The notes beneath the pieces are model-generated. The model searched no databases, was not told the DNA's origin, and worked only from the letters and a program-made list of their open reading frames with translations. A DNA stretch of 64,000 nucleotides from Methanohalophilus levihalophilus. Lineage in GTDB: Archaea > Halobacteriota > Methanosarcinia > Methanosarcinales > Methanosarcinaceae. Each line of letters begins with the position of its first letter. Within the stretch, counting starts at the first letter, position 1. The stretch spans positions 248,001-312,000 of the forward strand of contig NZ_JAGGLK010000003.1 in NCBI RefSeq assembly GCF_017874375.1, read 5' to 3'. Below are positions 1-64,000 of the stretch, piece by piece. The position numbers were made by a program, and so were the translations under genes.

Positions 1-23
1 TACACATTGTAGGTTTCAGAAGC

Positions 24-277
24 ATGAATGCAAATAAATTTTTCCTCATTTGCTTAATAAAACTATTATTTGTTTTCATGCAGGAGAGCTACTGGAATAT
101 GATTGCCAGAATTGCCATACTACAGGGGCATCCTATGATGGGAAGATGGACAACCTGCCAGGGATAAATGGTTCATGGGAATTCAGAGGCATTCAATGTG
201 AAGCATGCCATGCTACAGACAGTAAAGATGGATTGGAAGATGATGGTTATAGAGTTGTTATTACCAAGGATCTTTAA
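24..277 (+). pseudogene. Remnant of a secreted multiheme cytochrome c
   Basis: The frame at 50-277 encodes two c-type heme motifs, CQNCH and CEACH, about 30 residues apart, the second preceded by Gly-Ile-Gln as is common in large multiheme cytochromes. It opens with TTG in mid-domain and has no export signal of its own. In another frame, ATG 24 begins a short lysine-plus-hydrophobic stretch (about 20 residues) that looks like a signal peptide and runs into the cytochrome frame. I infer a decayed gene whose signal and heme part are now out of frame, probably after an internal deletion. Cytochromes c must be exported to receive heme, so the piece is unlikely to work. It ends in TAA. Chance resemblance of the signal part cannot be excluded. 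Confidence 0.5.
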
Positions 278-355
278 CATTTTCCTTCCTTCCTTTCATC
301 TGGCTCAAGTCAATATGTTTAATTGTTTTTAATTAAATGTTATTTTTGAGGATTT

Positions 356-1507
356 ATGTACGATGTAATTGTGGTCGGTGCGGGGCCAGCAGGTGCAACG
401 GCAGCACGGAAAACAGCAAAAGCAGGACTTAAGACACTGCTTCTTGAGAAGAGCAGACTTCCAAGGGTAAAAGTATGTGGCGGAGGGGTATCCATGCAAA
501 CAGTTTCAAATCTTGGAATCTGTATACCCGAGTCATTGATTGAGAGGAAATGTTTTGGTGCCAGAGTGAGATACAAGAATATGTGTCTCGAGTCTGAGGC
601 AAATGAGTGTCTTGCCCTGATGGTCTCAAGGGAAAAATTCGATAGTTATCTCACCATGTGTGCCGTAGAATAGGGTGCAGAACTCATGGAAAACGCCCAT
701 GTCAGATCAGTGGACGTCCAAAAAGGTTATGCTGTGGTAGAGACTGCAGAAGGTTCATTCAAGTCCAACGTTGTGATAGGTGCAGACGGTGTGCATAGTT
801 CATGTGCCAAAAATGTCAGGCAGAATTTTAGTAAGGAACAACTTGCGTTTTTGCTTGAGGCTGAGATCCATGCTTCAAATGAGTTTGTTGACGACTACAT
901 CTCAAACAAGTGTGAATTCCATTTTGGTGATGTCAAGAATGGATATGGATGGGTATTTCCAAAAGAAGAACATCTTTCGGTCGGTATTGGTGGAATAAGT
1001 TCCAGTGTATCGGACCCGATGGGCATCTTTTACAATTTTGTCGACAAACTCGGTTTTGATCACGTGAAGCCCAGAGGACATTTCCTGCCAATAGGAGGTG
1101 CTAAGAGGAGAACGTGTGCCGACCGTATAATGCTTGCAGGTGACGCTGCCGGTTATGTTGATTCTTTCCTAGGTGAGGGTATAGCCTATGCCATAAAATC
1201 AGGAAACTTTGCGGCGGAGACTGCAATCGAGGCGCATCAGAATAAGGATTTCTCGCAAAAGTTCCTCTCATCCTATCAGGGGAAATGCGACGATGACTTT
1301 GGAAGCAACCTGAAATACTCATTGATATTCTCTAGGTTATTTCATCGATATGATAATTTTTCTGCCCGGATACTGACAACTAACGAGTCCGTGCTGAACA
1401 AGTTCCTATATATTTCCACCGGAAGATTTGGGTATTTGTCATTCATGATGTGGGTGGCTCCTCGCCTTCCATACTATGCCTTAAAAGCACTTTTTTGGAG
1501 ACCTTGA
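356..1507 (+). CDS. Geranylgeranyl reductase family FAD protein, in-frame TAG
   Basis: The protein is an FAD-dependent oxidoreductase of the geranylgeranyl reductase type, which in archaea saturates isoprenoid chains of lipids or quinone-like carriers. The N-terminus has the dinucleotide-binding motif GAGPAGATAA (residues 8-17), the CGGGV motif follows near residue 41, and the GD of the second FAD motif (LAGDAAGYVDSFLGEGI) lies near residue 261. The start ATG 356 is preceded by GAGG. Codon 106 (671-673) is TAG; the frame then continues without a break to TGA 1507, giving 383 residues, the normal family length. The context around TAG (AVE-TAG-GAEL) is one where lysine or another residue is expected. 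Either TAG is read, for instance as pyrrolysine, or the gene is a very recent pseudogene. It stands alone between two AT-rich gaps. Confidence 0.8.
671..673 (+). other. In-frame amber codon inside the reductase gene
   Basis: The triplet TAG lies in the same frame as both halves of the gene. The first in-frame ATG after it (686) would only give a protein lacking the FAD-binding domain, so internal restart does not rescue function. Candidate pyrrolysine codon. Confidence 0.7.
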
Positions 1508-1852
1508 TCCAAAAACAGTTTTCTTGCTCATTTATCTGAAGCAACTACTTTACATGAAAGCCGGCATAAAAACCAATAAAAAAGATATACTTTTTCCAAT
1601 ATTGATTACTTTTGACTAGATGGGGATCTATATGATTGCTAGAATTTGAATAGTTCAATATTTTTTACATAGGCTAAGATTCATTTTTATTATGCACAAA
1701 CAGAAGCTCTAATCGATTTCCATGTTGCATGTAAATTTAAAAAATATGTTGTGGTAAAAGCTATAACAAATAAAAAATGAACTACTTATGGTCACAATTT
1801 TTGGGGGGTAACTAGCATAGATGGGATTACAGGGTATTATGGTTCTGGCCAT
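1508..1852. other. AT-rich intergenic region
   Basis: No convincing gene is visible. The stretch is strongly AT-rich. An A/T run near 1730-1748 (AAATTTAAAAAATATG) could be a promoter for the small gene at 1853. Just before that gene a stop-free frame encodes a Gly/Tyr-rich tail (GYYGSGHM) but has no normal start codon. Confidence 0.5.
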
Positions 1853-2041
1853 ATGGTCTTTGGATCAATTCTCTGGATTTTAATAATAATAGGTATCGTT
1901 TTGCTAGCGAAATGGCTTTCTGAGCAAAATAAAAAATCAGATGAAGAAACACTATCTGCACTAGATGTTGCAAAAATGAGATATGCCAATGGTGAAATAA
2001 CCGAAGAAGAATTTGAAGAGATGAAAAAACATCTTATTTAA
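1853..2041 (+). CDS. Small SHOCT-domain membrane protein
   Basis: This 62-residue protein has one N-terminal membrane helix (residues 3-19) and a C-terminal SHOCT-type helix pair (ALDVAKMRYANGEITEEEFE), the short domain usually found at the end of small membrane proteins and thought to mediate oligomerisation. The frame is open upstream back to TGA 1778 and encodes GYYGSGHM directly before the chosen Met, a run often seen in this family; no ATG, GTG or TTG start exists there, so the true N-terminus may be damaged or use another start. An ATG at 1821 lies in a different frame and soon stops. Function unknown. Confidence 0.65.
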   Translation: MVFGSILWILIIIGIVLLAKWLSEQNKKSDEETLSALDVAKMRYANGEITEEEFEEMKKHLI

Positions 2042-2045
2042 TTTT

Positions 2046-2076
2046 AGAGACAGTCCCACTACTAAAGGCCGTCTCT
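2046..2076 (+). terminator. Possible hairpin terminator after the SHOCT gene
   Basis: AGAGAC (2046-2051) pairs with GTCTCT (2071-2076) and a T-rich run follows. It sits five bases after the stop codon of the SHOCT gene. Confidence 0.35.
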
Positions 2077-2378
2077 TTGTTACATTAATGTACTTATGGG
2101 GATATTATATAGATAGCGAGCCTGCATAATCTGACACGTGCTCCACAAGCTATATTCCAAAGTTCAAGGTATTTGCTAGTCCAAGTAACACTTTTATCCA
2201 CTTAAAATAGGGACTGTATAAGCCGCTTGAATAGTCTCTGAACAGAGTTATAATAGGATAAAGTCTCCAATTTCCATCTGCAGCTTCATTTCAGCTTTTC
2301 CGCCAGTATCCTCAGATCATTAAACCAATCTTGCCAATCTCCGAGAACAAATGTTTAACAGCGTCGAATAATCTTACA
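2077..2378. other. Intergenic region with possible coding debris
   Basis: No intact gene. On the minus strand around 2285-2352 there is a short protein-like tail (DWQDWFNDLRILAEKLK then stop) without a start. It may be the end of a lost gene. The rest shows nothing I can name. Confidence 0.3.
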
Positions 2379-3986
2379 TTATTGTGACTTTTTCACAGTT
2401 ACCCAGAAAACACTCCCCTGCCCGGCTGGATTATTCTCGATGCCGACATTTCCTCCATGTAAATTAGTTATCCTTTTAACTATGGCAAGCCCCAATCCTG
2501 TTCCTTTAACGCCACTTTTGTCTACACGCTTGAAACGCTCGAACAGCTTCGGTTTATCCTCATCCGCAATCCCTTCCCCAAAGTCTGTCACTTTTATTTT
2601 CCAGTAATCTTCTGAATCAAGTACATCAATAATTATTTTACTTTTGGATGGGCTATATTTTATGGCATTGGATATCAAATTTGCAAATACTTCCTCTATC
2701 ATAGGATTTGCGTTTGCATTATATTCCTTCTTTGCTGCAAACTCAACAAGCATCTGCTTTTCTTCAAGTTGTGGTTTGAAGTTTTCTATAACTTCATTAA
2801 TAGTAGCTCTAATGTCCGTTTCTTCAAATTCAAGTTCTTCAACACTCTCCAATTTTGAAAATTTAGATGCAGATTCAATCATATCGATTAATTTTTCGTT
2901 GTTGCGTTTAATTGTTTGAAGAGCTTGATTTTTTTTCTCATCATTTTCCATATCGAGTAAAACATCAGTGAAACCCCTAACTATATTTGCAGGGTTGAGC
3001 AAGTCATGACGCATGATGTCGGTAAAGAGGTCTTTCATTTTTGTAAGCGAAACAAGTTCCTCGTTTGCCTTTGAGAGTTCTTTCGTGCTTTCTTTAACTG
3101 CAAGTGTCAGGCGCTTTTGGCGATTGATGGCCATATATGCCATCATAGTTAGCAGTACTACAATAATCAAACCTGCACTTTTGAATACAATAATTTTATC
3201 TTGAATTGTAGTATGCCCCGCTGTAGGAATTATTCCCAACTCCCAATTACCATCAGGTAGTTCGATGCTTTGTATAACAGGATCACTGTCATATACCTGA
3301 TTTCCTCCATAGAATACATTGCCCGTATCATCTCTTATTGCAATATTAGGATGACCCGGGATCATAAGTCCAGCTTCCTCAATAATAAGTGACATGTCCA
3401 CAGCCATGACTGCTAATCCCCAAAAAGTATCATTTATATAAATAGGCTTTATTGCAACCATACTGTGGATATCTGATTGCAATTCATATGGACCACTTAA
3501 GGCAATTTGGCGAGTTTGGATTGCTCGCTGCACATCGGTTCTTACATCAGGATGTTCATCATTAATGAGATCATAACCCAGCACATCTTCATTTCCAGAA
3601 ATCGGGTAGACATATTTTTGAATTCCAGCAGGAGCTACTGAAAAATAAAGAATTCCTTCAGTACTGGAATAGAGCCCTTCTGTGAAATCATCGAAATTAT
3701 TATCCAAGGATTCTTCTGATGGATCAAAGTGAACAAATGAGGCCAAGCCTTCCAGTATGGCAAACCGGTGGGTAAGGCTTGATGACAATGCATTTCCATG
3801 TAAAGATAAATCGATTGCTTCCTCTATTCTTTGCTCAGCAAGCAACTGTTCTTCATACCAGAGTCCAGCTTGCCACCAGACAAGAATAAGCAATATCAGA
3901 GCAAACAGTGCACCCAGCAGTGCGCTTCGATGCGGATTGAGAACTCTATTTTCTGGAATTGTAATGAGGCTAAGCAGAGTTTTCAT
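2379..3986 (-). CDS. CHASE-domain sensor histidine kinase
   Basis: A 535-residue membrane sensor kinase. A transmembrane helix (about 21-41) is followed by an extracytoplasmic CHASE-type ligand-binding domain (about 75-250), a second helix (about 268-286), a short coiled coil, and a kinase core: the H-box His327 in IMRHDLLNP, the N-box ANLISNAIKYSP, and ATP-lid motifs DFGEGI and GTGLGLAIVKRI. It would autophosphorylate on His327 in response to an external small molecule. No response regulator is encoded beside it, so its partner is elsewhere. It is preceded by more than 600 bases without a firm gene, and ends in TAA. Confidence 0.9.
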   Translation of the reverse strand: MKTLLSLITIPENRVLNPHRSALLGALFALILLILVWWQAGLWYEEQLLAEQRIEEAIDLSLHGNALSSSLTHRFAILEGLASFVHFDPSEESLDNNFDDFTEGLYSSTEGILYFSVAPAGIQKYVYPISGNEDVLGYDLINDEHPDVRTDVQRAIQTRQIALSGPYELQSDIHSMVAIKPIYINDTFWGLAVMAVDMSLIIEEAGLMIPGHPNIAIRDDTGNVFYGGNQVYDSDPVIQSIELPDGNWELGIIPTAGHTTIQDKIIVFKSAGLIIVVLLTMMAYMAINRQKRLTLAVKESTKELSKANEELVSLTKMKDLFTDIMRHDLLNPANIVRGFTDVLLDMENDEKKNQALQTIKRNNEKLIDMIESASKFSKLESVEELEFEETDIRATINEVIENFKPQLEEKQMLVEFAAKKEYNANANPMIEEVFANLISNAIKYSPSKSKIIIDVLDSEDYWKIKVTDFGEGIADEDKPKLFERFKRVDKSGVKGTGLGLAIVKRITNLHGGNVGIENNPAGQGSVFWVTVKKSQ

Positions 3987-4640
3987 TAGTTAAACTCCTT
4001 ATTTCAAATTCAATTTCTGGTACTGTTCTCTTTAATTCGATTATAAGTAAACCCTTTCCCATGAATAGGTGATTATGCGCTCTGAAATTAGTGAGCAGGT
4101 GGAACTTTAGTTATTCAATTGTCATTAGAAGTCAATGGTATGATGATAATTAATATTTCTGCTTTATGCTTTTGCTAGGGCTAAAATAGAAGGTTCGATT
4201 ACAAATAGCATGCTTTTTATGTGACCCTTCAGTTTTCAGAAGGGCGTTGTGTGCCTGCAACGCCTGCACAAGAACACGTATGTACTGCAACCTTGTAGAG
4301 TCGGATGATTGCTCCTTGAATTGCTTATATCTAGCCTTATATATAAGTTTTCCACGATCCATGATGAGATATCCAGTGAATTTGGAACGTTCAATATTTT
4401 CTACAGATCATATTTCATCACTTTGAAAAAATAACTGCTGTATAAATGGAAAATGAAATTAAGGTTTCGGAACCATATTTCTTGTTGCGATTGTTGCACC
4501 AATAATCTTGAACACCTTTGATGCTAGTATTTTTGTTATTGACCTATCGAGTTTGGGACTATAATTTTAATTGAAGTTGCAATCGCAAGTCTGTTTTAGA
4601 AATGATTCTTTCAAAAAGGATGTGAAATGTGTCGGGATAA
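3987..4640. other. Long intergenic region, one weak ORF
   Basis: About 650 AT-rich bases separate the sensor kinase from the mobile region. The only open frame of note is the 70-codon minus-strand ORF at 4150-4362, listed separately. I see no RNA gene or clear repeat. Confidence 0.5.
4150..4362 (-). CDS. Hypothetical 70-residue protein
   Basis: A short basic ORF (MDRGKLIYKARYKQFKEQSS at its start) with a plausible amphipathic helix in the middle. It matches nothing I recognise, has no clear ribosome-binding site and stands alone in an AT-rich gap. It may be real or chance. Confidence 0.25.
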   Translation of the reverse strand: MDRGKLIYKARYKQFKEQSSDSTRLQYIRVLVQALQAHNALLKTEGSHKKHAICNRTFYFSPSKSIKQKY

Positions 4641-5234
4641 TCAATAAACAATACTTGGAAGCACCATATACTTGTATGGTTCATATTCCCCTGCTGCAAT
4701 CTTTCTTTTAATTCCCTGAATGCGGATTCTATTATTTGTTTGCGAGCAGAATTTTTTCTTTATCGTTTCATTCAAGTGGAAGCCATTAAGCCAATTATTT
4801 TCAAAATATTTCAATCGCTTTACCAATCCTGCTGACAGCTTGTATTTTTTGATAGGTTTATTTACACCTTTCTTTTTTACATCCTTGACCAACATTTTTG
4901 GGTTGCGCCTTCTGTACCTCTTGCTTTTATCTTTATAGCCATTTGGTGGTGCGTATCGATTCAGAATATTATAGACGGCTCCAAGCTTGACTTCTGGCTT
5001 GCCGTTTTCTTTTCTCCATTCATTTACAAGTGTATGAATTTCTTGCCTTGTCCTATACTTGTTACCGGATTCATACATTATTTTGAAGACCAAAAATTTA
5101 CTAGCTCCAATTGTGGATCTAGTGTAGCAGTATACACACAATTCTTTATCTGGATCTTTTCCGTGTCCACATGCAGGACATATTGATATTTCTTCTTTTA
5201 TTGGTTCATGTTGGATTAGCTCGTAATTGTTCAA
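4641..5234 (-). CDS. Zinc-ribbon winged-helix-like protein of mobile region
   Basis: A 197-residue basic protein. Residues 19-36 form a four-cysteine zinc ribbon (CPAC...CVYC). The middle (about 50-95) reads like a helix-turn-helix (RTRQEIHTLVNEWRKE, then VKLGAVYNILNRY), followed by a very basic stretch rich in Lys and Arg (about 100-130). I do not recognise the family. A DNA-binding regulator or replication/transfer protein of the integrated element is the likely type of role, inferred only from these features and from its neighbours, a serine recombinase and an integrase. It ends in TGA and its base composition is AT-rich like the rest of the element. Confidence 0.65.
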   Translation of the reverse strand: MNNYELIQHEPIKEEISICPACGHGKDPDKELCVYCYTRSTIGASKFLVFKIMYESGNKYRTRQEIHTLVNEWRKENGKPEVKLGAVYNILNRYAPPNGYKDKSKRYRRRNPKMLVKDVKKKGVNKPIKKYKLSAGLVKRLKYFENNWLNGFHLNETIKKKFCSQTNNRIRIQGIKRKIAAGEYEPYKYMVLPSIVY

Positions 5235-5364
5235 TTATTCACCTCTTTTATTGTGTGTTTTACACTATTGTTTGAATTATCGCTATCAGTCGAATTTCTT
5301 ATGTTTACTCTTTAATTACATGTAGGCATGGATACATCTTCGATGTGACAGGTGTACGAGAAAC

Positions 5365-5463
5365 GAAATGATACATTTCTTTCGGGGTGGGTGTCGCCAT
5401 ATAGGGATAGTTTGAAGCCCTGAAACACATTCCCTATGTGAAGCCTATCACCATCCCTATATG
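5365..5463. repeat. Palindrome cluster beside the serine recombinase
   Basis: Three inverted repeats lie within 100 bases just after the recombinase gene: GAAATG 5365-5370 with CATTTC 5374-5379; CATATAGGGAT 5398-5408 with ATCCCTATATG 5453-5463; and CACAT 5426-5430 with ATGTG 5436-5440. GAAGCC also recurs as a direct repeat between the long arms. The set could be a recombination (res-like) site, an operator or a transcription terminator. Confidence 0.5.
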
Positions 5464-5471
5464 CATCAATT

Positions 5472-6161
5472 TCAGGCTTCAGCTTCTTCATATTGTTTTA
5501 GCTTGAATTCCATTGATTCTTCAAATTTGATCCATTTGTAATTTTCATATACATAACCTAGTTCATCAAGCCTTGATGTAATGGTATTAGGAGCAACACC
5601 AAAGTACTTTGAAATTGCAGTTGCTGATAACTTTTTATCAATCAATTCAATCAGCTTTTTTGAATCAATATCTTTTTTAGGTCTATGGCAAATTACACCA
5701 TTAGCAATTGCTTTTTCTCTTCCTTCTCTCATTCTTTCCGCAATCATGGATCTTTCGAATTCAGCAAAAGCACCCATAATTTGAAGCATTAATGTACCGG
5801 AAGGTGAAGAAGTATCGAAGGGTTGACTTATAGAAGCAAATTCAATATCTAAATCCTGAAGCTCTTTAACATGGAAGAGTAGATCAAGATTGGATCTCGC
5901 AAATCGGTCAATCTTGGTGACTATAACCATATCGAATTTCTTTTCTTTTGCTTCCTGCATCATTAATTCAAAAGCGGGTCGCTTAGTGTTCTTTCCCGAA
6001 TATCCAAAATCAACATATTTGTCAACAATTTCATATCCGCAACGGTTACAATATTCTTGTAATTGCTCTTCTTGGATTTTTGGCGATTCTTTGTGATTAT
6101 CCGTTGATGTCCTTATGTATAAACAGACATTTTTAATTATTTTTGTATTCATATAAAACAT
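5472..6161 (-). CDS. Serine recombinase (resolvase/invertase family)
   Basis: A 229-residue site-specific recombinase. The catalytic serine is in YIRTST (Ser19, or Ser16 if the second Met at 6152 is the start). The resolvase core follows with DFGYSGKNTKRPAFELMM, VTKIDRFARS and the long helix region GAFAEFERSMIAERMREGR, then a C-terminal helix-turn-helix (LSATAISKYFGVAPNTITSRL) that binds the crossover site. Such enzymes resolve or invert DNA through a 5'-phosphoserine link. A TATA-like run at 6174-6187 suggests a nearly leaderless transcript. The palindromes just downstream are a natural candidate for its target. It ends in TGA. Confidence 0.93.
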   Translation of the reverse strand: MFYMNTKIIKNVCLYIRTSTDNHKESPKIQEEQLQEYCNRCGYEIVDKYVDFGYSGKNTKRPAFELMMQEAKEKKFDMVIVTKIDRFARSNLDLLFHVKELQDLDIEFASISQPFDTSSPSGTLMLQIMGAFAEFERSMIAERMREGREKAIANGVICHRPKKDIDSKKLIELIDKKLSATAISKYFGVAPNTITSRLDELGYVYENYKWIKFEESMEFKLKQYEEAEA

Positions 6162-6366
6162 TTATATAAAAATGTGTATATATAAACATTAAGGTTGACT
6201 TGTTGATTTGAATATTTTGTTTGAGCTTTCTGCGTGACGATTTCTCCACCAAACACTATTGTAAGAAGTCTTGTAGTTGATCAGATGAATGGGCAAACGG
6301 AGCAAAACACAGTTCAAACTAAAAATATTTATAGTTTAAAATAAATTTTACTCATAAGTCTTCACT

Positions 6367-7122
6367 ATGTATAGACCAGAGAAAAAAATTATGAAAACCT
6401 ATCCAGACAATTTTCTGAAAAATCAGATACTAAATGCTGTTTATACCCTAAATGGATCTAATGCGCCCAGAGCTACTTCCAAGAATATACGCACCTTCAT
6501 CAAATACAATGGATCTAAATCCAACTTCAAATCAGAAATTTATGGTCTCAAGCGTCGTGGATATCTCAGTTTTTCCCATGAATCAAAGAATAAGAAGGTA
6601 AAGACGTATATCCTGACTAAAAAAGGAGATTTCCATCGATTAAATCCAGACTACTATCAAAAACTGAAAGCGGAAAGAATCGCTGCAACTGTAAACGACA
6701 TACTGAATGATGATAATAAATTTACAGCAGCTGTAGACAACGAAGTTGCAAACAGAATGGACATCATTGAAACGAATGTTGCAAATCTTTTGAGCAGTAA
6801 TGTGAATACAACCAATATAGGTAATGAACCAATTTCAGCGGCTGAAATGATCGTTGCCAATATAATCGCAAAGAAAGATGAAGAAATTCGTAATTTGAAT
6901 GCTAAATATTTCAGCAAAGCAAATCCAGGCACACTTGAAGATAAGGCAAGTGACAATAGCCAACAAATGCCTGACAAGCATAATGATGAAAAAAGAATGG
7001 AGAAACGACAGAATCTTGCTAACCACTATTATCAGAATCATTTATGGCTGGATCTACAATTCTTCCAGCTTTGGAAAAACATGGTACCAGTTTTGCTGAG
7101 TGGGCGTAAAGGAAGCTTATGA
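6367..7122 (+). CDS. Winged-helix protein of the mobile region, 3' end damaged
   Basis: The first 90 residues form a winged helix (NQILNAVYTLNGSNAPRATS, then EIYGLKRRGYLSFSHE and TYILTKKGDF), so this is probably a DNA-binding regulator of the element. The middle is helical and charged. The last 35 residues in this frame (after MEKRQNLA) look unlike a protein, while the other two frames become protein-like from about 7030 on, so a frameshift near 7020-7040 probably cut the original end. It is divergent from the recombinase gene, with a TATA-like stretch near 6328-6345. It ends in TGA. Confidence 0.55.
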   Translation: MYRPEKKIMKTYPDNFLKNQILNAVYTLNGSNAPRATSKNIRTFIKYNGSKSNFKSEIYGLKRRGYLSFSHESKNKKVKTYILTKKGDFHRLNPDYYQKLKAERIAATVNDILNDDNKFTAAVDNEVANRMDIIETNVANLLSSNVNTTNIGNEPISAAEMIVANIIAKKDEEIRNLNAKYFSKANPGTLEDKASDNSQQMPDKHNDEKRMEKRQNLANHYYQNHLWLDLQFFQLWKNMVPVLLSGRKGSL

Positions 7123-7410
7123 GATTCCGGTACTCAAAATGCAACCTCCCAGCAAAATAGAATTGGATGTTTTGGGAACAATTAATGCTACTGAAAATAA
7201 AAGTACAATTCACTTAGATCACTTGTGAAAAATGGCCTTAAAATGGAATACACAGGATCAAACCGAAATAAGTATTCTCAAATTATTAAAAAATTAGAAA
7301 CAAATGGATTTGTTTCAACCAACAGAAGTGGTCGTGAAAAAGGAATAAAATTAACTGATTCTGGAAAAGTAATAGCAGAAATTAGTGATATTCTGTTAAG
7401 TTCTAAATGA
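7044..7410 (+). pseudogene. Frameshifted C-terminal half of a winged-helix gene
   Basis: Protein-like sequence passes through three frames: from ATG 7044 (MAGSTILPALEKHGTSFAEW) to about 7100, then frame 2 (GVKEAYEIPVLKMQPPSKIE) to 7225, then frame 1 (KNGLKMEYTGSNRNKYSQII) to TGA 7410. The last part has the GFVSTNRSGREKGIKLTDSG pattern of a wing. Joining the pieces needs two single-base shifts. It is probably the rest of the gene that starts at 6367 or of a sister gene. The stops met here are TAA and TGA in shifted frames, unlike the clean TAG interruptions elsewhere. Confidence 0.55.
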
Positions 7411-7439
7411 ATAGAGATGATGGAGAATTTCAAACTCCA

Positions 7440-9038
7440 TCAATCCGCTTGTTTATACTTTTCATTGATTAATTGACGTTCATATTCCAATTGTTCAAGC
7501 TCGATTTTAAGATCATTCTTTTTGTTTTCAAGTGTTTTATATCCTCTCGAAATGCGATCTTCAAGTTTGCGCTTTTGTTGCTTGTATGTTAATTTATCCG
7601 CTAGAGATAGCATATCATTATTTTCAAGCTGATTTTCTACTTCTCGCAACTCATATTCATCACCATCAATTGATAGACTAAGTTCTTCAATGAATACGTT
7701 AGCTGCTGATTCCACCAAATTAATCTTCTTATCAAGGTATTCAATTTCCCTTTGATGTTCTGTATTCTTGTAGTGTTGTGCTTCAGCAGCAGCAGAAATT
7801 GTGACCCATTTCATACCCTTTAAGTATTCAAACATTGATATTTCTTCATCAAATTGAGTATAGAAATCAGCAGATTTTGCTGAATGTCCCATCCAGTAAT
7901 CTTTATAATCCTGTCTACTATCTGATTTATGCAACTGATTTGAAAAAAAACGCCTTAGATTATGCGACCTGAAGAACACATATCGATCTTCTTCACATAA
8001 TCCACAACCCTATGAAGCATCCTCAAAGAACCGATCCAATTCCTTTGGTTCAAATTTACGGAATCTAGTATCAGGTGAAATTTGCTTTTTCTTAACACGT
8101 CTTCCTTTAACACCACTTTTATTTTTAACTTCATACATTCTTGTATATTCACCATCAGCAACATATTTCAGAAATTCATTTCGTGGTTCAGGTCTACAAA
8201 ATAATGCATCATCTTCAGAATAGATATATTGTTTCTTTATATTATTTGATAAATCATCGTAATCAATACCATAGCCCATACGGTATTCCAAATAATCAAT
8301 GATTGCTTCACAAGCTTCTGTTGAAATATATGTATGATGTTTAACATGTGCCTTTTTCGGCTTATTTTTCATTTTCTGTCGTATAAATTCAATTTTGCAG
8401 ATTTTATATTTTGGATCATACCCTTCTCTGAATTTTCGAACAGTCAATTGTGTTATATCAACTTTGGATAATCCACTTGATAATTCACACAATGCAAACG
8501 CTTTTAGGAATTTTTGACATTCACCTAAACCTAATCGGATTTCATCTTTTGATAAGAAATATGTGTTATCTACTTCTTCTATTTCTTCACCATCATCATC
8601 TAATATTCTTGGTGAATATGCTTTTGGATCGATAATCATTCCATTTGATATGTAGAATGCTTTAATATTCGACAATATTTGTGCCTGTGTAGATGATTTA
8701 TAATTGTAAAAAATATGATTAACTATTCCATTCATGTGTTTGGGCAATGATCTTGCGTATGCTGGAAGATCAGCATTACGTTGTTCTCTAGTTCCCTAAT
8801 CAATAAGTTGTTGTGGCATTAAGGTATCGTCACCATATTCATTTCGAAGAAAATGAATGTAAATACCCATTGCTTTTTGTGCATTCTTTTTTGTGGAAGC
8901 TGCTTTTCCACTTAATCTTGCATCAAACCAATGAATAACAGCTTCATCATTTTTAAATTCCTTAATTATTGGTGAGAATTTAAACTGGGGTTTCTTATTA
9001 TTTTCACTTTCATTGCTTTTGTTGCTCATTTTGTCCAC
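7440..9038 (-). CDS. Tyrosine recombinase/integrase with two in-frame TAG codons
   Basis: One frame runs from GTG 9038 (or ATG 9029) to TGA 7440 over 533 codons, interrupted only by TAG at codon 81 (8798-8796) and codon 343 (8012-8010). Residues 1-80 carry a core-binding-like domain (SGKAASTKKNAQKAMGIYIH). The catalytic part has SSGLSKVDITQL at the first box, KHHTYIS, then His359-x-x-Arg362 in RSHNLRRFF, Gly-His385 and Tyr393 in ADFYTQF. A long coiled-coil tail (about 400-532) follows. The usual first-box arginine is replaced by Ser-Lys. The second TAG falls between two catalytic boxes, so termination there would give a dead enzyme. It would integrate the element into the chromosome. Confidence 0.8.
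8010..8012 (-). other. Second in-frame amber codon of the integrase
   Basis: TAG at codon 343, in the same frame as the upstream catalytic part and the downstream His-x-x-Arg and Tyr boxes. Ten sense codons separate it from the first downstream start-like codon. Confidence 0.7.
8796..8798 (-). other. First in-frame amber codon of the integrase
   Basis: TAG at codon 81, between the N-terminal core-binding region and the catalytic domain, with the frame continuing unbroken on both sides. Confidence 0.7.
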
Positions 9039-9170
9039 TCTCTAAATTTGATAGCAACCAAAGTTTCTAAGAAGTTCAGGTCATAGCCACTAAACCACAG
9101 CCGCAAATAGAAAAAACGGATTGCTGGGATGCAACTACACATCCTGCATTCCTCATTATAGACCTTGGAG

Positions 9171-9183
9171 TTATATAAATTTG
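9171..9183 (-). promoter_or_regulatory. TATA-like element, possible integrase promoter
   Basis: An AT-rich block that reads AAATTTATATAAC on the minus strand lies about 130 bases before the integrase start. The distance implies a leader of roughly 110 bases. The spacer 9039-9170 shows no gene. Confidence 0.3.
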
Positions 9184-9203
9184 TTCTTGTGTTAACGGAA
9201 CGC

Positions 9204-9219
9204 GGGGCAATGATGCCCC
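9204..9219 (-). terminator. Hairpin terminator after the fusion gene
   Basis: GGGGCA (9204-9209) and TGCCCC (9214-9219) form a six-pair stem with a four-base loop, nine bases beyond the TAA of the methyltransferase/ATP-grasp gene. Confidence 0.5.
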
Positions 9220-9227
9220 TAACAAAG

Positions 9228-11183
9228 TTAGTTTTTGCAGCTCCTGTCCTCACCTTCACTCGTTAGATCAGAATTTCTTTCTTCTGCACTTTTTATAATT
9301 CGATCAAGCATATCCGGGTAAGTGATATTCGCAAAAGCAGCCATTTTCGCAAGATGTCCATCCCAACACCAGCCCGGGTTAGGATTAACTTCCAGCAGTT
9401 TCGGATTCCCCCTGGCATCAAGTCTCCAGTCGAATCTCGCATAATCCCTGCATTCCAGCCTTGAGAATAATTTCAGGCTGCATTCGACAATGGTTTCTTC
9501 CACATCTGCAGAAAGGTTTGCAGGAACCGATTTGATGTTCCAGTAAGGTGAATCTGGCTTCCATTTTGCTTCATAGCCGCAAATTTTCACAAGATCATCC
9601 GGCAGGGCAGAGTAATCTTCCTCAGAGATGGGCAACACTGTGTACTTTTCCGGCGGTGTTCCGATTATCCCCATACTCAGATCCTTCCCTGTCAAAAACT
9701 CTTCCACAAGAATCGGTTTATCGTATCCCAGCCCTTCACGGATGGCATAAATTGCCCTTACGACTTCGTCATGTGTATAACATACACTGTTCCTGTTAAG
9801 CCCAAAACTGGAATCTCCAAAATTGGGTTTTACTATGACGGGGAAATCCATTGTAAGTTCAAACAAAGTATCGTCGGGTTTTACCATCAGGCCCTCGGGT
9901 ACAGGTACTCCCAACTCGCGTGCAATACCTCTTACAAGAGATTTATCGTAGCAGTATGCAAGACATTGTGGTCCGGAACCGGTATATGGAATATCCATCA
10001 TTTCCAGAATTGCCGGAACATGTAGCTCTTTGCGTGGATCGTTTGCATATCCCTCATCACAGAGATTCAGCACAATATCAGTTTTTGGGGATACTCTGGC
10101 TAGATCTGTTATGAGAGTATTGTGATTGGAAAGATAGCTGAACTCATAGCCTTCTATTTCCCTCAATGCGCCCTTGAGACAATCAATGGTGTAGAAATCA
10201 TCGTCGTCAAAAATGCCTGAAGGTTTAAGAGGATCTGCTTTTGCAGGATCTCCAAGGAGGACTGTAACTTTCTTTGCTTTGGCTTTGTTTTTGCTCCTGA
10301 CAGGAGTCCATTCCTTCCTTATCGTTGCAGCCACAATGATGCGCTTTTCCATCATTCCAAGATCCTGGCCTCTTCTGGAATTTGATCCTACCTCTCCCAC
10401 AAGCTCGACGTTTGTAAAACCTGCATTCTCAAGTAGTTCCGTCAATGATTTCACAGTGTAGAGGCGTTCGGCATAAAACTGGTCTGCAACAACGCCTTTC
10501 TTGTCATCAACGATTACTTCCCTGGAGATGAGTTTCTGTCCGTCAATGGAAAGTGAACGCTCGCGGCAAACAAAACTGTTCTTATCTATCCACTCCCATG
10601 AACGTGGCTGGAAATGTTCTTTCAGATATGATCCGTCTGAAACATCCAGAAGCAATTTTCCATGCGGTTTAAGAATGCGTTTTGCCTCATTAAGAACTCT
10701 CAAATCTTCTTCAGGGGTTTCAAAGTAGCCAAAACTGTTCCCAAGGATCATCAAGCAACCAAAAGAATCAGGCGCATAGGGTGTTTTCCGTGCATCACCT
10801 TCACGAAATCTTACATGCAGGTTTTCTTTCCGGGCTTTTGTTTTTGCTCTCTGGATAAGGTAACGTGATCTGTCCAGTCCTTCTACATTTTTATATCCGC
10901 GCCGGACAAGTTCAAGGGTATGGCGTCCCTGCCCGCAGCAGAGATCCACTATCCTTTCATTCTGATCAAGCTTGAGAGCTGAAACAAATAAATCAATTTC
11001 ATCCTTCGTTATATTTTCATCATCTACGACGTCTGCATCTGTCTTCAGGTACAACGAGTTGAAAATATGTCTCCACCAGTCCGGACGCACATGTTCTTCC
11101 AGATGCGAGACCGGGCCTAAAGTCCTTTGGGCTGTGTTATGTCGTGAATTCTCACGACACTCGGAGATTCCGGGCTTTTTCAT
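9228..11183 (-). CDS. Methyltransferase / ATP-grasp ligase fusion
   Basis: A 651-residue protein joins two enzymes. Residues about 30-290 are a class I SAM-dependent methyltransferase, with the SAM motif VDLCCGQGRHTLEL near 79-92 and DARKTPYAPDSF after it. Residues about 305-635 resemble D-alanine-D-alanine ligase: LLGDPAKADPL at the start, YTGSGPQCLAYCYDKSLV, the ATP-grasp lid VIVKPNFGDSSFGLNR, and the metal-binding RFDWRLDARGNPKLLEVNPN. The pair should methylate a small molecule or peptide and make an amide bond by an acyl-phosphate intermediate; the substrate cannot be read from the sequence. Methanogens without murein have no need for D-Ala-D-Ala, so another product is likely. SepCysS lies upstream but a strong terminator separates them. 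Confidence 0.8.
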   Translation of the reverse strand: MKKPGISECRENSRHNTAQRTLGPVSHLEEHVRPDWWRHIFNSLYLKTDADVVDDENITKDEIDLFVSALKLDQNERIVDLCCGQGRHTLELVRRGYKNVEGLDRSRYLIQRAKTKARKENLHVRFREGDARKTPYAPDSFGCLMILGNSFGYFETPEEDLRVLNEAKRILKPHGKLLLDVSDGSYLKEHFQPRSWEWIDKNSFVCRERSLSIDGQKLISREVIVDDKKGVVADQFYAERLYTVKSLTELLENAGFTNVELVGEVGSNSRRGQDLGMMEKRIIVAATIRKEWTPVRSKNKAKAKKVTVLLGDPAKADPLKPSGIFDDDDFYTIDCLKGALREIEGYEFSYLSNHNTLITDLARVSPKTDIVLNLCDEGYANDPRKELHVPAILEMMDIPYTGSGPQCLAYCYDKSLVRGIARELGVPVPEGLMVKPDDTLFELTMDFPVIVKPNFGDSSFGLNRNSVCYTHDEVVRAIYAIREGLGYDKPILVEEFLTGKDLSMGIIGTPPEKYTVLPISEEDYSALPDDLVKICGYEAKWKPDSPYWNIKSVPANLSADVEETIVECSLKLFSRLECRDYARFDWRLDARGNPKLLEVNPNPGWCWDGHLAKMAAFANITYPDMLDRIIKSAEERNSDLTSEGEDRSCKN

Positions 11184-11301
11184 TACAATTTACCTTCTTG
11201 GAATTATTCTTCACTTCGATTTCATGAAGAATTAAAAAACGCAAATGTAATTACAAATATAAAAAGCAGATTCCAGAATTAGATAAGGGTTCAAAAAGAA
11301 A

Positions 11302-11341
11302 ACGGCCTTTAGGACATAATCCAACCCATACATAAGGCCGT
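11302..11341 (-). terminator. Strong hairpin terminator after SepCysS
   Basis: AAGGCCGT (11334-11341) pairs perfectly with ACGGCCTT (11302-11309), and on the minus strand the stem is followed by a T-rich run. It lies 15 bases beyond the SepCysS stop. The remaining spacer to 11184 holds only AT-rich sequence. Confidence 0.6.
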
Positions 11342-11355
11342 ATTCGGAAGGTGTT

Positions 11356-12525
<1,170 letters not shown>

Positions 12526-12533
12526 TCATGAAT

Positions 12534-12809
12534 TCAGGAAAGCGCTTTCTGGAATACTTCCATGAAATCGTCAAACCTTTCATTAAGGCTACTTGCTGCT
12601 TTTCGGATGGTTGCAATTGGATCTTCGCCATCAGTCTTAACAAACAGTACAGGATCGCTTATTGTGACATGTTTCATGTCGTATGTTGCTATCTCTACAT
12701 GTTCGTCTTCGAGTAAAACAGACTTGAGTAAATTCAGAAGGGTATGGCTTTCTCCCCGGATTTCAAGTCTGATTTCATTATCGGTTTTTTCCAGGATTTT
12801 CAGTTCCAT
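12534..12809 (-). CDS. rpoL: RNA polymerase subunit L
   Basis: A 91-residue archaeal Rpo11 (Rpb11-like) subunit, which pairs with subunit D in the assembly platform of RNA polymerase. The typical core is present: HTLLNLLKSVLLEDEHVEIA, then TISDPVLFVKTDGEDPIATI and the C-terminal helix. It lies 20 bases after csl4 in the same direction, an arrangement common in archaea. It ends in TGA. Confidence 0.96.
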   Translation of the reverse strand: MELKILEKTDNEIRLEIRGESHTLLNLLKSVLLEDEHVEIATYDMKHVTISDPVLFVKTDGEDPIATIRKAASSLNERFDDFMEVFQKALS

Positions 12810-12829
12810 AAGTATTCTCCCGCGTGATT

Positions 12830-13558
12830 TTAGATTTCACCGGTACCGTAGCCGGAAGCAAGGTTGCGTTTCTCAACATTGCCGCAATTTGGACATTTAA
12901 GACGCTTGTCATCTTTCTGCATCACAGTTCCACATTTTGGACACATTGCAGACATGACACCGAGTTCTTTTTCTGCAGTGGACAATCTCATGTTTTCAAC
13001 ATCGATAACCTTTGCCTTGATTATGTCACCAAGTCCGAATTCATCAGCGATGTTCTTCACATAGGATTCCCTGATATTTGATATATGGATGGCAGCAACG
13101 CCGGGATCGTTTATCTCACGTTCGCCGTGGCCTTTTATTGCTGCAATTTTCATAAGCGCCATGGAATCCCTGAGGTTGATTATCATTCCAGCAACAGTAT
13201 CTCCTTTCTTGACAACAGGTGGAATGGTTGAAGCAGGCTTAACTGATACTTCCCTTCTCTTCTTGTTGATCTGGACTGTTCCCATGCGGCTGGCTAAAAT
13301 GTCACCGCGCACAGTATATGTTCCGTCACCTGCTTTGAACTCTTCAGTGATGCCTACTATTTCTCCCGGAAGGACAAATTGTTCTTCCTCTTCGACCTCT
13401 TCTTCCTCTTCAGGGGTTTCTTCGGTTTCTTCCACTTCTTCGATTTCCTTGATTGTTTCATCCCCTTCGGCATTTTCTGAGTTCATTTCCTGTTCTTCGG
13501 AAGATGCCCCTTTGAGCTTTCTTCTCGTGGTTTTCTTCTTAGTGCTTTTGAGTCTAAT
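12830..13558 (-). CDS. csl4: Exosome subunit Csl4, apparent ATT start
   Basis: Csl4 is the S1-domain cap subunit that recruits RNA and DnaG to the archaeal exosome. From LPGEIVGITEEFKAGDGTY the N-terminal domain is followed by an S1 domain (about 100-190) and a C-terminal zinc ribbon (CPKC...CPNC). A glutamate-rich stretch precedes the core. The first ATG in frame is 13486, but it has no ribosome-binding site. The frame stays open upstream with a basic, coding-like run (LKSTKKKTTRRKLKG) back to an ATT at 13558 that sits six bases after GAGGG. I place the start there; the alternative is 13486 (218 residues). It ends in TAA. Confidence 0.88.
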   Translation of the reverse strand: MRLKSTKKKTTRRKLKGASSEEQEMNSENAEGDETIKEIEEVEETEETPEEEEEVEEEEQFVLPGEIVGITEEFKAGDGTYTVRGDILASRMGTVQINKKRREVSVKPASTIPPVVKKGDTVAGMIINLRDSMALMKIAAIKGHGEREINDPGVAAIHISNIRESYVKNIADEFGLGDIIKAKVIDVENMRLSTAEKELGVMSAMCPKCGTVMQKDDKRLKCPNCGNVEKRNLASGYGTGEI

Positions 13559-13582
13559 GAAAATCCCTCATATAGGTTATTA

Positions 13583-14185
13583 TTAATTTGAATGAGAACC
13601 GGACTTTATCCTGTATACTTCCACTTCAATTTGTTCTACATCCTTTTTATGGAATTTAAATGTTCTTTTTATCGGGAAATTTGCAGAGTACGTGTCTGTT
13701 ACAATGGCAGGCCTTATATACTTCTCTATGAAACTCCGACTCCCACAATTATGTATGGAATAGATTGTTCCCGCAATTTCCAGAGCTTTCTTCAGGAATG
13801 GCCTGTCATTTCCTTTGCACTGGGCCCCAAAAGGAGGGTTCATGAGGATAGTATCAGCGTGCTTATCAATACTATCAATCGGTGAACACACAAACTCAAC
13901 TTCAACGCCCAGTTTTTCTGCATTCCTGCAGGCAATCATGAGTGCCCCGGGATCGATGTCATAGCCAATTACTTCTTCAGCTCCCAGCAGTTTTGCACCT
14001 ATTGCCAGCATGCCTGTCCCGCAACCAAGATCAATTACCGTGCCTTCAAGGTCTCCCTGCATATACGCAAAATGCAATATTTCGGCTGCAAGCGTTGCAG
14101 GTGTTGGATACTGCTCAAGAGTGATGTCGGGTCTCTCAAATCCCTCCACCTTTTGCAACAGCATCTCAAGTTTGCGCTGTTTCAT
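13583..14185 (-). CDS. METTL5-like N6-adenine rRNA methyltransferase
   Basis: A class I methyltransferase of about 200 residues. The SAM motif is [20 protein letters not shown] (about 45-65) and the catalytic NPPF (MNPPFGAQ) marks an adenine-N6 enzyme. The N-terminal [15 protein letters not shown] is typical of the METTL5 family, which modifies small-subunit rRNA. The frame could begin at GTG 14200, overlapping dph2, but GAGGTG at the end of dph2 lies 12 bases before ATG 14185, so I choose the latter. It is translationally coupled to dph2 and precedes csl4. It ends in TAA. Confidence 0.88.
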
Positions 14186-14192
14186 GGGTGCT

Positions 14193-15179
14193 TTATTCAC
14201 CTCTTATTTCATCAAAAACAAGTTCTTCCCGCTCCCCCAGGACTATTTCAAATTCAGGAGGGGTGAGCACGGGGGCAGGATATCTTCCAGAGTCATCGAT
14301 TGCAATTCGTGGACATGCGGTATTAACGATAACATCAACCTTAAAGTTCAGCATTTGTTCAGGGGTAACCAGATCCATTGTCAGAATGTAAGCCTGCATT
14401 CCCTTTTCCTTTGCTTTCTGCATAAGGGATTCTGCAAGTTCCATTCTTTCCTGCCCGGTTTTTGTGGATACTACAATCAACACAGTTTTTGCATCCATTG
14501 AGTTTCCAATGGCAGCATATCGTTTTTTCATCATTATGCGGGTTTCAACTTTTCTGACTTCATTCAGGTATGGATCTGCAATAATTACTGGTCTTTCGCT
14601 TCCAAGGGCCACTCCGGTTGGATGGAAGTTGCCGCCGCCGATATACAGGTACTCGTCACAATCCTCGGCAAACGCAGCGGAAAAATTGCATCCCAATACC
14701 TGCCCTGGATATGTTATCCTGCTGTCTCCTTCAGATATTATACCTTCTTTTCCAGCTTCTTCAAGCAACCTGTGTAATCCTTCCAGCTTGTGGACATGCT
14801 GAACAGTTGTGATCAGGCCAATGCGCTTTCCTTCAAGAAGGGGAAGTGCTTTGCGAACCACATCTTCAAGATCTATTGAAGATCGTGCTTCGATGTAGAT
14901 AACTTTCCCTCCGTCATCTTCTCCGATTGTAGAATGGGCAAAATGGAATACAAGGTCCATTTCCTCAAGGAGTTGCCTGTCAAGGTCGCAGGCTCCGTAG
15001 CAGGGGTTTGCTGAAATCTGGACTTCTGCACCGGTTTTTTCTTCAATCTCAGATGCAATTGCAAGAGATCTCCTTTTGAGGCCTTCGGGAAACTGGAGCC
15101 CAACTTTGTGGGCATCACGTTTTTTTATCTCGTCAATAATCCTTGGGATTTCCAGATCAAAGTCTTCAGTTGCGCTCAC
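14193..15179 (-). CDS. dph2: Diphthamide synthase Dph2
   Basis: A 328-residue radical SAM-type enzyme of unusual chemistry: it transfers the 3-amino-3-carboxypropyl group of SAM to a histidine of elongation factor 2, the first step to diphthamide. Its three cluster-binding cysteines are in NPCYGACDL (about 59), GCNFSAAFA (about 163) and [11 protein letters not shown] (about 287). It starts with GTG 15179 inside the last codons of hpt (14-base overlap) and runs into the methyltransferase gene, so the four genes hpt, dph2, methyltransferase and csl4 are one operon. Confidence 0.94.
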
Positions 15180-15738
15180 CTGCGACCTCCGTTACAACTA
15201 CTCCGTCTGGTTTTACATCAATAGTGACAAGCACTTTGACTTTAACTCCGCCTGAGGAAAGTTTTGATGCTCCTTCCCCCCGACCAATTACGACTACAAT
15301 GTCTACAATTTCAACACCCATACTTTGGAGTCCTTTTACAAGGGCATTCATAGTTCCCCCGGTGCTGATAACATCGTCTACAATAAGAATCCTGTCTCCC
15401 TTTTTGAGACCATTGATGTACAATTCGCCCTTTGAGTAGCCGGTGCTCTGGGATAATTTAACCTCCCCTTCCATGCCATATTCCCTTTTCCTTATGATAG
15501 AATACGGTATTCTTGTTTTCAGGGATAGGGCGGTTGCAATGGGTATTCCCATGGCTTCCACGGACACGATGCGATCAACGTCCATGTCTGCTATATTCAT
15601 TATTCTCTCAGTGACATCCTCCAGCAATTCGGGTTCAATCATTGGGATTCCATCTGCGATGGGGTGGATAAAATAGGAATATTCGCCTCTCTTTATTATC
15701 GGGGCTTTAGAAAGGGATTCTTCGAGGATTTCAGGCAT
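15166..15738 (-). CDS. hpt: Hypoxanthine phosphoribosyltransferase
   Basis: A 190-residue purine salvage enzyme that joins hypoxanthine (or guanine/adenine in relatives) to PRPP. The PRPP-binding loop is [18 protein letters not shown] (about 118-135) and the substrate part is [20 protein letters not shown]. Archaeal members of this length are common. It is the first gene of the leftward operon; a divergent acetyltransferase gene begins about 140 bases away, and the AT-rich spacer 15739-15862 presumably holds promoters for both. It ends in TGA. Confidence 0.93.
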
Positions 15739-15874
15739 TTCAAATGTTCCTGTGTGTTAATATGAATATGTGAATGATGTATTGAAAGAATGCTGGGAGA
15801 TAAAGTTTGTCCTTATTTAAGCATGGTGGATAATTACATATCTCTTTATACCCGCTTTACATGTGAGTACTACA

Positions 15875-16330
15875 ATGAATGCACAGAAAGCTCCTGCCTC
15901 ATCCGATCCAGAAAAGGTTCTTGTTCGAAATGCAGGAAAAGCTGATGAAAAAGCTGTTGATGTTTTACTTTCCACCTATTTCCTTGACCGGGATGATGTG
16001 GATATTTCAAACTTCATAATTGGAGAAGTTGATGGCAAAGTCATAGGTGTAATCTCTTGTCTGGAAGAGCCATTCAATGAAATCCATTCTGTAGCAGTTC
16101 ATGCTTCTTACCGGGGAAAAGGAATTGGAAAATCACTTTTGCTTCATGCAATGAACCGTATGAGCGGCACAACATACGTAAGGACAACCTCTCCTGACTT
16201 TTTCCTGAAGCAGGGGTTTAAGGAAGTTGAAGACAAAGGAAAAGAAGAATTGTGGGAAGATTGTCGCAATTGCAGTCGCCTCGAGTCATGCAGGCAACAT
16301 TTCCTTTATTTCAAAAAAGGCGGAGAATAA
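15875..16330 (+). CDS. GNAT N-acetyltransferase with cysteine tail
   Basis: A 150-residue GNAT enzyme. The acetyl-CoA motif A is IHSVAVHASYRGKGIGKSLL (about 70-95). The C-terminus carries CRNCSRLESCRQHF, a four-cysteine-like patch that could bind metal. The substrate is not deducible. TTTATA about 28 bases upstream of ATG 15875 suggests a leaderless transcript; GTG 15863 is an alternative start. The next gene starts four bases after its TAA, so the two are cotranscribed. Confidence 0.85.
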   Translation: MNAQKAPASSDPEKVLVRNAGKADEKAVDVLLSTYFLDRDDVDISNFIIGEVDGKVIGVISCLEEPFNEIHSVAVHASYRGKGIGKSLLLHAMNRMSGTTYVRTTSPDFFLKQGFKEVEDKGKEELWEDCRNCSRLESCRQHFLYFKKGGE

Positions 16331-16333
16331 CGA

Positions 16334-16891
16334 ATGCTGACACTTGGAATTGTCAACACATATGATAAAATAAAGGTGCTTGATGCTCATTATCGTGCCA
16401 TTGCAAGAGCTGCTCCTATGTGCAAAGCATATGGATTTAGTCTTGCTCTTTTTGATTTTCCATTCAAGATTGAAAAAGATGAGCTTGTGGATTATGTTGT
16501 GGAAAAAACCACAATAGGCGAATCCGGATCTTACCTGAAAGAACTCAATGAAAAAGGGCACTTTTTCGTTGGGGATTTACCGAAAAAAGGCTTCCCTTCC
16601 CATTTCGGCAAGCTTGTGGCAACTACTTCCAAACCGGATCCTTCCTTCAAGATTACTACTTTTGAAATGGCAGACGAAATCCTGAATCGCAATTCCTTCC
16701 TTTTCCTTGTGGGATTGGGGCGGAAAGGACTTCCGCGGGATCTGATAAAACGTGCTCCACTACATCTTGATATCACAAACGAGGGAATTTCCTGTGAAAC
16801 CTGCACAGCAATCGGCGCAATTCCTTCACACCTCATGGGTATTGTTTATGCGAAGCAGGCATCCCAAAACGCTTTTAACAGACGTGAATAA
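16334..16891 (+). CDS. DUF531 family protein
   Basis: A 185-residue archaeal protein of the DUF531 group. It contains the conserved stretches LGIVNTYDKIKVLDAHYRAI at the start, FLVGLGRKGLPRDLIKRAPL, and GISCETCTAIGAIPSHLMGI near the end. The Gly-rich GLGRKGLP followed by a conserved ending resembles SAM-binding knotted (SPOUT-like) enzymes, but that is only a suggestion. Its close coupling with the acetyltransferase upstream and the iron-sulfur protein downstream makes a three-gene operon of unknown purpose. It ends in TAA. Confidence 0.8.
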   Translation: MLTLGIVNTYDKIKVLDAHYRAIARAAPMCKAYGFSLALFDFPFKIEKDELVDYVVEKTTIGESGSYLKELNEKGHFFVGDLPKKGFPSHFGKLVATTSKPDPSFKITTFEMADEILNRNSFLFLVGLGRKGLPRDLIKRAPLHLDITNEGISCETCTAIGAIPSHLMGIVYAKQASQNAFNRRE

Positions 16892-16902
16892 TATTGTCCT
16901 TG

Positions 16903-18024
16903 ATGATGGATAACAGGGTGGTCATTGCTTCCTGTCCGGATTATTCCGCTGCAAAAGGAGCGGTAAGGGAAGCAGTTGCAGAACTTGGTGGGATGAAACG
17001 TTTTGTGAATTCGGGAGATCGTGTTTTGATCAAACCCAACCTGCTTGCTGCTCATGTGCCGGAAGATGCAGTTACAACCCATCCTGAAGTTGTGGCGGCA
17101 GTTTGTGATCTTGTGATAGAAGCCGGTGGAATTCCCATGGTGGGAGACTGTGCAGGAATCACTCATCCGGGAGCAACCGCCAAAGCATTCGAAGTATCAG
17201 GAATTGGCGAGTCTACGCTCAACACTGGCGGGGATGTTGTCAATTTCCAGCAAAACGGTTTCAGAAAGGTTGAAGTTCCGGGCGCAAAACACTTTCCTGA
17301 ACTTTACATCAGCAAGGATGTTCTGGACGCAGATGTTGTTATCAATCTTCCCAAGCTAAAAACCCATGAGCTGACACTCATGACCGGGGCTGTCAAGAAC
17401 ATGTTCGGAACCGTCCCCCTGAAGATACGCAAGGAATCTCACCTTCTCGCAGATCCTGATGTTTTCAGTGAGGCAGTTCTTGAGATTTTTTCCGCTGCAA
17501 CTCCGCAGCTTTCAATTATGGATGCTGTTCTCTGTATGGAAGGGCATGGTCCGTCCCGGGGTTCCCCGGTACATGTCGGTGCAATCATTGCTTCCGCCAA
17601 TTCGTTTGCATTGGACATTGTTGCAGCGCAGGTAATGGGATTCGACAAAATGGATATTCCTACAAATCGGGTTGCTGCCAGAAAGGGATTGGATACGGAT
17701 CTGGAAATTACGGGTATTCCTATTGAGGATGTGACAGTATCTTTCAAACGCCCTCCCCGAGGGGTTCTTCGTCTTTTGCCTCCATGGATTACCTCAATAG
17801 TAGGACGAGCCTATAAAGTAAATCCAGAAATCAACACCTTCAGATGCCAGTTGTGCGGAGCCTGTGTATCCAATTGTCCGGCAGATGCCATCAAAAAAGA
17901 AGGGTCTTCACTTAAAATAGATGACAAGCAGTGCATCCTTTGCTACTGCTGTCGCGAGCTATGCCCCTACGAGGCAGTGGATATCAAGAAATCACTGCTT
18001 GCGAAGATTTTGTCAAGGGATTAA
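16903..18024 (+). CDS. DUF362 protein with two [4Fe-4S] sites
   Basis: About 373 residues. The first 300 form a DUF362 domain ([60 protein letters not shown]), a fold found in uncharacterised redox proteins. The C-terminus carries a bacterial-type ferredoxin pair: [16 protein letters not shown] and [16 protein letters not shown], each with the Cys spacing of a [4Fe-4S] cluster. The role is probably electron transfer or cluster-dependent chemistry; the target is unknown. ATG 16903 or 16906 is a better start than TTG 16894. Its TAA overlaps the TAA of convergent pheS by four bases. Confidence 0.85.
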
Positions 18025-19493
18025 AGCTTGCAAATTGGACTTGAACGAAGCCACTCTATGTCGGACTGGTACAGATCACGCAGATCCTTGAGACCGATTT
18101 TAAGCATGGCAACCCTGCTGACGCCAAGACCCCAGGCAAGTACCGGATAATCAATTCCCAGAGGTTCTGTGACTTCTTTCCGGAATACACCTGCACCGCC
18201 GAGTTCCACCCATCCAAGACCATCAACGTATACTTCCGGCTCCACACTGGGTTCGGTGTATGGGAAGTAACCGGGCCTGAATCGGACATTCTCGAATCCC
18301 ATACGGTGATAGAATTCTTTCAAGCATCCCAGAAGGTTGGCAAAGGACATGTTCCTGTCCATGATTATACCTTCAAGCTGTTCGAATTCAGGTGTATGTG
18401 TAGGATCAATGGTTTCCCTGCGGTATGCCCTGTCAATACAGAATGCTTTTACCGGAGGTTCGGTATGTTCTGAAAGGTACTTGATTGTGACAGCTGTAGT
18501 GTGTGTACGGAGTACATTACGCTCTGCGATTTCAGGGCTCCATTTTCCTCCCCACCCGATGGAGTCGATATCTCCTCCGGTCTCGTGCATGGAACACACG
18601 GTTTTAACATAATCTTCCGGAAGATCGGAAGTTGTGTCAAGGTGGAATGTATCCTGCATTTCCCTTGCTGGGTGATCCTGTGGCTGGAAAAGGGCATCGA
18701 AATTCCAGAATGAACTCTGGATGATGTCACCTTTGATTTCAGTGAATCCCATCTCAAGGAAAATCTGCCTCATCTCATCAATCAGGCGCTGGTATGGATG
18801 TGCCTTTGCAGCGTAAATCTTCCTCGGGGGTTTTTCGATATTGTAAGGACGGAATGATTTGCCTTTCCACTCTCCACTTTTTAACATCTGGCCGGTAAGC
18901 TGTGTAATATCTTCCTCAAGGCTGATACCTTCAGCGGCAAGATCCAGACCTTCCTCTAAGATACTGATTGTACGCTGTTTTGTCTCGATTTTCTCGAGAA
19001 GTTTGCGTTTGAGTAAATCATCAATTGTTTTCTTTGAAGCACCTGTGTCTTCTACTGAAAAATCCCCTTCACCTGCATTTTTCAGGAAAACTTCGTCATC
19101 ACCTTCCGGTACATCGGCGTTCGGGACAATCTTTCCCTGCTCGATGTTTGCCCATCCTTTCCTCTTGAGCCATCCAGTAGCAATTCCCACCATATGGGGT
19201 GATAATTTTTTCTGCAATTCAGGAATTGGGGTTGGTGCATCGATTGCATTTAGCACCTGTCTCTCAGGAAGGCCTTCGGATGCATATGTTTTACCTTCGC
19301 TGGTTAAACTGAAGCTTTCCGAGGTCTCATCTTTTACTCCGGCAAGTCCTTTTTCCTCAAGCAGAAATGCAGCCTGTGTTGCATTTTCCACTTTCAGTTC
19401 TGCTTTTCCTGCCAGCGCTTCAGGGGTTGTTTCCTTTAGCTCGTTAAGTGCGAGTAAAACCTTCTTTTCATTGAGTGTGAGATTGGTAGTCAT
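18021..19493 (-). CDS. pheS: Phenylalanyl-tRNA synthetase alpha subunit
   Basis: A 490-residue class II synthetase subunit that charges tRNA(Phe) together with PheT. The N-terminal third holds winged-helix tRNA-binding repeats ([16 protein letters not shown]). The catalytic core has the motif 2 region [13 protein letters not shown] with [14 protein letters not shown] before it, and motif 3 [20 protein letters not shown] at the end. It lies 11 bases after trpS in the same direction, so the two synthetase genes share a transcript. PheT is not in the window. It ends in TAA. Confidence 0.95.
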
Positions 19494-19504
19494 GGATATT
19501 ACCT

Positions 19505-20803
19505 TCAGAGTCCGTATTCGTCAAGTTTGTCCCGTGCCTGTTCCCTGAGTTCCTGATGTTCAGTAAGGAAATCGGACATTAGTTCGGCGGCATAAACCTT
19601 GCAATGGCCGCACATGCGTGTACCTTCAACGCATTCGGAATGGATTTCCTCCAGTTCCTTGTCATCGTCAATAAGATGGAACATGAATAATTCGTAAACT
19701 GAGCAGTTGGTTGGTTCTCCGCCAAGCTCTTTCTGCTCCTCCAGAGTCATGCGCCCGCCGGTCTTTGCACGTTTGACTTTCTTGGCAGCCTTCTTTGGTT
19801 CCTCGGTAAGGGAAATTACGCTGTCCGGAATGCTGCTTGACATCTTCCCTCCCTGCAAACCCGACATGAACCTGTGGTATGTGGATGCAGGTGGAAGGAA
19901 TGAATATCCTCCAAGATCTAGTTCAGCCTGTCTGGCGATTTCCTTGAGTTTTTGTTTGTCATCAACTCCGAAAACATCGACATGTCCTTCGAAGACCTTT
20001 GTCTTCCATGGCATCCTTTTTGCTACTTCCTGCAAAGCGCCTTCAGGTGCAGCCTTGCTGCGGATGCTCATGTATGGATTTCCTTTCAGGTCTTCCCTTT
20101 TCTCGATACGGAACATGTTCATGCTGTTGGCAAGTCCTCTTGTGAGGCGAATATGTGGGTCCTGATCAGAACCAACAGGAATTACTGTGGGTTTCGGTCC
20201 GCTGAATTCTCCAAGCTGTGGTTGCAATATGTCGGCACTCTGGGTAAGTGCACTCACCATATGTGCAACATTTGTTTGACCGTTGAATCCATAAATAGCG
20301 CTTAGTTCAGAGAAGTTTGCCTTGACCCCGAGTTCAAAGGCAAGATCCTTAACATTGTCTGATTCGGACTGGAAATAAATGTGACCACTTGGTTCAAAAC
20401 CAAGGGCTATCAGGCTGAGTATGTACTGCTCAACTCCGATTTCCCGACATTTGTCCCATGAAAAACCTCTTACAGCATGGGCTTCCCTGTCCGCAATACC
20501 TACGAAGGCATCTCCCCCCATTTTCTGGTGCCAGATGATCTCTTCCATAACCATTTTGTGGCCGAGGTGAACCATTCCGGAAGGCATGAATCCGCTCATT
20601 ACTGCAAATGGTTTGCCTTCTGCCATGGCTTCTGTCACCCTGTCGTATCCACGGTGGCCGAAAATAATCTTGCGGCGCATATAGTGGCTTGGTTCAGGTA
20701 CATTGTTGTAAATATCATCAAAAGGGAGAATTCCAAATTCATCAAAGAGCTTTGAATAATCGTCGATGTTTGATGAACCCCACGGATCAAGTTTTGAATT
20801 CAT
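19505..20803 (-). CDS. trpS: Tryptophanyl-tRNA synthetase
   Basis: A 432-residue class I synthetase of the archaeal/eukaryotic type. The HIGH-equivalent is [15 protein letters not shown] (about 70-85) and the KMSKS-equivalent is [15 protein letters not shown]. The long N-terminal part and the [16 protein letters not shown] motif match archaeal TrpRS. A C-terminal Cys pair (CSVYELF... MCGHCKVY) may bind zinc. It precedes pheS. It ends in TGA. Confidence 0.95.
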
Positions 20804-20855
20804 AGGTAGCCTCTGGTTTCCTTTTCTTGCTTCCCTGCCCGTTATGGCAGTCCTG

Positions 20856-22046
20856 TTATTTTATCATATCGAAGGGATATGGAATTGGCGCATCGTCGGG
20901 AATCTTTGCAGCCATGTTAAGATAATCCGGGTGTTGCATAACGCAGAATCCTGTTCCATGTCTGGGGTGTGTCAGCACCTTCATTTTCTTCCAGATGTCT
21001 TTTGCTGATTTGTCCCTTACGTTTCCAAAGCTGAATGGAATATATGGGCATGGCTTGACTTCTCCGTCAACACAAACATGCATCCATCGTTCTCCTGCCA
21101 TGCATCCCAGCATTTCCCCTTCGAAATAGCTGTTTGCGAAAATACGAGGTCCTTGCGGATCTGAATTAATCCGCTGGTACATTTCAAGAATGCTTACCCT
21201 CTCAGCTTCACTCAGGATAGGGTCGTCTTTCTTCTTCGGGACAGCTTCCCAGATTGAGAATTCATGAACTCCGATCTCCTTTGCAAGCTCATAGAGCCCG
21301 GGAAGTTCGTGGAAGCTGGAGGGAGAAGTGTGGGTGCACATTGTTACGAGTAATCCCGCATCAAGTCCCATTTTCATTGCTTCGATTGCCATCCTGTGGG
21401 CGCCTTCAAGTTTACGGATTGAATCATGTTTTTCAGGATCAGTTGAATAAATGCTAATCAGGAGATTATGGAGGCCGGATTCCTTGAGTTTCTGTGCGAC
21501 TTCCGGAGTCATCTCGGTTCCGGGTGTGTACATGTTGACAACAGCCTTTTCCTGATCAACATGCCGGATAAGGTCAAAGATATCTTTCCTGAGCAGTGGA
21601 TCTCCTTCTGTAAAAACAATCACCGTTGTACCCATTTCAATGACTTCATCAATTGCCTTCTTGAGGACAGGAGTCTCGAGTTCCCCTTCCCCGTTGCTCA
21701 TGAAACAATGATCGCACTTGCAGCCGCATTCCCTTGTAATTTCAAAAGAAACCGTTTCAGGAATTCGTTTTCCAAGTGCCATTTGCACTTCTGCTGCGAC
21801 AAGTCTTTTGAATGGCCCGCTGGGGATAGGGGGCAACCATGTGGAAGCTATAACACTATCTTCTTTTACAAGAGCAGGCTTTTCTTCTCTCAGGCGATCA
21901 TTAATACGTTTCAAAAAAGGCTTGCAGACGGCACTGAGTTTTCCCTTCGCCTTGAGTTGTGAGAAACTTTCAGTGCTGTCCAGTTCTATGGAAAGGCCAG
22001 GAAGCGAAACCACCGGAATTGTTTTCCCGCTATCCGCATTTCCCAT
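20856..22046 (-). CDS. Radical SAM protein with SPASM-like tail
   Basis: A 396-residue radical SAM enzyme. The cluster motif is CGCKCDHC (Cys-x3-Cys-x2-Cys) near residue 109, followed by [20 protein letters not shown], the GGEP-type SAM motif. The C-terminus has [20 protein letters not shown] and a later Cys, like the twitch/SPASM half that holds an extra cluster in AhbC/AhbD, PqqE and relatives. About 90 N-terminal residues precede the core. A role in heme-type or peptide modification is possible, but no neighbour supports a choice. It lies 50 bases before trpS and 40 bases after the aIF2-beta gene, all leftward. Confidence 0.85.
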
Positions 22047-22088
22047 ATCCTTTCATCCTGTTATGGGATTTGGTAATCCCCTGATATC

Positions 22089-22700
22089 TTATTGTACGAC
22101 TTCGGAAAAAGCAATGTTTCCGCTGATCTTCTTAATACGGATTTTTACCACATCGCCCTTTATAGCACGTGGCACGAAGATTGTGAACTTGGCCACTTTG
22201 GCAATTCCATCGCCTTTGGAACCGACTGCTTCGATTTTAACTTCGTACTCCTTGCCCTCTTCAAGAGCGGCTACAGGAGCAGCAGCAGTAGCTTTCCTTT
22301 TCTTAACAGGTCTGTGGGCACCACATGCCGCACATTTCATCATCATGACGCGGTCCATCTTAACGAGTTGTGTGTCAGGACGGTTACATTCTGAACAAAT
22401 CACGTACTCGTCAGCATAGGCGTCAATATTGGATTTGATGACGTTTGAAGGGAATTTACCCTGGAAGATGGCTCTCGCACCTTCTATCTTTCCCGCAGTA
22501 CCCAGTTCGCGGGTCAGGTATTTCATAAGATGGTCGGGTTCCCGGTTGAGAACGCTGACTATCTGGCCAAAGTTATCAAGGACTGTGGTTTTCCCTTCAA
22601 TGAATACTTTGGGATCCGGAATTACAAACCTTGCATCCGTCGTTTCTATGTCAGGTAGGTTTTCGATTGCCCTGTCAAGAAGGGCTTCGTAATCTTCCAT
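22089..22700 (-). CDS. eif2b: Translation initiation factor aIF2 subunit beta, TRAM tail
   Basis: The 203-residue beta subunit of the initiator-tRNA-binding factor. The alpha/beta core ([20 protein letters not shown]) is followed by a zinc ribbon (CSEC...CAAC, about 102-130), an Ala-rich linker and a TRAM domain ([20 protein letters not shown] to the end) that binds RNA. TRAM fusion is known in haloarchaeal and methanosarcinal aIF2-beta. L10e lies 18 bases upstream in the same direction. It ends in TAA. Confidence 0.94.
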
Positions 22701-22718
22701 TTAAATTCCTTCATGGGT

Positions 22719-23237
22719 TTACTGAACAAGTTCCGCGCCCTGATCAACAACGATCCTTACAGGGCTGGGAATCTTCTGTCCTGCCTTGCGCAGTGCATCC
22801 TTTGCTTCTTTAAAGTGATTTTTGTTAACGGAAACAGTGAAGATTTTCTGTCCTACGGATACTCTTGCTGCGGTGCCTACGGCTTTGCCGAACGCTCCTC
22901 TCATACCACTGGACACACGGTCTGCACCCGCGCCGGTTGCTTGCTTGTTTTCCCTGAGGACTTCATGGGGATAAACACGGAGCTTCAGGTGATAGCCTGT
23001 ACGGCCAGCCGCTGCAATCATGTGTCTGTTAGATGTAATACGTGCGGCTTCAAGAGCTGTGTGCCTGATCTGGCATTTCTCTTCTACTAAAAGTGATAAC
23101 TTAATTGGGAACTCGGCAGTCTTGTTACCCATGTCGTAGTGAATAATGTGACTTCCCGGAACACCACCCATGTATTTCCTGCGGGTGTATGAGCGCTGTT
23201 TAATGTTCCTGTACATGCTTGCTGGTTTTCTTACCAT
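22719..23237 (-). CDS. rpl10e: Ribosomal protein L10e (uL16 family)
   Basis: 172 residues with the family hallmarks: [20 protein letters not shown] at the start, HIIHYDMGN, the [14 protein letters not shown] segment, and [20 protein letters not shown] near the P-site loop. It is a core protein of the large subunit. It is the first gene of the leftward group with aIF2-beta, radical SAM, trpS and pheS. The 200-base gap to moaB on the other strand should hold both promoters. It ends in TAA. Confidence 0.97.
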
Positions 23238-23438
23238 GGAATATAGGCCTCCTTAGATAATTGGTATAGCAGAAATTTAATCTCTGAAACGGTCTGCTAC
23301 CTATTGTGATTTTCGTATTTTAATTTGGTGGTTTGTTACCTTTAGATGGGCTCCGTTATTACGTAGGGGTTTATAAGCCTTATTGGTGGTTGGGCCGAAC
23401 ACACGACAAATGGCTTTAATATTTTCAAGGTAATATTC
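23238..23438. promoter_or_regulatory. Divergent promoter region of rpl10e and moaB
   Basis: About 200 bases without a gene between two divergent starts. TTTATAAGCC near 23371 and the A/T-rich blocks on either side are possible TATA elements. No hairpin or riboswitch is evident. Confidence 0.4.
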
Positions 23439-23978
23439 ATGACCATGACTTCAGTTGTTGAAGAACATAAGAAGGGAACCCTGAACTCATATAAGTTTGC
23501 AGTAATCACGGTTTCCACTTCACGCTACAATGATTACGGATCAGTGGATTCTCCCGCAAAAGCTGAAGATATTTCCGGGGAAAAGATGATACGATCCATC
23601 GAAAAAGAAGGTAACAACGTGATAGGTTACTCTCTTGTTTCTGATGACATTGATCTAATTCGGGCTGCAGTAAGGGGTTATCTGGGCACTGCGGATGTTA
23701 TTGTAACAAGCGGGGGGACCGGACTTGCAGCATCTGATGTAACGATAGAAGCCTTGACGCCATTATTCAGTAAATCCCTGCCTGGTTTTGGAGAATTATT
23801 CAGGTATAAAAGCATTGATCAAATTGGATCAGCTGTTATACTTACAAGGGCAGCCGCCGGAATATCGGATGGTACTGCAATCTTCTGTCTTCCGGGATCG
23901 CCAAAGGCAGTGGAACTTGCGATGGAGGAGATTATCCTTCCGGAGGCAGGGCATATAATGAGGCATCTCCCCGACTGA
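23439..23978 (+). CDS. moaB: Molybdopterin adenylylation protein MoaB/MogA family
   Basis: A 179-residue MoaB-type protein that activates molybdopterin by adenylation before metal insertion. Methanogens need the cofactor for formylmethanofuran dehydrogenase. The signature is DVIVTSGGTGLAASDVTIEA, with the later FRYKSIDQIGSAVILTRAAA and FCLPGSPKAVELAMEEIILP. Alternative starts are ATG 23439 and 23445. A six-pair hairpin right after the TGA probably ends the transcript. Confidence 0.93.
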   Translation: MTMTSVVEEHKKGTLNSYKFAVITVSTSRYNDYGSVDSPAKAEDISGEKMIRSIEKEGNNVIGYSLVSDDIDLIRAAVRGYLGTADVIVTSGGTGLAASDVTIEALTPLFSKSLPGFGELFRYKSIDQIGSAVILTRAAAGISDGTAIFCLPGSPKAVELAMEEIILPEAGHIMRHLPD

Positions 23979-23980
23979 TC

Positions 23981-23995
23981 AGGACGTAGCGTCCT
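23981..23995 (+). terminator. Hairpin after moaB
   Basis: AGGACG (23981-23986) pairs with CGTCCT (23990-23995) across a three-base loop, two bases after the moaB stop. Confidence 0.45.
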
Positions 23996-24000
23996 TAAAC

Positions 24001-24052
24001 TATATATATAACTCACAACATTTTTTAGAATCTTCCCTTATTGATAGGGAAG
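24001..24052 (+). promoter_or_regulatory. TATA run and hairpin before the KaiC-like gene
   Basis: TATATATATAA (24001-24011) is a likely TATA box. Twenty bases on, CTTCCCT (24032-24038) pairs with AGGGAAG (24046-24052). The hairpin would be at the 5' end of a leader of about 95 bases and could affect transcript stability. Confidence 0.4.
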
Positions 24053-24128
24053 TGTTATTAATGATTTTATCATATAGTCATGATAATCATATTTATGAGG
24101 ATTTATTAACTCTTCAGCATTCTGGAAG

Positions 24129-24839
24129 ATGCGCATGGAAGGCTATTTGCTGGGAATAAAGGAACTTGATGATCTTATTGGTGGCATCAAGGAAGGGACT
24201 AACCTTATGCTCCTAGGTCCTCCTATGAGTGGAAAGGATAGTATTGTCAATAACATACTTTATACCGGATTAGACGACAGCAATGCTTCTGTTTTGGTTT
24301 CGACCCGCGAACCCGGTGAAAATGTTCTTGAATGGTTCCTGAAACATGATCCTGATATGGATACATCCAGTCTGGGTATAGTGGATTGTGTAACCAAGAC
24401 TCTCGGAATTGCCGCAGAGGATACTGACAACATCAAAAGGGTATCGAGTCCTGTAGATCTTACAGGTATCGGTGTTCGTATCAGTCAGTATTTTGAGGAA
24501 CTCTGGATGAAAAAAGAAAATCCTCCAATTCGCTTGTGCATTAATTCCCTTTCAACCGTCTTGATGTATTCCAATTTACAGACGGTTTTCCGTTTCCTTC
24601 ACGTATTTACAGGAAGGATCAAGGCTGCAAAAGGGCTAGGCCTGTTTGTTGTGGAAGACCAAATGCACGATCCGCAAACAATAGCAACCCTCAAACAGTT
24701 GTTTGATGGTATGATCGAAATAAAAGAGCATGAATCAGGCCATATGATTCGGGTTGTGGGTTTGTCTCCGCGCCCTACTCCCTGGTTTGACTATGTCATA
24801 GAGGATTCGGGAATAACTTTTTCTAAAGCTGGAGATTGA
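24129..24839 (+). CDS. KaiC-like RecA-superfamily ATPase
   Basis: A 236-residue single-domain ATPase of the archaeal KaiC/GvpD/RecA-like group. The Walker A is GPPMSGKDS (about 31-39), the Walker B is likely ICINSLSTVL, and DDLIGGIKEGTNLMLLGPPM at the start is typical. Archaea have many such proteins, often tied to taxis or signalling, but the role of this one is open. GGAAG lies directly before ATG 24129. No flagellar or chemotaxis genes are nearby. It ends in TGA. Confidence 0.85.
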   Translation: MRMEGYLLGIKELDDLIGGIKEGTNLMLLGPPMSGKDSIVNNILYTGLDDSNASVLVSTREPGENVLEWFLKHDPDMDTSSLGIVDCVTKTLGIAAEDTDNIKRVSSPVDLTGIGVRISQYFEELWMKKENPPIRLCINSLSTVLMYSNLQTVFRFLHVFTGRIKAAKGLGLFVVEDQMHDPQTIATLKQLFDGMIEIKEHESGHMIRVVGLSPRPTPWFDYVIEDSGITFSKAGD

Positions 24840-24865
24840 TTGCCTTATCTTCCTCAATGGGGCAG

Positions 24866-24876
24866 TTATATATACC
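24866..24876 (+). promoter_or_regulatory. TATA-like element before yhbY
   Basis: TTATATATACC lies about 40 bases before ATG 24908, the expected place for a promoter with a short leader. Confidence 0.45.
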
Positions 24877-24907
24877 AAATCACACTTTCTGGCGTTAGGT
24901 GTTCATA

Positions 24908-25168
24908 ATGGATAAGGCTAAACAGCTGCAACTCAGATCTGAAGCTTCGCAGCTAAAACCGCTGCTTAATGTTGGCAAAAAGGGACTTGATGATTCAGTT
25001 ATTGATGAAATAAAGAAACAACTCAAGGCTCGCCGGCTTATTAAAATCAAGGTTCTTCGCAGCGCGGAAGAAGAGATGGATGTAAAAGCAATTGGTGAAG
25101 AACTCAGCCGCCTGACTTCAAGTGAACTTATTGATGTCAGAGGTCGTGCAGTCGTACTTTACAGGTGA
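24908..25168 (+). CDS. YhbY/CRM-domain RNA-binding protein
   Basis: An 86-residue CRM-domain protein. The GxxG-type loop is in LLNVGKKGLDDSVIDEIKKQ (about 18-37) and the fold ends with SSELIDVRGRAVVLYR. Bacterial YhbY binds the pre-50S subunit; the archaeal form is thought to act in ribosome assembly. ATG 24908 is better placed than GTG 24899. It ends in TGA and faces the convergent membrane protein gene. Confidence 0.9.
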   Translation: MDKAKQLQLRSEASQLKPLLNVGKKGLDDSVIDEIKKQLKARRLIKIKVLRSAEEEMDVKAIGEELSRLTSSELIDVRGRAVVLYR

Positions 25169-25196
25169 GGGTAGAATCCCTTCATCTGATTCCGTA

Positions 25197-25829
25197 TCAA
25201 TTTGCTTTACTTTTCCCCACATACCATCCTACTACCACGGGAACCCAACACAAGTTTGCAGCAATTGTTTCAAATGCTGTAAATGTCTGTGTAGTAGGAC
25301 TAAATCCTAGTATGCGTGCAGACAGAAGGCCTATAGGTACCAGCAAAATGATGGCCAGACTCGCCATCATGACAGGGTGCTTTGTATATGCAACCATGGC
25401 CTGATTCAAGGAACCTTCTTTTCGCCTAAGATAAATCATGCCGGAGATATTGGCTCCGATTTGGTCACTTAGTGCATAAAAGTAAGGGATGTAAAATCCC
25501 TGTATCCCGTAAACATCAACACCTGCTAACCGACTTGCAATATCGATTATCCATGGAATGGCAAGTCCGAAAAGCTTTCCCCATCCATATGCCTGGGCCA
25601 TGGTTCCCGACATATTGCCCATTCTCTGTCGTATCGCATAGACTCCTTCGAGAATTGATTCTCCTTCCCCCGAAAGCGTCCTGACAATCCATTGCCCGAA
25701 AGGATTTGTCTGTTGTCCCTGAAAATCAAGAAATATGGCAGCAATCAGTCCCATCAGGTATCCGGGAATTGTATATTTGAGAAGATCTCCAAAACCTTCT
25801 TCCTCTATTTCATTCATTTCGTCCTGCAC
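25197..25829 (-). CDS. Uncharacterised multi-span membrane protein
   Basis: 210 residues with an acidic N-terminus ([17 protein letters not shown]) and four or five hydrophobic helices: about 20-36, 88-100, 108-130 ([20 protein letters not shown]) and two near the C-terminus ([16 protein letters not shown] and [11 protein letters not shown]). I do not recognise the family. It lies upstream of, and in the same direction as, nothing firmly linked; DUF190 is 40 bases further on, also leftward, so they may share a transcript. Confidence 0.7.
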
Positions 25830-25867
25830 AAAAGAACACTTTAAAGTCCATTATTAATAAAAAACAG

Positions 25868-26200
25868 TTAAACTCCTTCGCCCGAAACTACGTCTATTTT
25901 CTGGATTATTATTAGTTCATTGGGAAGAAGTCCCTTAAGAATCTGAATAATCTCTGTTATTTTTTCTTCTTTTTCAACCACCTGAACGACTACAGGAAGC
26001 TCGCTGGACAGCCGAAGTATGCTGGATGTATGTATCTTGCTGTGGACTCCGTAACCTTCAATTCCACGAAAAGCAGTCGCACCTGCAATTTTATTCTCTT
26101 TTAGTAATTCGATAACTGCTTCGTATGCAGGCCTTCCGTCAATTTGATCATTTTCACTCAGGTACAAAATCATGAGGACATGTTGCAATCTCTCACCCAT
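25868..26200 (-). CDS. DUF190 family protein
   Basis: A 110-residue protein of the DUF190 group, which has a PII-like fold. It shows YEAVIELLKENKIAGATAFRGIEGYG and the C-terminal LPNELIIIQKIDVVSG. In many prokaryotes it sits next to crcB fluoride channels, as here, and it is thought to sense or regulate, though the ligand is not established. It follows the two crcB genes closely in the same direction. It ends in TAA. Confidence 0.88.
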   Translation of the reverse strand: MGERLQHVLMILYLSENDQIDGRPAYEAVIELLKENKIAGATAFRGIEGYGVHSKIHTSSILRLSSELPVVVQVVEKEEKITEIIQILKGLLPNELIIIQKIDVVSGEGV

Positions 26201-26220
26201 TTGCTGTTATGCCACTGGGA

Positions 26221-26583
26221 TTAGATTAAGGTTGCCAGTAACCATCCCAATCCTGCTCCAATTAGGCAAAATGTCACATTTGAAGCTATGTTTGTGAAAG
26301 AGAGATAAAATGAACCTTCTTCCATCAGGTGGAATGACTCGTAGGCAAAGGTGGAGAAGGTTGTGAACGAACCCAGTGTACCGATTGTTACCGGGTAAAT
26401 GATGTCACTTCCGATTGTGGAATACGTAAAGAAAGCGAGGATAAAGGTTCCGATTGTGTTTACGGTAAGGGTTCCTGTGGGTAGCCCATTGATTGAAGGC
26501 ATGGCTCCGGAAACAAGAAACCGGAGGCAAGCTCCGATGCTTCCCCCGAGTCCCACAAGCAGCATACTTGTTAATATTGCCAT
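26221..26583 (-). CDS. crcB: Fluoride channel subunit CrcB/Fluc (copy 2)
   Basis: A 120-residue four-helix membrane protein of the Fluc family, which forms dual-topology dimers that let F- out of the cell. Present are GGSIGACLRFLVSGAMP at the start, NTIGTFILAFF, and the channel motif GSFTTFSTFAYES with its Phe and Ser/Thr residues. GTG 26592 overlaps the end of the other crcB; ATG 26583 with GGGTG upstream is the better start. Two adjacent, sequence-diverged copies suggest a heterodimeric channel. It ends in TAA. Confidence 0.92.
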   Translation of the reverse strand: MAILTSMLLVGLGGSIGACLRFLVSGAMPSINGLPTGTLTVNTIGTFILAFFTYSTIGSDIIYPVTIGTLGSFTTFSTFAYESFHLMEEGSFYLSFTNIASNVTFCLIGAGLGWLLATLI

Positions 26584-26585
26584 TG

Positions 26586-26954
26586 TTACCACACCCTTCT
26601 TTGATAAAGGAATGATCCTGTGCGTGCGAGGTATACGACAAACATGGCAATCCCTATGTTTCCCGCAACATTTGCCATTGCCAGCAATGGATTCATCGTT
26701 ACTGTTTGCATAATAAAAGTGGAAAATGTGGTGAATGAGCCCATAAACCCTATTCCCAGGAATAGTTTCAGTTGAGAGTAGGAAGATCCTGTATATTCAA
26801 AATAGTATATCAGCAGTCCAAGAAGGAAACTCCCGGCCACGTTAACAAAAAAAGTGTCTATTGGATTGTACAGCCATTCGAATACCAGGAAGCGACTTAC
26901 AGAACCCAGAAATCCGCCTACAGCTACATAAAAAACAGGAAGAGGTATTTTCAC
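26586..26954 (-). CDS. crcB: Fluoride channel subunit CrcB/Fluc (copy 1)
   Basis: A 122-residue partner of the next gene, with GGFLGSVSRFLVFEWLYNP, NVAGSFLLGLLIYYF and GFMGSFTTFSTFIMQTV. The two copies share the same fold and conserved polar track but differ over most of their length, the usual pattern for heterodimeric Fluc pairs. I looked for a fluoride riboswitch in the short spacer upstream (26955-26978) and it is too short for one. It ends in TAA. Confidence 0.92.
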   Translation of the reverse strand: MKIPLPVFYVAVGGFLGSVSRFLVFEWLYNPIDTFFVNVAGSFLLGLLIYYFEYTGSSYSQLKLFLGIGFMGSFTTFSTFIMQTVTMNPLLAMANVAGNIGIAMFVVYLARTGSFLYQRRVW

Positions 26955-26978
26955 ACCAGTCCTCCACTACAAATATCG

Positions 26979-27251
26979 TTATCCACCGGATACTGGTGGA
27001 AACATAGCAATTTCGTCGGAATCTGAAATTTTGGTCTCAAGGCCGTCAAGATGCTGTATGTTGTCTCCGTTGACGAGTATGTTGATGTAACCCCTGATTT
27101 TTCCATCTTCCAAGACCATGTCTTCCAGTGATGGATATTTTGCTATCAGGTTTATGAGGAGATCGTTGATGTTTTCTCCGGGAACCTCAACGCTTGAAGC
27201 TCCTGCAACCTCACGCAAATTGGCAAAAAGCTTGATCTTCTTCAGAGCCAT
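26979..27251 (-). CDS. MoaD/ThiS-type sulfur carrier protein
   Basis: A 90-residue ubiquitin-fold sulfur carrier ending in the required Gly-Gly (MFPPVSGG). The beta-grasp features are KIKLFANLREVAGASSVEVP and YINILVNGDNIQHLDGLETK. The C-terminal glycine would be adenylated and thiocarboxylated by an E1-like enzyme to supply sulfur for molybdopterin or tRNA, or as a SAMP-type protein tag. ATG 27251 fits the family better than ATG 27290. The crcB genes follow within 25 bases. It ends in TAA. Confidence 0.9.
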   Translation of the reverse strand: MALKKIKLFANLREVAGASSVEVPGENINDLLINLIAKYPSLEDMVLEDGKIRGYINILVNGDNIQHLDGLETKISDSDEIAMFPPVSGG

Positions 27252-27303
27252 GGCTGGCAAATTGGAGTTGATACTTATAAAATTATCCACAAAAAAGATA
27301 TTT

Positions 27304-27381
27304 TGGTGGGATAGCGCGGATTTGAACCGCAGTCCAAGCGTCCCAAACGCTCGAGGATGGACCAGGCTACCCTACTATCCC
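27304..27381 (-). tRNA. tRNA-Pro (UGG), CCA encoded
   Basis: The cloverleaf can be folded by eye: acceptor GGGATAG (27381-27375) with CTATCCC (27314-27308), a seven-base anticodon loop TTTGGGA with anticodon TGG, and the T-loop GGTTCAAATCC. The discriminator A and 3' CCA (27306-27304) are present in the DNA. No intron is seen. Confidence 0.93.
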
Positions 27382-27451
27382 GCCTTGTCTGACCCTTACA
27401 TACACCTTCTAGTAAATATACCTAACTATTGAAAGAAGCCTTTGTTGGGCG

Positions 27452-28003
27452 TTATTCCCAGCGCTTATAGATGTCGTGTTCAACTCCCAAAAGATCCAGT
27501 ACTCTTCCCGCCATGAAATTAATAAGATCATCAATGGTTTCAGGTTTGTTGTAGAATGCAGGGGATGCCGGCAGGATGTCTGCGCCAGCCTGTTTGAGCC
27601 TGAGGAGATTTTCAAGATGAATCTGGTTATATGGTGTTTCCCTTACCATGAGAATGACTTTTCGTCTTTCTTTCAGGCAAACATCAGCCGTTCTTTCAAT
27701 AAGATTGTCCGAAAAACCATTTGCAATTGCTGCAACAGTTTTCATGCTGCATGGTGCCACAACGAGTGCATCATATTTGTGGGATCCACTGGCAATCGGG
27801 GCTGTAAAATCCCTTTCATCGTAAACTGCAGATGCCAGTTTCTTGATGTTTTCAACATCATGATCGGTTTCTATGTTGATAATTTTCTCTGCCGCGTTTG
27901 TAATTACAAGGTGGGTCGTGACTCCCATTTCAGACAGTACTTCAAGTAAACGGATTCCGTATTGTGCACCGGATGCCCCGCTTATGCCTATGGCAACTTC
28001 CAT
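27452..28003 (-). CDS. ubiX: Flavin prenyltransferase UbiX
   Basis: A 183-residue enzyme that joins dimethylallyl phosphate to FMN, making the prenylated flavin used by UbiD decarboxylases. The flavoprotein motif is AIGISGASGAQYGIRLLEVL at the start, followed by VVAPCSMKTVAAIANGFSDN and the C-terminal MRETPYNQIHLENLLRLKQA. In methanogens the UbiX/UbiD pair is thought to serve methanophenazine or futalosine-like ring chemistry. It begins directly at the end of the LpdD-like gene, so they are cotranscribed. It ends in TAA. Confidence 0.95.
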   Translation of the reverse strand: MEVAIGISGASGAQYGIRLLEVLSEMGVTTHLVITNAAEKIINIETDHDVENIKKLASAVYDERDFTAPIASGSHKYDALVVAPCSMKTVAAIANGFSDNLIERTADVCLKERRKVILMVRETPYNQIHLENLLRLKQAGADILPASPAFYNKPETIDDLINFMAGRVLDLLGVEHDIYKRWE

Positions 28004-28360
28004 TTAGTTTCCCTCCATCATAGTGATCATTTCATCTGCCATCTCATAAGAAACTGCTGTTATTTCTTCAATTTCCCTTTTGGTAATGTTGTCAAAATGG
28101 ATTCCCGTGATAAATACTACGTTTTTTGAGGTTGCCTCACTAATCAGCCTTGATAGTGGTTGGCTGATAATATCGTCCAGGTGCCCCGGAAGTGTGATGA
28201 CTGAAGATGAAGCGAACTTCTTGCTTTTGTCGTATGTTGAAACAGCCGCCGCTCCTATGTGCTCATCTCCACCAGAAAGAACTGCAATGAGATCATCCCC
28301 AAGCTGCATATAGTTAAGAGTCAGTTTTCCTCTTGAGGTTATCTTTTTAATTTCTTTCAT
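28004..28360 (-). CDS. LpdD-like prenyl-FMN-associated protein
   Basis: A 118-residue protein resembling the small D subunit of gallate decarboxylase and related prenyl-FMN chaperones: LGDDLIAVLSGGDEHIGAAAV near the start and FITGIHFDNITKREIEEITA later. The family is thought to help deliver the modified flavin to UbiD-type enzymes, which matches its direct coupling to ubiX. No ubiD is in the window. It ends in TAA. Confidence 0.78.
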   Translation of the reverse strand: MKEIKKITSRGKLTLNYMQLGDDLIAVLSGGDEHIGAAAVSTYDKSKKFASSSVITLPGHLDDIISQPLSRLISEATSKNVVFITGIHFDNITKREIEEITAVSYEMADEMITMMEGN

Positions 28361-28370
28361 ACGGGCCTCC

Positions 28371-29564
28371 TCAAAGATCAGTCAACCGGTATTGCCTGGT
28401 TTGCTTTTTCACATCAAAAAAGCTTTCTGCCACTTTCCTCACCTTGTCACGATGCTCTTTCGGGGTATAAACACCCATTCTCCAGTTATCTCGATGTGCA
28501 TTTTCCAGTGTTGCAACAATGTGTGAAGCCTGATCAAGGTAGAGCATTTTCCCGTTGGATTTTATCTGGGCATTCATTTCCTCTATCTGTGAAAGCCCGG
28601 GAATGTCTATCAGGATGTCCTTTTCCTCGAGGTCGGCATCCTCTGCGATTTCCTTTTCAATCCGGTGAACGTTCTTGCGATGCTTGAGCACTTTCTCATC
28701 AACGCTTTCAAAACCAGCATAAAGCGCCCGTTTGTACAGGTGACGCTCGTTAATTCTCTGCATCATTTCTCCGGCGTACCCGTTATCATTGCGAAGAACT
28801 TCAAATATCTGGCTATCGTCCATCCTCTGCAGCCTTCGGGGGTTGAGCTTGTCACTCAATATGAGATCTTCCACGGCGCGATTAAACATTGTTTCCGCGA
28901 TACGTGAAACATGATGGAAGTAAACACTGGGGTACATGAGAAATCTTGATACAAGGAGCGACTCAGCGGCATTGAGTCCACCTTCAGCAACCACAAGCTT
29001 GTTTTCATGGAACTGCATTTTATGGATCATCCGTATATGATCTATTGTTCCATAGGCAACGCCTGTGTAATGGGCATCCCGGATGAGATAGTCCATCCTG
29101 TCCACATCAATTTCACTACTGATAATCTGGCCGAGAGCTGTTTTTCCCATAATGTGATCCGCAATGGTTGAAACGCTTAAATCATGCTCATCACAAATAG
29201 AGGAAATTTCATCCTTCTTGAGAATGGATTTCACGTCTTCATGTTTTGTTCGTGTATATTTCTCGATAAGGTCTTCCGTAACATGGGAAAGGGGTCCGTG
29301 TCCGATATCATGAAGCAGTGCAGCAGCTCTCAATTCGTTTTTTTCTTCTTCAGTAGCTTCTATTTCTTCTGTAAGCATGGATGCAAGGTGCATTGTCCCG
29401 AGGGAATGCTCAAAACGAGTATGGTTTGCCCCCGGATATACAAGGTTCGAGAATCCGAGTTGTCGTATTCTCCGCAATCTTTGTAAAGGGGATGTGTCGA
29501 TAAGAGAAACCGCAAGTTTATCAAGCTCTATGTATCCGTGTACAGGATCCCTTACGACTTTCAT
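28371..29564 (-). CDS. HD-domain phosphohydrolase (dNTPase-like)
   Basis: About 397 residues. The HD metal site is built from His in NHTRFEHSLGTMHLA, HD in AALLHDIGHGPLSHVTE, and Asp in SSEIDVDRMDYLIRDAHYTG. This is the pattern of archaeal dNTP triphosphohydrolases and SAMHD1-like proteins. I start at ATG 29564 (MKVVRDPVHGYIELD), a standard beginning for the family; the frame is open further up but would overlap cofD. The next gene, LpdD-like, follows within 10 bases. It ends in TGA. Confidence 0.88.
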   Translation of the reverse strand: MKVVRDPVHGYIELDKLAVSLIDTSPLQRLRRIRQLGFSNLVYPGANHTRFEHSLGTMHLASMLTEEIEATEEEKNELRAAALLHDIGHGPLSHVTEDLIEKYTRTKHEDVKSILKKDEISSICDEHDLSVSTIADHIMGKTALGQIISSEIDVDRMDYLIRDAHYTGVAYGTIDHIRMIHKMQFHENKLVVAEGGLNAAESLLVSRFLMYPSVYFHHVSRIAETMFNRAVEDLILSDKLNPRRLQRMDDSQIFEVLRNDNGYAGEMMQRINERHLYKRALYAGFESVDEKVLKHRKNVHRIEKEIAEDADLEEKDILIDIPGLSQIEEMNAQIKSNGKMLYLDQASHIVATLENAHRDNWRMGVYTPKEHRDKVRKVAESFFDVKKQTRQYRLTDL

Positions 29565-29625
29565 ATGGTTTAAATAGTGTTTCTCATATAATGGTGTTTC
29601 TGCTACTGCAATGGAGATTTTCATT
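29565..29625. promoter_or_regulatory. Short divergent promoter region (HD gene / cofD)
   Basis: Only about 60 bases separate two divergent starts. TATAATGG around 29587 on the plus strand and TTATATGAG on the minus strand are possible TATA elements for the two genes. Confidence 0.4.
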
Positions 29626-30564
29626 ATGATTATTTTTTCAGGAGGCACCGGGACTCCCAAATTACTTGACGGATTGAAGCGTGTTTTGCCGCATGAGGAT
29701 ATTCATGTGGTTGTCAACACCGCAGAAGATATCTGGGTAGGCGGGAACCTGATAACTCCGGACATAGATACTGTATTGTATCTGTTTTCTGAAAAAATAG
29801 ACCGGAGCAAATGGTGGGGGGTAGATGGCGACACTTTCCAGACCCATCAGTCGATGCTGGATGCAGGATTTGATGAAGGCATGATGATAGGCGATGTTGA
29901 CAGGGCCACCCATATCATGCGCTCGGAACTGTTGCGAAGTGGATTATCGTTGACAGAAAGCATTCGTGAGCTGTGCAGGCATTTCGGTATTTCTGCAGGC
30001 ATTTATCCCATGACTGATGACCCTGTTTCAACATACATAAGCATCCCTGAAGGAAAACTTCATTTCCAGGATTTTTGGGTGGGAAAACGTGGTGAACCTG
30101 ATGTTCTGGACGTGACAATTGATGGTATTCGGAATGCTTCAATATCTCCTTCTGTATTGGAGCTTCTTGAAAAAGAGGATAATGTCCTGATTGGGCCCAG
30201 CAATCCGATTACCAGTATCGGACCAATTATTGCTTTGCCGGGAATGGTTGATATCCTTAAAGGTAAAAATGTGGTTGCAATAAGTCCCATCATCGGGAAT
30301 GAACCGGTTAGTGGGCCCGCAGGGAAGCTTATGGCAGCAAAAGGATATGATGTATCTTCAAAAGGAGTCGCGGAATGCTATGCTGATTTCCTGGACGTTA
30401 TGGTAATAGATTCGACTGACACTTCGGATATAAAGGATATTGAGTCTGTCGGCTGTGAAGTCAGGCAGGAAAACACCCTTATGAAATCAGTTGAAGTCAG
30501 CGAAAATCTCTCAGAATCAGTCATTCGTATATTCAAGGAATTAAATATATATGGCATAAATTGA
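29626..30564 (+). CDS. cofD: LPPG:F0 2-phospho-L-lactate transferase CofD
   Basis: A 312-residue transferase that attaches the phospholactyl group (from LPPG) to F0 to give F420-0, the hydride carrier of methanogenesis. Visible are MIIFSGGTGTPKLLDGL at the start, VVNTAEDIWVGGNLITPDID, MTDDPVSTYI, and IGPSNPITSIGPIIALPG in the GDP-LPPG site. ATG 29626 is chosen over the ORF opening at 29611. It ends in TGA; the spacer after it holds an apparent orphan promoter and hairpin. Confidence 0.96.
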   Translation: MIIFSGGTGTPKLLDGLKRVLPHEDIHVVVNTAEDIWVGGNLITPDIDTVLYLFSEKIDRSKWWGVDGDTFQTHQSMLDAGFDEGMMIGDVDRATHIMRSELLRSGLSLTESIRELCRHFGISAGIYPMTDDPVSTYISIPEGKLHFQDFWVGKRGEPDVLDVTIDGIRNASISPSVLELLEKEDNVLIGPSNPITSIGPIIALPGMVDILKGKNVVAISPIIGNEPVSGPAGKLMAAKGYDVSSKGVAECYADFLDVMVIDSTDTSDIKDIESVGCEVRQENTLMKSVEVSENLSESVIRIFKELNIYGIN

Positions 30565-30611
30565 AATCATATTAAAAAATTGAATTGCGTCAAAAATTCC
30601 AACCGGTATAG

Positions 30612-30733
30612 TATATATAAGGTTTTAACAAAAATAGTATTGCTACTCTACTCGATCATAATAGTGCCAAAATGGGGGTGGTATGAGCGGGTTGGGGAGT
30701 GGGGGTACTTAAAAGAGGTTTTTTACCCGCTCA
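30612..30733 (+). ncRNA. Candidate small RNA with orphan promoter
   Basis: TATATATAA (30612-30620) is followed, with no coding frame downstream on this strand for 2.5 kb, by a G-rich block and a long inverted repeat: ATGAGCGGGT (30683-30692) with ACCCGCTCAT (30725-30734), and a T-run just before the second arm. The arrangement fits a short structured transcript of about 100 bases. It could instead be a terminator for cofD or for the convergent permease gene, which ends at 30792. Confidence 0.35.
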
Positions 30734-30791
30734 TCTACTTAAACTTTAAGTATTGTTCTTGTATATACACTTTGCGTTTCATTTTTTTATT

Positions 30792-31967
30792 TTAGACTGT
30801 TGAGATGGCATCTACAGGATCCATTTTTGCGGCCTTCTGTGCTGGATAAATCCCCGCAACTAAGTTAAGTGCAAAAACAATTGCAATAGTTAAGGCAATG
30901 TCAGAATACCTGATCAAAACGGGTATTGCATCAAATTGGTACAATTCCCCGGGAACTTCGTAACTGCCGATTGAAAGAGCCAGTCCTACTCCCAGAATTG
31001 TACCTGCGGCAGCTCCCAGCAATCCTAATATTCCGCTTTCGATAAGGAATATCATACGAATTTGCTGGATGCTGGTTCCCATTGCTTTAAGGATTCCAAT
31101 TTCCTTTGTTTTTTCCATAACTGTCATATTAAGGCTGCTGACAACTCCAAAAGATGCGATAAGGAGGATGAATCCCAGGATTATCCTGTTAGACGTGCCT
31201 TCTATTGCAATTGTCTGGAGTATTTCGGGATTGGTTTCAGTCCATCCGGCTGCATTATAACCAAGGGCATCGACTTTCTCGGCCACTTCTGCGTCCATGT
31301 TAAAATCATCAAGACGAACACTTATTTTGTTTATAACATCCGTTGTTCCGTAGAATTCCTGTGTCATCTTCAGATCTGTATATACAAGAACACTATCAAT
31401 TGGTGTTCTGGTATCATATATGCCGACAACTTTCAATGACGATATTCCGGCTTCGGGGAAGAATGCATCTACGGTATCTCCAGATTTCACTTCCAGCTCT
31501 TCCGCGAGGTCATCCCCAATAACAACACCATTGGCAGTTGATGCAAGGCGATTGAAATCTCCCTCGATCAGGTCTCCTGAAGGATGAAAAACGGCTTCTT
31601 CATCTCTTTGGATCACTCCTTTCATCATTGCACTCTCAATATTATTTTCTGACTGGAGTATTACTTCCCTTTCAAGGGATACAGAGGTTGCCGTTACACC
31701 ATCTATGGCAGCAATGTCTCCAACTGTATTACGGTAGAGGTGAATGTATTCCTCACCATCTTGCGGAGTCACCGTGACATGTGGGAGATCGTTAACAGTA
31801 GACTCGTACAACAAATCAGTGAAACCCGCCATGAATGCATTTGAAACCACAAGAATCATTACCGCTATAGCTATGGCTCCTACTGACAATAACGTCTGTC
31901 TCTTTCTTTTTCGGATATGCCTTAGCGCAATAAACAGTTCCAGGCTTCCTTTCATGAAAGGCCTCAT
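30792..31967 (-). CDS. MacB/FtsX-type ABC transporter permease
   Basis: A 391-residue permease of the ABC3 family. One helix near the N-terminus (LLSVGAIAIAVMILVVSNAF) is followed by a MacB periplasmic domain (about 45-245) and three C-terminal helices, with the family motif TKEIGILKAMGTSIQQIRMI and the ending YPAQKAAKMDPVDAIS. Such proteins export lipoproteins or act as mechanotransmitters. Its start overlaps the stop of the secreted-protein gene (ATGA). The ATPase is probably the divergent gene at 33223. It ends in TAA. Confidence 0.9.
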   Translation of the reverse strand: MRPFMKGSLELFIALRHIRKRKRQTLLSVGAIAIAVMILVVSNAFMAGFTDLLYESTVNDLPHVTVTPQDGEEYIHLYRNTVGDIAAIDGVTATSVSLEREVILQSENNIESAMMKGVIQRDEEAVFHPSGDLIEGDFNRLASTANGVVIGDDLAEELEVKSGDTVDAFFPEAGISSLKVVGIYDTRTPIDSVLVYTDLKMTQEFYGTTDVINKISVRLDDFNMDAEVAEKVDALGYNAAGWTETNPEILQTIAIEGTSNRIILGFILLIASFGVVSSLNMTVMEKTKEIGILKAMGTSIQQIRMIFLIESGILGLLGAAAGTILGVGLALSIGSYEVPGELYQFDAIPVLIRYSDIALTIAIVFALNLVAGIYPAQKAAKMDPVDAISTV

Positions 31968-33052
31968 TTCCGATTCAATATCAGGAATAGGATAAAAAAC
32001 GTAGCAATTGCACCGAGGACAACGAATCCGGGAGCTTCTTCTGTTTGCCCGGAGGTATCATTAGTGTCATCGAGTATCGTATCTGTCTCAGTTACATCTA
32101 TAACTGTATCTTTTCTTTCAATGACTTCTCCGGTGTCTGAGATAACTTCAATGGCCAATGTGTATTCGCCCTCAGGCAAGGTTTGCTCCCATATTGCTTC
32201 AATGGTTTCGTCATCGCCTGTGAGCAGTAGGGGCACATCGACGGTTATTTGCTCAGTTGCCTGATTGTCTGCATATAGTGTGAACCGGATTTCTCCTTCA
32301 AAAGGAACTTGTGATATTCCATTAACGGTTACGCTTGCCCCGATCTCATCCTTATACGTGTCTGTTATTTCCACGTTGGCTTTAGCGGTAAATGCCTTGT
32401 CATCAACAATAACAACTTCGTATGGATCAAAAAGGTAGATCTTTGCACGTCCCCTGTATTCCTCACCACTTTTAAGAATTGTTTCCCATTGTTTGTGGTG
32501 GGTTGAGGTTTGTGTGTGAATTGAAACTTTTTCGTCTACTGAAACATCCACAACTCTGGAATCCTTCACAAGCATATACTCGATATTTGCAATGGTAGGT
32601 TTTTTTGGCGTAACTGCAAGACTGATTCCTTCTGAGTTTGGTATAAGGCTATCGATTGTAATAATTGGTAGCACCTGGTTACCGTAGACAAAACTATGTG
32701 TCTGCCCGCACAGGACTTCATTGTCGCTGGAAACTCTTACTTCCACATCATAAGGACCATCTTCGGTAGTTGCAGGTTCCCAGTACAAAACAACAGTTTC
32801 CTTTGATACGGACAGGTTTTTAAGAATAAGAGTTTGTGAGTCGATGACAGAATCCTCAAACACTAAATCAAGGTGGACTTCGAACTCACTGATCTCTTCA
32901 GGATATTCAATGGTAACGTCACAGCTTGTCAGATCGCTGTAAATACCTGTAATGGCTACTTCATCGCAGTCAGCAGCATTTGCAGGCATTGTTGCCAGAA
33001 GGAAGACAACTGCTATCAACAGCGCTTTTTGAAATAAGTGGTGACCAATCAT
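31964..33052 (-). CDS. Secreted, membrane-anchored beta-sandwich protein
   Basis: 362 residues: an N-terminal signal peptide (about 1-26, ending in MPANAADC), three or so beta-sandwich domains (e.g. VEITDTYKDEIGASVTVNGI, EGEYTLAIEVISDTGE), and a C-terminal membrane helix GFVVLGAIATFFILFLILN with Arg-Lys after it. It is an exported surface protein of unknown function, translationally coupled to the ABC permease, and may be the cargo-binding or adaptor subunit. The same layout appears at 33961. It ends in TGA. Confidence 0.8.
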   Translation of the reverse strand: MIGHHLFQKALLIAVVFLLATMPANAADCDEVAITGIYSDLTSCDVTIEYPEEISEFEVHLDLVFEDSVIDSQTLILKNLSVSKETVVLYWEPATTEDGPYDVEVRVSSDNEVLCGQTHSFVYGNQVLPIITIDSLIPNSEGISLAVTPKKPTIANIEYMLVKDSRVVDVSVDEKVSIHTQTSTHHKQWETILKSGEEYRGRAKIYLFDPYEVVIVDDKAFTAKANVEITDTYKDEIGASVTVNGISQVPFEGEIRFTLYADNQATEQITVDVPLLLTGDDETIEAIWEQTLPEGEYTLAIEVISDTGEVIERKDTVIDVTETDTILDDTNDTSGQTEEAPGFVVLGAIATFFILFLILNRK

Positions 33053-33222
33053 CTACTAAAGATTTCTCTGATTCTATTTAATAAGTCCTTTCAGAATTCA
33101 TTTCTGATAACTGTTAAATAAATGCGGGTATTATTTTGTATTTATCGGAATCTCATGGTAACAGGTTTTTCCGGTTGCTAAAATATTGGAAATGATTGCT
33201 CTTAGTAAGGTGGTAAAGAATA
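33053..33222. promoter_or_regulatory. Divergent promoter region of the two ABC loci
   Basis: 170 AT-rich bases between divergent starts. TTAAATAAATG near 33114 and TTTTGTATTTATCGG near 33134 could be TATA elements. GGTGG lies nine bases before GTG 33223. Confidence 0.4.
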
Positions 33223-33945
33223 GTGGATATGGTTCAGTTACCTGATGACAGTGAAACGGCAGTTGTTGAGGCTGTGGATGTTTGTCGTGATTACCAGGTA
33301 GGAGATATGACAATCAAGGTTTTGAAGAGTATCAATCTCTCCGTAAAAAAAGGAGAATTCGTAGCAATAATGGGTCCATCCGGGTCCGGGAAAAGTACTC
33401 TTATGAACCTGATAGGTTGTCTTGACAGGCCCACCTGTGGGAGTGTCCTCATTATGGGAAAGGACGTAAACAAGATATCGGACAATGAACTTGCCCGATT
33501 GAGGGGTATGGAAATTGGTTTTGTGTTCCAGAGTTTCAATCTTGTTTCCCGCCTGTCGGCAATTGAAAACGTAGAGCTTCCTTCCTATGCAAACAGTCGT
33601 ACCGGGGTCAATTACCGGGAGTATGCAAAGGAATTGCTGGAGCTTGTGGGACTTGGGGACAGGATGAATTATCGCCCTACTGAACTTTCCGGTGGTCAGT
33701 CCCAGAGGGTTGCCGTTGCCCGTGCACTTATCAATGATCCTTCATTGATTCTTGCGGACGAGCCTACAGGAAACCTTGACTCAAAGACCGGGAAAGAGAT
33801 CATGGACCTGTTTACCGATCTTCACAAAAAAGGGCGTACAATTTTAATGATTACACATGATCCGAATCTTGCAAAAAAGTATGCAGATCGTGTGGTTTAC
33901 CTGATGGATGGATCAATTAAAGAAAGTATGGATGTTGCAGTTTAA
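33223..33945 (+). CDS. ABC transporter ATPase (MacB/LolD type)
   Basis: A 240-residue ATPase. Walker A is GPSGSGKST (about 52-60), the Q-loop VFQSFNLVSRLSAIENVELP, the signature LSGGQSQRVAVARAL, Walker B LILADEPTGNLD and the H-loop MITHDPNLA. The LSAxENVE and PTGNLDSKTG stretches are those of the MacB/LolD branch. It would power the permeases at 35222 and 36449 and perhaps the divergent one at 30792. GTG 33223 or ATG 33229 may be the start. It ends in TAA. Confidence 0.95.
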   Translation: MDMVQLPDDSETAVVEAVDVCRDYQVGDMTIKVLKSINLSVKKGEFVAIMGPSGSGKSTLMNLIGCLDRPTCGSVLIMGKDVNKISDNELARLRGMEIGFVFQSFNLVSRLSAIENVELPSYANSRTGVNYREYAKELLELVGLGDRMNYRPTELSGGQSQRVAVARALINDPSLILADEPTGNLDSKTGKEIMDLFTDLHKKGRTILMITHDPNLAKKYADRVVYLMDGSIKESMDVAV

Positions 33946-33960
33946 CCGAGGTTGATATTT

Positions 33961-35217
33961 ATGGAAAACAATTGTAAGGCATTGTCATTTTTTATGGTGT
34001 CATTGATGCTGTTTGCAGTAGCGGGAGTCCCGATGTCTGCAGACGCTGCATCATCTTCATCAAGCAGCACTTTGCGGGTGGACGTATTGGAGTATGAACC
34101 CTATCCTGCGGAGATAGGGGCTTATGTCAGTATATGGGTAAAGGTGGAGAATTTTGCTTCAGGTGAGGCTGAGGATGTTTCCATTATGCTTGAGCCGGAA
34201 TACCCGTTGTCACTGGATTCACCAAGCAATGCATTACAGAATTTCGGAGAACTGCCTCCTGACAGGTCAGCTATCCATGAGTACCGCCTGTATGTTGATG
34301 AAAATGCAAAATCGGGAACTGCTGATTTTGATGTGCTTTACCGTGCCAGCGAAGACTTTGGCTGGCAGAAAGAGAGCTTTGAGATAAGGGTTGGTTCCAC
34401 AACCTTTGACAGCAGGGGAACAGTTGAGCTTGAAAACTTAATTGCTGAACCATCCGTTTTTATTCCCGGAGATGAGGGCTCAATCAGTTTTACACTTACC
34501 AATACGGCCCAGGCAAGCACCATTACGATTGATGATGAGGTTTATGATACCTATGCAAGGGTTCAGTCTGCAACCCTTACCGGTACTGACATGATTACAA
34601 TCACAAGTGTTCCATATGAAGGTAAAGGTGTACTTGGTCCAGGGGACTCGGTGCAGGTCTCCTATAATATAGAAGTCAGTGATGCCATTGAAGATGGGAC
34701 ATATTTCCTTGATCTTGCGATGATAGGCAATTCCCATTCTTTCAACAACAACTGGATGATTCCTCTGGTTGTGGATTCATCTTCAGTTCGTGTTATCCCT
34801 TCCAAATCCCTTATCCTCCAAAACGGTGAAGGAACACTTGAGTTTGATGTTGCAAATATTCATCCCAACGCCCTTTCCTCGGTTTCCGTAATGCTGGAGG
34901 CAGAAGGCGTTGATTTCTTCCCTAAGGAGTATTTTGTAGGTTCCATGGATCCTGATGAGCTTTTCACCATCGAGATTGATGGTAAGGCCGAGGATTTATC
35001 CACCACGGATCCTGTGAATGTTACGGTTATCGTTGATTACAGGAATGGCCTGAACCAGCATGAAGAAGTTCTTGAGATACAAACCCTTACGTTTGAACAT
35101 GTTCAGGAAGAGAGTAACAATGCTGCACTTGCTGTTATTCTCGTAATAGCTATCGTTGGTGCTGTCGGATTTTACCTGTACCGGAAGAAGGGTTTCAAAG
35201 GGATAATGGGTCGCTGA
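33961..35217 (+). CDS. Secreted CARDB/S-layer-like protein with C-terminal anchor
   Basis: 418 residues: signal peptide (about 1-30, LMLFAVAGVPMSADA), a Ser-rich linker, then NEW3/CARDB-type beta-sandwich repeats (VKVENFASGEAEDVSIMLEP and AEPSVFIPGDEGSISFTLTN), and a C-terminal helix LAVILVIAIVGAVGFYLYRK. It resembles the COG1361 S-layer-related proteins that sit beside archaeal MacB-type transporters. GAGGT precedes ATG 33961. It lies between the ATPase and the permease, five bases from the latter. It ends in TGA. Confidence 0.85.
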   Translation: MENNCKALSFFMVSLMLFAVAGVPMSADAASSSSSSTLRVDVLEYEPYPAEIGAYVSIWVKVENFASGEAEDVSIMLEPEYPLSLDSPSNALQNFGELPPDRSAIHEYRLYVDENAKSGTADFDVLYRASEDFGWQKESFEIRVGSTTFDSRGTVELENLIAEPSVFIPGDEGSISFTLTNTAQASTITIDDEVYDTYARVQSATLTGTDMITITSVPYEGKGVLGPGDSVQVSYNIEVSDAIEDGTYFLDLAMIGNSHSFNNNWMIPLVVDSSSVRVIPSKSLILQNGEGTLEFDVANIHPNALSSVSVMLEAEGVDFFPKEYFVGSMDPDELFTIEIDGKAEDLSTTDPVNVTVIVDYRNGLNQHEEVLEIQTLTFEHVQEESNNAALAVILVIAIVGAVGFYLYRKKGFKGIMGR

Positions 35218-35221
35218 AATA

Positions 35222-36436
35222 ATGGTAAAGCTTGCGCAGGCAATTAACATTGCACTGGGTAGCATACGCAGTGCCAAATTGCGGTCTTTCCTTACCACTC
35301 TTGGTATCATAATAGGCGTAGCTGCCGTTATTGTCAATATTTCGCTTGGTGTGAGCTTTAGCCAGAATTTTGAAGAGGAACTAGGTGCTGCAGGTTCCAA
35401 TTTCATTGTCATTTTTACACAGAAAAATAATGTGTTCCACGACAACCAGCTTGAGATTGTAAGGACAACTACCGGAGTTGAGGCAGTTTCGCCTGTGAAT
35501 GAACAAATCGGAATTGTTCGATACCAATCGACGGAGCGGAGTGCAACTATTGATGGGGTGACACCTGAATATGAGGAAGTAGGGAATCTGTTCATGGAAG
35601 AGGGGCAGTTTCTTGACAGCCAGGATAGATTTGTTGCGGTTATAGGTACGGATGTCGCCTATGAGAAGTTTAATCGTAATATCTCTGTGAAGAATTTCAT
35701 CAATGTTTCTATCAATAATATTGAAGGTGGGGTCAGCACCCAGACTTTCAGGGTAAAAGGAATCATAAAGGACCCGGATGCAGCGTTTATTGCTCAGGAA
35801 GTTGACCCGCGATTCAGGGTTTTTATTCCTCTTGACGTGATGCAGGAAATGCAGGGTGTGGAGGATATTGGCGGTTTCTTCATAAAAGCGGAAAGTGTCG
35901 AGGCTATTGAAAGTGTTTCAGATGACATTGATGAACGACTCGCAAGATCTGTGGGTGTCCCAAGTCGTGACATAGACAATGAAGATGCAAAGCCTTATGT
36001 CGTATTCACGGAACTGGATATCCTCGAGCAGCTAAACCAGCTTTCAGGTGCATTAACCTCAATACTGACAGGAGTCGCCCTTATTTCGCTTGCAGTAGGT
36101 TCCATTGGGATTGTAAATATAATGCTTGTTACTGTTACTGAGAGAACCAAGGAAATCGGGATACTGAAATCCCTTGGATACACTTACAGGGATATATTGA
36201 CTCTGTTTATCGTAGAAGCTGCAATCATTGGATTGCTTGGAGGTATATTCGGGGTTATAGTTGGAGCTGTGGCTTCATACTTTGTGGATGGTTTCCTTGA
36301 AGTTCCGTTTGTCTTCCCACCATACCTTATTTTGTTAGGTTTTGGCATTGCAATGATCGTGGGTATTGTTTCGGGCATTTATCCTGCACGAAAAGCTGCA
36401 AAAATGGATCCTGTGGAGTCTTTAAGATATGAATGA
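35222..36436 (+). CDS. MacB-type ABC permease (first of tandem pair)
   Basis: A 404-residue ABC3 permease: N-terminal helix (LTTLGIIIGVAAVIVNISLG), MacB periplasmic domain (about 45-270), then three helices with TERTKEIGILKSLGYTYRDI and the ending YPARKAAKMDPVESLRYE. It is clearly a paralogue of the next gene (same starts SAKLRSxLTTLGIIIG and same ends) and probably forms a heterodimer with it. It ends in TGA. Confidence 0.92.
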   Translation: MVKLAQAINIALGSIRSAKLRSFLTTLGIIIGVAAVIVNISLGVSFSQNFEEELGAAGSNFIVIFTQKNNVFHDNQLEIVRTTTGVEAVSPVNEQIGIVRYQSTERSATIDGVTPEYEEVGNLFMEEGQFLDSQDRFVAVIGTDVAYEKFNRNISVKNFINVSINNIEGGVSTQTFRVKGIIKDPDAAFIAQEVDPRFRVFIPLDVMQEMQGVEDIGGFFIKAESVEAIESVSDDIDERLARSVGVPSRDIDNEDAKPYVVFTELDILEQLNQLSGALTSILTGVALISLAVGSIGIVNIMLVTVTERTKEIGILKSLGYTYRDILTLFIVEAAIIGLLGGIFGVIVGAVASYFVDGFLEVPFVFPPYLILLGFGIAMIVGIVSGIYPARKAAKMDPVESLRYE

Positions 36437-36448
36437 GGGTGGTATAAG

Positions 36449-37657
36449 ATGCTGAAATTAGGTCATGCTTTCCGTTTGTCATTTGGAAGCATTGGGAGTG
36501 CTAAGCTGCGCTCGTCCCTGACCACCCTTGGTATTATTATAGGGATTGCTGCTGTTGTGGCAAACGTGAGCCTCGGCGCCAGTTTTAGCCAGTATTTTGA
36601 GGATGAGCTGGGAACTGTTGGTTCCGATTTCATTATTATTTTCAGTCAGGACATCAACCTGTTTTTTGATAACCAGCTTCAGGTTGTGGATGGTGTTGCC
36701 GGAGTAGAGGGGGTGTCGCCCTTCCGACAGCAACTGGCGGGGGTGACGTATCAGTCGACCCTGCGACAGGTGACGATACAGGGCGTTTCGGAAGACTATG
36801 AGAGTATCGCCAGCGTCAGGATGGAAGAAGGGGAATTCCTTTCGGATAAGGACAAGTACGTAGCGATTTTGGGTTCGGATGTAGCTCACGAAAAATTCGA
36901 TCAGGATCTTCCTTTTCGCAATTCAATCGATATTGAGCTTGTGCGCCGTGACGGTACGACTGTGTCACACAGCTTCAAGATAGTGGGAATCATAGACAGT
37001 CCGGATTCGTTTTTTTTCGATACCGGTGCTTCAGAGCAGATATTCATACCCATTGACACCATGAACGAGATGCTGGACGTTGAGGACTATGGTGGTTTCT
37101 GGATATCAGCCAGGGATTCTGGCTCGGTGAGGGATGTTTCGGATGAGATTGACAGCCGGCTTGCCCGCAGTCTCGGGGTTTCCGAAAGGGAGCTGGAAAA
37201 TGAGGACGTGAAACCTTATACTATAATCAATCAAGCGGATGTCCTCGATGATCTGGATGAGCTATCAGCTTCGCTTTCTTCCCTGTTCATCTCCGTTGCA
37301 TTGATATCATTGCTTGTAGGTTCTATCGGTATCACGAATATAATGCTGGTTTCAGTTACTGAAAGGACGAAGGAAATCGGGTTGCTGAAATCCGTCGGCT
37401 ACACCAGATCAAATATCCTGATATTGTTCATTATTGAATCCATTGTCCTGGGCCTGATAGGAGGAGTGCTGGGTACACTCCTTGGGCTAGGTGGATTCTA
37501 CCTGGCTGCAACTATTGTTGGATTACCAGCGGTATTTTTGCCATATCTTTTCGTGGTGGGCATTGGAATTGCCGTATTTGTTGGTTTAGTGGCAGGGGTG
37601 TATCCTGCCAACAAGGCTTCAAAGCTTGACCCGGTGGAATCGTTGCGGAAGTTATGA
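36449..37657 (+). CDS. MacB-type ABC permease (second of tandem pair)
   Basis: A 402-residue paralogue of the preceding permease, 12 bases downstream. The helices and motifs match (LTTLGIIIGIAAVVANVSLG, TERTKEIGLLKSVGYTRSNI, YPANKASKLDPVESLRKL), while the periplasmic domains have diverged. Part of it (about 36700-36960) is more GC-rich than its twin. Tandem duplication followed by divergence is the simple reading. It ends in TGA. Confidence 0.92.
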   Translation: MLKLGHAFRLSFGSIGSAKLRSSLTTLGIIIGIAAVVANVSLGASFSQYFEDELGTVGSDFIIIFSQDINLFFDNQLQVVDGVAGVEGVSPFRQQLAGVTYQSTLRQVTIQGVSEDYESIASVRMEEGEFLSDKDKYVAILGSDVAHEKFDQDLPFRNSIDIELVRRDGTTVSHSFKIVGIIDSPDSFFFDTGASEQIFIPIDTMNEMLDVEDYGGFWISARDSGSVRDVSDEIDSRLARSLGVSERELENEDVKPYTIINQADVLDDLDELSASLSSLFISVALISLLVGSIGITNIMLVSVTERTKEIGLLKSVGYTRSNILILFIIESIVLGLIGGVLGTLLGLGGFYLAATIVGLPAVFLPYLFVVGIGIAVFVGLVAGVYPANKASKLDPVESLRKL

Positions 37658-37745
37658 AATCGATATGAAGATAGCTTCAAACCGATTCGTAGTTTAAGGA
37701 AAGGCTTTATGCTTTTCGCTCCATTCTTCTATTAGGTGATGATGT

Positions 37746-38576
37746 ATGAAGATTAACGGATATGCAACCATAGGCCTGATTGTGATGGTTTTCATAGTTG
37801 CATTGGCAGCAGTGGTATTGCCGGGATGCACTGAACCGGTTTCACCAATAGATGATGTTGATGACAATGGTACAAATGGGGATGAATTTGACGATTCTCT
37901 TCTTTCTTCATTCTACAATGAAACTGATGACAGTTCAACCATAACAATTGAAGTGGGGGATTCATTTGAGGTATGGCTTGAGGAAAACCCGACTACAGGC
38001 TACCAGTGGGAGCTGACGGTTTCAGACGGCCTTGAAATAATAAAGGATGAATTCATCCAGACTCCCGAGGAAGAAGAGCTTGTGGGTTCAGGCGGCGTTC
38101 ATGTCTGGACAATCGGGATTAATGAGGCAGGCGATCAGTCCATTGATGGTATTTACAAGAGACCATGGGAGGACACCACCGGAGATGAGGATACTTTTAG
38201 CATGGCGGTTATCGCAGTGAACGCTGGTGACGATCAGGAAGGAGATTTCATATCTGGGACGGCGGTTGTCGAGGACGTGCAGGTATTGATTCTCGAATCC
38301 TTCCCTGTGCAGGTCCACCTGTCGGTTTCAGGCTACCTCCCTGACGGATGCACGGAAGTTTACGAGGACGGTATCAACGAGCAGCGTGATGGGTTCAACT
38401 ACACTGTAGAAATCCCAACGAAACGTCCGGCTGACATGGCATGTACCGAGGCAATTGTGCCCTACACCGTCAACGTACCCATCGATGTGTACGGAATTGA
38501 AAAAGGCACTTACACCGTAGATGTGAATGGTGTCCAGACTACCTTCGAGTTACAGATGGACAATATTATTGAGTGA
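37746..38576 (+). CDS. Lipoprotein with chagasin-type protease inhibitor domain
   Basis: 276 residues: a lipoprotein-like signal with VLPGC (Cys28 as anchor), an acidic linker, then a chagasin (I42) domain at about 62-180 with all three inhibitory loops: NPTTGYQW (81-88), GSGGVHVW (114-121) and RPW (139-141). Chagasins block papain-type cysteine proteases. A further domain of about 95 residues (YLPDGCTEVYEDGINEQRDG onward) with two Cys is of unknown type. It follows the permease pair by 88 bases and may be their exported cargo or guard the surface against proteases. It ends in TGA. Confidence 0.88.
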   Translation: MKINGYATIGLIVMVFIVALAAVVLPGCTEPVSPIDDVDDNGTNGDEFDDSLLSSFYNETDDSSTITIEVGDSFEVWLEENPTTGYQWELTVSDGLEIIKDEFIQTPEEEELVGSGGVHVWTIGINEAGDQSIDGIYKRPWEDTTGDEDTFSMAVIAVNAGDDQEGDFISGTAVVEDVQVLILESFPVQVHLSVSGYLPDGCTEVYEDGINEQRDGFNYTVEIPTKRPADMACTEAIVPYTVNVPIDVYGIEKGTYTVDVNGVQTTFELQMDNIIE

Positions 38577-38649
38577 GGATGGATGTTCTGGAGGACGTCG
38601 GTCTGGAGGGAGATCGGTGTTCTCTTCACTCAGAAAACCTGCCTGGAAG

Positions 38650-39090
38650 TCAATTTTGAACTTCTTCTGCTCTCTTTTTTAAGGCAGCATTCATTTCATT
38701 GAATCCCTGCTTTGTGTTTGTACCCAAACTTTTCCAGAAAAGTGGGACAAGTATTCCCCTGAATTTTTCCCGCTGTATGAATTTGACACTCTTGCTATCC
38801 AGTGGTATTATCTCAAAAATATGTTCCCCATCAAAAAAACCCGGCAGGAAAAGGTGACCTAACCACCTGAATTCTTTTCCCTTTTCAACTTTCAAAACAC
38901 TGGGTTTGAAAACCATGCTTTTGTTGTTGGGTCTTGCAAGGCGAACCAAGAGCTTGCTACCTTCCTCAATTTCACCTTGGGCTTCCAGAATAAAGGGATT
39001 CCATTCAGGGAATTTGCTGAAGTCCGTGAGCATTTCCCAGACTTTTTCCGGGGAGGCTTTGATTTTGATTTCAGTTGTAATTTCTCTCAT
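38650..39090 (-). CDS. SRPBCC (START-like) domain protein
   Basis: A 146-residue SRPBCC-fold protein with the start EITTEIKIKASPEKVWEMLTD and FPEWNPFILEAQGEIEEGSK, then the C-terminal helix GTNTKQGFNEMNAALKKRAE. The fold has a deep hydrophobic pocket for lipids or polyketide-like ligands. No neighbour points to a substrate. It ends in TGA. Confidence 0.87.
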   Translation of the reverse strand: MREITTEIKIKASPEKVWEMLTDFSKFPEWNPFILEAQGEIEEGSKLLVRLARPNNKSMVFKPSVLKVEKGKEFRWLGHLFLPGFFDGEHIFEIIPLDSKSVKFIQREKFRGILVPLFWKSLGTNTKQGFNEMNAALKKRAEEVQN

Positions 39091-39484
39091 GGTTTAATCT
39101 GGGGTTTGGGTGGATTTAGTTGTTTTGGGGATATACCATCTATTGGTAAGTAAATGGTCAAAGAAATATGACAGAAATATAACAATTTCTAAGGGCACTA
39201 AAAATAGGTTTAAAGAAACATATCTGCTGATGTATTACTGAGAGCAGAAGGTTGTAGAGTGTCCCATTTCATTTTATTCATATTACTTTCGGAGTACTTG
39301 GATTATGTACATTTATTCATGAGAGAAAGTGATTGTATCAAAGGAAATCGTTCTAGTAAATTAATCAAAGTTCTTAGCAACAACTGATAAATTTATTTAT
39401 TGTAGGGGTGATAGTAATACTAAATTAAAAAACGAAATAAAGAAATTGATTCATATTTTATTAATGTATAGCAAAGGTGATTTT
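39091..39484. other. AT-rich intergenic region before the dGTPase gene
   Basis: Almost 400 bases without a firm gene; the base composition changes from mixed to AT-rich here. AAATTTATTTATTG near 39390-39404 could be the promoter of the two-gene island. I saw no flanking direct repeats or tRNA. Confidence 0.45.
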
Positions 39485-40675
39485 GTGGAGATTCAAAGCG
39501 ATATAATGAGCCAAATTGAACTTAATTCTAGAAACAGAGAACAAATGTATTCAGAATACGCTACCAAAAATTCTGAATATGTGCGAAGGTATGGCGGGAA
39601 AAAAGAAGAACCTTTCTTAAGGCCTCCCTTTTTTAGAGATGCAGACCGCATTATTCACTCAAAAGCCTTTTCAAGATACATTGATAAAACTCAAGTTTTC
39701 TTCTTGATGGATAATGATCATATTACACATAGAGTAATTCATGTTCAATTAGTTTCCAAAATTGCAAGAGTAATTGGCAGAGCACTATGCTTAAATGAGG
39801 ATTTAATTGAAGCTATAGCTCTTGGCCATGATATTGGGCATGTTCCTTATGGTCATTTGGGTGAAAAAATATTAGATAAGTTATGCAGAGAAAATGAGAT
39901 TGGGCCATTCAAGCATAATATCCAAAGCATTCAATTTTTGGATCAAATTGAAGATTGTAATTTAACTCTTCAAACACTTGATGGAATTTTATGCCATGAT
40001 GGCGAATCTCACAACCAAAGCCTTAAACCTACAGGTCAACTTGATTGGGGGTCGTTTGAAAATAAGCTGAAAGATATACAAAATGACAAGAATGTTTTTC
40101 CATTGACTCTGGAAGGTTGTCTAGTTAGAATATCTGACACAATTGCATATTTAGGTAGGGATTTGCAAGATGCAATTGAGGTTGATTTGATTACTGAAAA
40201 AGAGTTAATTAATCTGCCTGAGAACTGCAAAAATTTATTTGGCTACGAGTATGGCAAAAACATAAATTGGCTTATTTTAGACACCTTGATTAGGGATGTT
40301 ATCAATAACAGCTCTGATGGTGATCACATCTCCTTTTCATCAGAGGTTTCTCAATGTGTAAAAGAATTCAAAGATTTCAATTATGAGAATATTTATTACC
40401 ATCCAAAATTGAAAGAACAAGTTCCAAAAATAGAATACATGTATTCATATCTTTTCGATCACTTTTTGAATGATATCGAAAAAGAAAACAAAAAATCTCT
40501 AGTTTACGAGCATATGATTAATCTAGATTGGATCTCTAAAGCTTATCTTGCAAATGCTCAACCAGCAGAAATAGTTCGTGATTATTTGGCAGGAATGACT
40601 GATAGATATTTTGAGTATGTTTTCACAAATGCTACGATTCCTAGTAGAGATAAATTAAAGTACAGAGGGCGTTAA
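39485..40675 (+). CDS. dGTPase-like HD triphosphohydrolase
   Basis: A 396-residue deoxyguanosine triphosphohydrolase relative. The family start DADRIIHSKAFSRYIDKTQV is clear, the HD site is in EAIALGHDIGHVPYGHLGEK, and Asp in CLVRISDTIAYLGRDLQDAI completes the metal site. It should cleave dNTPs to the nucleoside and triphosphate. AGGTGA lies six bases before GTG 39485, which I prefer to TTG 39446 or ATG 39464. The gene is AT-rich compared with its surroundings and is followed after one base by a deoxyribosyltransferase gene, suggesting transfer as a unit. dGTPases can serve antiviral defence by nucleotide depletion. It ends in TAA. Confidence 0.9.
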   Translation: MEIQSDIMSQIELNSRNREQMYSEYATKNSEYVRRYGGKKEEPFLRPPFFRDADRIIHSKAFSRYIDKTQVFFLMDNDHITHRVIHVQLVSKIARVIGRALCLNEDLIEAIALGHDIGHVPYGHLGEKILDKLCRENEIGPFKHNIQSIQFLDQIEDCNLTLQTLDGILCHDGESHNQSLKPTGQLDWGSFENKLKDIQNDKNVFPLTLEGCLVRISDTIAYLGRDLQDAIEVDLITEKELINLPENCKNLFGYEYGKNINWLILDTLIRDVINNSSDGDHISFSSEVSQCVKEFKDFNYENIYYHPKLKEQVPKIEYMYSYLFDHFLNDIEKENKKSLVYEHMINLDWISKAYLANAQPAEIVRDYLAGMTDRYFEYVFTNATIPSRDKLKYRGR

Positions 40676-40676
40676 C

Positions 40677-41141
40677 TTGACATATAATATTTATATTGCA
40701 GGGCCACTTTTTTCAGAGGCCGAACTAGAATTCAACCTTAAATTAGATGAGTTTTTAGCCAACATTGGGTTTCATACATTTCTTCCACAAAGAGATGGAT
40801 ATGAATTATCTGAATTGATTAGTGAATCTCTTGACAAGGAAAAAGCTGGAAAGATGATTTTTTCAAAGGATTTGGATGAGATTAAAAAAGCAGATATCAT
40901 TGTTTTCATAATGGATGGTAGAGTTCCAGATGAAGGGGCATGTGTGGAAATAGGTCTTGGATTTGCTTATGGCAAAGAATGCATTGGATTAAAAACAGAT
41001 TCTAGAACTTTCATGGATAATTCTGATAACCCGATGCTTTCAGGTGTTCTTAAAGGGCGAATTGCTTCCTCCTTTTCAGAATTGGAACTTTTATTAGAAC
41101 CCTACATAAAACTCAAAGAGGAAATTTGTTGCATTTGTTAA
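40677..41141 (+). CDS. Nucleoside 2-deoxyribosyltransferase-like protein
   Basis: A 154-residue member of the nucleoside 2-deoxyribosyltransferase fold: YIAGPLFSEAELEFNLKLDE at the start, FSKDLDEIKKADIIVFIMDG, and the catalytic-glutamate segment PDEGACVEIGLGFAYGK. The family cleaves or exchanges the N-glycosidic bond of deoxynucleosides or deoxynucleotides. TTG 40677 is one base after the dGTPase stop. The product of the dGTPase (a deoxynucleoside) is a natural substrate, so the two could act in sequence. It ends in TAA. Confidence 0.85.
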   Translation: MTYNIYIAGPLFSEAELEFNLKLDEFLANIGFHTFLPQRDGYELSELISESLDKEKAGKMIFSKDLDEIKKADIIVFIMDGRVPDEGACVEIGLGFAYGKECIGLKTDSRTFMDNSDNPMLSGVLKGRIASSFSELELLLEPYIKLKEEICCIC

Positions 41142-41214
41142 AGTAATAGTGTAATATTACTTTATTTTCTATTCCATTCTACATTTTATAATTCCTTACA
41201 TAGAAGAATCAGCC

Positions 41215-41556
41215 ATGACAAAACTCGAAATAGGTTGCTGTGGTGCCTACTGCAAAACCTGCCGCGAATTCAAAAGCAGCAATTGCAAAGGCTGTAAGCT
41301 CGGCTACGATACAGGGGAGCGTGACATAAACCGTGCCAAATGCAAGATGAAGCTGTGCTGCTTCAGGGATCACGGTTATGAAACCTGTGCCGACTGTTCG
41401 GACTGGGAAACCTGTGATATTATTCAGGAATGGTACACGAAGGGCTATTCCCGCGGGAAGTGCAGGCAGTCCATTGATTTTATTCGCAGGGAAGGTTACG
41501 GGGAATTCCTGAAACGAGCCGATTCGTGGGAGAATCATTACGGGAAGCTTGACTGA
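41215..41556 (+). CDS. DUF3795 cysteine-rich protein
   Basis: A 113-residue protein with ten or more cysteines, in the DUF3795 pattern: EIGCCGAYCKTCREFKSSNC then CKGCKLGYDTG, and further CKMKLCC and CADCSDWETC. The Cys groups suggest bound zinc or iron-sulfur. DUF3795 proteins are common in anaerobes and have no assigned function. It ends in TGA. Confidence 0.82.
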   Translation: MTKLEIGCCGAYCKTCREFKSSNCKGCKLGYDTGERDINRAKCKMKLCCFRDHGYETCADCSDWETCDIIQEWYTKGYSRGKCRQSIDFIRREGYGEFLKRADSWENHYGKLD

Positions 41557-41689
41557 TTTTTGAGTATCCGAAAGGGTACATTTGTTCGCTACAAAACGAA
41601 CAATTAATATACTATCGCCTGTAAAGTGATTTGTAAGGATTGGCAAGAAATAATCGATTTCTTAAATCGGCATCCTTAGGAGTAACTAT

Positions 41690-41833
41690 ATGATATACCA
41701 TACTGGCGATACCCCCGGGAAAGGCACCTACATGTGCACTTTCTGTAAGAAAGAAGTAGTGCTTGAGAATGATACCGACAAACTACCTCCCTGTCCTAAA
41801 TGCTACAAGACTGAATACACAAAGGTAGAGTAA
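41690..41833 (+). CDS. Small zinc-ribbon protein
   Basis: A 47-residue protein. The start MIYHTGDTPGKGTYMCTFCK and the later PPCPKCYKTEY give two Cys-x2-Cys knuckles, a rubredoxin-like zinc ribbon. AGGAG lies about eight bases before ATG 41690. Such small ribbons are frequent in methanogens and often bind RNA, DNA or act in redox. It ends in TAA. Confidence 0.75.
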   Translation: MIYHTGDTPGKGTYMCTFCKKEVVLENDTDKLPPCPKCYKTEYTKVE

Positions 41834-41944
41834 CCTTTCTTCTTTGGCTAGTTTACCGACTTATTGAATTAAAAAACGCCTTTCTTTTTTTTAATCGTTG
41901 AATCACACGTGAGCAAAACCTATCAAATTCAAACGTAAAAAAAG

Positions 41945-42067
41945 CGCCGGGGTTGGGATTCGAACCCAAGCACCCCGTGAGGGGAAACAGGTCTCGAGCC
42001 TGCCGCGTATAGACTCCGCGGCAAATTTGTGGTTAGCCGTTGGATTAGTCCGCTCTGCCACCCCGGC
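41945..42067 (-). tRNA. tRNA-Ser (CGA) with a D-arm insertion/intron
   Basis: Acceptor GCCGGGG pairs with CCCCGGC, the T-arm is TTGGG-TTCGAAT-CCCAA, the variable arm is long (CCCC/GGGG), and the anticodon loop is CTCGAGA with anticodon CGA. Between the D-loop GG and the anticodon stem there are about 37 extra bases. A bulge-helix-bulge can be drawn: GACT (42050-42047) with AGTC (42015-42012), bulge AAT after the first strand and TAT(A) after the second, inner helix CGGC/GCCG. This supports a short intron in the D-loop; the exact cut sites are uncertain. CCA is not encoded. Confidence 0.85.
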
Positions 42068-42116
42068 ACGTTTTGATTTGATGGCGTTATGGCTTAAAAA
42101 TGTATCGAAGAGTTTG

Positions 42117-43355
42117 TCAGAAGTCAAAAAGGCTTTTCTGCTGCTTCTTTGAAACTTCCTTTTCTGCCTTTTTCTGCGGTTTGGATTTCTTCTTCTGACC
42201 GGGAAGTTCCAGCCAGCCGTATTTCCCTCCGCCCCCGGGATGGATGATGACCTTTTCCTCCCGGAATGCCCGGATGCCGTCAACAACGCGACTATCCACG
42301 AAATCCAGCTCTTCGAGGTCTGCGTCCAGCATGGCAGTGGTCTCGCTGCCGAATTTCTCAATTAAAGCATTCCAGGCTGTGCTGACACCCTTCGTATTGA
42401 TGCTGGAATGTCCCAGTGCCATCATGATAATTTCTGCCAGTGGTAAGGTGTGGAGATACGGCGGCCTGTGATCCGGATGATGTGGCTCATCGTAATCCGC
42501 AAGCTCGTTCACCCTGTCGTACACGCCTTTCTTGATCTGTCCTCCGCAAACCCTGCACTTCCAGTCAATCTCCTCGCATTCCTCGAATGTATAATGGCGG
42601 AAGCACTTGATGCAGGCGGACTCATTGTACTTGCCTTCCTGAGGATAGAATCCTACATTAAGCACGCACTTGTATCCCTCTTTCCGGAGGATTGCCTTCT
42701 CCAGTCCTTCAAAAGTAAGATCAGGAACTTCGAACCTGTTGAACTCCCTTGCCAGTTTATTGGACCACGGGGAATGTGCATCCGAATTGGAAAGGAAAGT
42801 CAGATCCTGCAACTCCGCAATCCTGTCAGCATAATCACTATCCGCACTCAACCCGAGTTCAAGGAAAGCAACTTTGTCAGTCAGATCTCCGTAACAACTT
42901 TCCAGACTGTCATGGTAGGCATACATAGCAGTCCACGGGGTAAATGCATGGCAAGGGCCGAACAATGCGCCAACATCATGGGCAATCTCCGCAATCTCCT
43001 CGCCGTCGAGCCGGACCGTGGGGCGACCGTCAATCTCAAGGTTGCTATATGGAGCAATTCGTTCCGCAAGCTCTTCGGCTTTTGAAATGGAAGGTAAAAT
43101 GAGCAGGTGGTGAACTCTTCTCTTGTCCTCGATTTCTGTGGTCAGGACAAACGAAGTGCCATCAATCTCAATAGTTGTATCATCAGAAGAGTATTTCTTA
43201 ATCTCCGCAAGCCACTTAGGGTGGATACAATCCCCTGTTGCGACAAGGTTTATGCCCTTTTTCGCAGCTTCCGTAGCCATAACGGGCAGCTCCATCCTGT
43301 TGGAGCATGCCATTGAATACTTTGAGTGAAGGTGTAGATCTGCGTTAATGATCAT
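42117..43355 (-). CDS. endoQ: Endonuclease Q (PHP-domain DNA repair nuclease)
   Basis: A 412-residue nuclease that cuts 5' of deaminated bases and abasic sites. The PHP metal site begins at ADLHLHSKYSMACSNRMELP and continues with TGDCIHPKWL and NSDAHSPWS. A four-cysteine zinc ribbon follows (CIKC...CRVC), then helix-hairpin-like sequence. The last residues QKSLFDF are a PCNA-interaction motif, as is known for EndoQ. It follows the PAC2 gene in the leftward cluster and precedes the tRNA-Ser gene. It ends in TGA. Confidence 0.9.
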   Translation of the reverse strand: MIINADLHLHSKYSMACSNRMELPVMATEAAKKGINLVATGDCIHPKWLAEIKKYSSDDTTIEIDGTSFVLTTEIEDKRRVHHLLILPSISKAEELAERIAPYSNLEIDGRPTVRLDGEEIAEIAHDVGALFGPCHAFTPWTAMYAYHDSLESCYGDLTDKVAFLELGLSADSDYADRIAELQDLTFLSNSDAHSPWSNKLAREFNRFEVPDLTFEGLEKAILRKEGYKCVLNVGFYPQEGKYNESACIKCFRHYTFEECEEIDWKCRVCGGQIKKGVYDRVNELADYDEPHHPDHRPPYLHTLPLAEIIMMALGHSSINTKGVSTAWNALIEKFGSETTAMLDADLEELDFVDSRVVDGIRAFREEKVIIHPGGGGKYGWLELPGQKKKSKPQKKAEKEVSKKQQKSLFDF

Positions 43356-43360
43356 TGCGA

Positions 43361-44134
43361 TTATCCGATGTACCTCAGATCTTCATCCGGGGTCGTGTCG
43401 GGGAGCATCTGTTGTTGCTGTTGTTTTTGGTCCATCAGGTTTGCAACAATTTTCTCCATTTCCCTTGCACGCTTTTCCAGTTCGTTGACATCAATTTCGA
43501 TTTCAAGCATGCTGCTGAGTACTTTTATCAGGGATTGTGCACTCTTCGGGTCTACCATGTAACCTGATGTCAGCCCCATAAGACAGGCTGCATCTATATC
43601 GCGGAACTGGCTCAAACCAAGCATAAGTCCGGAAACACCAACAATTCCACCACCGGGTTCATTTTCCTTGAAAATGACTCCATGCTTTTCAAGGTCTTCC
43701 ACAAGTCCCACATTGTTGACGGCTCCCATTACCTCATCTTTGTGCTCCAATTGCCCTGTAGGGAATCCTCCAAGGGTATAGATTTTTGAAACGCCGTATT
43801 CCTCGGCTATATCAAGGTAGAGGTCACAGAGTTCGTAATGGCCTTCTGTGGTTGCACTTTGCTGGTCACCTGCCAATAAAAGAAGGTCATGGTTCCCTGC
43901 TTTACATGTATAAAAAGAATTACTTACAAGACGGACGGTACTTTTCTCGTCCACCAGTACCTGTGGTGGGAATGAAGGCGAAAAAATCTCCACAAGCTTT
44001 TCAGCTTCGAATGTTTCTACAATATGATCTACAACAAGTTTTCCCACGTGGCCGACACCGGGAAGTCCAACCAGCAGGATGGGATTATCCAGTTTAACAT
44101 CTTTCTTCAGCTGGTTCACTTTTGTGCTTTGCAT
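43361..44134 (-). CDS. PAC2-family proteasome assembly chaperone
   Basis: A 257-residue PAC2/PbaA-type protein: NPILLVGLPGVGHVGKLVVD at the start, LLLLAGDQQSATTEGHYELC, YTLGGFPTGQLEHKDEVMGA, then a C-terminal coiled coil, a glutamine run and the tail DLRYIG, near the type of tail that docks on proteasome alpha rings. The archaeal members are thought to help assemble the proteasome or other complexes. Its start overlaps the end of nop10 by 19 bases. It ends in TAA. Confidence 0.87.
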   Translation of the reverse strand: MQSTKVNQLKKDVKLDNPILLVGLPGVGHVGKLVVDHIVETFEAEKLVEIFSPSFPPQVLVDEKSTVRLVSNSFYTCKAGNHDLLLLAGDQQSATTEGHYELCDLYLDIAEEYGVSKIYTLGGFPTGQLEHKDEVMGAVNNVGLVEDLEKHGVIFKENEPGGGIVGVSGLMLGLSQFRDIDAACLMGLTSGYMVDPKSAQSLIKVLSSMLEIEIDVNELEKRAREMEKIVANLMDQKQQQQQMLPDTTPDEDLRYIG

Positions 44135-44295
44135 GTCCTACCTTCCCATTTGCTAATTCTGCGATATTTGCCGTATGGATCTTTCGGGGAAAGCCTTGCA
44201 GGCCTTGGATCAGTTGTAATCCCCTCACAAACGGGACATTTATCCCTGAGGGAATACCTGCCGCAATCGCAGCATTTCCTGATCGAATGGCCCAA
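44116..44295 (-). CDS. nop10: H/ACA RNP protein Nop10, TTG start
   Basis: A 59-residue protein recognised by its whole length: RKCCDCGRYSLRDKCPVCEG with a four-cysteine zinc ribbon, then DPRPARLSPKDPYGKYRR. Nop10 is a core subunit of the H/ACA complex that makes pseudouridine in rRNA with Cbf5, Gar1 and L7Ae. The frame has no ATG; TTG 44295 lies seven bases after the aIF2-alpha stop. The gene order aIF2-alpha, Nop10, PAC2 is widely kept in euryarchaea. It ends in TGA. Confidence 0.93.
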   Translation of the reverse strand: MGHSIRKCCDCGRYSLRDKCPVCEGITTDPRPARLSPKDPYGKYRRISKWEGRTCKAQK

Positions 44296-44301
44296 CAGTC
44301 A

Positions 44302-45099
44302 TCACGACCTGGTGGCTTCGATGTGACGGTGGAAAGCACCTTTGCCGCCGAGTTGTTCAATCTTGGCGATGGCTGTGTCAGCTGAGTCCTTGAGGACAGC
44401 TTCTGCAGTCTTGTAATCCGGAGCAATAACTCTTATGCGGTATCTTGGTGCACCTGTGTAAGTAATGTTTAACCTGACACCTTCCATGTCGATTTCATTT
44501 GCCTCTTCAAGAGCCATCTTAATGAGTTCAATGCCGTTTGGAGCACTGTTGGTAAGATCCACATAGCCGGCAATTTCAACATATGGAAGTTTGATATTTT
44601 CCTGGGCAAGCTTAACGATAGTTGCAGCAATTTTCTTGCTGATCTTAACATCTTCAAATGCTTCTTCGCCCTGGATTGCAGCTTCTTCGAAAGCTGTGTA
44701 ATTGCTGCCAAATTCATCTAAAAGAGTATCTTCAAGTTTTTGCAGCTTTTTCTCATCGAGTTTTGATTCCTCTGCAACGAACTGAAGCCATTTGGTAGCC
44801 TTCTGTTCATTCTTCCAATCCTGGATTTTAGCCCTTTTCTGGTGATCATTCACGTCTTTCAGGGAAAGGTCAATGTGACGTCTGGAGGTGTCCACATTGA
44901 GAACCTTACAAACGATTTTCTGTCCTTCCCTTACGTGATCCCTGACGTACTTGACCCATCCTGCCTTTATTTCGGATATGTGGATGAATCCTTCTTTGCC
45001 GTCATATTCCTCAAGGGCTGTATAGGCGCCAAAGTCGGTTACGTTCTTGACTTCACAAACGACAAATTCACCGACTTCCGGCCATTTATTGCTATCCAT
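44302..45099 (-). CDS. eif2a: Translation initiation factor aIF2 subunit alpha
   Basis: A 265-residue alpha subunit: an N-terminal S1 domain (VGEFVVCEVKNVTDFGAYTA, KVLNVDTSRRHIDLSLKDVN), a helical middle, and the C-terminal alpha-beta domain (VRLNITYTGAPRYRIRVIAP). With beta and gamma it brings initiator Met-tRNA to the ribosome. It lies 11 bases after the S27e gene. It ends in TGA. Confidence 0.96.
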   Translation of the reverse strand: MDSNKWPEVGEFVVCEVKNVTDFGAYTALEEYDGKEGFIHISEIKAGWVKYVRDHVREGQKIVCKVLNVDTSRRHIDLSLKDVNDHQKRAKIQDWKNEQKATKWLQFVAEESKLDEKKLQKLEDTLLDEFGSNYTAFEEAAIQGEEAFEDVKISKKIAATIVKLAQENIKLPYVEIAGYVDLTNSAPNGIELIKMALEEANEIDMEGVRLNITYTGAPRYRIRVIAPDYKTAEAVLKDSADTAIAKIEQLGGKGAFHRHIEATRS

Positions 45100-45110
45100 C
45101 TGGAATCACT

Positions 45111-45569
<459 letters not shown>

Positions 45570-45573
<4 letters not shown>

Positions 45574-46268
45574 AATCTCACATCTTTTAACTTGATTCGT
45601 CTTCCTTCAATAGGGATTGCTGCGCCGCGTTTTACCAATCCGTTTGCGTTAAGACTTGGCAATACAACGATGTCCTCTGCGGCAAGCGTGTAATTGTTAT
45701 TATCTGCTGCTTTGAACGTAGGCAGGTCCTTCAGTATTCGGACAAGACAGTACTCTTCATTTATATCCTTTTTGCCTGTCTGTTCGCTTTCTTCCGGCCG
45801 CTCAATCGCTTCTTCAAGGGTTTCCTGCTTCTGGATTAGGTTGTCTTGAGAGCCATCTTTCTCCACTTTGTTTTCATCGAGTGCAGGGTTTGGCTTGAAT
45901 ATCGGATCAATCAATTCTTCCCTTGCGGTTTGTATCGCAGAAAGGGTTGCTTCATAGACCTTTTTTTCCGAAGGCAGGAGTTTACTCATATCCTCGCTGG
46001 AAGAAACTTCCAGGAAAGCGTTGGATGTGGCCCGGGAAGTGATTTTCCGGATCCTGCGGATGAAAATAGTTTCCACATCATTAAGTGCAGTCTGCAGTTC
46101 GTCTTCCAGTATCTTTGATTCAACGGATCGCGGGTTATTGATCTTCTTGATTTCATCCTCAAGCTCATGGATGTATCCATTAACCTTGTTGTAAAAATCA
46201 GGTGGTAAAGAGTTCAGGGATGAACTGTTCTCCTGTCGCGAAAATCCTTTGAACTCATTTCGATCCAT
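45570..46268 (-). CDS. GINS complex subunit (Gins51/15 type)
   Basis: About 232 residues. The alpha-helical A domain ([20 protein letters not shown] to about 130) is followed by a Glu/Lys-rich linker and a small beta B domain at the end ([38 protein letters not shown]), the order of Gins51. It joins MCM and GAN/Cdc45 in the replicative helicase. ATG 46268 is chosen because the ORF opening at 46280 has no support. It overlaps priS by 14 bases. Confidence 0.9.
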
Positions 46269-47484
46269 ATTCTGCAACACCTCTACACATCAGGTAAATT
46301 GCGGCATACTCAGGAACCTGCTGCACTCCTTCTTCTACCTGCAGGTCAATGCCTTTCATTTGTACCCCAAATGGTTTCATAACTTTTATTGTTACCGCCC
46401 TTTCTGAAAATACAACCGCATCGGAAAGGGGTTCAAAGTTCTCTATCTCATCAAGCCCGAGCGTTACAACCCTCATCCCGGAACCGCCATGAAGGGATCC
46501 GGGCAATCGTATAAGTCTTTTAATATCTGCTGTAACCGGTTCGTCAACCTGTGCCGGATTGAAAAGGTGAATGCGTTTTTCTTCAATTGCAACTTCAACT
46601 AATTTTGTAATCATTCCTCGCTGATTGCCAGCAGTTCCAAAATCAAACCTTCCAGTTTCCTTGAAATATTCTAAAAGTTCGGGTTCATCGGAAATTTTCT
46701 CTAATCTTGAAATTGCTTTCTTTCCAAATCCTTCTATCTTCTTTAATTCTTGGAATCGATCTTTCTTTTCCTTTTTCATTTCTTCTTCAAGGTAGCTGGC
46801 AACGTATTCAGTAATCCTTTTACTCCATCCGATTTTTGGATTTTTCAATGCATGTCTGCTAGTTATCTCAGTTTTATCTCTAAATGTTGTAGTACCAGTT
46901 CCCGAATCGCCATCAAGGTATTTTCTCTTATAAAGATATTTTACATCTATCCCTTTTCCTGCAACATAGTCGACAATTTCCCTTCTCTGGGGACTTTCCA
47001 GTTCCCGAACACTTTTATCTTCAATGTGGAAATGGTATCCTCTGCCTCCTGAAAACACGGCAGTAATGCTATCTTCCGGGAAACCAAAGTCATCTGTGAG
47101 AAAATCCAGAAGTCTTAATGATTCTGTTTTCACCATTTCCAGCATCTCAGCATATGATTGGGGTGCTCCGGGAAGGTGATCCGCATCAAGGTCAAAAATA
47201 AGGTCTGCTCCAAGCCAGTTTTTCTCTTTCATGGAAGGTGCATCAGGATACTGGTAATATGCGACGGAATGATAAACATGAGCTGGCTGCATCGATACGA
47301 GGTAGTCACGAACCTCTCCCGGTGCGCCGAATGCCTTATGTCTGTACATAATGGTCTCGGGCATGCTATCATAAGAAATAAAGCCCCATTCGCGGGAAGG
47401 GAGTTCTGAAGGCAGGTCTAAAGTTGCCGTTTGGTAGTAATCCCTGAATTTATTTTTAAGAAATTTTTTTGTCCTGAGATCCAT
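46255..47484 (-). CDS. priS: DNA primase catalytic subunit PriS
   Basis: A 409-residue archaeal/eukaryotic primase. The catalytic acidic site is FDLDADHLPG (about 96-105), the nucleotide-binding motif is SGGRGYHFHI (about 145-154), and the later RLPGSLHGGSGM is typical. It makes primers with PriL, which is not here. It is the first gene of the leftward cluster priS, GINS, L44e, S27e, aIF2-alpha, nop10, PAC2, endoQ. It ends in TGA. Confidence 0.95.
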   Translation of the reverse strand: MDLRTKKFLKNKFRDYYQTATLDLPSELPSREWGFISYDSMPETIMYRHKAFGAPGEVRDYLVSMQPAHVYHSVAYYQYPDAPSMKEKNWLGADLIFDLDADHLPGAPQSYAEMLEMVKTESLRLLDFLTDDFGFPEDSITAVFSGGRGYHFHIEDKSVRELESPQRREIVDYVAGKGIDVKYLYKRKYLDGDSGTGTTTFRDKTEITSRHALKNPKIGWSKRITEYVASYLEEEMKKEKKDRFQELKKIEGFGKKAISRLEKISDEPELLEYFKETGRFDFGTAGNQRGMITKLVEVAIEEKRIHLFNPAQVDEPVTADIKRLIRLPGSLHGGSGMRVVTLGLDEIENFEPLSDAVVFSERAVTIKVMKPFGVQMKGIDLQVEEGVQQVPEYAAIYLMCRGVAEYGSK

Positions 47485-47591
47485 GAATGATAATCCTTCC
47501 AGCCTTAGAGGGCTCTAATTTATTTCATCTTTGGTTTATATAAGCTATTGGACAAACCTTTTTAGCACCTTCCCCTTTATTAGTATCGGAT
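47485..47591. promoter_or_regulatory. Divergent promoter region of priS and rqcH
   Basis: 107 AT-rich bases; TTTATATAAGC (47536-47546) is a good TATA box for the rightward rqcH gene, about 45 bases before its ATG. Confidence 0.5.
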
Positions 47592-49583
47592 ATGAAAGAA
47601 GAAATGACGAGTGCGGATGTTGCTGCACTAATTAGTGAATTTAACAATCCTTCCAATACACTGGTAGACGCTAAAATCGGGAAAATTTACCAGCCGGCAG
47701 AGGGAGAATTGCGTATTGCCTTAAACATGTTTAAGAGAGGGCGCCAAAATCTTGTAATTGAATTAGGAAAACGGCTCCATCTAAGTCAGTACGTAAGGCC
47801 AAGCCCAACGACTCCGCAGGCTTTCCCAATGCTTTTACGAAAGCACATCATGGGTGGCCGGATTCTTTCCATCAACCAGTATGATTTCGACAGGATTGTG
47901 GAAATACATATTATAAGAGGTGGGGAAACCACCATTCTGGTTGTCGAGCTTTTCGGGCAGGGAAATGTGGTTTTACTTGACAACGAACGTCGTATTATCC
48001 TCCCCATGAAGCCCGTCACATTCAAAGGCAGGCGTATAAGGCGTGGGGAGATTTACCAGTATCCTGAGGCTCAGGCAAGTCCTTTGGACATCGATGGTGA
48101 ACAATTATTTGCGATCCTCCAGTCCTCAAATGCCGATGTTGTGCGTACAATCGCCAGCAGGTTTAATCTTGGTGGAGTGTATGCCGAAGAAGTCTGTCTG
48201 CGCTGCGGTATCGATAAAACCCGGGAAGCAATATCTCTTAATGAAGCAGAAATTGAGTCATTGATTGAAGGTTTAAAAGAGGTATTCAAGCCACTTACTG
48301 AAGGCGAATTGAAACCATGTATTGTCAGAGGAGAACAAAATGGGAATCTCGTGGATATCAACGTAATCCCCTTTGAACTCCAGCAGTATTCAGGAGCAGA
48401 AACTGAGTGCTACGAATCATTTAACAAGGCACTGGATGAGTTTTTCGGGAAACATTCAGCTGCCACTTTTGCTGAGCAAAAAGAATCCGTCAAGAAAGAA
48501 AAAGTGGATGTTCTTGCTCGTCGCCTCCAGCAACAGGAAGATGCAATCAGTAAGTTCGGTAAAGAAATTGATACGTTAACCGAAATCGCTGAACGCATTT
48601 ACGAATATTATCAGGATATTGAAGGACTGCTTGGTGTCCTGTCCTCAGCACGTGAAAAAGGCTATTCGTGGCAGGATATTCGCAAGATTCTTGATGGCGC
48701 AAAAGAAGAATCCGAGGCTGCAAGGGCAGTTGTCAATATTGATTCTTCCAGAGGTGTCGTTACCATGAATCTCAATGGTGCAAAGGCAAATATCGATGTG
48801 CGAAAAACGGTGCCTCAGAATGCTCTTGTTTACTATGAAAAAGTCAAGAAACTTGAAAAGAAACGCAAAGGTGCCCTTGAAGCAATTGAGCAAACCCGTA
48901 AGCAGATGAAAAAGCGGGACAGCAAGAAAGAGGCTGCCAAGAGAAAGGCCTTTGTCAAGAAGCACTGGTATGACAGGTTCCGTTGGTTTGTTTCATCAGA
49001 CGGTTTCTTTGTGGTTGCGGGACGAGATGCTACCACAAACGAGGATATCGTCAAGAAATACATGGAAAAAAGGGATATTGTTTTCCATACTCAGGCACCG
49101 GGTGCCCCAATGACAGTCATAAAAACCGAAGGCAAGGAAGTTCCCCAGTCAACACTTGATGAAGTAGCCCGGTTTGTAGTCTCAAACTCCAGCATCTGGA
49201 AAGCTGGTCAGTTCGCAGGAGATTGCTACTGGATTTTGCCAGAGCAGGTAACCAAGACTCCTGAATCAGGGGAGTATCTTAAGAAGGGTTCATTTGTAAT
49301 TCGGGGAGATCGCAATTACATGCGGGATGTTCCTGTAAGTGCTGCTGTAGGACTTGAACTTGGGAAGGAAACCCGTGTAATTGGTGGTCCGCTATCGGCT
49401 GTTCAAGCCCGGGCTGAACACGTAATTGAGATTGTTCCCGGGAAATTCAACCAGAATGATCTTGCCAAAAAGATCTACAGGATGTACGTGGAAAAACTGC
49501 AGGATGTGCATTTTGTGAAACAGATTGCTTCACCTGATAAAATTGCTATGATGCTTCCGCCTGGTGGATCTGAATTGAAATAA
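47592..49583 (+). CDS. rqcH: Ribosome quality-control protein RqcH/NEMF
   Basis: A 663-residue protein of the Rqc2/NEMF/RqcH family. NFACT-N at about 1-220 (MTSADVAALISEFNNPSNTL, TPQAFPMLLRKHIMGGRILS), a long coiled coil (about 290-445), and NFACT-R at about 455-570 (YDRFRWFVSSDGFFVVAGRD, TQAPGAPMTVIKTEG). It binds stalled 60S-type subunits carrying peptidyl-tRNA; bacterial RqcH adds alanine tails. It is followed after 20 bases by pelota, so the two rescue factors are cotranscribed. It ends in TAA. Confidence 0.94.
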   Translation: MKEEMTSADVAALISEFNNPSNTLVDAKIGKIYQPAEGELRIALNMFKRGRQNLVIELGKRLHLSQYVRPSPTTPQAFPMLLRKHIMGGRILSINQYDFDRIVEIHIIRGGETTILVVELFGQGNVVLLDNERRIILPMKPVTFKGRRIRRGEIYQYPEAQASPLDIDGEQLFAILQSSNADVVRTIASRFNLGGVYAEEVCLRCGIDKTREAISLNEAEIESLIEGLKEVFKPLTEGELKPCIVRGEQNGNLVDINVIPFELQQYSGAETECYESFNKALDEFFGKHSAATFAEQKESVKKEKVDVLARRLQQQEDAISKFGKEIDTLTEIAERIYEYYQDIEGLLGVLSSAREKGYSWQDIRKILDGAKEESEAARAVVNIDSSRGVVTMNLNGAKANIDVRKTVPQNALVYYEKVKKLEKKRKGALEAIEQTRKQMKKRDSKKEAAKRKAFVKKHWYDRFRWFVSSDGFFVVAGRDATTNEDIVKKYMEKRDIVFHTQAPGAPMTVIKTEGKEVPQSTLDEVARFVVSNSSIWKAGQFAGDCYWILPEQVTKTPESGEYLKKGSFVIRGDRNYMRDVPVSAAVGLELGKETRVIGGPLSAVQARAEHVIEIVPGKFNQNDLAKKIYRMYVEKLQDVHFVKQIASPDKIAMMLPPGGSELK

Positions 49584-49603
49584 TGGTAGTATGAGGTAAA
49601 CCG

Positions 49604-50647
49604 ATGCGAATCCTTAAAAAGAATCTCAAGGGCAATGAAGGTGAGATAGCTCTTGTTCCACAGACTCTGGATGATCTCTGGCACCTGAAGTATATTATTG
49701 AGCCCGGAGACGTGGTGTTTGCCCTTACCAAGAGGAAAGCCGATTCTGCTACTGACAAGCTGCGACCTGAAAAATCGGAGAAAAAAACAGTTCGCCTTGG
49801 AATTCTGGTTGAGAGTCTTGAATTTCACAAATTTTCAAACCGGCTGAGGCTACATGGCCCTATAGAGCATGGTATGGATGTGGGTGCTTATCATACTTTG
49901 AATATTGAGGAAGGAACTGATCTTTCTGTTATCAAAGTGTGGAAAGGGGATCAGCTTGAAAGGATCGAGGAAGCAGAAGCCGCAGCTAAACGCCCGAAAG
50001 TGATAATTGTTGCAGTAGAAGAGGGGGATGCAGACATCGGTTTTGTGCGGCATTACGGCGTGGAGTTATACACTCATGTCCGGCAGTCCTCCGGGAAGGG
50101 TGAAGGTTCTCTCCGGGATGATTTCTTTGAATTGCTTCTTGAGAAATTGAAGTATCCGCTTACAGGGGAAGAGTCAATTGTACTTGCAGGTCCGGGTTTT
50201 ACAAAAGAAGATTTTCTCAATTATGTTAAAACCAAAGAACCGGAAATAGCAGCAGGAATTATTACTGAGGATACATCGTCCATCGGAATGTCCGGGTTTC
50301 AGGAAGTATTGCGAAGAGGTGCTGTTGACAGGATAGTAGAACAATCCCGTCTTTCAAGGGAAGCCTCCCTGATGGATGAGCTTCTGAAGGAAATCTCTGT
50401 TGATGGCAAAGCCGCATACGGGATGGAAGAAGTGCGAAAGGCACAGGATTATGGTGCAATTGAGACGTTGCTTGTTGCCGATGAGTACCTGCGTCAGGAC
50501 AGGGAAGAAGAAGGTAATATTGACAAGTTCATCCGGAATGTGGAATATTCCAAAGGAAAACTTGTGGTATTCAGTACAGGATTTGAACCAGGACAAAAAC
50601 TGGATGCCCTCGGAGGCATTGCAGCAATCCTCAGGTTCAAGATTTAA
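49604..50647 (+). CDS. pelA: Ribosome rescue factor Pelota (aDom34)
   Basis: A 347-residue Pelota: the Sm-like N domain (MRILKKNLKGNEGEIALVPQ, PEDVVFALT-like segment), the central RNase-like domain, and the C-terminal L30e-like domain (YGAIETLLVADEYLRQDREE). It frees ribosomes stalled on broken mRNA together with ABCE1. It lies directly after rqcH. Its TAA overlaps the TAA of the convergent diadenylate cyclase gene by a few bases. Confidence 0.95.
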   Translation: MRILKKNLKGNEGEIALVPQTLDDLWHLKYIIEPGDVVFALTKRKADSATDKLRPEKSEKKTVRLGILVESLEFHKFSNRLRLHGPIEHGMDVGAYHTLNIEEGTDLSVIKVWKGDQLERIEEAEAAAKRPKVIIVAVEEGDADIGFVRHYGVELYTHVRQSSGKGEGSLRDDFFELLLEKLKYPLTGEESIVLAGPGFTKEDFLNYVKTKEPEIAAGIITEDTSSIGMSGFQEVLRRGAVDRIVEQSRLSREASLMDELLKEISVDGKAAYGMEEVRKAQDYGAIETLLVADEYLRQDREEEGNIDKFIRNVEYSKGKLVVFSTGFEPGQKLDALGGIAAILRFKI

Positions 50648-51504
50648 TTATTTTTTAGAAGCCTGTCGGTAGATTCGATGGAAACCCTCTCCTTTCCATC
50701 CATGAATAGCCTGACAGTCCCGCCGGATTCTGAAACAGTTAAAGCTATTGCTACTGTATCGCGTGTCATGGCGGCAGCGGAAACATGTCGGCCGCCAAAT
50801 CCTTTGTTAATGTCGAGGTCCTTTGCATCAACATCCAGATAACGTCCTGCATTGAGGATTACTCCCTCTTCAGATACTATGAAAACGCCATCAAGAAGTG
50901 AAAACTCTTTTACAGATTCCCAGTTTTTTTCTTCAAGAATGCTTTTTTCATCATCCGGATGGCCCGAATACGGGTTAAGGATCATCTGGTGGGATCGCTG
51001 CATGACCTCTTCATGATCTCCAATTAAAAACGCCGTACCTACCTGTCTTCCTTCGCGGCCGGCTTCAGATATTTCAAGACATAGCCGAAACGCTGCTCTC
51101 ATAACTTCCGGTGAAATTCTTTCTTCACATTCCTGCATTGCATTAAGCAGCACACTCTTCGAGAAATCATGGAATATGATGGCCACAGATTCTTCGGATA
51201 TGGAAATTCCAACAACGATCCCTCTCTTCATTTTTCCGATGACATGTTCTATAGAAGCAGCCTTTTCAATATCGGAAACATATGATTTAGCCTCTCTGCA
51301 AAGGTTTTTTTCCATGGAGTGAAGACTTCCGCTTTCCGGGGGGATGAAACCTTCAATAAATGTATCTGTATTGCCCGGGAGCTGGTAAACCGGAATATCG
51401 GTTTCAATTGGGAATGGTAGCTTTCCTGAAATCAGGACTGCAGCTGCATTATTTTTTTCAGCCAGTTTCAAGGTGCTTTCTATAAGTTCTTCAGCGGATT
51501 CCAT
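50644..51504 (-). CDS. dacZ: Diadenylate cyclase, archaeal DacZ type
   Basis: 286 residues. The N-terminal half (about 1-150) is an archaeal-specific pyruvate-kinase-like region. The DAC domain follows with LLDGVFIVSEEGVILNAGRY (the DGA position reads DGV) and GFGGRHVSAAAMTRDTVAIA (the RHR-type motif), then VSESGGTVRLF. It joins two ATP to c-di-AMP, which in archaea is linked to salt and osmotic balance. The enzyme stands alone upstream; spacer 51505-51637 is AT-rich. It ends in TAA. Confidence 0.9.
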   Translation of the reverse strand: MESAEELIESTLKLAEKNNAAAVLISGKLPFPIETDIPVYQLPGNTDTFIEGFIPPESGSLHSMEKNLCREAKSYVSDIEKAASIEHVIGKMKRGIVVGISISEESVAIIFHDFSKSVLLNAMQECEERISPEVMRAAFRLCLEISEAGREGRQVGTAFLIGDHEEVMQRSHQMILNPYSGHPDDEKSILEEKNWESVKEFSLLDGVFIVSEEGVILNAGRYLDVDAKDLDINKGFGGRHVSAAAMTRDTVAIALTVSESGGTVRLFMDGKERVSIESTDRLLKNN

Positions 51505-51637
51505 TCCATCCCCCGTTTTTTTTGTGATATTATGGTTTATATGTTTATTAAATATACTGTTTATTCATTAAAATAGTGAAGGGTCGTCAGTTAGATATTG
51601 TTCATGTTCCTTTAGGGTAGTAGGGGAAGTGATTATT

Positions 51638-52183
51638 TTGATCAGGACTTTTGTGGCAGTTGATATCCCGGAAGATCTCCGGAAAGGAATTGAGAGGATT
51701 CTCTCTGAGTTAGGTTCTATAAAAGGAATCAAAGCAGTGCATTCTTCCAACGTTCATGTGACTCTCAAGTTTTTAGGTGATGTGAAACAGTCTCAGATTC
51801 CTGTTATCATAGAGAAGCTGGAAACTGTGGAGTTGTCCCCTTTTATGTGTACTATGGAGAAGGTAGGTGTCTTCCCATCTTCTTCAAAGCCAAGGGTTAT
51901 CTGGTTGGGACTGGAAGGTCAGTTTAATAATCTTCATTTACAGGTAGAGAACGCTCTTGATGGTATGAGGTTTAAAAAAGACAACCGTGAGTATACTTCG
52001 CATGCAACCATTGGAAGGGTGAAATTCCTGAAAGGTGAAGAAAAAGAAGGTCTGAGACGTTTCCTGCAGGAATATGGGGATGAACATTTCGGTGAGTTTG
52101 AAGTAAGTAGTTTCAAACTTAAGAAAAGTACATTGACACCTAAAGGGCCTATTTATGAGACCCTTCATGAAGTTCTGCTTTAA
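51638..52183 (+). CDS. thpR: RNA 2',3'-cyclic phosphodiesterase ThpR
   Basis: A 181-residue 2H phosphoesterase with its two catalytic motifs HVTLKFLG (about 42) and HATIGRVKF (about 126). It opens 2',3'-cyclic phosphates on RNA ends and may act in tRNA splicing, which this genome needs for its intron-bearing tRNA. The frame opens at GTG 51629, but GGGGAAG lies 10 bases before TTG 51638 and MIRTFVAVDIP is the usual family start. It converges with apbE, three bases away. It ends in TAA. Confidence 0.92.
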   Translation: MIRTFVAVDIPEDLRKGIERILSELGSIKGIKAVHSSNVHVTLKFLGDVKQSQIPVIIEKLETVELSPFMCTMEKVGVFPSSSKPRVIWLGLEGQFNNLHLQVENALDGMRFKKDNREYTSHATIGRVKFLKGEEKEGLRRFLQEYGDEHFGEFEVSSFKLKKSTLTPKGPIYETLHEVLL

Positions 52184-52185
52184 TA

Positions 52186-53199
52186 TCACTGGATTTCGTA
52201 GGCTTCAAAGCCTTCAGATTTCACAATTCTTTTATCAGGAGTAATTATCAGGCATTCGACTCCTTCAAGACTTTCTATTAACTCCAGCCCATCTTCCTCA
52301 CCCAGCACAAACACGGAAGTTGCCAGTGCATCTGCCTCAATGGCTGAGTCGGCGATTATGGTTGAGCTGATGAGGTTTGAAACTGTATATCCAGTTCGTG
52401 GATCTGCAATATGTGATACTCTGGCGGAATCGTTGAAGTACCGCTCATAATTCCCGCTTGTGGTTACTGCTTTTCCTGAGACGGACATCAATGTGACAGG
52501 TTCGGCTTTTTTCTCCGGGTCCTGCAATCCTATAATCCAGGTTTCACCATCAGGTTTTGTCCCAAAGAAAAATCCGTCTCCTCCTGCATTCACAAATCCA
52601 CTTTTGAATCCTTCATCCATAAGAACTCTTGCAGCTTCATCCACAGCATACCCTTTTGCTATTCCTCCGAGGGTGATTTGCATACCTTCTTCAATTGAAA
52701 TGGATGTTTCATTGATGGTTATTGCAGAAGAGTTCACAAGTGGCAGGATAGTATCAAGTTCTTCCTGTGTAGGTGGCTGATTTGGTCTGCCTTCTCCGAA
52801 TTTGCTCGCCCAGAGGTCGAGTACAGGTTTGATTGTAACGTCAAATGCTCCGTCGGTTATTTCGCTGTAGTAAATAGCCTCTTCTAAAACAAAAACAAAG
52901 GAAGGATCTACATTCTCAATTGTTTTGTCCTGATTGAGGGTGGACACCTGACTCTGGCTTTCATAGGTACTCATAAGGCTTTCGATTTCTGAAATCCTCA
53001 CAAAAGCTTTGTCTATAGCTTCATATGCCTGTTCTTCGTCTGCTCCGACAGCGGCAATTGTAATAGTAGTTCCCAAAGCTTCCCTTGTCTGGCTGTAAGT
53101 TTCCATTTTTACAGGGGTTCCGCTATCTGAATCAAATCCCACAAAGGCAATCGATGCGAGTATCAGGATTATGAATACTGTTACAATCTTTGTGTCCAT
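52186..53199 (-). CDS. apbE: FAD:protein FMN transferase ApbE
   Basis: A 337-residue ApbE with an N-terminal membrane helix (IVTVFIILILASIAFVGFDS), so it acts outside the cytoplasm. Motifs include LGTTITIAAVGADEEQA, GGIAKGYAVDEAARVLMDEG, VNAGGDGFFFGTKPDG and ADSAIEADALATSVFVLGEE for FAD and Mg. It attaches FMN to Thr or Ser of target proteins such as RnfG and RnfD, whose genes lie 6 kb away. It ends in TGA. Confidence 0.94.
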   Translation of the reverse strand: MDTKIVTVFIILILASIAFVGFDSDSGTPVKMETYSQTREALGTTITIAAVGADEEQAYEAIDKAFVRISEIESLMSTYESQSQVSTLNQDKTIENVDPSFVFVLEEAIYYSEITDGAFDVTIKPVLDLWASKFGEGRPNQPPTQEELDTILPLVNSSAITINETSISIEEGMQITLGGIAKGYAVDEAARVLMDEGFKSGFVNAGGDGFFFGTKPDGETWIIGLQDPEKKAEPVTLMSVSGKAVTTSGNYERYFNDSARVSHIADPRTGYTVSNLISSTIIADSAIEADALATSVFVLGEEDGLELIESLEGVECLIITPDKRIVKSEGFEAYEIQ

Positions 53200-53394
53200 G
53201 TCCGCTGGTGGGTTTCCATCAATATTAAGGTTTGCGGAGTTTGGGCAGGAACAACAATAAAAATTACAATAGAAGTATATTAATAAAACAAATAGTTTGA
53301 TATATTATCAGCGAGATCATAGTTTTCCTGTAAAGATGAGGGGATTGAAGTGCGCTAAACAACTAACTCATATGCTTAAATCAGGGTTAAGATC
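53200..53394. other. AT-rich spacer between apbE and the small gene
   Basis: About 195 bases; AATTACAATAGAAGTATATTAATAAAAC contains possible TATA elements for both sides. Nothing else seen. Confidence 0.4.
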
Positions 53395-53544
53395 ATGAAT
53401 ACTTATGTGAAAATTGTGCATGCACAAACGATAATGACTGAACAGCAGCTTACTACTCTCAAGAGAACGACTGGAGAGCCCCACACCAAAGATGCGCTTA
53501 TTACTGCCGTAGAATATTATCTCAAATCTAAGTGTGAGAACTAA
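53395..53544 (+). CDS. Small DUF5371-like protein
   Basis: A 49-residue protein (VKIVHAQTIMTEQQLTTLKR then TKDALITAVEYYLKSKC). The pattern of a strand followed by two helices resembles small ribbon-helix-helix-like proteins and the DUF5371 group of Methanosarcinales; I am fairly but not fully sure of the match. No function is known. It ends in TAA. Confidence 0.65.
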   Translation: MNTYVKIVHAQTIMTEQQLTTLKRTTGEPHTKDALITAVEYYLKSKCEN

Positions 53545-53702
53545 GTATGGGCCTGTAAATTCCTGGAACATAAAAAAACAAAGTCATGTCTCATGAGGTA
53601 TATTTCAGGATATGGCATGTCAATATTTACTGGAATTAATTTTTATTCCAGCAATGATTATTCCGGGAAAAGCCTATCAAACCTGAACAATATGTATTAT
53701 TC

Positions 53703-55016
53703 ATGGGGTCGCCGGAAGAGTCTGCAAAGAGTACATCGCTTTTTCCAATCCTTTTTGTTAATTTCATTGGTACCCTTGGTTTCAGTATTGTTATTCCTTT
53801 CCTTGTATTTCTCGTAGCGAGGTTTGGGGGCAATGCCATTATCTATGGTCTCATGGGTGCTATGTATCCGGCTTTCCAGCTTATCGGTGCTCCAATTCTT
53901 GGTAGATGGTCAGATATTTACGGGAGGAAAAAAATCCTTCTGCTGAGCCAAATCGGGACTCTTGTTTCATGGATAATCTTTCTTGTAGCACTCTTTTTGC
54001 CTGTAAATGAACTCCTCAATGTAGATTCTTCGTTTTTTGGAGCCTTCGCAATTACGCTGCCATTGGTATTTCTCTTCATTGCAAGAGGATTTGATGGTCT
54101 GACTGGCGGCAACGTGTCAGTTGCAAATGCCTATCTTGCTGACATTTCAAGTGAAGAGGATCGGAATAAGAACTACGGAAAAATGTCCATTTCTTCAAAT
54201 CTGGGTTTTATCATCGGGCCGGCACTTGCTGGGTTTTTGAGTCTCACAGTTTACGGGGAGGCAATCCCGGTTTTGGCAGCCGTATTAATTTCAGTAGCGG
54301 GGACGATTGCAATTATTCGTTTTGTTCCGGAATCAAGGAAATGTGCTATTTGGGAAGATCATGAGGCAGATAATATAAGTAAACCCTTCGGACAGGAAAT
54401 AAAGAAATGTCCTGAAACACACGGGCCTGTAAAAATAAAATTTTCAGACGTACTCAGCCTGACACACGTACCGTATATGCTAGTCCTCTATTTTTTCATA
54501 TTTCTTGGGTTTAATGTGTTCTATACTGCTTTCCCGCTGCATGCCGTTGAACAACTTGAGTGGGGTGTTGCAGATATGGGGATTTACTTTTCATTTCTGG
54601 GTGTTCTCATGATTTTTGTACAGGGTCCTGTACTTGTAAGAGCAGTAAAAGTATATTCTGATGCAACTCTTGCCACCATCGGCAGTCTCCTGCTTGGAAT
54701 ATGCTTTCTTCTCCTTCTTCCGGGAACTCTCTTTATGACCTACCTTTCAGCGGTATTTTTTGCTGCCGGGAACGGGCTGATGTGGCCTTCCGTACTTTCA
54801 ATCCTTTCTAAAATTGCAGGGGATAGGTATCAGGGCTCAGTGCAGGGATTTGCCAGCAGTTTTGCGAGCCTTGCCAGCATTTTCGGGCTTGTGATGGGGG
54901 GAGTAGTATATGAATTCATAGGAACGAATACTTTCATTATCACATCTGTAGTGATCTTTTTTGTTTTCTTCCTGACATTGAGATTGCACTCTTTTGAAAA
55001 ACAACCCTTGGTTTGA
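53703..55016 (+). CDS. Major facilitator superfamily exporter (TetA-like)
   Basis: A 437-residue transporter with 12 predicted helices. The MFS signature between helices 2 and 3 reads LGRWSDIYGRKKILLLSQIG (about 65-84). A cytoplasmic loop of about 55 residues separates the halves (SRKCAIWEDHEADNISKPFG). It resembles drug/H+ antiporters of the DHA1 type; the substrate is unknown. The 250-base spacer after its TGA belongs to the next operon. Confidence 0.87.
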   Translation: MGSPEESAKSTSLFPILFVNFIGTLGFSIVIPFLVFLVARFGGNAIIYGLMGAMYPAFQLIGAPILGRWSDIYGRKKILLLSQIGTLVSWIIFLVALFLPVNELLNVDSSFFGAFAITLPLVFLFIARGFDGLTGGNVSVANAYLADISSEEDRNKNYGKMSISSNLGFIIGPALAGFLSLTVYGEAIPVLAAVLISVAGTIAIIRFVPESRKCAIWEDHEADNISKPFGQEIKKCPETHGPVKIKFSDVLSLTHVPYMLVLYFFIFLGFNVFYTAFPLHAVEQLEWGVADMGIYFSFLGVLMIFVQGPVLVRAVKVYSDATLATIGSLLLGICFLLLLPGTLFMTYLSAVFFAAGNGLMWPSVLSILSKIAGDRYQGSVQGFASSFASLASIFGLVMGGVVYEFIGTNTFIITSVVIFFVFFLTLRLHSFEKQPLV

Positions 55017-55094
55017 GATCCGGGAATTAACTAAATTATCATTCATGATATATTACCGCCTTACAGGGCTGGTCTAACGCACTTTCTCGAAAGA

Positions 55095-55102
55095 TATAAA
55101 TA
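55095..55102 (+). promoter_or_regulatory. rnf promoter: TATA box of the mmcA-rnf operon
   Basis: TATAAATA, preceded by an A-rich GAAAGA, is the best TATA match in the spacer. Transcription would begin near 55125, leaving a leader of about 150 bases. Confidence 0.55.
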
Positions 55103-55142
55103 CAGTAAATCAGTCAGTTTGGCAATCAGTAACAACTATGGA

Positions 55143-55210
55143 TAACAGAATTGTTACCTTCACTGGTTTGCAGGATTATAAAACCCCCAAAAATAACAAT
55201 CCCTCCAGTG
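55143..55210 (+). promoter_or_regulatory. Palindromic elements in the mmcA leader
   Basis: TAACA (55143-55147) faces TGTTA (55152-55156), forming an operator-like palindrome just past the expected start site, and CACTGG (55161-55166) pairs with CCAGTG (55205-55210), which could close a 50-base stem-loop. TAACA recurs at 55212-55216. Confidence 0.4.
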
Positions 55211-55278
55211 ATAACATATTTAACGTTTACAGATTATGTGTCCCGGGAATTTATGAATTATAAAGATGTGTGATTTTT

Positions 55279-56856
55279 ATGGCGAAGCTTAGAGGTATTC
55301 TTGTTGCGGTCGCATTGGTTGTTTTTGCGTTTGCAGGCATCAACATATATCTTGGCTACAGCGGTAACGAGGCACTTGCCCATCACTATATGACAGAAGG
55401 CGAGTGGTCGGATTCCAGTTGTGGAGGATGTCATGTTGGTACTCCTTTTGCGGATTATGATGAAGTGGGAGAGTCCACTCATATCCAGAGAGTCCCTGAA
55501 TGGGAACCCTTAACCAATTTCCAGGTGGAATCAGAAGGTGAAGAAGCCTGGGTGCAGGAATTCGGTCGTTATCATCCAGGTGGTGGAATCCTTGAAGAAT
55601 ACGGCGTCGGAATTGACTGTATGATATGCCACGAGCAATATGATCTTTATGATGCAGACGCCAGGGCTCTTGAATTGGCAAACGGCAATTACGCAAATGC
55701 CAACAATGCAGCAATGGAGGATGCCCGTGTTGTCGTCCAGCAGGATGGTGTGCGTCTTGGTACCTATGCCCTTGATGTTTTAACCCCTGCTCCAATTTTG
55801 TTAATTTTCCACGATACCGTAAATGCTGCACCTGAAAAATCATCCTGTATCAACAATTGTCATATTAAAGATGCACAGGTTACCCCCGTAATGTGGGGAG
55901 CTGAAGATTATGAAGAATTTGATGTGCACGCTGAAGTTGAATGCGTGGAATGCCATGAAGCACATGAACATGAAATTGCCGGAGCACCAATAGAATTACT
56001 GGAATCCGATGCTGGCCATGAAGAAGAATCATCTGCTCATGAAGACGTATTGTCTGTAAAGAGTTGTGTGGATGAATCATGCCATGCAGGTATTACACAC
56101 GGTGGAACTACTGACTTCCATCTTGAATTCCTCGATTGCGCTGCCTGCCACATTCCACTTCTTCCCGGTGGCGACATTCCGGCAGGAATGCCAATTGAAT
56201 CTTTTGACTGGTCAAACGGTGAACGAGTTGACACTTACCATGAGTCTGATTTTGCCCCAACACTCGCATGGACTGACGGAGCTTCCGAAGGTCTTAATGT
56301 GGGAGAAGACCGGGCTGAAAACTCAATGCTTGCCCCATTCAACATAATTAATGGTGCCTGGTGGGATGCAGGCCTTGAGGAAGAAATACTTGCTTCCCCG
56401 AACACAAGTTCATTAGAAGGTAATCCGATTCCAAATGATGATGTAATGGCTGCTGATGCTAACGCAGATGGTGATGTAACATCAGAAGAAATGCGCTCTT
56501 ATGACGGAAACGGTGACGGTATGGCTGATTATCCAAATGCCATTCTCAGGCAGGTTGATCTTTATTACAGGCTCGGACACGGCATTTCCGGCTCAGAAGC
56601 AGGTATGGCAGATCCTCTTGAGTGCGATGACTGCCATGGTGCATCCGCATCTCCTGAATTACAAAACATCCACTTTGTGGAAAGGCCGGATTGCGAATAC
56701 TGCCATGAAGTAACGCCTGTCATCGACTGGGCAATGCTCGGATATGATCGTGACCCGGCAGAAACCAATCCGCCAACAGACTTTTCTGTACCGGTAATTG
56801 AAGCAACAACACCGGGTGAAAAACCACCTGAAGTAGAAAGGGAACCTGCCTTCTAA
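55279..56856 (+). CDS. mmcA: Multiheme cytochrome c MmcA
   Basis: 525 residues with an N-terminal export helix (about 8-27). Eight heme motifs are visible: CGGCH (48), CMICH (114), CINNCH with three spacer residues (190), CVECH (222), CVDESCH with four (263), CAACH (287), CDDCH (449) and CEYCH (472). Between the sixth and seventh lie two EF-hand-like loops (DANADGDVTSEE and DGNGDGMAD). In Methanosarcina the homologue passes electrons between Rnf and methanophenazine or external acceptors. It heads the rnf operon; the rnfC gene follows within 15 bases. ATG 55279 is chosen over GTG 55270. Confidence 0.92.
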   Translation: MAKLRGILVAVALVVFAFAGINIYLGYSGNEALAHHYMTEGEWSDSSCGGCHVGTPFADYDEVGESTHIQRVPEWEPLTNFQVESEGEEAWVQEFGRYHPGGGILEEYGVGIDCMICHEQYDLYDADARALELANGNYANANNAAMEDARVVVQQDGVRLGTYALDVLTPAPILLIFHDTVNAAPEKSSCINNCHIKDAQVTPVMWGAEDYEEFDVHAEVECVECHEAHEHEIAGAPIELLESDAGHEEESSAHEDVLSVKSCVDESCHAGITHGGTTDFHLEFLDCAACHIPLLPGGDIPAGMPIESFDWSNGERVDTYHESDFAPTLAWTDGASEGLNVGEDRAENSMLAPFNIINGAWWDAGLEEEILASPNTSSLEGNPIPNDDVMAADANADGDVTSEEMRSYDGNGDGMADYPNAILRQVDLYYRLGHGISGSEAGMADPLECDDCHGASASPELQNIHFVERPDCEYCHEVTPVIDWAMLGYDRDPAETNPPTDFSVPVIEATTPGEKPPEVEREPAF

Positions 56857-56869
56857 GGAGTTGAGATAC

Positions 56870-58225
56870 TTGGCAGAAATATCAGTTATGGAAAATGTCC
56901 CTGAAAAAGTGATAATCCCACTCAAGCAGCATAATGGTACCGTCTGTGAGGCTCTCGTGAGCAAAGGTGACATGGTTAAAGAAGGCCAGAAAATTGGAGA
57001 ATGCACATCAGATTTTTGTGCGTCTGTCCATTCAAGCATTTGTGGAGAAGTAGTTTCCATTGAAGAAGCTCCCATGCCTTCAGGCACAAAAGTAATGAGT
57101 GTTATCATCCAGCCCGGCGAGGAAAATGAATGTGTTGATTTTACTCCTCAGGATGCTACAGGTGGAGATTTGATTTCTATTATCAAGGACGCTGGAATCG
57201 TAGAAAATTATGGGGTACCCACACATCTGGTTCTAAAACCGGGTGACGGTTGCACCATTGACACCGTTCTGGTTAACGCTACTTCAGCAGAGTGGATATG
57301 GGGAGATTACAAAGAGCCTCGTGATTATGCGCTTCAGATCCTTGAATCTCTGAAACTTCTCATGAAAGCTTCCGGTGCATCCAAAGGTGCGATTGTTCTT
57401 CGCAATGACAACAGTGAATCCATCAGTGCTTTTGATGGCCTTGTCTTTGAAGGAAAAAGAATAAGCGTATCCCCTCTTGTAGGTAAGAGGCGGGCAAGCT
57501 ACTACTTCAAAGATCAGCAATCCGACATTGTGGTTTTGTCGCAGAATCGTATTTACGGCAAGAGCATCCTGGATTTGTTTACTTATAATGTTACAGGAAG
57601 AAGGGTGCCTTTCAATTGTAAACCTGCTTCCACAGGAGTTGCTATATGCAGTGTTCAGTCTGCAAAGGCTTTCTACGATGTCGTCCATGAAGGAAGGCCC
57701 TACATTGAGACAGTTATTTCGGTAACAGGTAAGGTAAACAAACCCCAGAAGATCCTTGTAAAAATAGGGACGCCTTTCAAGGATGTAATCGAGGCTTGCG
57801 GTGGCTATAAAGGCGAGCCGGGTAAGCTCATTGCCAACGGTGCTATAACCGGTGTGGCCCAGTATGTGGATGAAGTTCCTGTAACCAAGACAACGTTATC
57901 AATTACTGTTCAGGATAAGGGTGAAGTACTCCGGGATGAACCACTTGTGTGCGTACACTGTGCAAGGTGTGTTGATGTTTGTCCGGTTGATCTGATTCCT
58001 TCAAGGCTTGCTACACTGGCCGATCAGGGGCGTTTTGATGAAAGCAACCAGATGTATGTTAGCAATTGCATTGAATGCGGTCGCTGTTCCGCAGCCTGTC
58101 CCACAAAGATCCCGATTTTACAACTGATACGCTATGCAAAAGAAGCTATTGAAAAAGCGTATGATGATACAGCTCCAAAGGAATCATCAAACCTTGAATT
58201 AGGCTGCTCTTGCGGGAGTGTGTAA
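56870..58225 (+). CDS. rnfC: Rnf complex subunit RnfC
   Basis: About 451 residues. An N-terminal barrel-sandwich region (VIIPLKQHNGTVCEALVSKG), a central Complex1-51K/SLBB part (KIGTPFKDVIEACGGYKGEP) and two ferredoxin clusters near the end (CVHCARCVDVCPVDLI, CIECGRCSAACPTKIP). In methanogens it probably takes electrons from ferredoxin through RnfB; the NADH site of bacterial RnfC is reduced. AAGGAG is nine bases before TTG 56870, so I prefer this to TTG 56861. It ends in TAA. Confidence 0.93.
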   Translation: MAEISVMENVPEKVIIPLKQHNGTVCEALVSKGDMVKEGQKIGECTSDFCASVHSSICGEVVSIEEAPMPSGTKVMSVIIQPGEENECVDFTPQDATGGDLISIIKDAGIVENYGVPTHLVLKPGDGCTIDTVLVNATSAEWIWGDYKEPRDYALQILESLKLLMKASGASKGAIVLRNDNSESISAFDGLVFEGKRISVSPLVGKRRASYYFKDQQSDIVVLSQNRIYGKSILDLFTYNVTGRRVPFNCKPASTGVAICSVQSAKAFYDVVHEGRPYIETVISVTGKVNKPQKILVKIGTPFKDVIEACGGYKGEPGKLIANGAITGVAQYVDEVPVTKTTLSITVQDKGEVLRDEPLVCVHCARCVDVCPVDLIPSRLATLADQGRFDESNQMYVSNCIECGRCSAACPTKIPILQLIRYAKEAIEKAYDDTAPKESSNLELGCSCGSV

Positions 58226-58227
58226 TT

Positions 58228-59151
58228 ATGACATTTACAATTTCAGCTCCGCCTCACAGAAAGCAGGATATAACTTTCAGGAAGATTACATTCGCAAAAA
58301 TACTTGCACTGGTTCCTGTCAGTCTTGTAGCTGTTTATCTCTTCGGCTTGTATGCCCTGGCATTGATTATTGCAAGCGTTGCAGCTGCAGTAGCCACCGA
58401 AGCAATCATTCAGAAAGCATTAGGTCAGCCACTGGAAATTAACAACGGGCATGCAGCATTAATTGGTCTTATGGTAGCCCTTGTTGTGCCTCCGGAAGTA
58501 CCTATCTGGATGCCAATAATTGGCTCCGCTTTTGGTGTTGCAATTGCAAAACACGCATTTGGAGGACTTGGTTCCTCAATATTCAATCCGGTTCTCGCAG
58601 CTTGGGTTTTCCTGAGTCTGGCCTGGTGGTCATTGATGCAGCCAGTTTCATTCCCTATGCTCGGTGGTTTTTCCGACCTTGTGCTTGAAACAGGTGCCGG
58701 TCATCTTATCGGCGCATCACCTATTGCTCTTATTGGTGGTGTTTTCCTGATTTATCGCCGCTATATGGAATGGAGGATCCCGGTATTTTACTTCCTGACA
58801 ACAATTGTGCTGGCAGTGATTGTGGGTGACAGTCTCTCCTATGTTATCACAGGTGCATTCATTTTTGGTGTCCTTTTCCTTGCAACAGATACCCCGTCCT
58901 CTCCTGTAACAAAGAACGGAAGAGTGATTTATGGTGTTCTTTGCGGTGTTCTTACAGTTGTCTATGGACACTTTGACAATTACATTTACGCAACTTTCTA
59001 CGGTCTTTTCCTCGCAAACAGCGTGGCAGCATTTATTGATAATAACACAATGCCAAGCTCTTATGCTGAGGAATCTTTCTTCCAGCGCAAGTATCGTACG
59101 ATAATGGATAAAATACCCTTTGAGAAGCTGGGGGTGTATATGGATGAGTGA
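58228..59151 (+). CDS. rnfD: Rnf complex subunit RnfD
   Basis: A 307-residue integral membrane subunit with about ten helices (AKILALVPVSLVAVYLFGLY, HAALIGLMVALVVPPEVPIW) and the family stretch ATDTPSSPVTKNGRVIYG. It forms part of the sodium path and in bacteria carries covalent FMN. I did not find an evident SGAT-type FMN site. The start ATG 58228 follows rnfC by two bases; the stop overlaps the rnfG start. Confidence 0.92.
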   Translation: MTFTISAPPHRKQDITFRKITFAKILALVPVSLVAVYLFGLYALALIIASVAAAVATEAIIQKALGQPLEINNGHAALIGLMVALVVPPEVPIWMPIIGSAFGVAIAKHAFGGLGSSIFNPVLAAWVFLSLAWWSLMQPVSFPMLGGFSDLVLETGAGHLIGASPIALIGGVFLIYRRYMEWRIPVFYFLTTIVLAVIVGDSLSYVITGAFIFGVLFLATDTPSSPVTKNGRVIYGVLCGVLTVVYGHFDNYIYATFYGLFLANSVAAFIDNNTMPSSYAEESFFQRKYRTIMDKIPFEKLGVYMDE

Positions 59152-59713
59152 ATCCGGAAAGGATATTGCAGTAATTCTTGCAAAACTCGTGCTTGTTAGC
59201 CTTGTGGCTGCGGCGTTGCTTGGGATCACTTTTGTGCCTACCCAGGAGCAACTTAAGATAAATGCAATAGAACAGCAAAAAATGGCATTGGCCGAGATTT
59301 TCCCACAGGCCACTGAATTTGAGGAAGTGTATGGCACTGTTCCTGATGAAGAAGGAGAACTTCCTGTTCTTTACTATAGGGCGCTTGATTCCTCGGGTAA
59401 TCTGGTGGGATATGCTTTCTTCCAGGATTTCCCTGGTTCACAGGGTCAAATAAGAATTGCTGGTGGAATAGATCCGTCATTTTCCACAGTAGCAGGTGTA
59501 CAGGTGATGAAACATTCCGAGACTCCGGGTCTGGGTGCAAAAATAGTGGAAACTGATTTCAGGGATCAATTCCTTGGAGTTCCTCTTGCTGATATGGCCC
59601 TTTCAAAAGATGGCGGAAAAATTGATGCCATCACCGGCGCGTCAATTTCATCGCAAGCGGTGGTAGATGCACTAAAAGCAGGTATAGATTCTGTCAAGGA
59701 GCAGGAATCCTGA
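59144..59713 (+). CDS. rnfG: Rnf complex subunit RnfG (flavoprotein)
   Basis: A 189-residue subunit with one N-terminal helix (IAVILAKLVLVSLVAAALLG) and an FMN-binding domain outside. The flavinylation motif is DAITGAS (161-167), where ApbE adds FMN to the last Ser/Thr; TPGLGAKI (127-134) is also typical. ATG 59144 overlaps the end of rnfD by eight bases. It ends in TGA. Confidence 0.93.
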   Translation: MSESGKDIAVILAKLVLVSLVAAALLGITFVPTQEQLKINAIEQQKMALAEIFPQATEFEEVYGTVPDEEGELPVLYYRALDSSGNLVGYAFFQDFPGSQGQIRIAGGIDPSFSTVAGVQVMKHSETPGLGAKIVETDFRDQFLGVPLADMALSKDGGKIDAITGASISSQAVVDALKAGIDSVKEQES

Positions 59714-59723
59714 GGTGATTACA

Positions 59724-60341
59724 ATGAGTGATGTTTTTAATGAATATATTCGCGGTATCACAAAAGACAACCCAATTTTTGCTCTTGTGCTTGGTCTATG
59801 TCCAACTCTTGCAGTAACCACCTCAGTTGAGAATGCTCTGGGAATGGCTGCAGGTACTGCATTCGTATTGATCTGTTCAAATGTTATGGTTTCTGCACTG
59901 AGGAAACAAATTCCAGCTTCGGTGCGACTCCCAATTTTCATTTTGATAATAGCGACTTTCGTATCCATTGTGGAAATGGTGATGGAAGCATATACTCCCG
60001 CATTGTTCACTGCATTGGGTGTGTTTATTCCCCTGATTGTGGTTAACTGTATTATTATAGGCCGTGCAGAAGCTTACGCAAACAGGAATGGTGTTTTCTA
60101 TTCCCTCATTGACGCGTTGGGTATTGCCACAGGTTTCCTTCTGGTTCTTGTACTCATTGGTGGAATCAGGGAAATTTTCGGTACAGGGCAGGTAGAAGTT
60201 TTCGGGTATCTTCTTTTCACAGTTCCGATGATGAACCCGGCTACATACATGATCCTATCTCCCGGAGCATTCCTGACAATCGGTATTCTCATGGCGATGG
60301 TAAATTATCGCAAGGCTAAAAAACTGGAGAGAGGTGAATAA
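59724..60341 (+). CDS. rnfE: Rnf complex subunit RnfE
   Basis: A 205-residue membrane subunit of the RnfA/RnfE pair: DNPIFALVLGLCPTLAVTTS near the start (with the Cys that binds the intramembrane iron-sulfur cluster in relatives) and VFIPLIVVNCIIIGRAEAYA in the middle. GAGGTGA lies 10 bases before ATG 59724. It ends in TAA. Confidence 0.94.
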   Translation: MSDVFNEYIRGITKDNPIFALVLGLCPTLAVTTSVENALGMAAGTAFVLICSNVMVSALRKQIPASVRLPIFILIIATFVSIVEMVMEAYTPALFTALGVFIPLIVVNCIIIGRAEAYANRNGVFYSLIDALGIATGFLLVLVLIGGIREIFGTGQVEVFGYLLFTVPMMNPATYMILSPGAFLTIGILMAMVNYRKAKKLERGE

Positions 60342-60343
60342 AA

Positions 60344-60934
60344 ATGGCTGCTGACGCTTCCCTGTTTTCCATATTTATGGATGGTGTTTTCATCAGGAAC
60401 TTCCTTTTGATACAGTTCCTTGGACTTTGTTCTTTTGTAGGTGTTACAAAGGACACAAAAAGTGCGGCTGGAATGTCCGGAGCAGTTATTTTTGTAATGA
60501 CTCTTGCTTCAGTGGTTTCCTTCCTGCTTTATACATATGTTCTTGTACCACTTGACTTGGTGTTCCTGAGACTTATCAGCTTCATTGTGGTGATTGCAGC
60601 TCTTGTCCAGCTTGTTGAATTCGTTGTACGCAAAAACATACCTTCACTGTATCGTTCACTCGGTATTTATCTTCCATTGATTACCACAAACTGTGCCGTG
60701 CTTGGAGTCGTCCTTCTCAATGTGAGTGCAGAATATTCCTTCCTGCAAAGTGTAGTTTTCGGTATCGCTGCCGGTGTTGGTTATACAATCGTAATGTTAA
60801 TGATGTCAGGTATTCGTGAACGGGTGACACTTGTTCATGTCCCCTCTTCTATGAAGGGTCTCCCACAAGCGTTTATTATAGCATCCATGCTTGCGATGGC
60901 ATTTGTTAACTACTTCAAGGTGATCCCCTTATGA
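60344..60934 (+). CDS. rnfA: Rnf complex subunit RnfA
   Basis: A 196-residue membrane subunit homologous to RnfE with opposite topology: FIRNFLLIQFLGLCSFVGVT with its Cys near residue 28 and YLPLITTNCAVLGVVLLN with the second. Together with RnfE it holds the [2Fe-2S] cluster and the ion path. Its stop overlaps the rnfB start (ATGA). It ends in TGA. Confidence 0.95.
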   Translation: MAADASLFSIFMDGVFIRNFLLIQFLGLCSFVGVTKDTKSAAGMSGAVIFVMTLASVVSFLLYTYVLVPLDLVFLRLISFIVVIAALVQLVEFVVRKNIPSLYRSLGIYLPLITTNCAVLGVVLLNVSAEYSFLQSVVFGIAAGVGYTIVMLMMSGIRERVTLVHVPSSMKGLPQAFIIASMLAMAFVNYFKVIPL

Positions 60935-61728
60935 GCCTAACAACGTTGCTAGTCCAGTCAATGGCAGTCCTTGGAGGGCTTGGTCTTGCTATCGGTATTA
61001 TGCTGATTGTGGCATCCAAGAAATTCCATGTAGAGACTAACCCATTGGTGGATGAAGTTCTTGAGATCCTTCCGGGTGCTAACTGTGGTGCATGCGGTTA
61101 TGCCGGATGTGCTGATTTTGCAGAGCATGTTGTGGAAGATAGTGCACCTCTCACCGGTTGTCCGGTTGGTGGTTTTGATGTGGCCCAGCAGATCGGTAGC
61201 ATCATGGGACAGGATGTTTCCGCAGGTGAGGCTGAATATCCCTATGTTCGCTGTCAGGGCGGCGTTAACTGTGTCAACAGGTTTGACTATGTTGGGATGG
61301 AAGACTGTAAGGCTGTTATGATGCTTTCCGATGGAGAGAAAGGATGTAGTTTTGGCTGTATGGGTCGTGGTGCATGTGTTCGTGCATGTCCCTTTGATGC
61401 AATTTATATCGGTGACGATAAACTTCCACATGTCAAGAAAAGCCTGTGTAAAAGCTGCGGTTTGTGTATTGAAGCCTGTCCCAACGACATACTTATCTTT
61501 GCAAAAGAGGCTGAAAAAGTACACGTCCAGTGCCTTTCCCATGATAAAGGAAAACTTGTCAAGGCGGTTTGTACATTTGGTTGCATTGGCTGCAAGCTTT
61601 GTGAAAAGGCCTGCCCTGAAGATGCCATACACGTAACAAAATTCCTTGCTGAAATCGATCAGGAAAAATGTACTGCTTGTGGCGCATGTGTTGACAAGTG
61701 TCCACAAAACTGTATTGAAATGAGGTGA
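60931..61728 (+). CDS. rnfB: Rnf complex subunit RnfB
   Basis: A 265-residue ferredoxin-like subunit. After one helix (AVLGGLGLAIGIMLIVASKK) comes the special cluster site GANCGACGYAGC with a later Cys, then four ferredoxin groups: CVRACPFDAI, CKSCGLCIEACPNDI, CIGCKLCEKACPEDAI and CTACGACVDKCPQNCI. It is the entry point for electrons from reduced ferredoxin. It ends in TGA. Confidence 0.95.
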   Translation: MSLTTLLVQSMAVLGGLGLAIGIMLIVASKKFHVETNPLVDEVLEILPGANCGACGYAGCADFAEHVVEDSAPLTGCPVGGFDVAQQIGSIMGQDVSAGEAEYPYVRCQGGVNCVNRFDYVGMEDCKAVMMLSDGEKGCSFGCMGRGACVRACPFDAIYIGDDKLPHVKKSLCKSCGLCIEACPNDILIFAKEAEKVHVQCLSHDKGKLVKAVCTFGCIGCKLCEKACPEDAIHVTKFLAEIDQEKCTACGACVDKCPQNCIEMR

Positions 61729-61733
61729 TTGTA

Positions 61734-62081
61734 ATGGAACAGCAAAATTATCAAACATCCCTTGGTTTAAACGAAAATCTGGTAGCAGTACTTTGCTATG
61801 TAGGTTTCTGGATTACAGGAATTCTTTTCCTTTTAATTGAAAAGAATAATCGCTTTGTCCAGTTCCATGCAATGCAGTCCATTCTCACCTTCCTTCCACT
61901 GACTCTCATAGTCTATGCAGTTGGATGGGTTCCCTTTGTAGGGTGGCTGTTTGCCGATTTCCTCGGGTTCTTTTCGATGTTCCTCTACCTTGTACTGATT
62001 GTCATGGCATGGAGAGGTTCTAAATTCAGGCTTCCGATATCCGGCAAGATTGCCTACAAAGAAGTATATCAGGAATCCTGA
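61734..62081 (+). CDS. Small membrane protein at the end of the rnf operon
   Basis: A 115-residue protein of the DUF4870/Tic20-like group with three or four helices (NLVAVLCYVGFWITGILFLL, FLPLTLIVYAVGWVPFVGWL, MFLYLVLIVMAWRG). A small membrane protein at this place is also known in Methanosarcina rnf operons, but its role is not established. It starts six bases after rnfB. It ends in TGA. Confidence 0.82.
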   Translation: MEQQNYQTSLGLNENLVAVLCYVGFWITGILFLLIEKNNRFVQFHAMQSILTFLPLTLIVYAVGWVPFVGWLFADFLGFFSMFLYLVLIVMAWRGSKFRLPISGKIAYKEVYQES

Positions 62082-62162
62082 TTACTTCCTTTTTTCATAA
62101 GGCTTAAAAACCATATTGACATTATCAGTTCATCTCTTTCATATTCTGCGGGAGGAGTTTCT

Positions 62163-63119
62163 ATAAAAGAAGAGATCTGGATCGAAAAATACCGTCCTCA
62201 AAAACTTGCCGATGTTGTGGGGCAAACCGAAGCAATTGAAAGATTAAAGTCCTATGTATCAACTCAGAATCTCCCCCATCTTTTGTTTTCAGGTCCTCCC
62301 GGAGTAGGAAAAACCGCAACCGCCGTTTCTATCGCAAAGGAACTTTTTGGTGAGGACTGGAATGAAAATTTCACGGAATTAAATGCATCAGATGAGCGTG
62401 GTATTGATGTGGTGCGAACCAAAATCAAGAACTTCGCAAAAACCTCTCCTATAGGAGGTGCGGATTTTAAGATCATTTTCCTTGATGAAGCTGATGCGTT
62501 AACATCAGATGCACAGTCTGCTCTTCGCAGGACGATGGAGCGATACACAAGCAACTGCAGGTTTATTCTCTCATGCAACTATTCTTCCCGCATAATTGAA
62601 CCGATACAATCTAGGTGTGCTGTTTACAGGTTCCGTCCACTTTCCGGCGATGCTGTCCGCGAGAGGTGCATATATATTGCCAAACAGGAGGGGCTGGATA
62701 TTGCAGAAGATGGTCTTGAAGCAATAATGTATGTTTCAGGTGGGGATATGAGAAAAGCCATTAATGCTCTTCAGGCTGCTTCAATGTTTGATACTGTCAT
62801 ACATTCCGATGGCATTTACAGGATAACTGCTACCGCTCATCCCGAGGAGATAGTTGAACTTCTTGAAACTGCCCTTTCAGGGAACTTCCTTCAGGCCCGA
62901 AAAATGCTGGATAAACTTATGGTGGAAAGAGGTCTTTCAGGAGAGGATGTTGTTGGGCAGGTCTACAGATCACTCATTGAAATGGATATTCCGTCCAAAA
63001 AACTCGTTCATATAATGGATACTCTTGGTGAAACTGACTTCCGGCTGACCGAGGGTGCGGATGAGCGAATACAGCTTGATGCGCTTCTTGCACGACTTTC
63101 ATATTCGAATGCGGAGTAA
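62163..63119 (+). CDS. rfcS: Replication factor C small subunit, apparent ATA start
   Basis: A 318-residue AAA+ clamp loader subunit that loads PCNA. The start IWIEKYRPQKLADVVGQTEA is fully conserved, followed by Walker A SGPPGVGKTATAV, Walker B IIFLDEADAL, sensor LSCNYSSRIIEPIQSRCAVY. The first ATG-like start in frame (GTG 62217) would remove the conserved beginning. GGAGGAG at 62151-62157 is five bases before ATA 62163, so AUA is the likely start codon. It ends in TAA and the membrane exporter gene follows after eight bases. Confidence 0.93.
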   Translation: MKEEIWIEKYRPQKLADVVGQTEAIERLKSYVSTQNLPHLLFSGPPGVGKTATAVSIAKELFGEDWNENFTELNASDERGIDVVRTKIKNFAKTSPIGGADFKIIFLDEADALTSDAQSALRRTMERYTSNCRFILSCNYSSRIIEPIQSRCAVYRFRPLSGDAVRERCIYIAKQEGLDIAEDGLEAIMYVSGGDMRKAINALQAASMFDTVIHSDGIYRITATAHPEEIVELLETALSGNFLQARKMLDKLMVERGLSGEDVVGQVYRSLIEMDIPSKKLVHIMDTLGETDFRLTEGADERIQLDALLARLSYSNAE

Positions 63120-63127
63120 TTTTCTTT

Positions 63128-63628
63128 ATGGCCATTGAAGAATCACTGGTTGATTTTCTTTCTTCCGTACCGCCATGGATTTCAACAATTTTTTTGGCAG
63201 CCCTGCCGATTTCAGAACTCAGGGGTGCTATCCCTCTTGCAATCGGTGTTTACGGGATTGAACCTTTTGATGCATACGTTCTTGCGGTAATCGGGAATAT
63301 GCTTCCCGTTATCCCTCTTTTGCTTTTTCTTGAACCGGTTTCAAACTACCTGAGGCGGTTTAAGTATATGGACATGTTTTTTGACTGGCTCTTCAACAGG
63401 ACGAGAAAAAATCACACCGACAGATTTGAAAAATTTGGGATTCTGGCACTGACACTTTTTGTGGCAGTTCCTCTGCCGGTAACCGGGGCATGGACCGGTT
63501 GTGCGGCTGCATTTGTATTCGGTATTCGCTTTAAATGGGCACTGCCAGCTATTTTCCTTGGTGTTCTCATCGCAGGAATTATTGTAACTTCACTGACAGT
63601 AGCAGGTATAAGTATTGCAGGAATCTGA
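63128..63628 (+). CDS. Small multidrug export-type membrane protein (COG2426)
   Basis: A 166-residue membrane protein of the Sm_multidrug_ex group: ALPISELRGAIPLAIGVYGI near the start, NRTRKNHTDRFEKFGILALT, and FVAVPLPVTGAWTGCAAAFV. Despite its family name its transport role is unproven. It probably shares a transcript with rfcS. It ends in TGA and converges with the histone gene. Confidence 0.85.
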   Translation: MAIEESLVDFLSSVPPWISTIFLAALPISELRGAIPLAIGVYGIEPFDAYVLAVIGNMLPVIPLLLFLEPVSNYLRRFKYMDMFFDWLFNRTRKNHTDRFEKFGILALTLFVAVPLPVTGAWTGCAAAFVFGIRFKWALPAIFLGVLIAGIIVTSLTVAGISIAGI

Positions 63629-63635
63629 GCTTGGC

Positions 63636-63857
63636 TTAATCGTGCGATTGCATCATTTCATAAGCCAGCAGGATGTCTTCTGCCTTCACGGTCTTTCTTC
63701 CGGCATGGTTTGCCAGCTTGATTGCCTCTTTTGAAATCTTCATGCCCTGCTCTTCCAGTATTTCGGCAAGGGCTTCCCCGGCACTTTCACTGACCCTGTC
63801 TGCGCCTGCTTTCCTGATGACTCTTTCTATGGGTGCATATGGTATAATCTGCATCAA
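63636..63857 (-). CDS. Archaeal histone
   Basis: A 73-residue histone fold protein: IPYAPIERVIRKAGADRVSE, then GEALAEILEEQGMKISKEAI and AGRKTVKAEDILLAYEMM. It dimerises and wraps DNA. Length and the RKTV(K) motif are standard. It starts with two Met codons (63857 and 63854). It ends in TAA. Confidence 0.96.
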   Translation of the reverse strand: MMQIIPYAPIERVIRKAGADRVSESAGEALAEILEEQGMKISKEAIKLANHAGRKTVKAEDILLAYEMMQSHD

Positions 63858-63956
63858 AACAACTCTTTATCTTTTATTTATTTTACAGGCAGTCCGGATA
63901 AATAGATTTGCCGGATTTGTTTGCTATTTCGGCGCTACCAATATGATGGTTAAAAA

Positions 63957-64000
63957 ATGAAAATCCCTGAATTAGACATTCAGGACTCTTCAGAATCTGG
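63957..64000 (+). CDS. Start of a further gene (partial)
   Basis: ATG 63957 opens a frame (MKIPELDIQDSSES) that runs off the window. The product cannot be named. Confidence 0.4.
   Translation, partial: MKIPELDIQDSSES

Follow-up and report, generated by a model that had tools for sequence, protein, structure and literature searches.

As far as the sequence allows a judgement, the gene at 7440-9038 is most probably the integrase gene of an integrative element of 27.8 kb, carried by a host that reads TAG as pyrrolysine, and its two internal TAG codons would have drifted in as ordinary sense codons. Positions are those of the window, i.e. the whole 64,000-nucleotide stretch of Methanohalophilus levihalophilus DNA that was analysed, unless a contig or locus is named.

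Integrase gene and predicted protein

7440-9038, minus strand: tyrosine integrase gene of 532 codons, from a GTG start to a TGA stop
8796-8798, minus strand: in-frame TAG, codon 81; the column is mostly Glu across integrase homologues, and GAG to TAG is one change
8010-8012, minus strand: codon 343, the second in-frame TAG, which precedes the H-x-x-R, GH and Tyr motifs; the column is variable

The frame is read downward through the window, from 9038 to 7440. A scan of its 532 codons found no TAA, no TGA and no frameshift, the TAGs at codons 81 and 343 being the only internal stops, as the preliminary description of this DNA had reported. Under translation table 11 the gene is divided into three pieces of 80, 245 and 179 amino acids. 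The H-x-x-R, GH and Tyr motifs are all situated downstream of TAG343, which bears out the earlier statement that the catalytic Tyr is lost without readthrough. At third positions GC is low throughout, with 0.24, 0.18 and 0.26 in the three pieces (first positions 0.43, 0.43 and 0.49), showing that the coding character is continuous through both TAGs.

Searches of Pfam, PHROGs and NCBIfam gave no match to the integrase at E 0.001, and its family membership rests on genome search, profile search and fold. The genome search revealed intact distant relatives in other Methanosarcinaceae, and the blastp alignment to an intact relative covers query residues 27-391. The family profile matches the integrase in one stretch across both TAGs (E 2e-134, the integrase itself being part of the alignment), and a profile match to XerA was obtained with E 2e-15. 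The AlphaFold2 model (mean pLDDT 83) was matched by Foldseek to Cre, archaeal Xer and Tn1549 Int with probability 1.00 each, at whole-chain TM-scores of about 0.3 when normalised to the query and 0.5 when normalised to the target; the modelled protein is a tyrosine recombinase in its predicted fold. No close homologue was found, and no relative was detected by degenerate-pattern scans of the genome and viral contigs or by tblastn against phages and plasmids.

In an alignment of 30 sequences, H358, R361, H384 and Y392 (alignment numbering) are invariant or nearly so, as are R219, K221 and R356. Box I of the integrase reads SSGL-S-K, with Ser at the canonical Arg column when aligned to XerA, and small residues occupy this column family-wide in the alignment of the 30 sequences to XerA. 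The claim that all catalytic boxes are present is thus correct in part: HxxR, GH and Tyr are kept, and the canonical box-I Arg appears to be absent. The sequences form a large archaeal integrase family apparently lacking this Arg and retaining R219, K221 and R356.

Integrative element and split tRNA gene

1-9075, strand not given: integrase-end part of the element; the remainder lies left of the window (C3:229252-248000)
9037-9073, minus strand: inverted-repeat arm adjoining the core, similar in reverse complement to its counterpart at the opposite end of the element
9076-9104, minus strand: left junction, made up of the first 29 nt of the host tRNA-Gly(CCC) gene; the last 8 of them (9076-9083) are the core TGACCTGA
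C3:229244-229251: right-junction core TGACCTGA, 8 nt
C3:229343-229417 (L020:1343-1417): element-borne divergent tRNA-Gly(CCC), complete and with its CCA encoded, roughly 90 bp inward of the right end
356-1507, plus strand: geranylgeranyl-reductase-family oxidoreductase, cargo, with an in-frame TAG at codon 106 (671-673)
2379-3986, minus strand: histidine kinase, cargo
4641-5234, minus strand: element gene, function not assigned
5472-6161, minus strand: serine resolvase of the element
6367-7122, plus strand: predicted winged-helix-like protein with a homologue on the element of a second genome of the genus (G003)
7225-7410, plus strand: 61-aa frame resembling the latter half of a winged-helix domain; a frameshift is probable, as judged from the frames
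11356-12513, minus strand: SepCysS-like host gene, which anchors the empty site in relatives

The element has a length of 27,824 bp, carries the integrase gene at one end, and is situated inside the host tRNA-Gly(CCC) gene, which it splits at the 8-nt core. The 3' half of this gene, joined to the core, is found on contig C3 at about 229,201-229,243, 27.8 kb from the 5' half. Inverted arms of about 37 nt flank the core sides, with a local alignment of about 38 columns whose score is reached by about 1 in 2000 shuffles. When the flanks are rejoined, 72 nt match the tRNA-Gly(CCC) of four relatives without a difference, and ARAGORN recognises an intact tRNA-Gly(CCC). At both junctions as present ARAGORN found no tRNA, and the insertion does not regenerate its target. 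In six relatives an intact tRNA-Gly(CCC) is located just downstream of SepCysS and the element is absent from the site. The core repeat and the inverted arms beside the integrase gene suggest that the insertion was made by this integrase.

Among the 41 host tRNA matches no second Gly(CCC) tRNA was found besides the element-borne copy; ARAGORN gave most of them an anticodon, and the unassigned ones, at 83-113 nt, are longer than a Gly tRNA. The element-borne tRNA may therefore replace the broken host tRNA. For the element of G003, no tRNA was found in the 20 kb searched.

The cargo includes a P4-type primase, an AarF-like kinase, a multihaem cytochrome, a P-type ATPase, an amino-acid permease, the histidine kinase, the resolvase and the TAG-bearing reductase; apart from this reductase, no in-frame TAG was found in the primase, the resolvase or other long genes of the element. 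The neighbouring winged-helix genes had been described as shifted. The gene at 6367-7122 aligns nearly end to end with its G003 homologue and is not obviously shifted, while a shift at about 7120-7230 is supported, and the sequence there looks decayed.

Between SepCysS and the split tRNA, 9228-11183 encodes a 651-aa protein in which a methyltransferase is fused to a D-Ala-D-Ala-ligase-like ATP-grasp domain (MT-Ddl), with no full-length match in the seven congeners searched. This gene was considered as part of the element and rejected owing to its position outside the left junction.

Use of TAG in the host genome

The host genome (2.1 Mb in 5 contigs) carries pylS, a tRNA-Pyl with anticodon CTA (pylT) and adjacent pylB, pylC and pylD frames, the last three named by sequence, together with one full-length copy of aRF1. 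Coding-potential gene calls over 808 kb ended in TAA 338 times, in TGA 302 times and in TAG 9 times. Five of these nine TAG ends are internal to longer coding frames, one belongs to pylB, and three are followed by TAA or TGA at most 5 codons on, leaving 4 of 649 genes plausibly terminated by TAG. The five interrupted frames, named by sequence inspection, are dimethylamine and trimethylamine methyltransferases, PEP synthase, a repeat protein and a lipoprotein-like protein. Six congeners together have 3 TAG ends in 386 gene calls, one of which has a 256-codon coding extension, and in genus g3 none of 203 ends is a TAG without a coding extension. TAG ends make up 8-10% in the g5 genomes and 3 of 13 in a pylS-negative genome.

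The PEP synthase gene (L035:15208-17616, contig C1) has an in-frame TAG451 with about 85% identity to relatives on either side, at a column that is Thr in four congeners. Its dN/dS is 0.03-0.05 before and after the TAG alike; dS is saturated, so that the ratio reflects long-term constraint.

Judged on these counts, TAG is an ordinary sense codon in this host, as has been argued for Ca. Methanomethylophilus alvus (PMC4153887). Since TAG rarely serves as a stop in the lineage, the integrase TAGs are almost certainly read as pyrrolysine by the host: tRNA-Pyl would insert it at codons 81 and 343, yielding a full-length recombinase of 532 amino acids. With TAG as a pyrrolysine codon the integrase would depend on pyrrolysine. 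The mobile element had been proposed to be written in, or dependent on, such a code; TAG is very probably pyrrolysine and the full-length integrase needs readthrough, but the code is the host's. A TAG code private to the element was rejected, since the host and its genus barely terminate with TAG and carry Pyl-type TAGs in ordinary genes. The predicted failure in hosts that stop at TAG is supported, as such a host would make no catalytic domain.

These results indicate that in some methanogens TAG is apparently close to a full sense codon, in which case standard gene calling splits real genes there, and mobile DNA adapted to TAG-sense hosts would be restricted to such hosts. No paper on genome-wide reassignment of TAG to pyrrolysine in Methanosarcinaceae was found in the literature searched; reportedly, such a reassignment was described in 2025.

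Two further observations concern TAG in other genomes. A geranylgeranyl-reductase-family gene (G002:C14:16185-17126) has two in-frame TAGs. In two congeners pylB (L024:8243-9298 and L144:5689-6750) ends in TAG and has a 39-codon open extension overlapping the pylC start in another frame; a pylB ending in TAG has already been described for relatives (PMC2933860).

TAG codons in related integrases and their origin

The integrase of G003 is the only other family member found in the genus. Its 535 codons include two TAGs but neither TAA nor TGA, one TAG column being Lys-rich and the other Tyr-rich, whereas those of the window integrase are Glu-rich and variable. The integrase of G123, from genus g3, has one TAG, at the column of the first TAG of the G003 integrase. 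TAG-bearing members of the family are confined to two TAG-depleted, pylS-positive genera, where they account for 3 of 9 near-complete genes vs 0 of 50 in other pylS-positive genomes, counting by hand the matches that span roughly 300 model positions or more. The preliminary description had proposed looking for TAG at the same columns in homologues, and sense codons were seen at both: Glu predominates at the first, and the second is variable. Neither TAG is therefore a conserved functional pyrrolysine. Sense codons in homologues together with immobility had been named as what would contradict a pyrrolysine-dependent integrase; the sense codons are there, but the element has clean ends and is missing from this site in six relatives.

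Broken integrase remnants in two g3 species (L083:4414-5529 and L084:7619-8266) have a TAG at a common column (GIOMSA). In G003 a tandem duplication of about 750 bp is located between the resolvase and the TAG-bearing integrase (L080:6515-6996 and 7159-7742).

The TAGs most likely arose by single-base drift, e.g. GAG to TAG, at tolerant positions of a fast-evolving and little-expressed gene after TAG had become a safe sense codon. An unlikely alternative is that the element is immobilised and its integrase is decaying, the TAGs being early nonsense mutations that are TAG by chance. The probable split of the neighbouring winged-helix frame would fit such decay, as would the clearly broken pieces of related integrases that carry TAG in G123 and G124. 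So would the TAG density: the two integrases have 4 TAGs in 1,067 codons, a higher density than in the remaining genome or in the other genes of both elements (Fisher P ~0.001, with approximate codon totals and a test chosen after the data were seen). However, 532 codons without TAA, TGA or frameshift and the retained HxxR, GH and Tyr argue against decay, and a change to TAG does not count as ordinary nonsense in this genome. A random nonsense change from the integrase codons is expected to give TAG about 24% of the time, so the two TAGs out of two stops in this gene are weak evidence taken alone (P ~0.06). Pooling both integrases of the genus, which repeat the pattern, gives four of four (P ~0.003), and adding the G123 integrase gives five of five over three genes (P ~0.001), against a nonsense-only expectation of TAG in 22-43% of events.

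The TAG density also bears on the reading, less probable still, that the TAGs were retained to couple integrase production to the pyrrolysine supply and hence to growth on methylamines. The enrichment over the other genes of the two elements, although post hoc, and the position of both TAGs upstream of the catalytic Tyr would agree with gating. Against it, the integrases of the genus have their TAGs at different columns, where nearly all homologues have sense codons, most integrases of g3, a TAG-depleted genus, are without TAG, and a codon that is read in housekeeping genes too makes a poor switch. A regulatory switch is possible but unsupported. Plain drift must invoke low constraint to account for the excess of TAG in the integrases, and low constraint is its simplest reason. 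Sequencing or assembly error at both TAGs is highly improbable: it needs two independent substitutions, both to TAG and none to TAA or TGA, while the pattern is repeated in another genome and in-frame TAGs recur in conserved genes of the host. Drift of TAG as a sense codon therefore remains the preferred reading.

It is conceivable, but doubtful, that the element is bound to its host twice, by an integrase that needs TAG to be pyrrolysine (and perhaps acts only while methylamine metabolism supplies it) and, after breaking the host tRNA-Gly(CCC) gene, by bringing the sole working copy, so that losing the element without precise excision would be costly.

Comparison with known systems

Pyl-TAG genes outside methylamine metabolism are already known. 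Like the integrase described here, the amber transposase family of Methanosarcina acetivorans and M. mazei is a mobile gene with an in-frame TAG in Pyl-decoding Methanosarcinaceae (PMC2933860, PMC3639795), and its relatives elsewhere have sense codons, as do the homologues of the window integrase (PMC2933860). The transposase TAG is conserved, in contrast to the two non-conserved TAGs of this tyrosine integrase in a genome where TAG hardly terminates. In Ca. M. alvus, TAG accounts for about 1.6% of stops, 16 Pyl proteins besides methyltransferases are predicted, including Cas1, and the authors regard an in-frame amber there as a stable mutation (PMC4153887). That archaeon belongs to a different order, and the sections considered here describe no integrase-bearing element (PMC4153887).

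In its position the element resembles those placed in tRNA genes by archaeal tyrosine integrases (PMC8371274) and the tRNA-gene islands catalogued by Islander (PMC4383910), with the integrase adjoining an att site inside a tRNA gene, between its halves. Known islands of this kind mend the target from their own att fragment (PMC8371274, PMC4383910). Here the target stays split at an 8-nt core, and the element brings a complete, divergent tRNA-Gly(CCC). The proposed replacement of the target by a whole carried tRNA is a variant without precedent in the literature surveyed and, if confirmed, another route into tRNA genes, in which a whole spare is brought and the target is not mended. At the disrupted tRNA-Thr locus of Caldiarchaeum, too, a mobile element accompanies a 5' tRNA fragment, with another, complete tRNA close by (PMC3293823). 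That locus is about 1.8 kb long, metagenomic and a case of intron gain, whereas the 28-kb element described here is flanked by both halves of one tRNA gene (PMC3293823).
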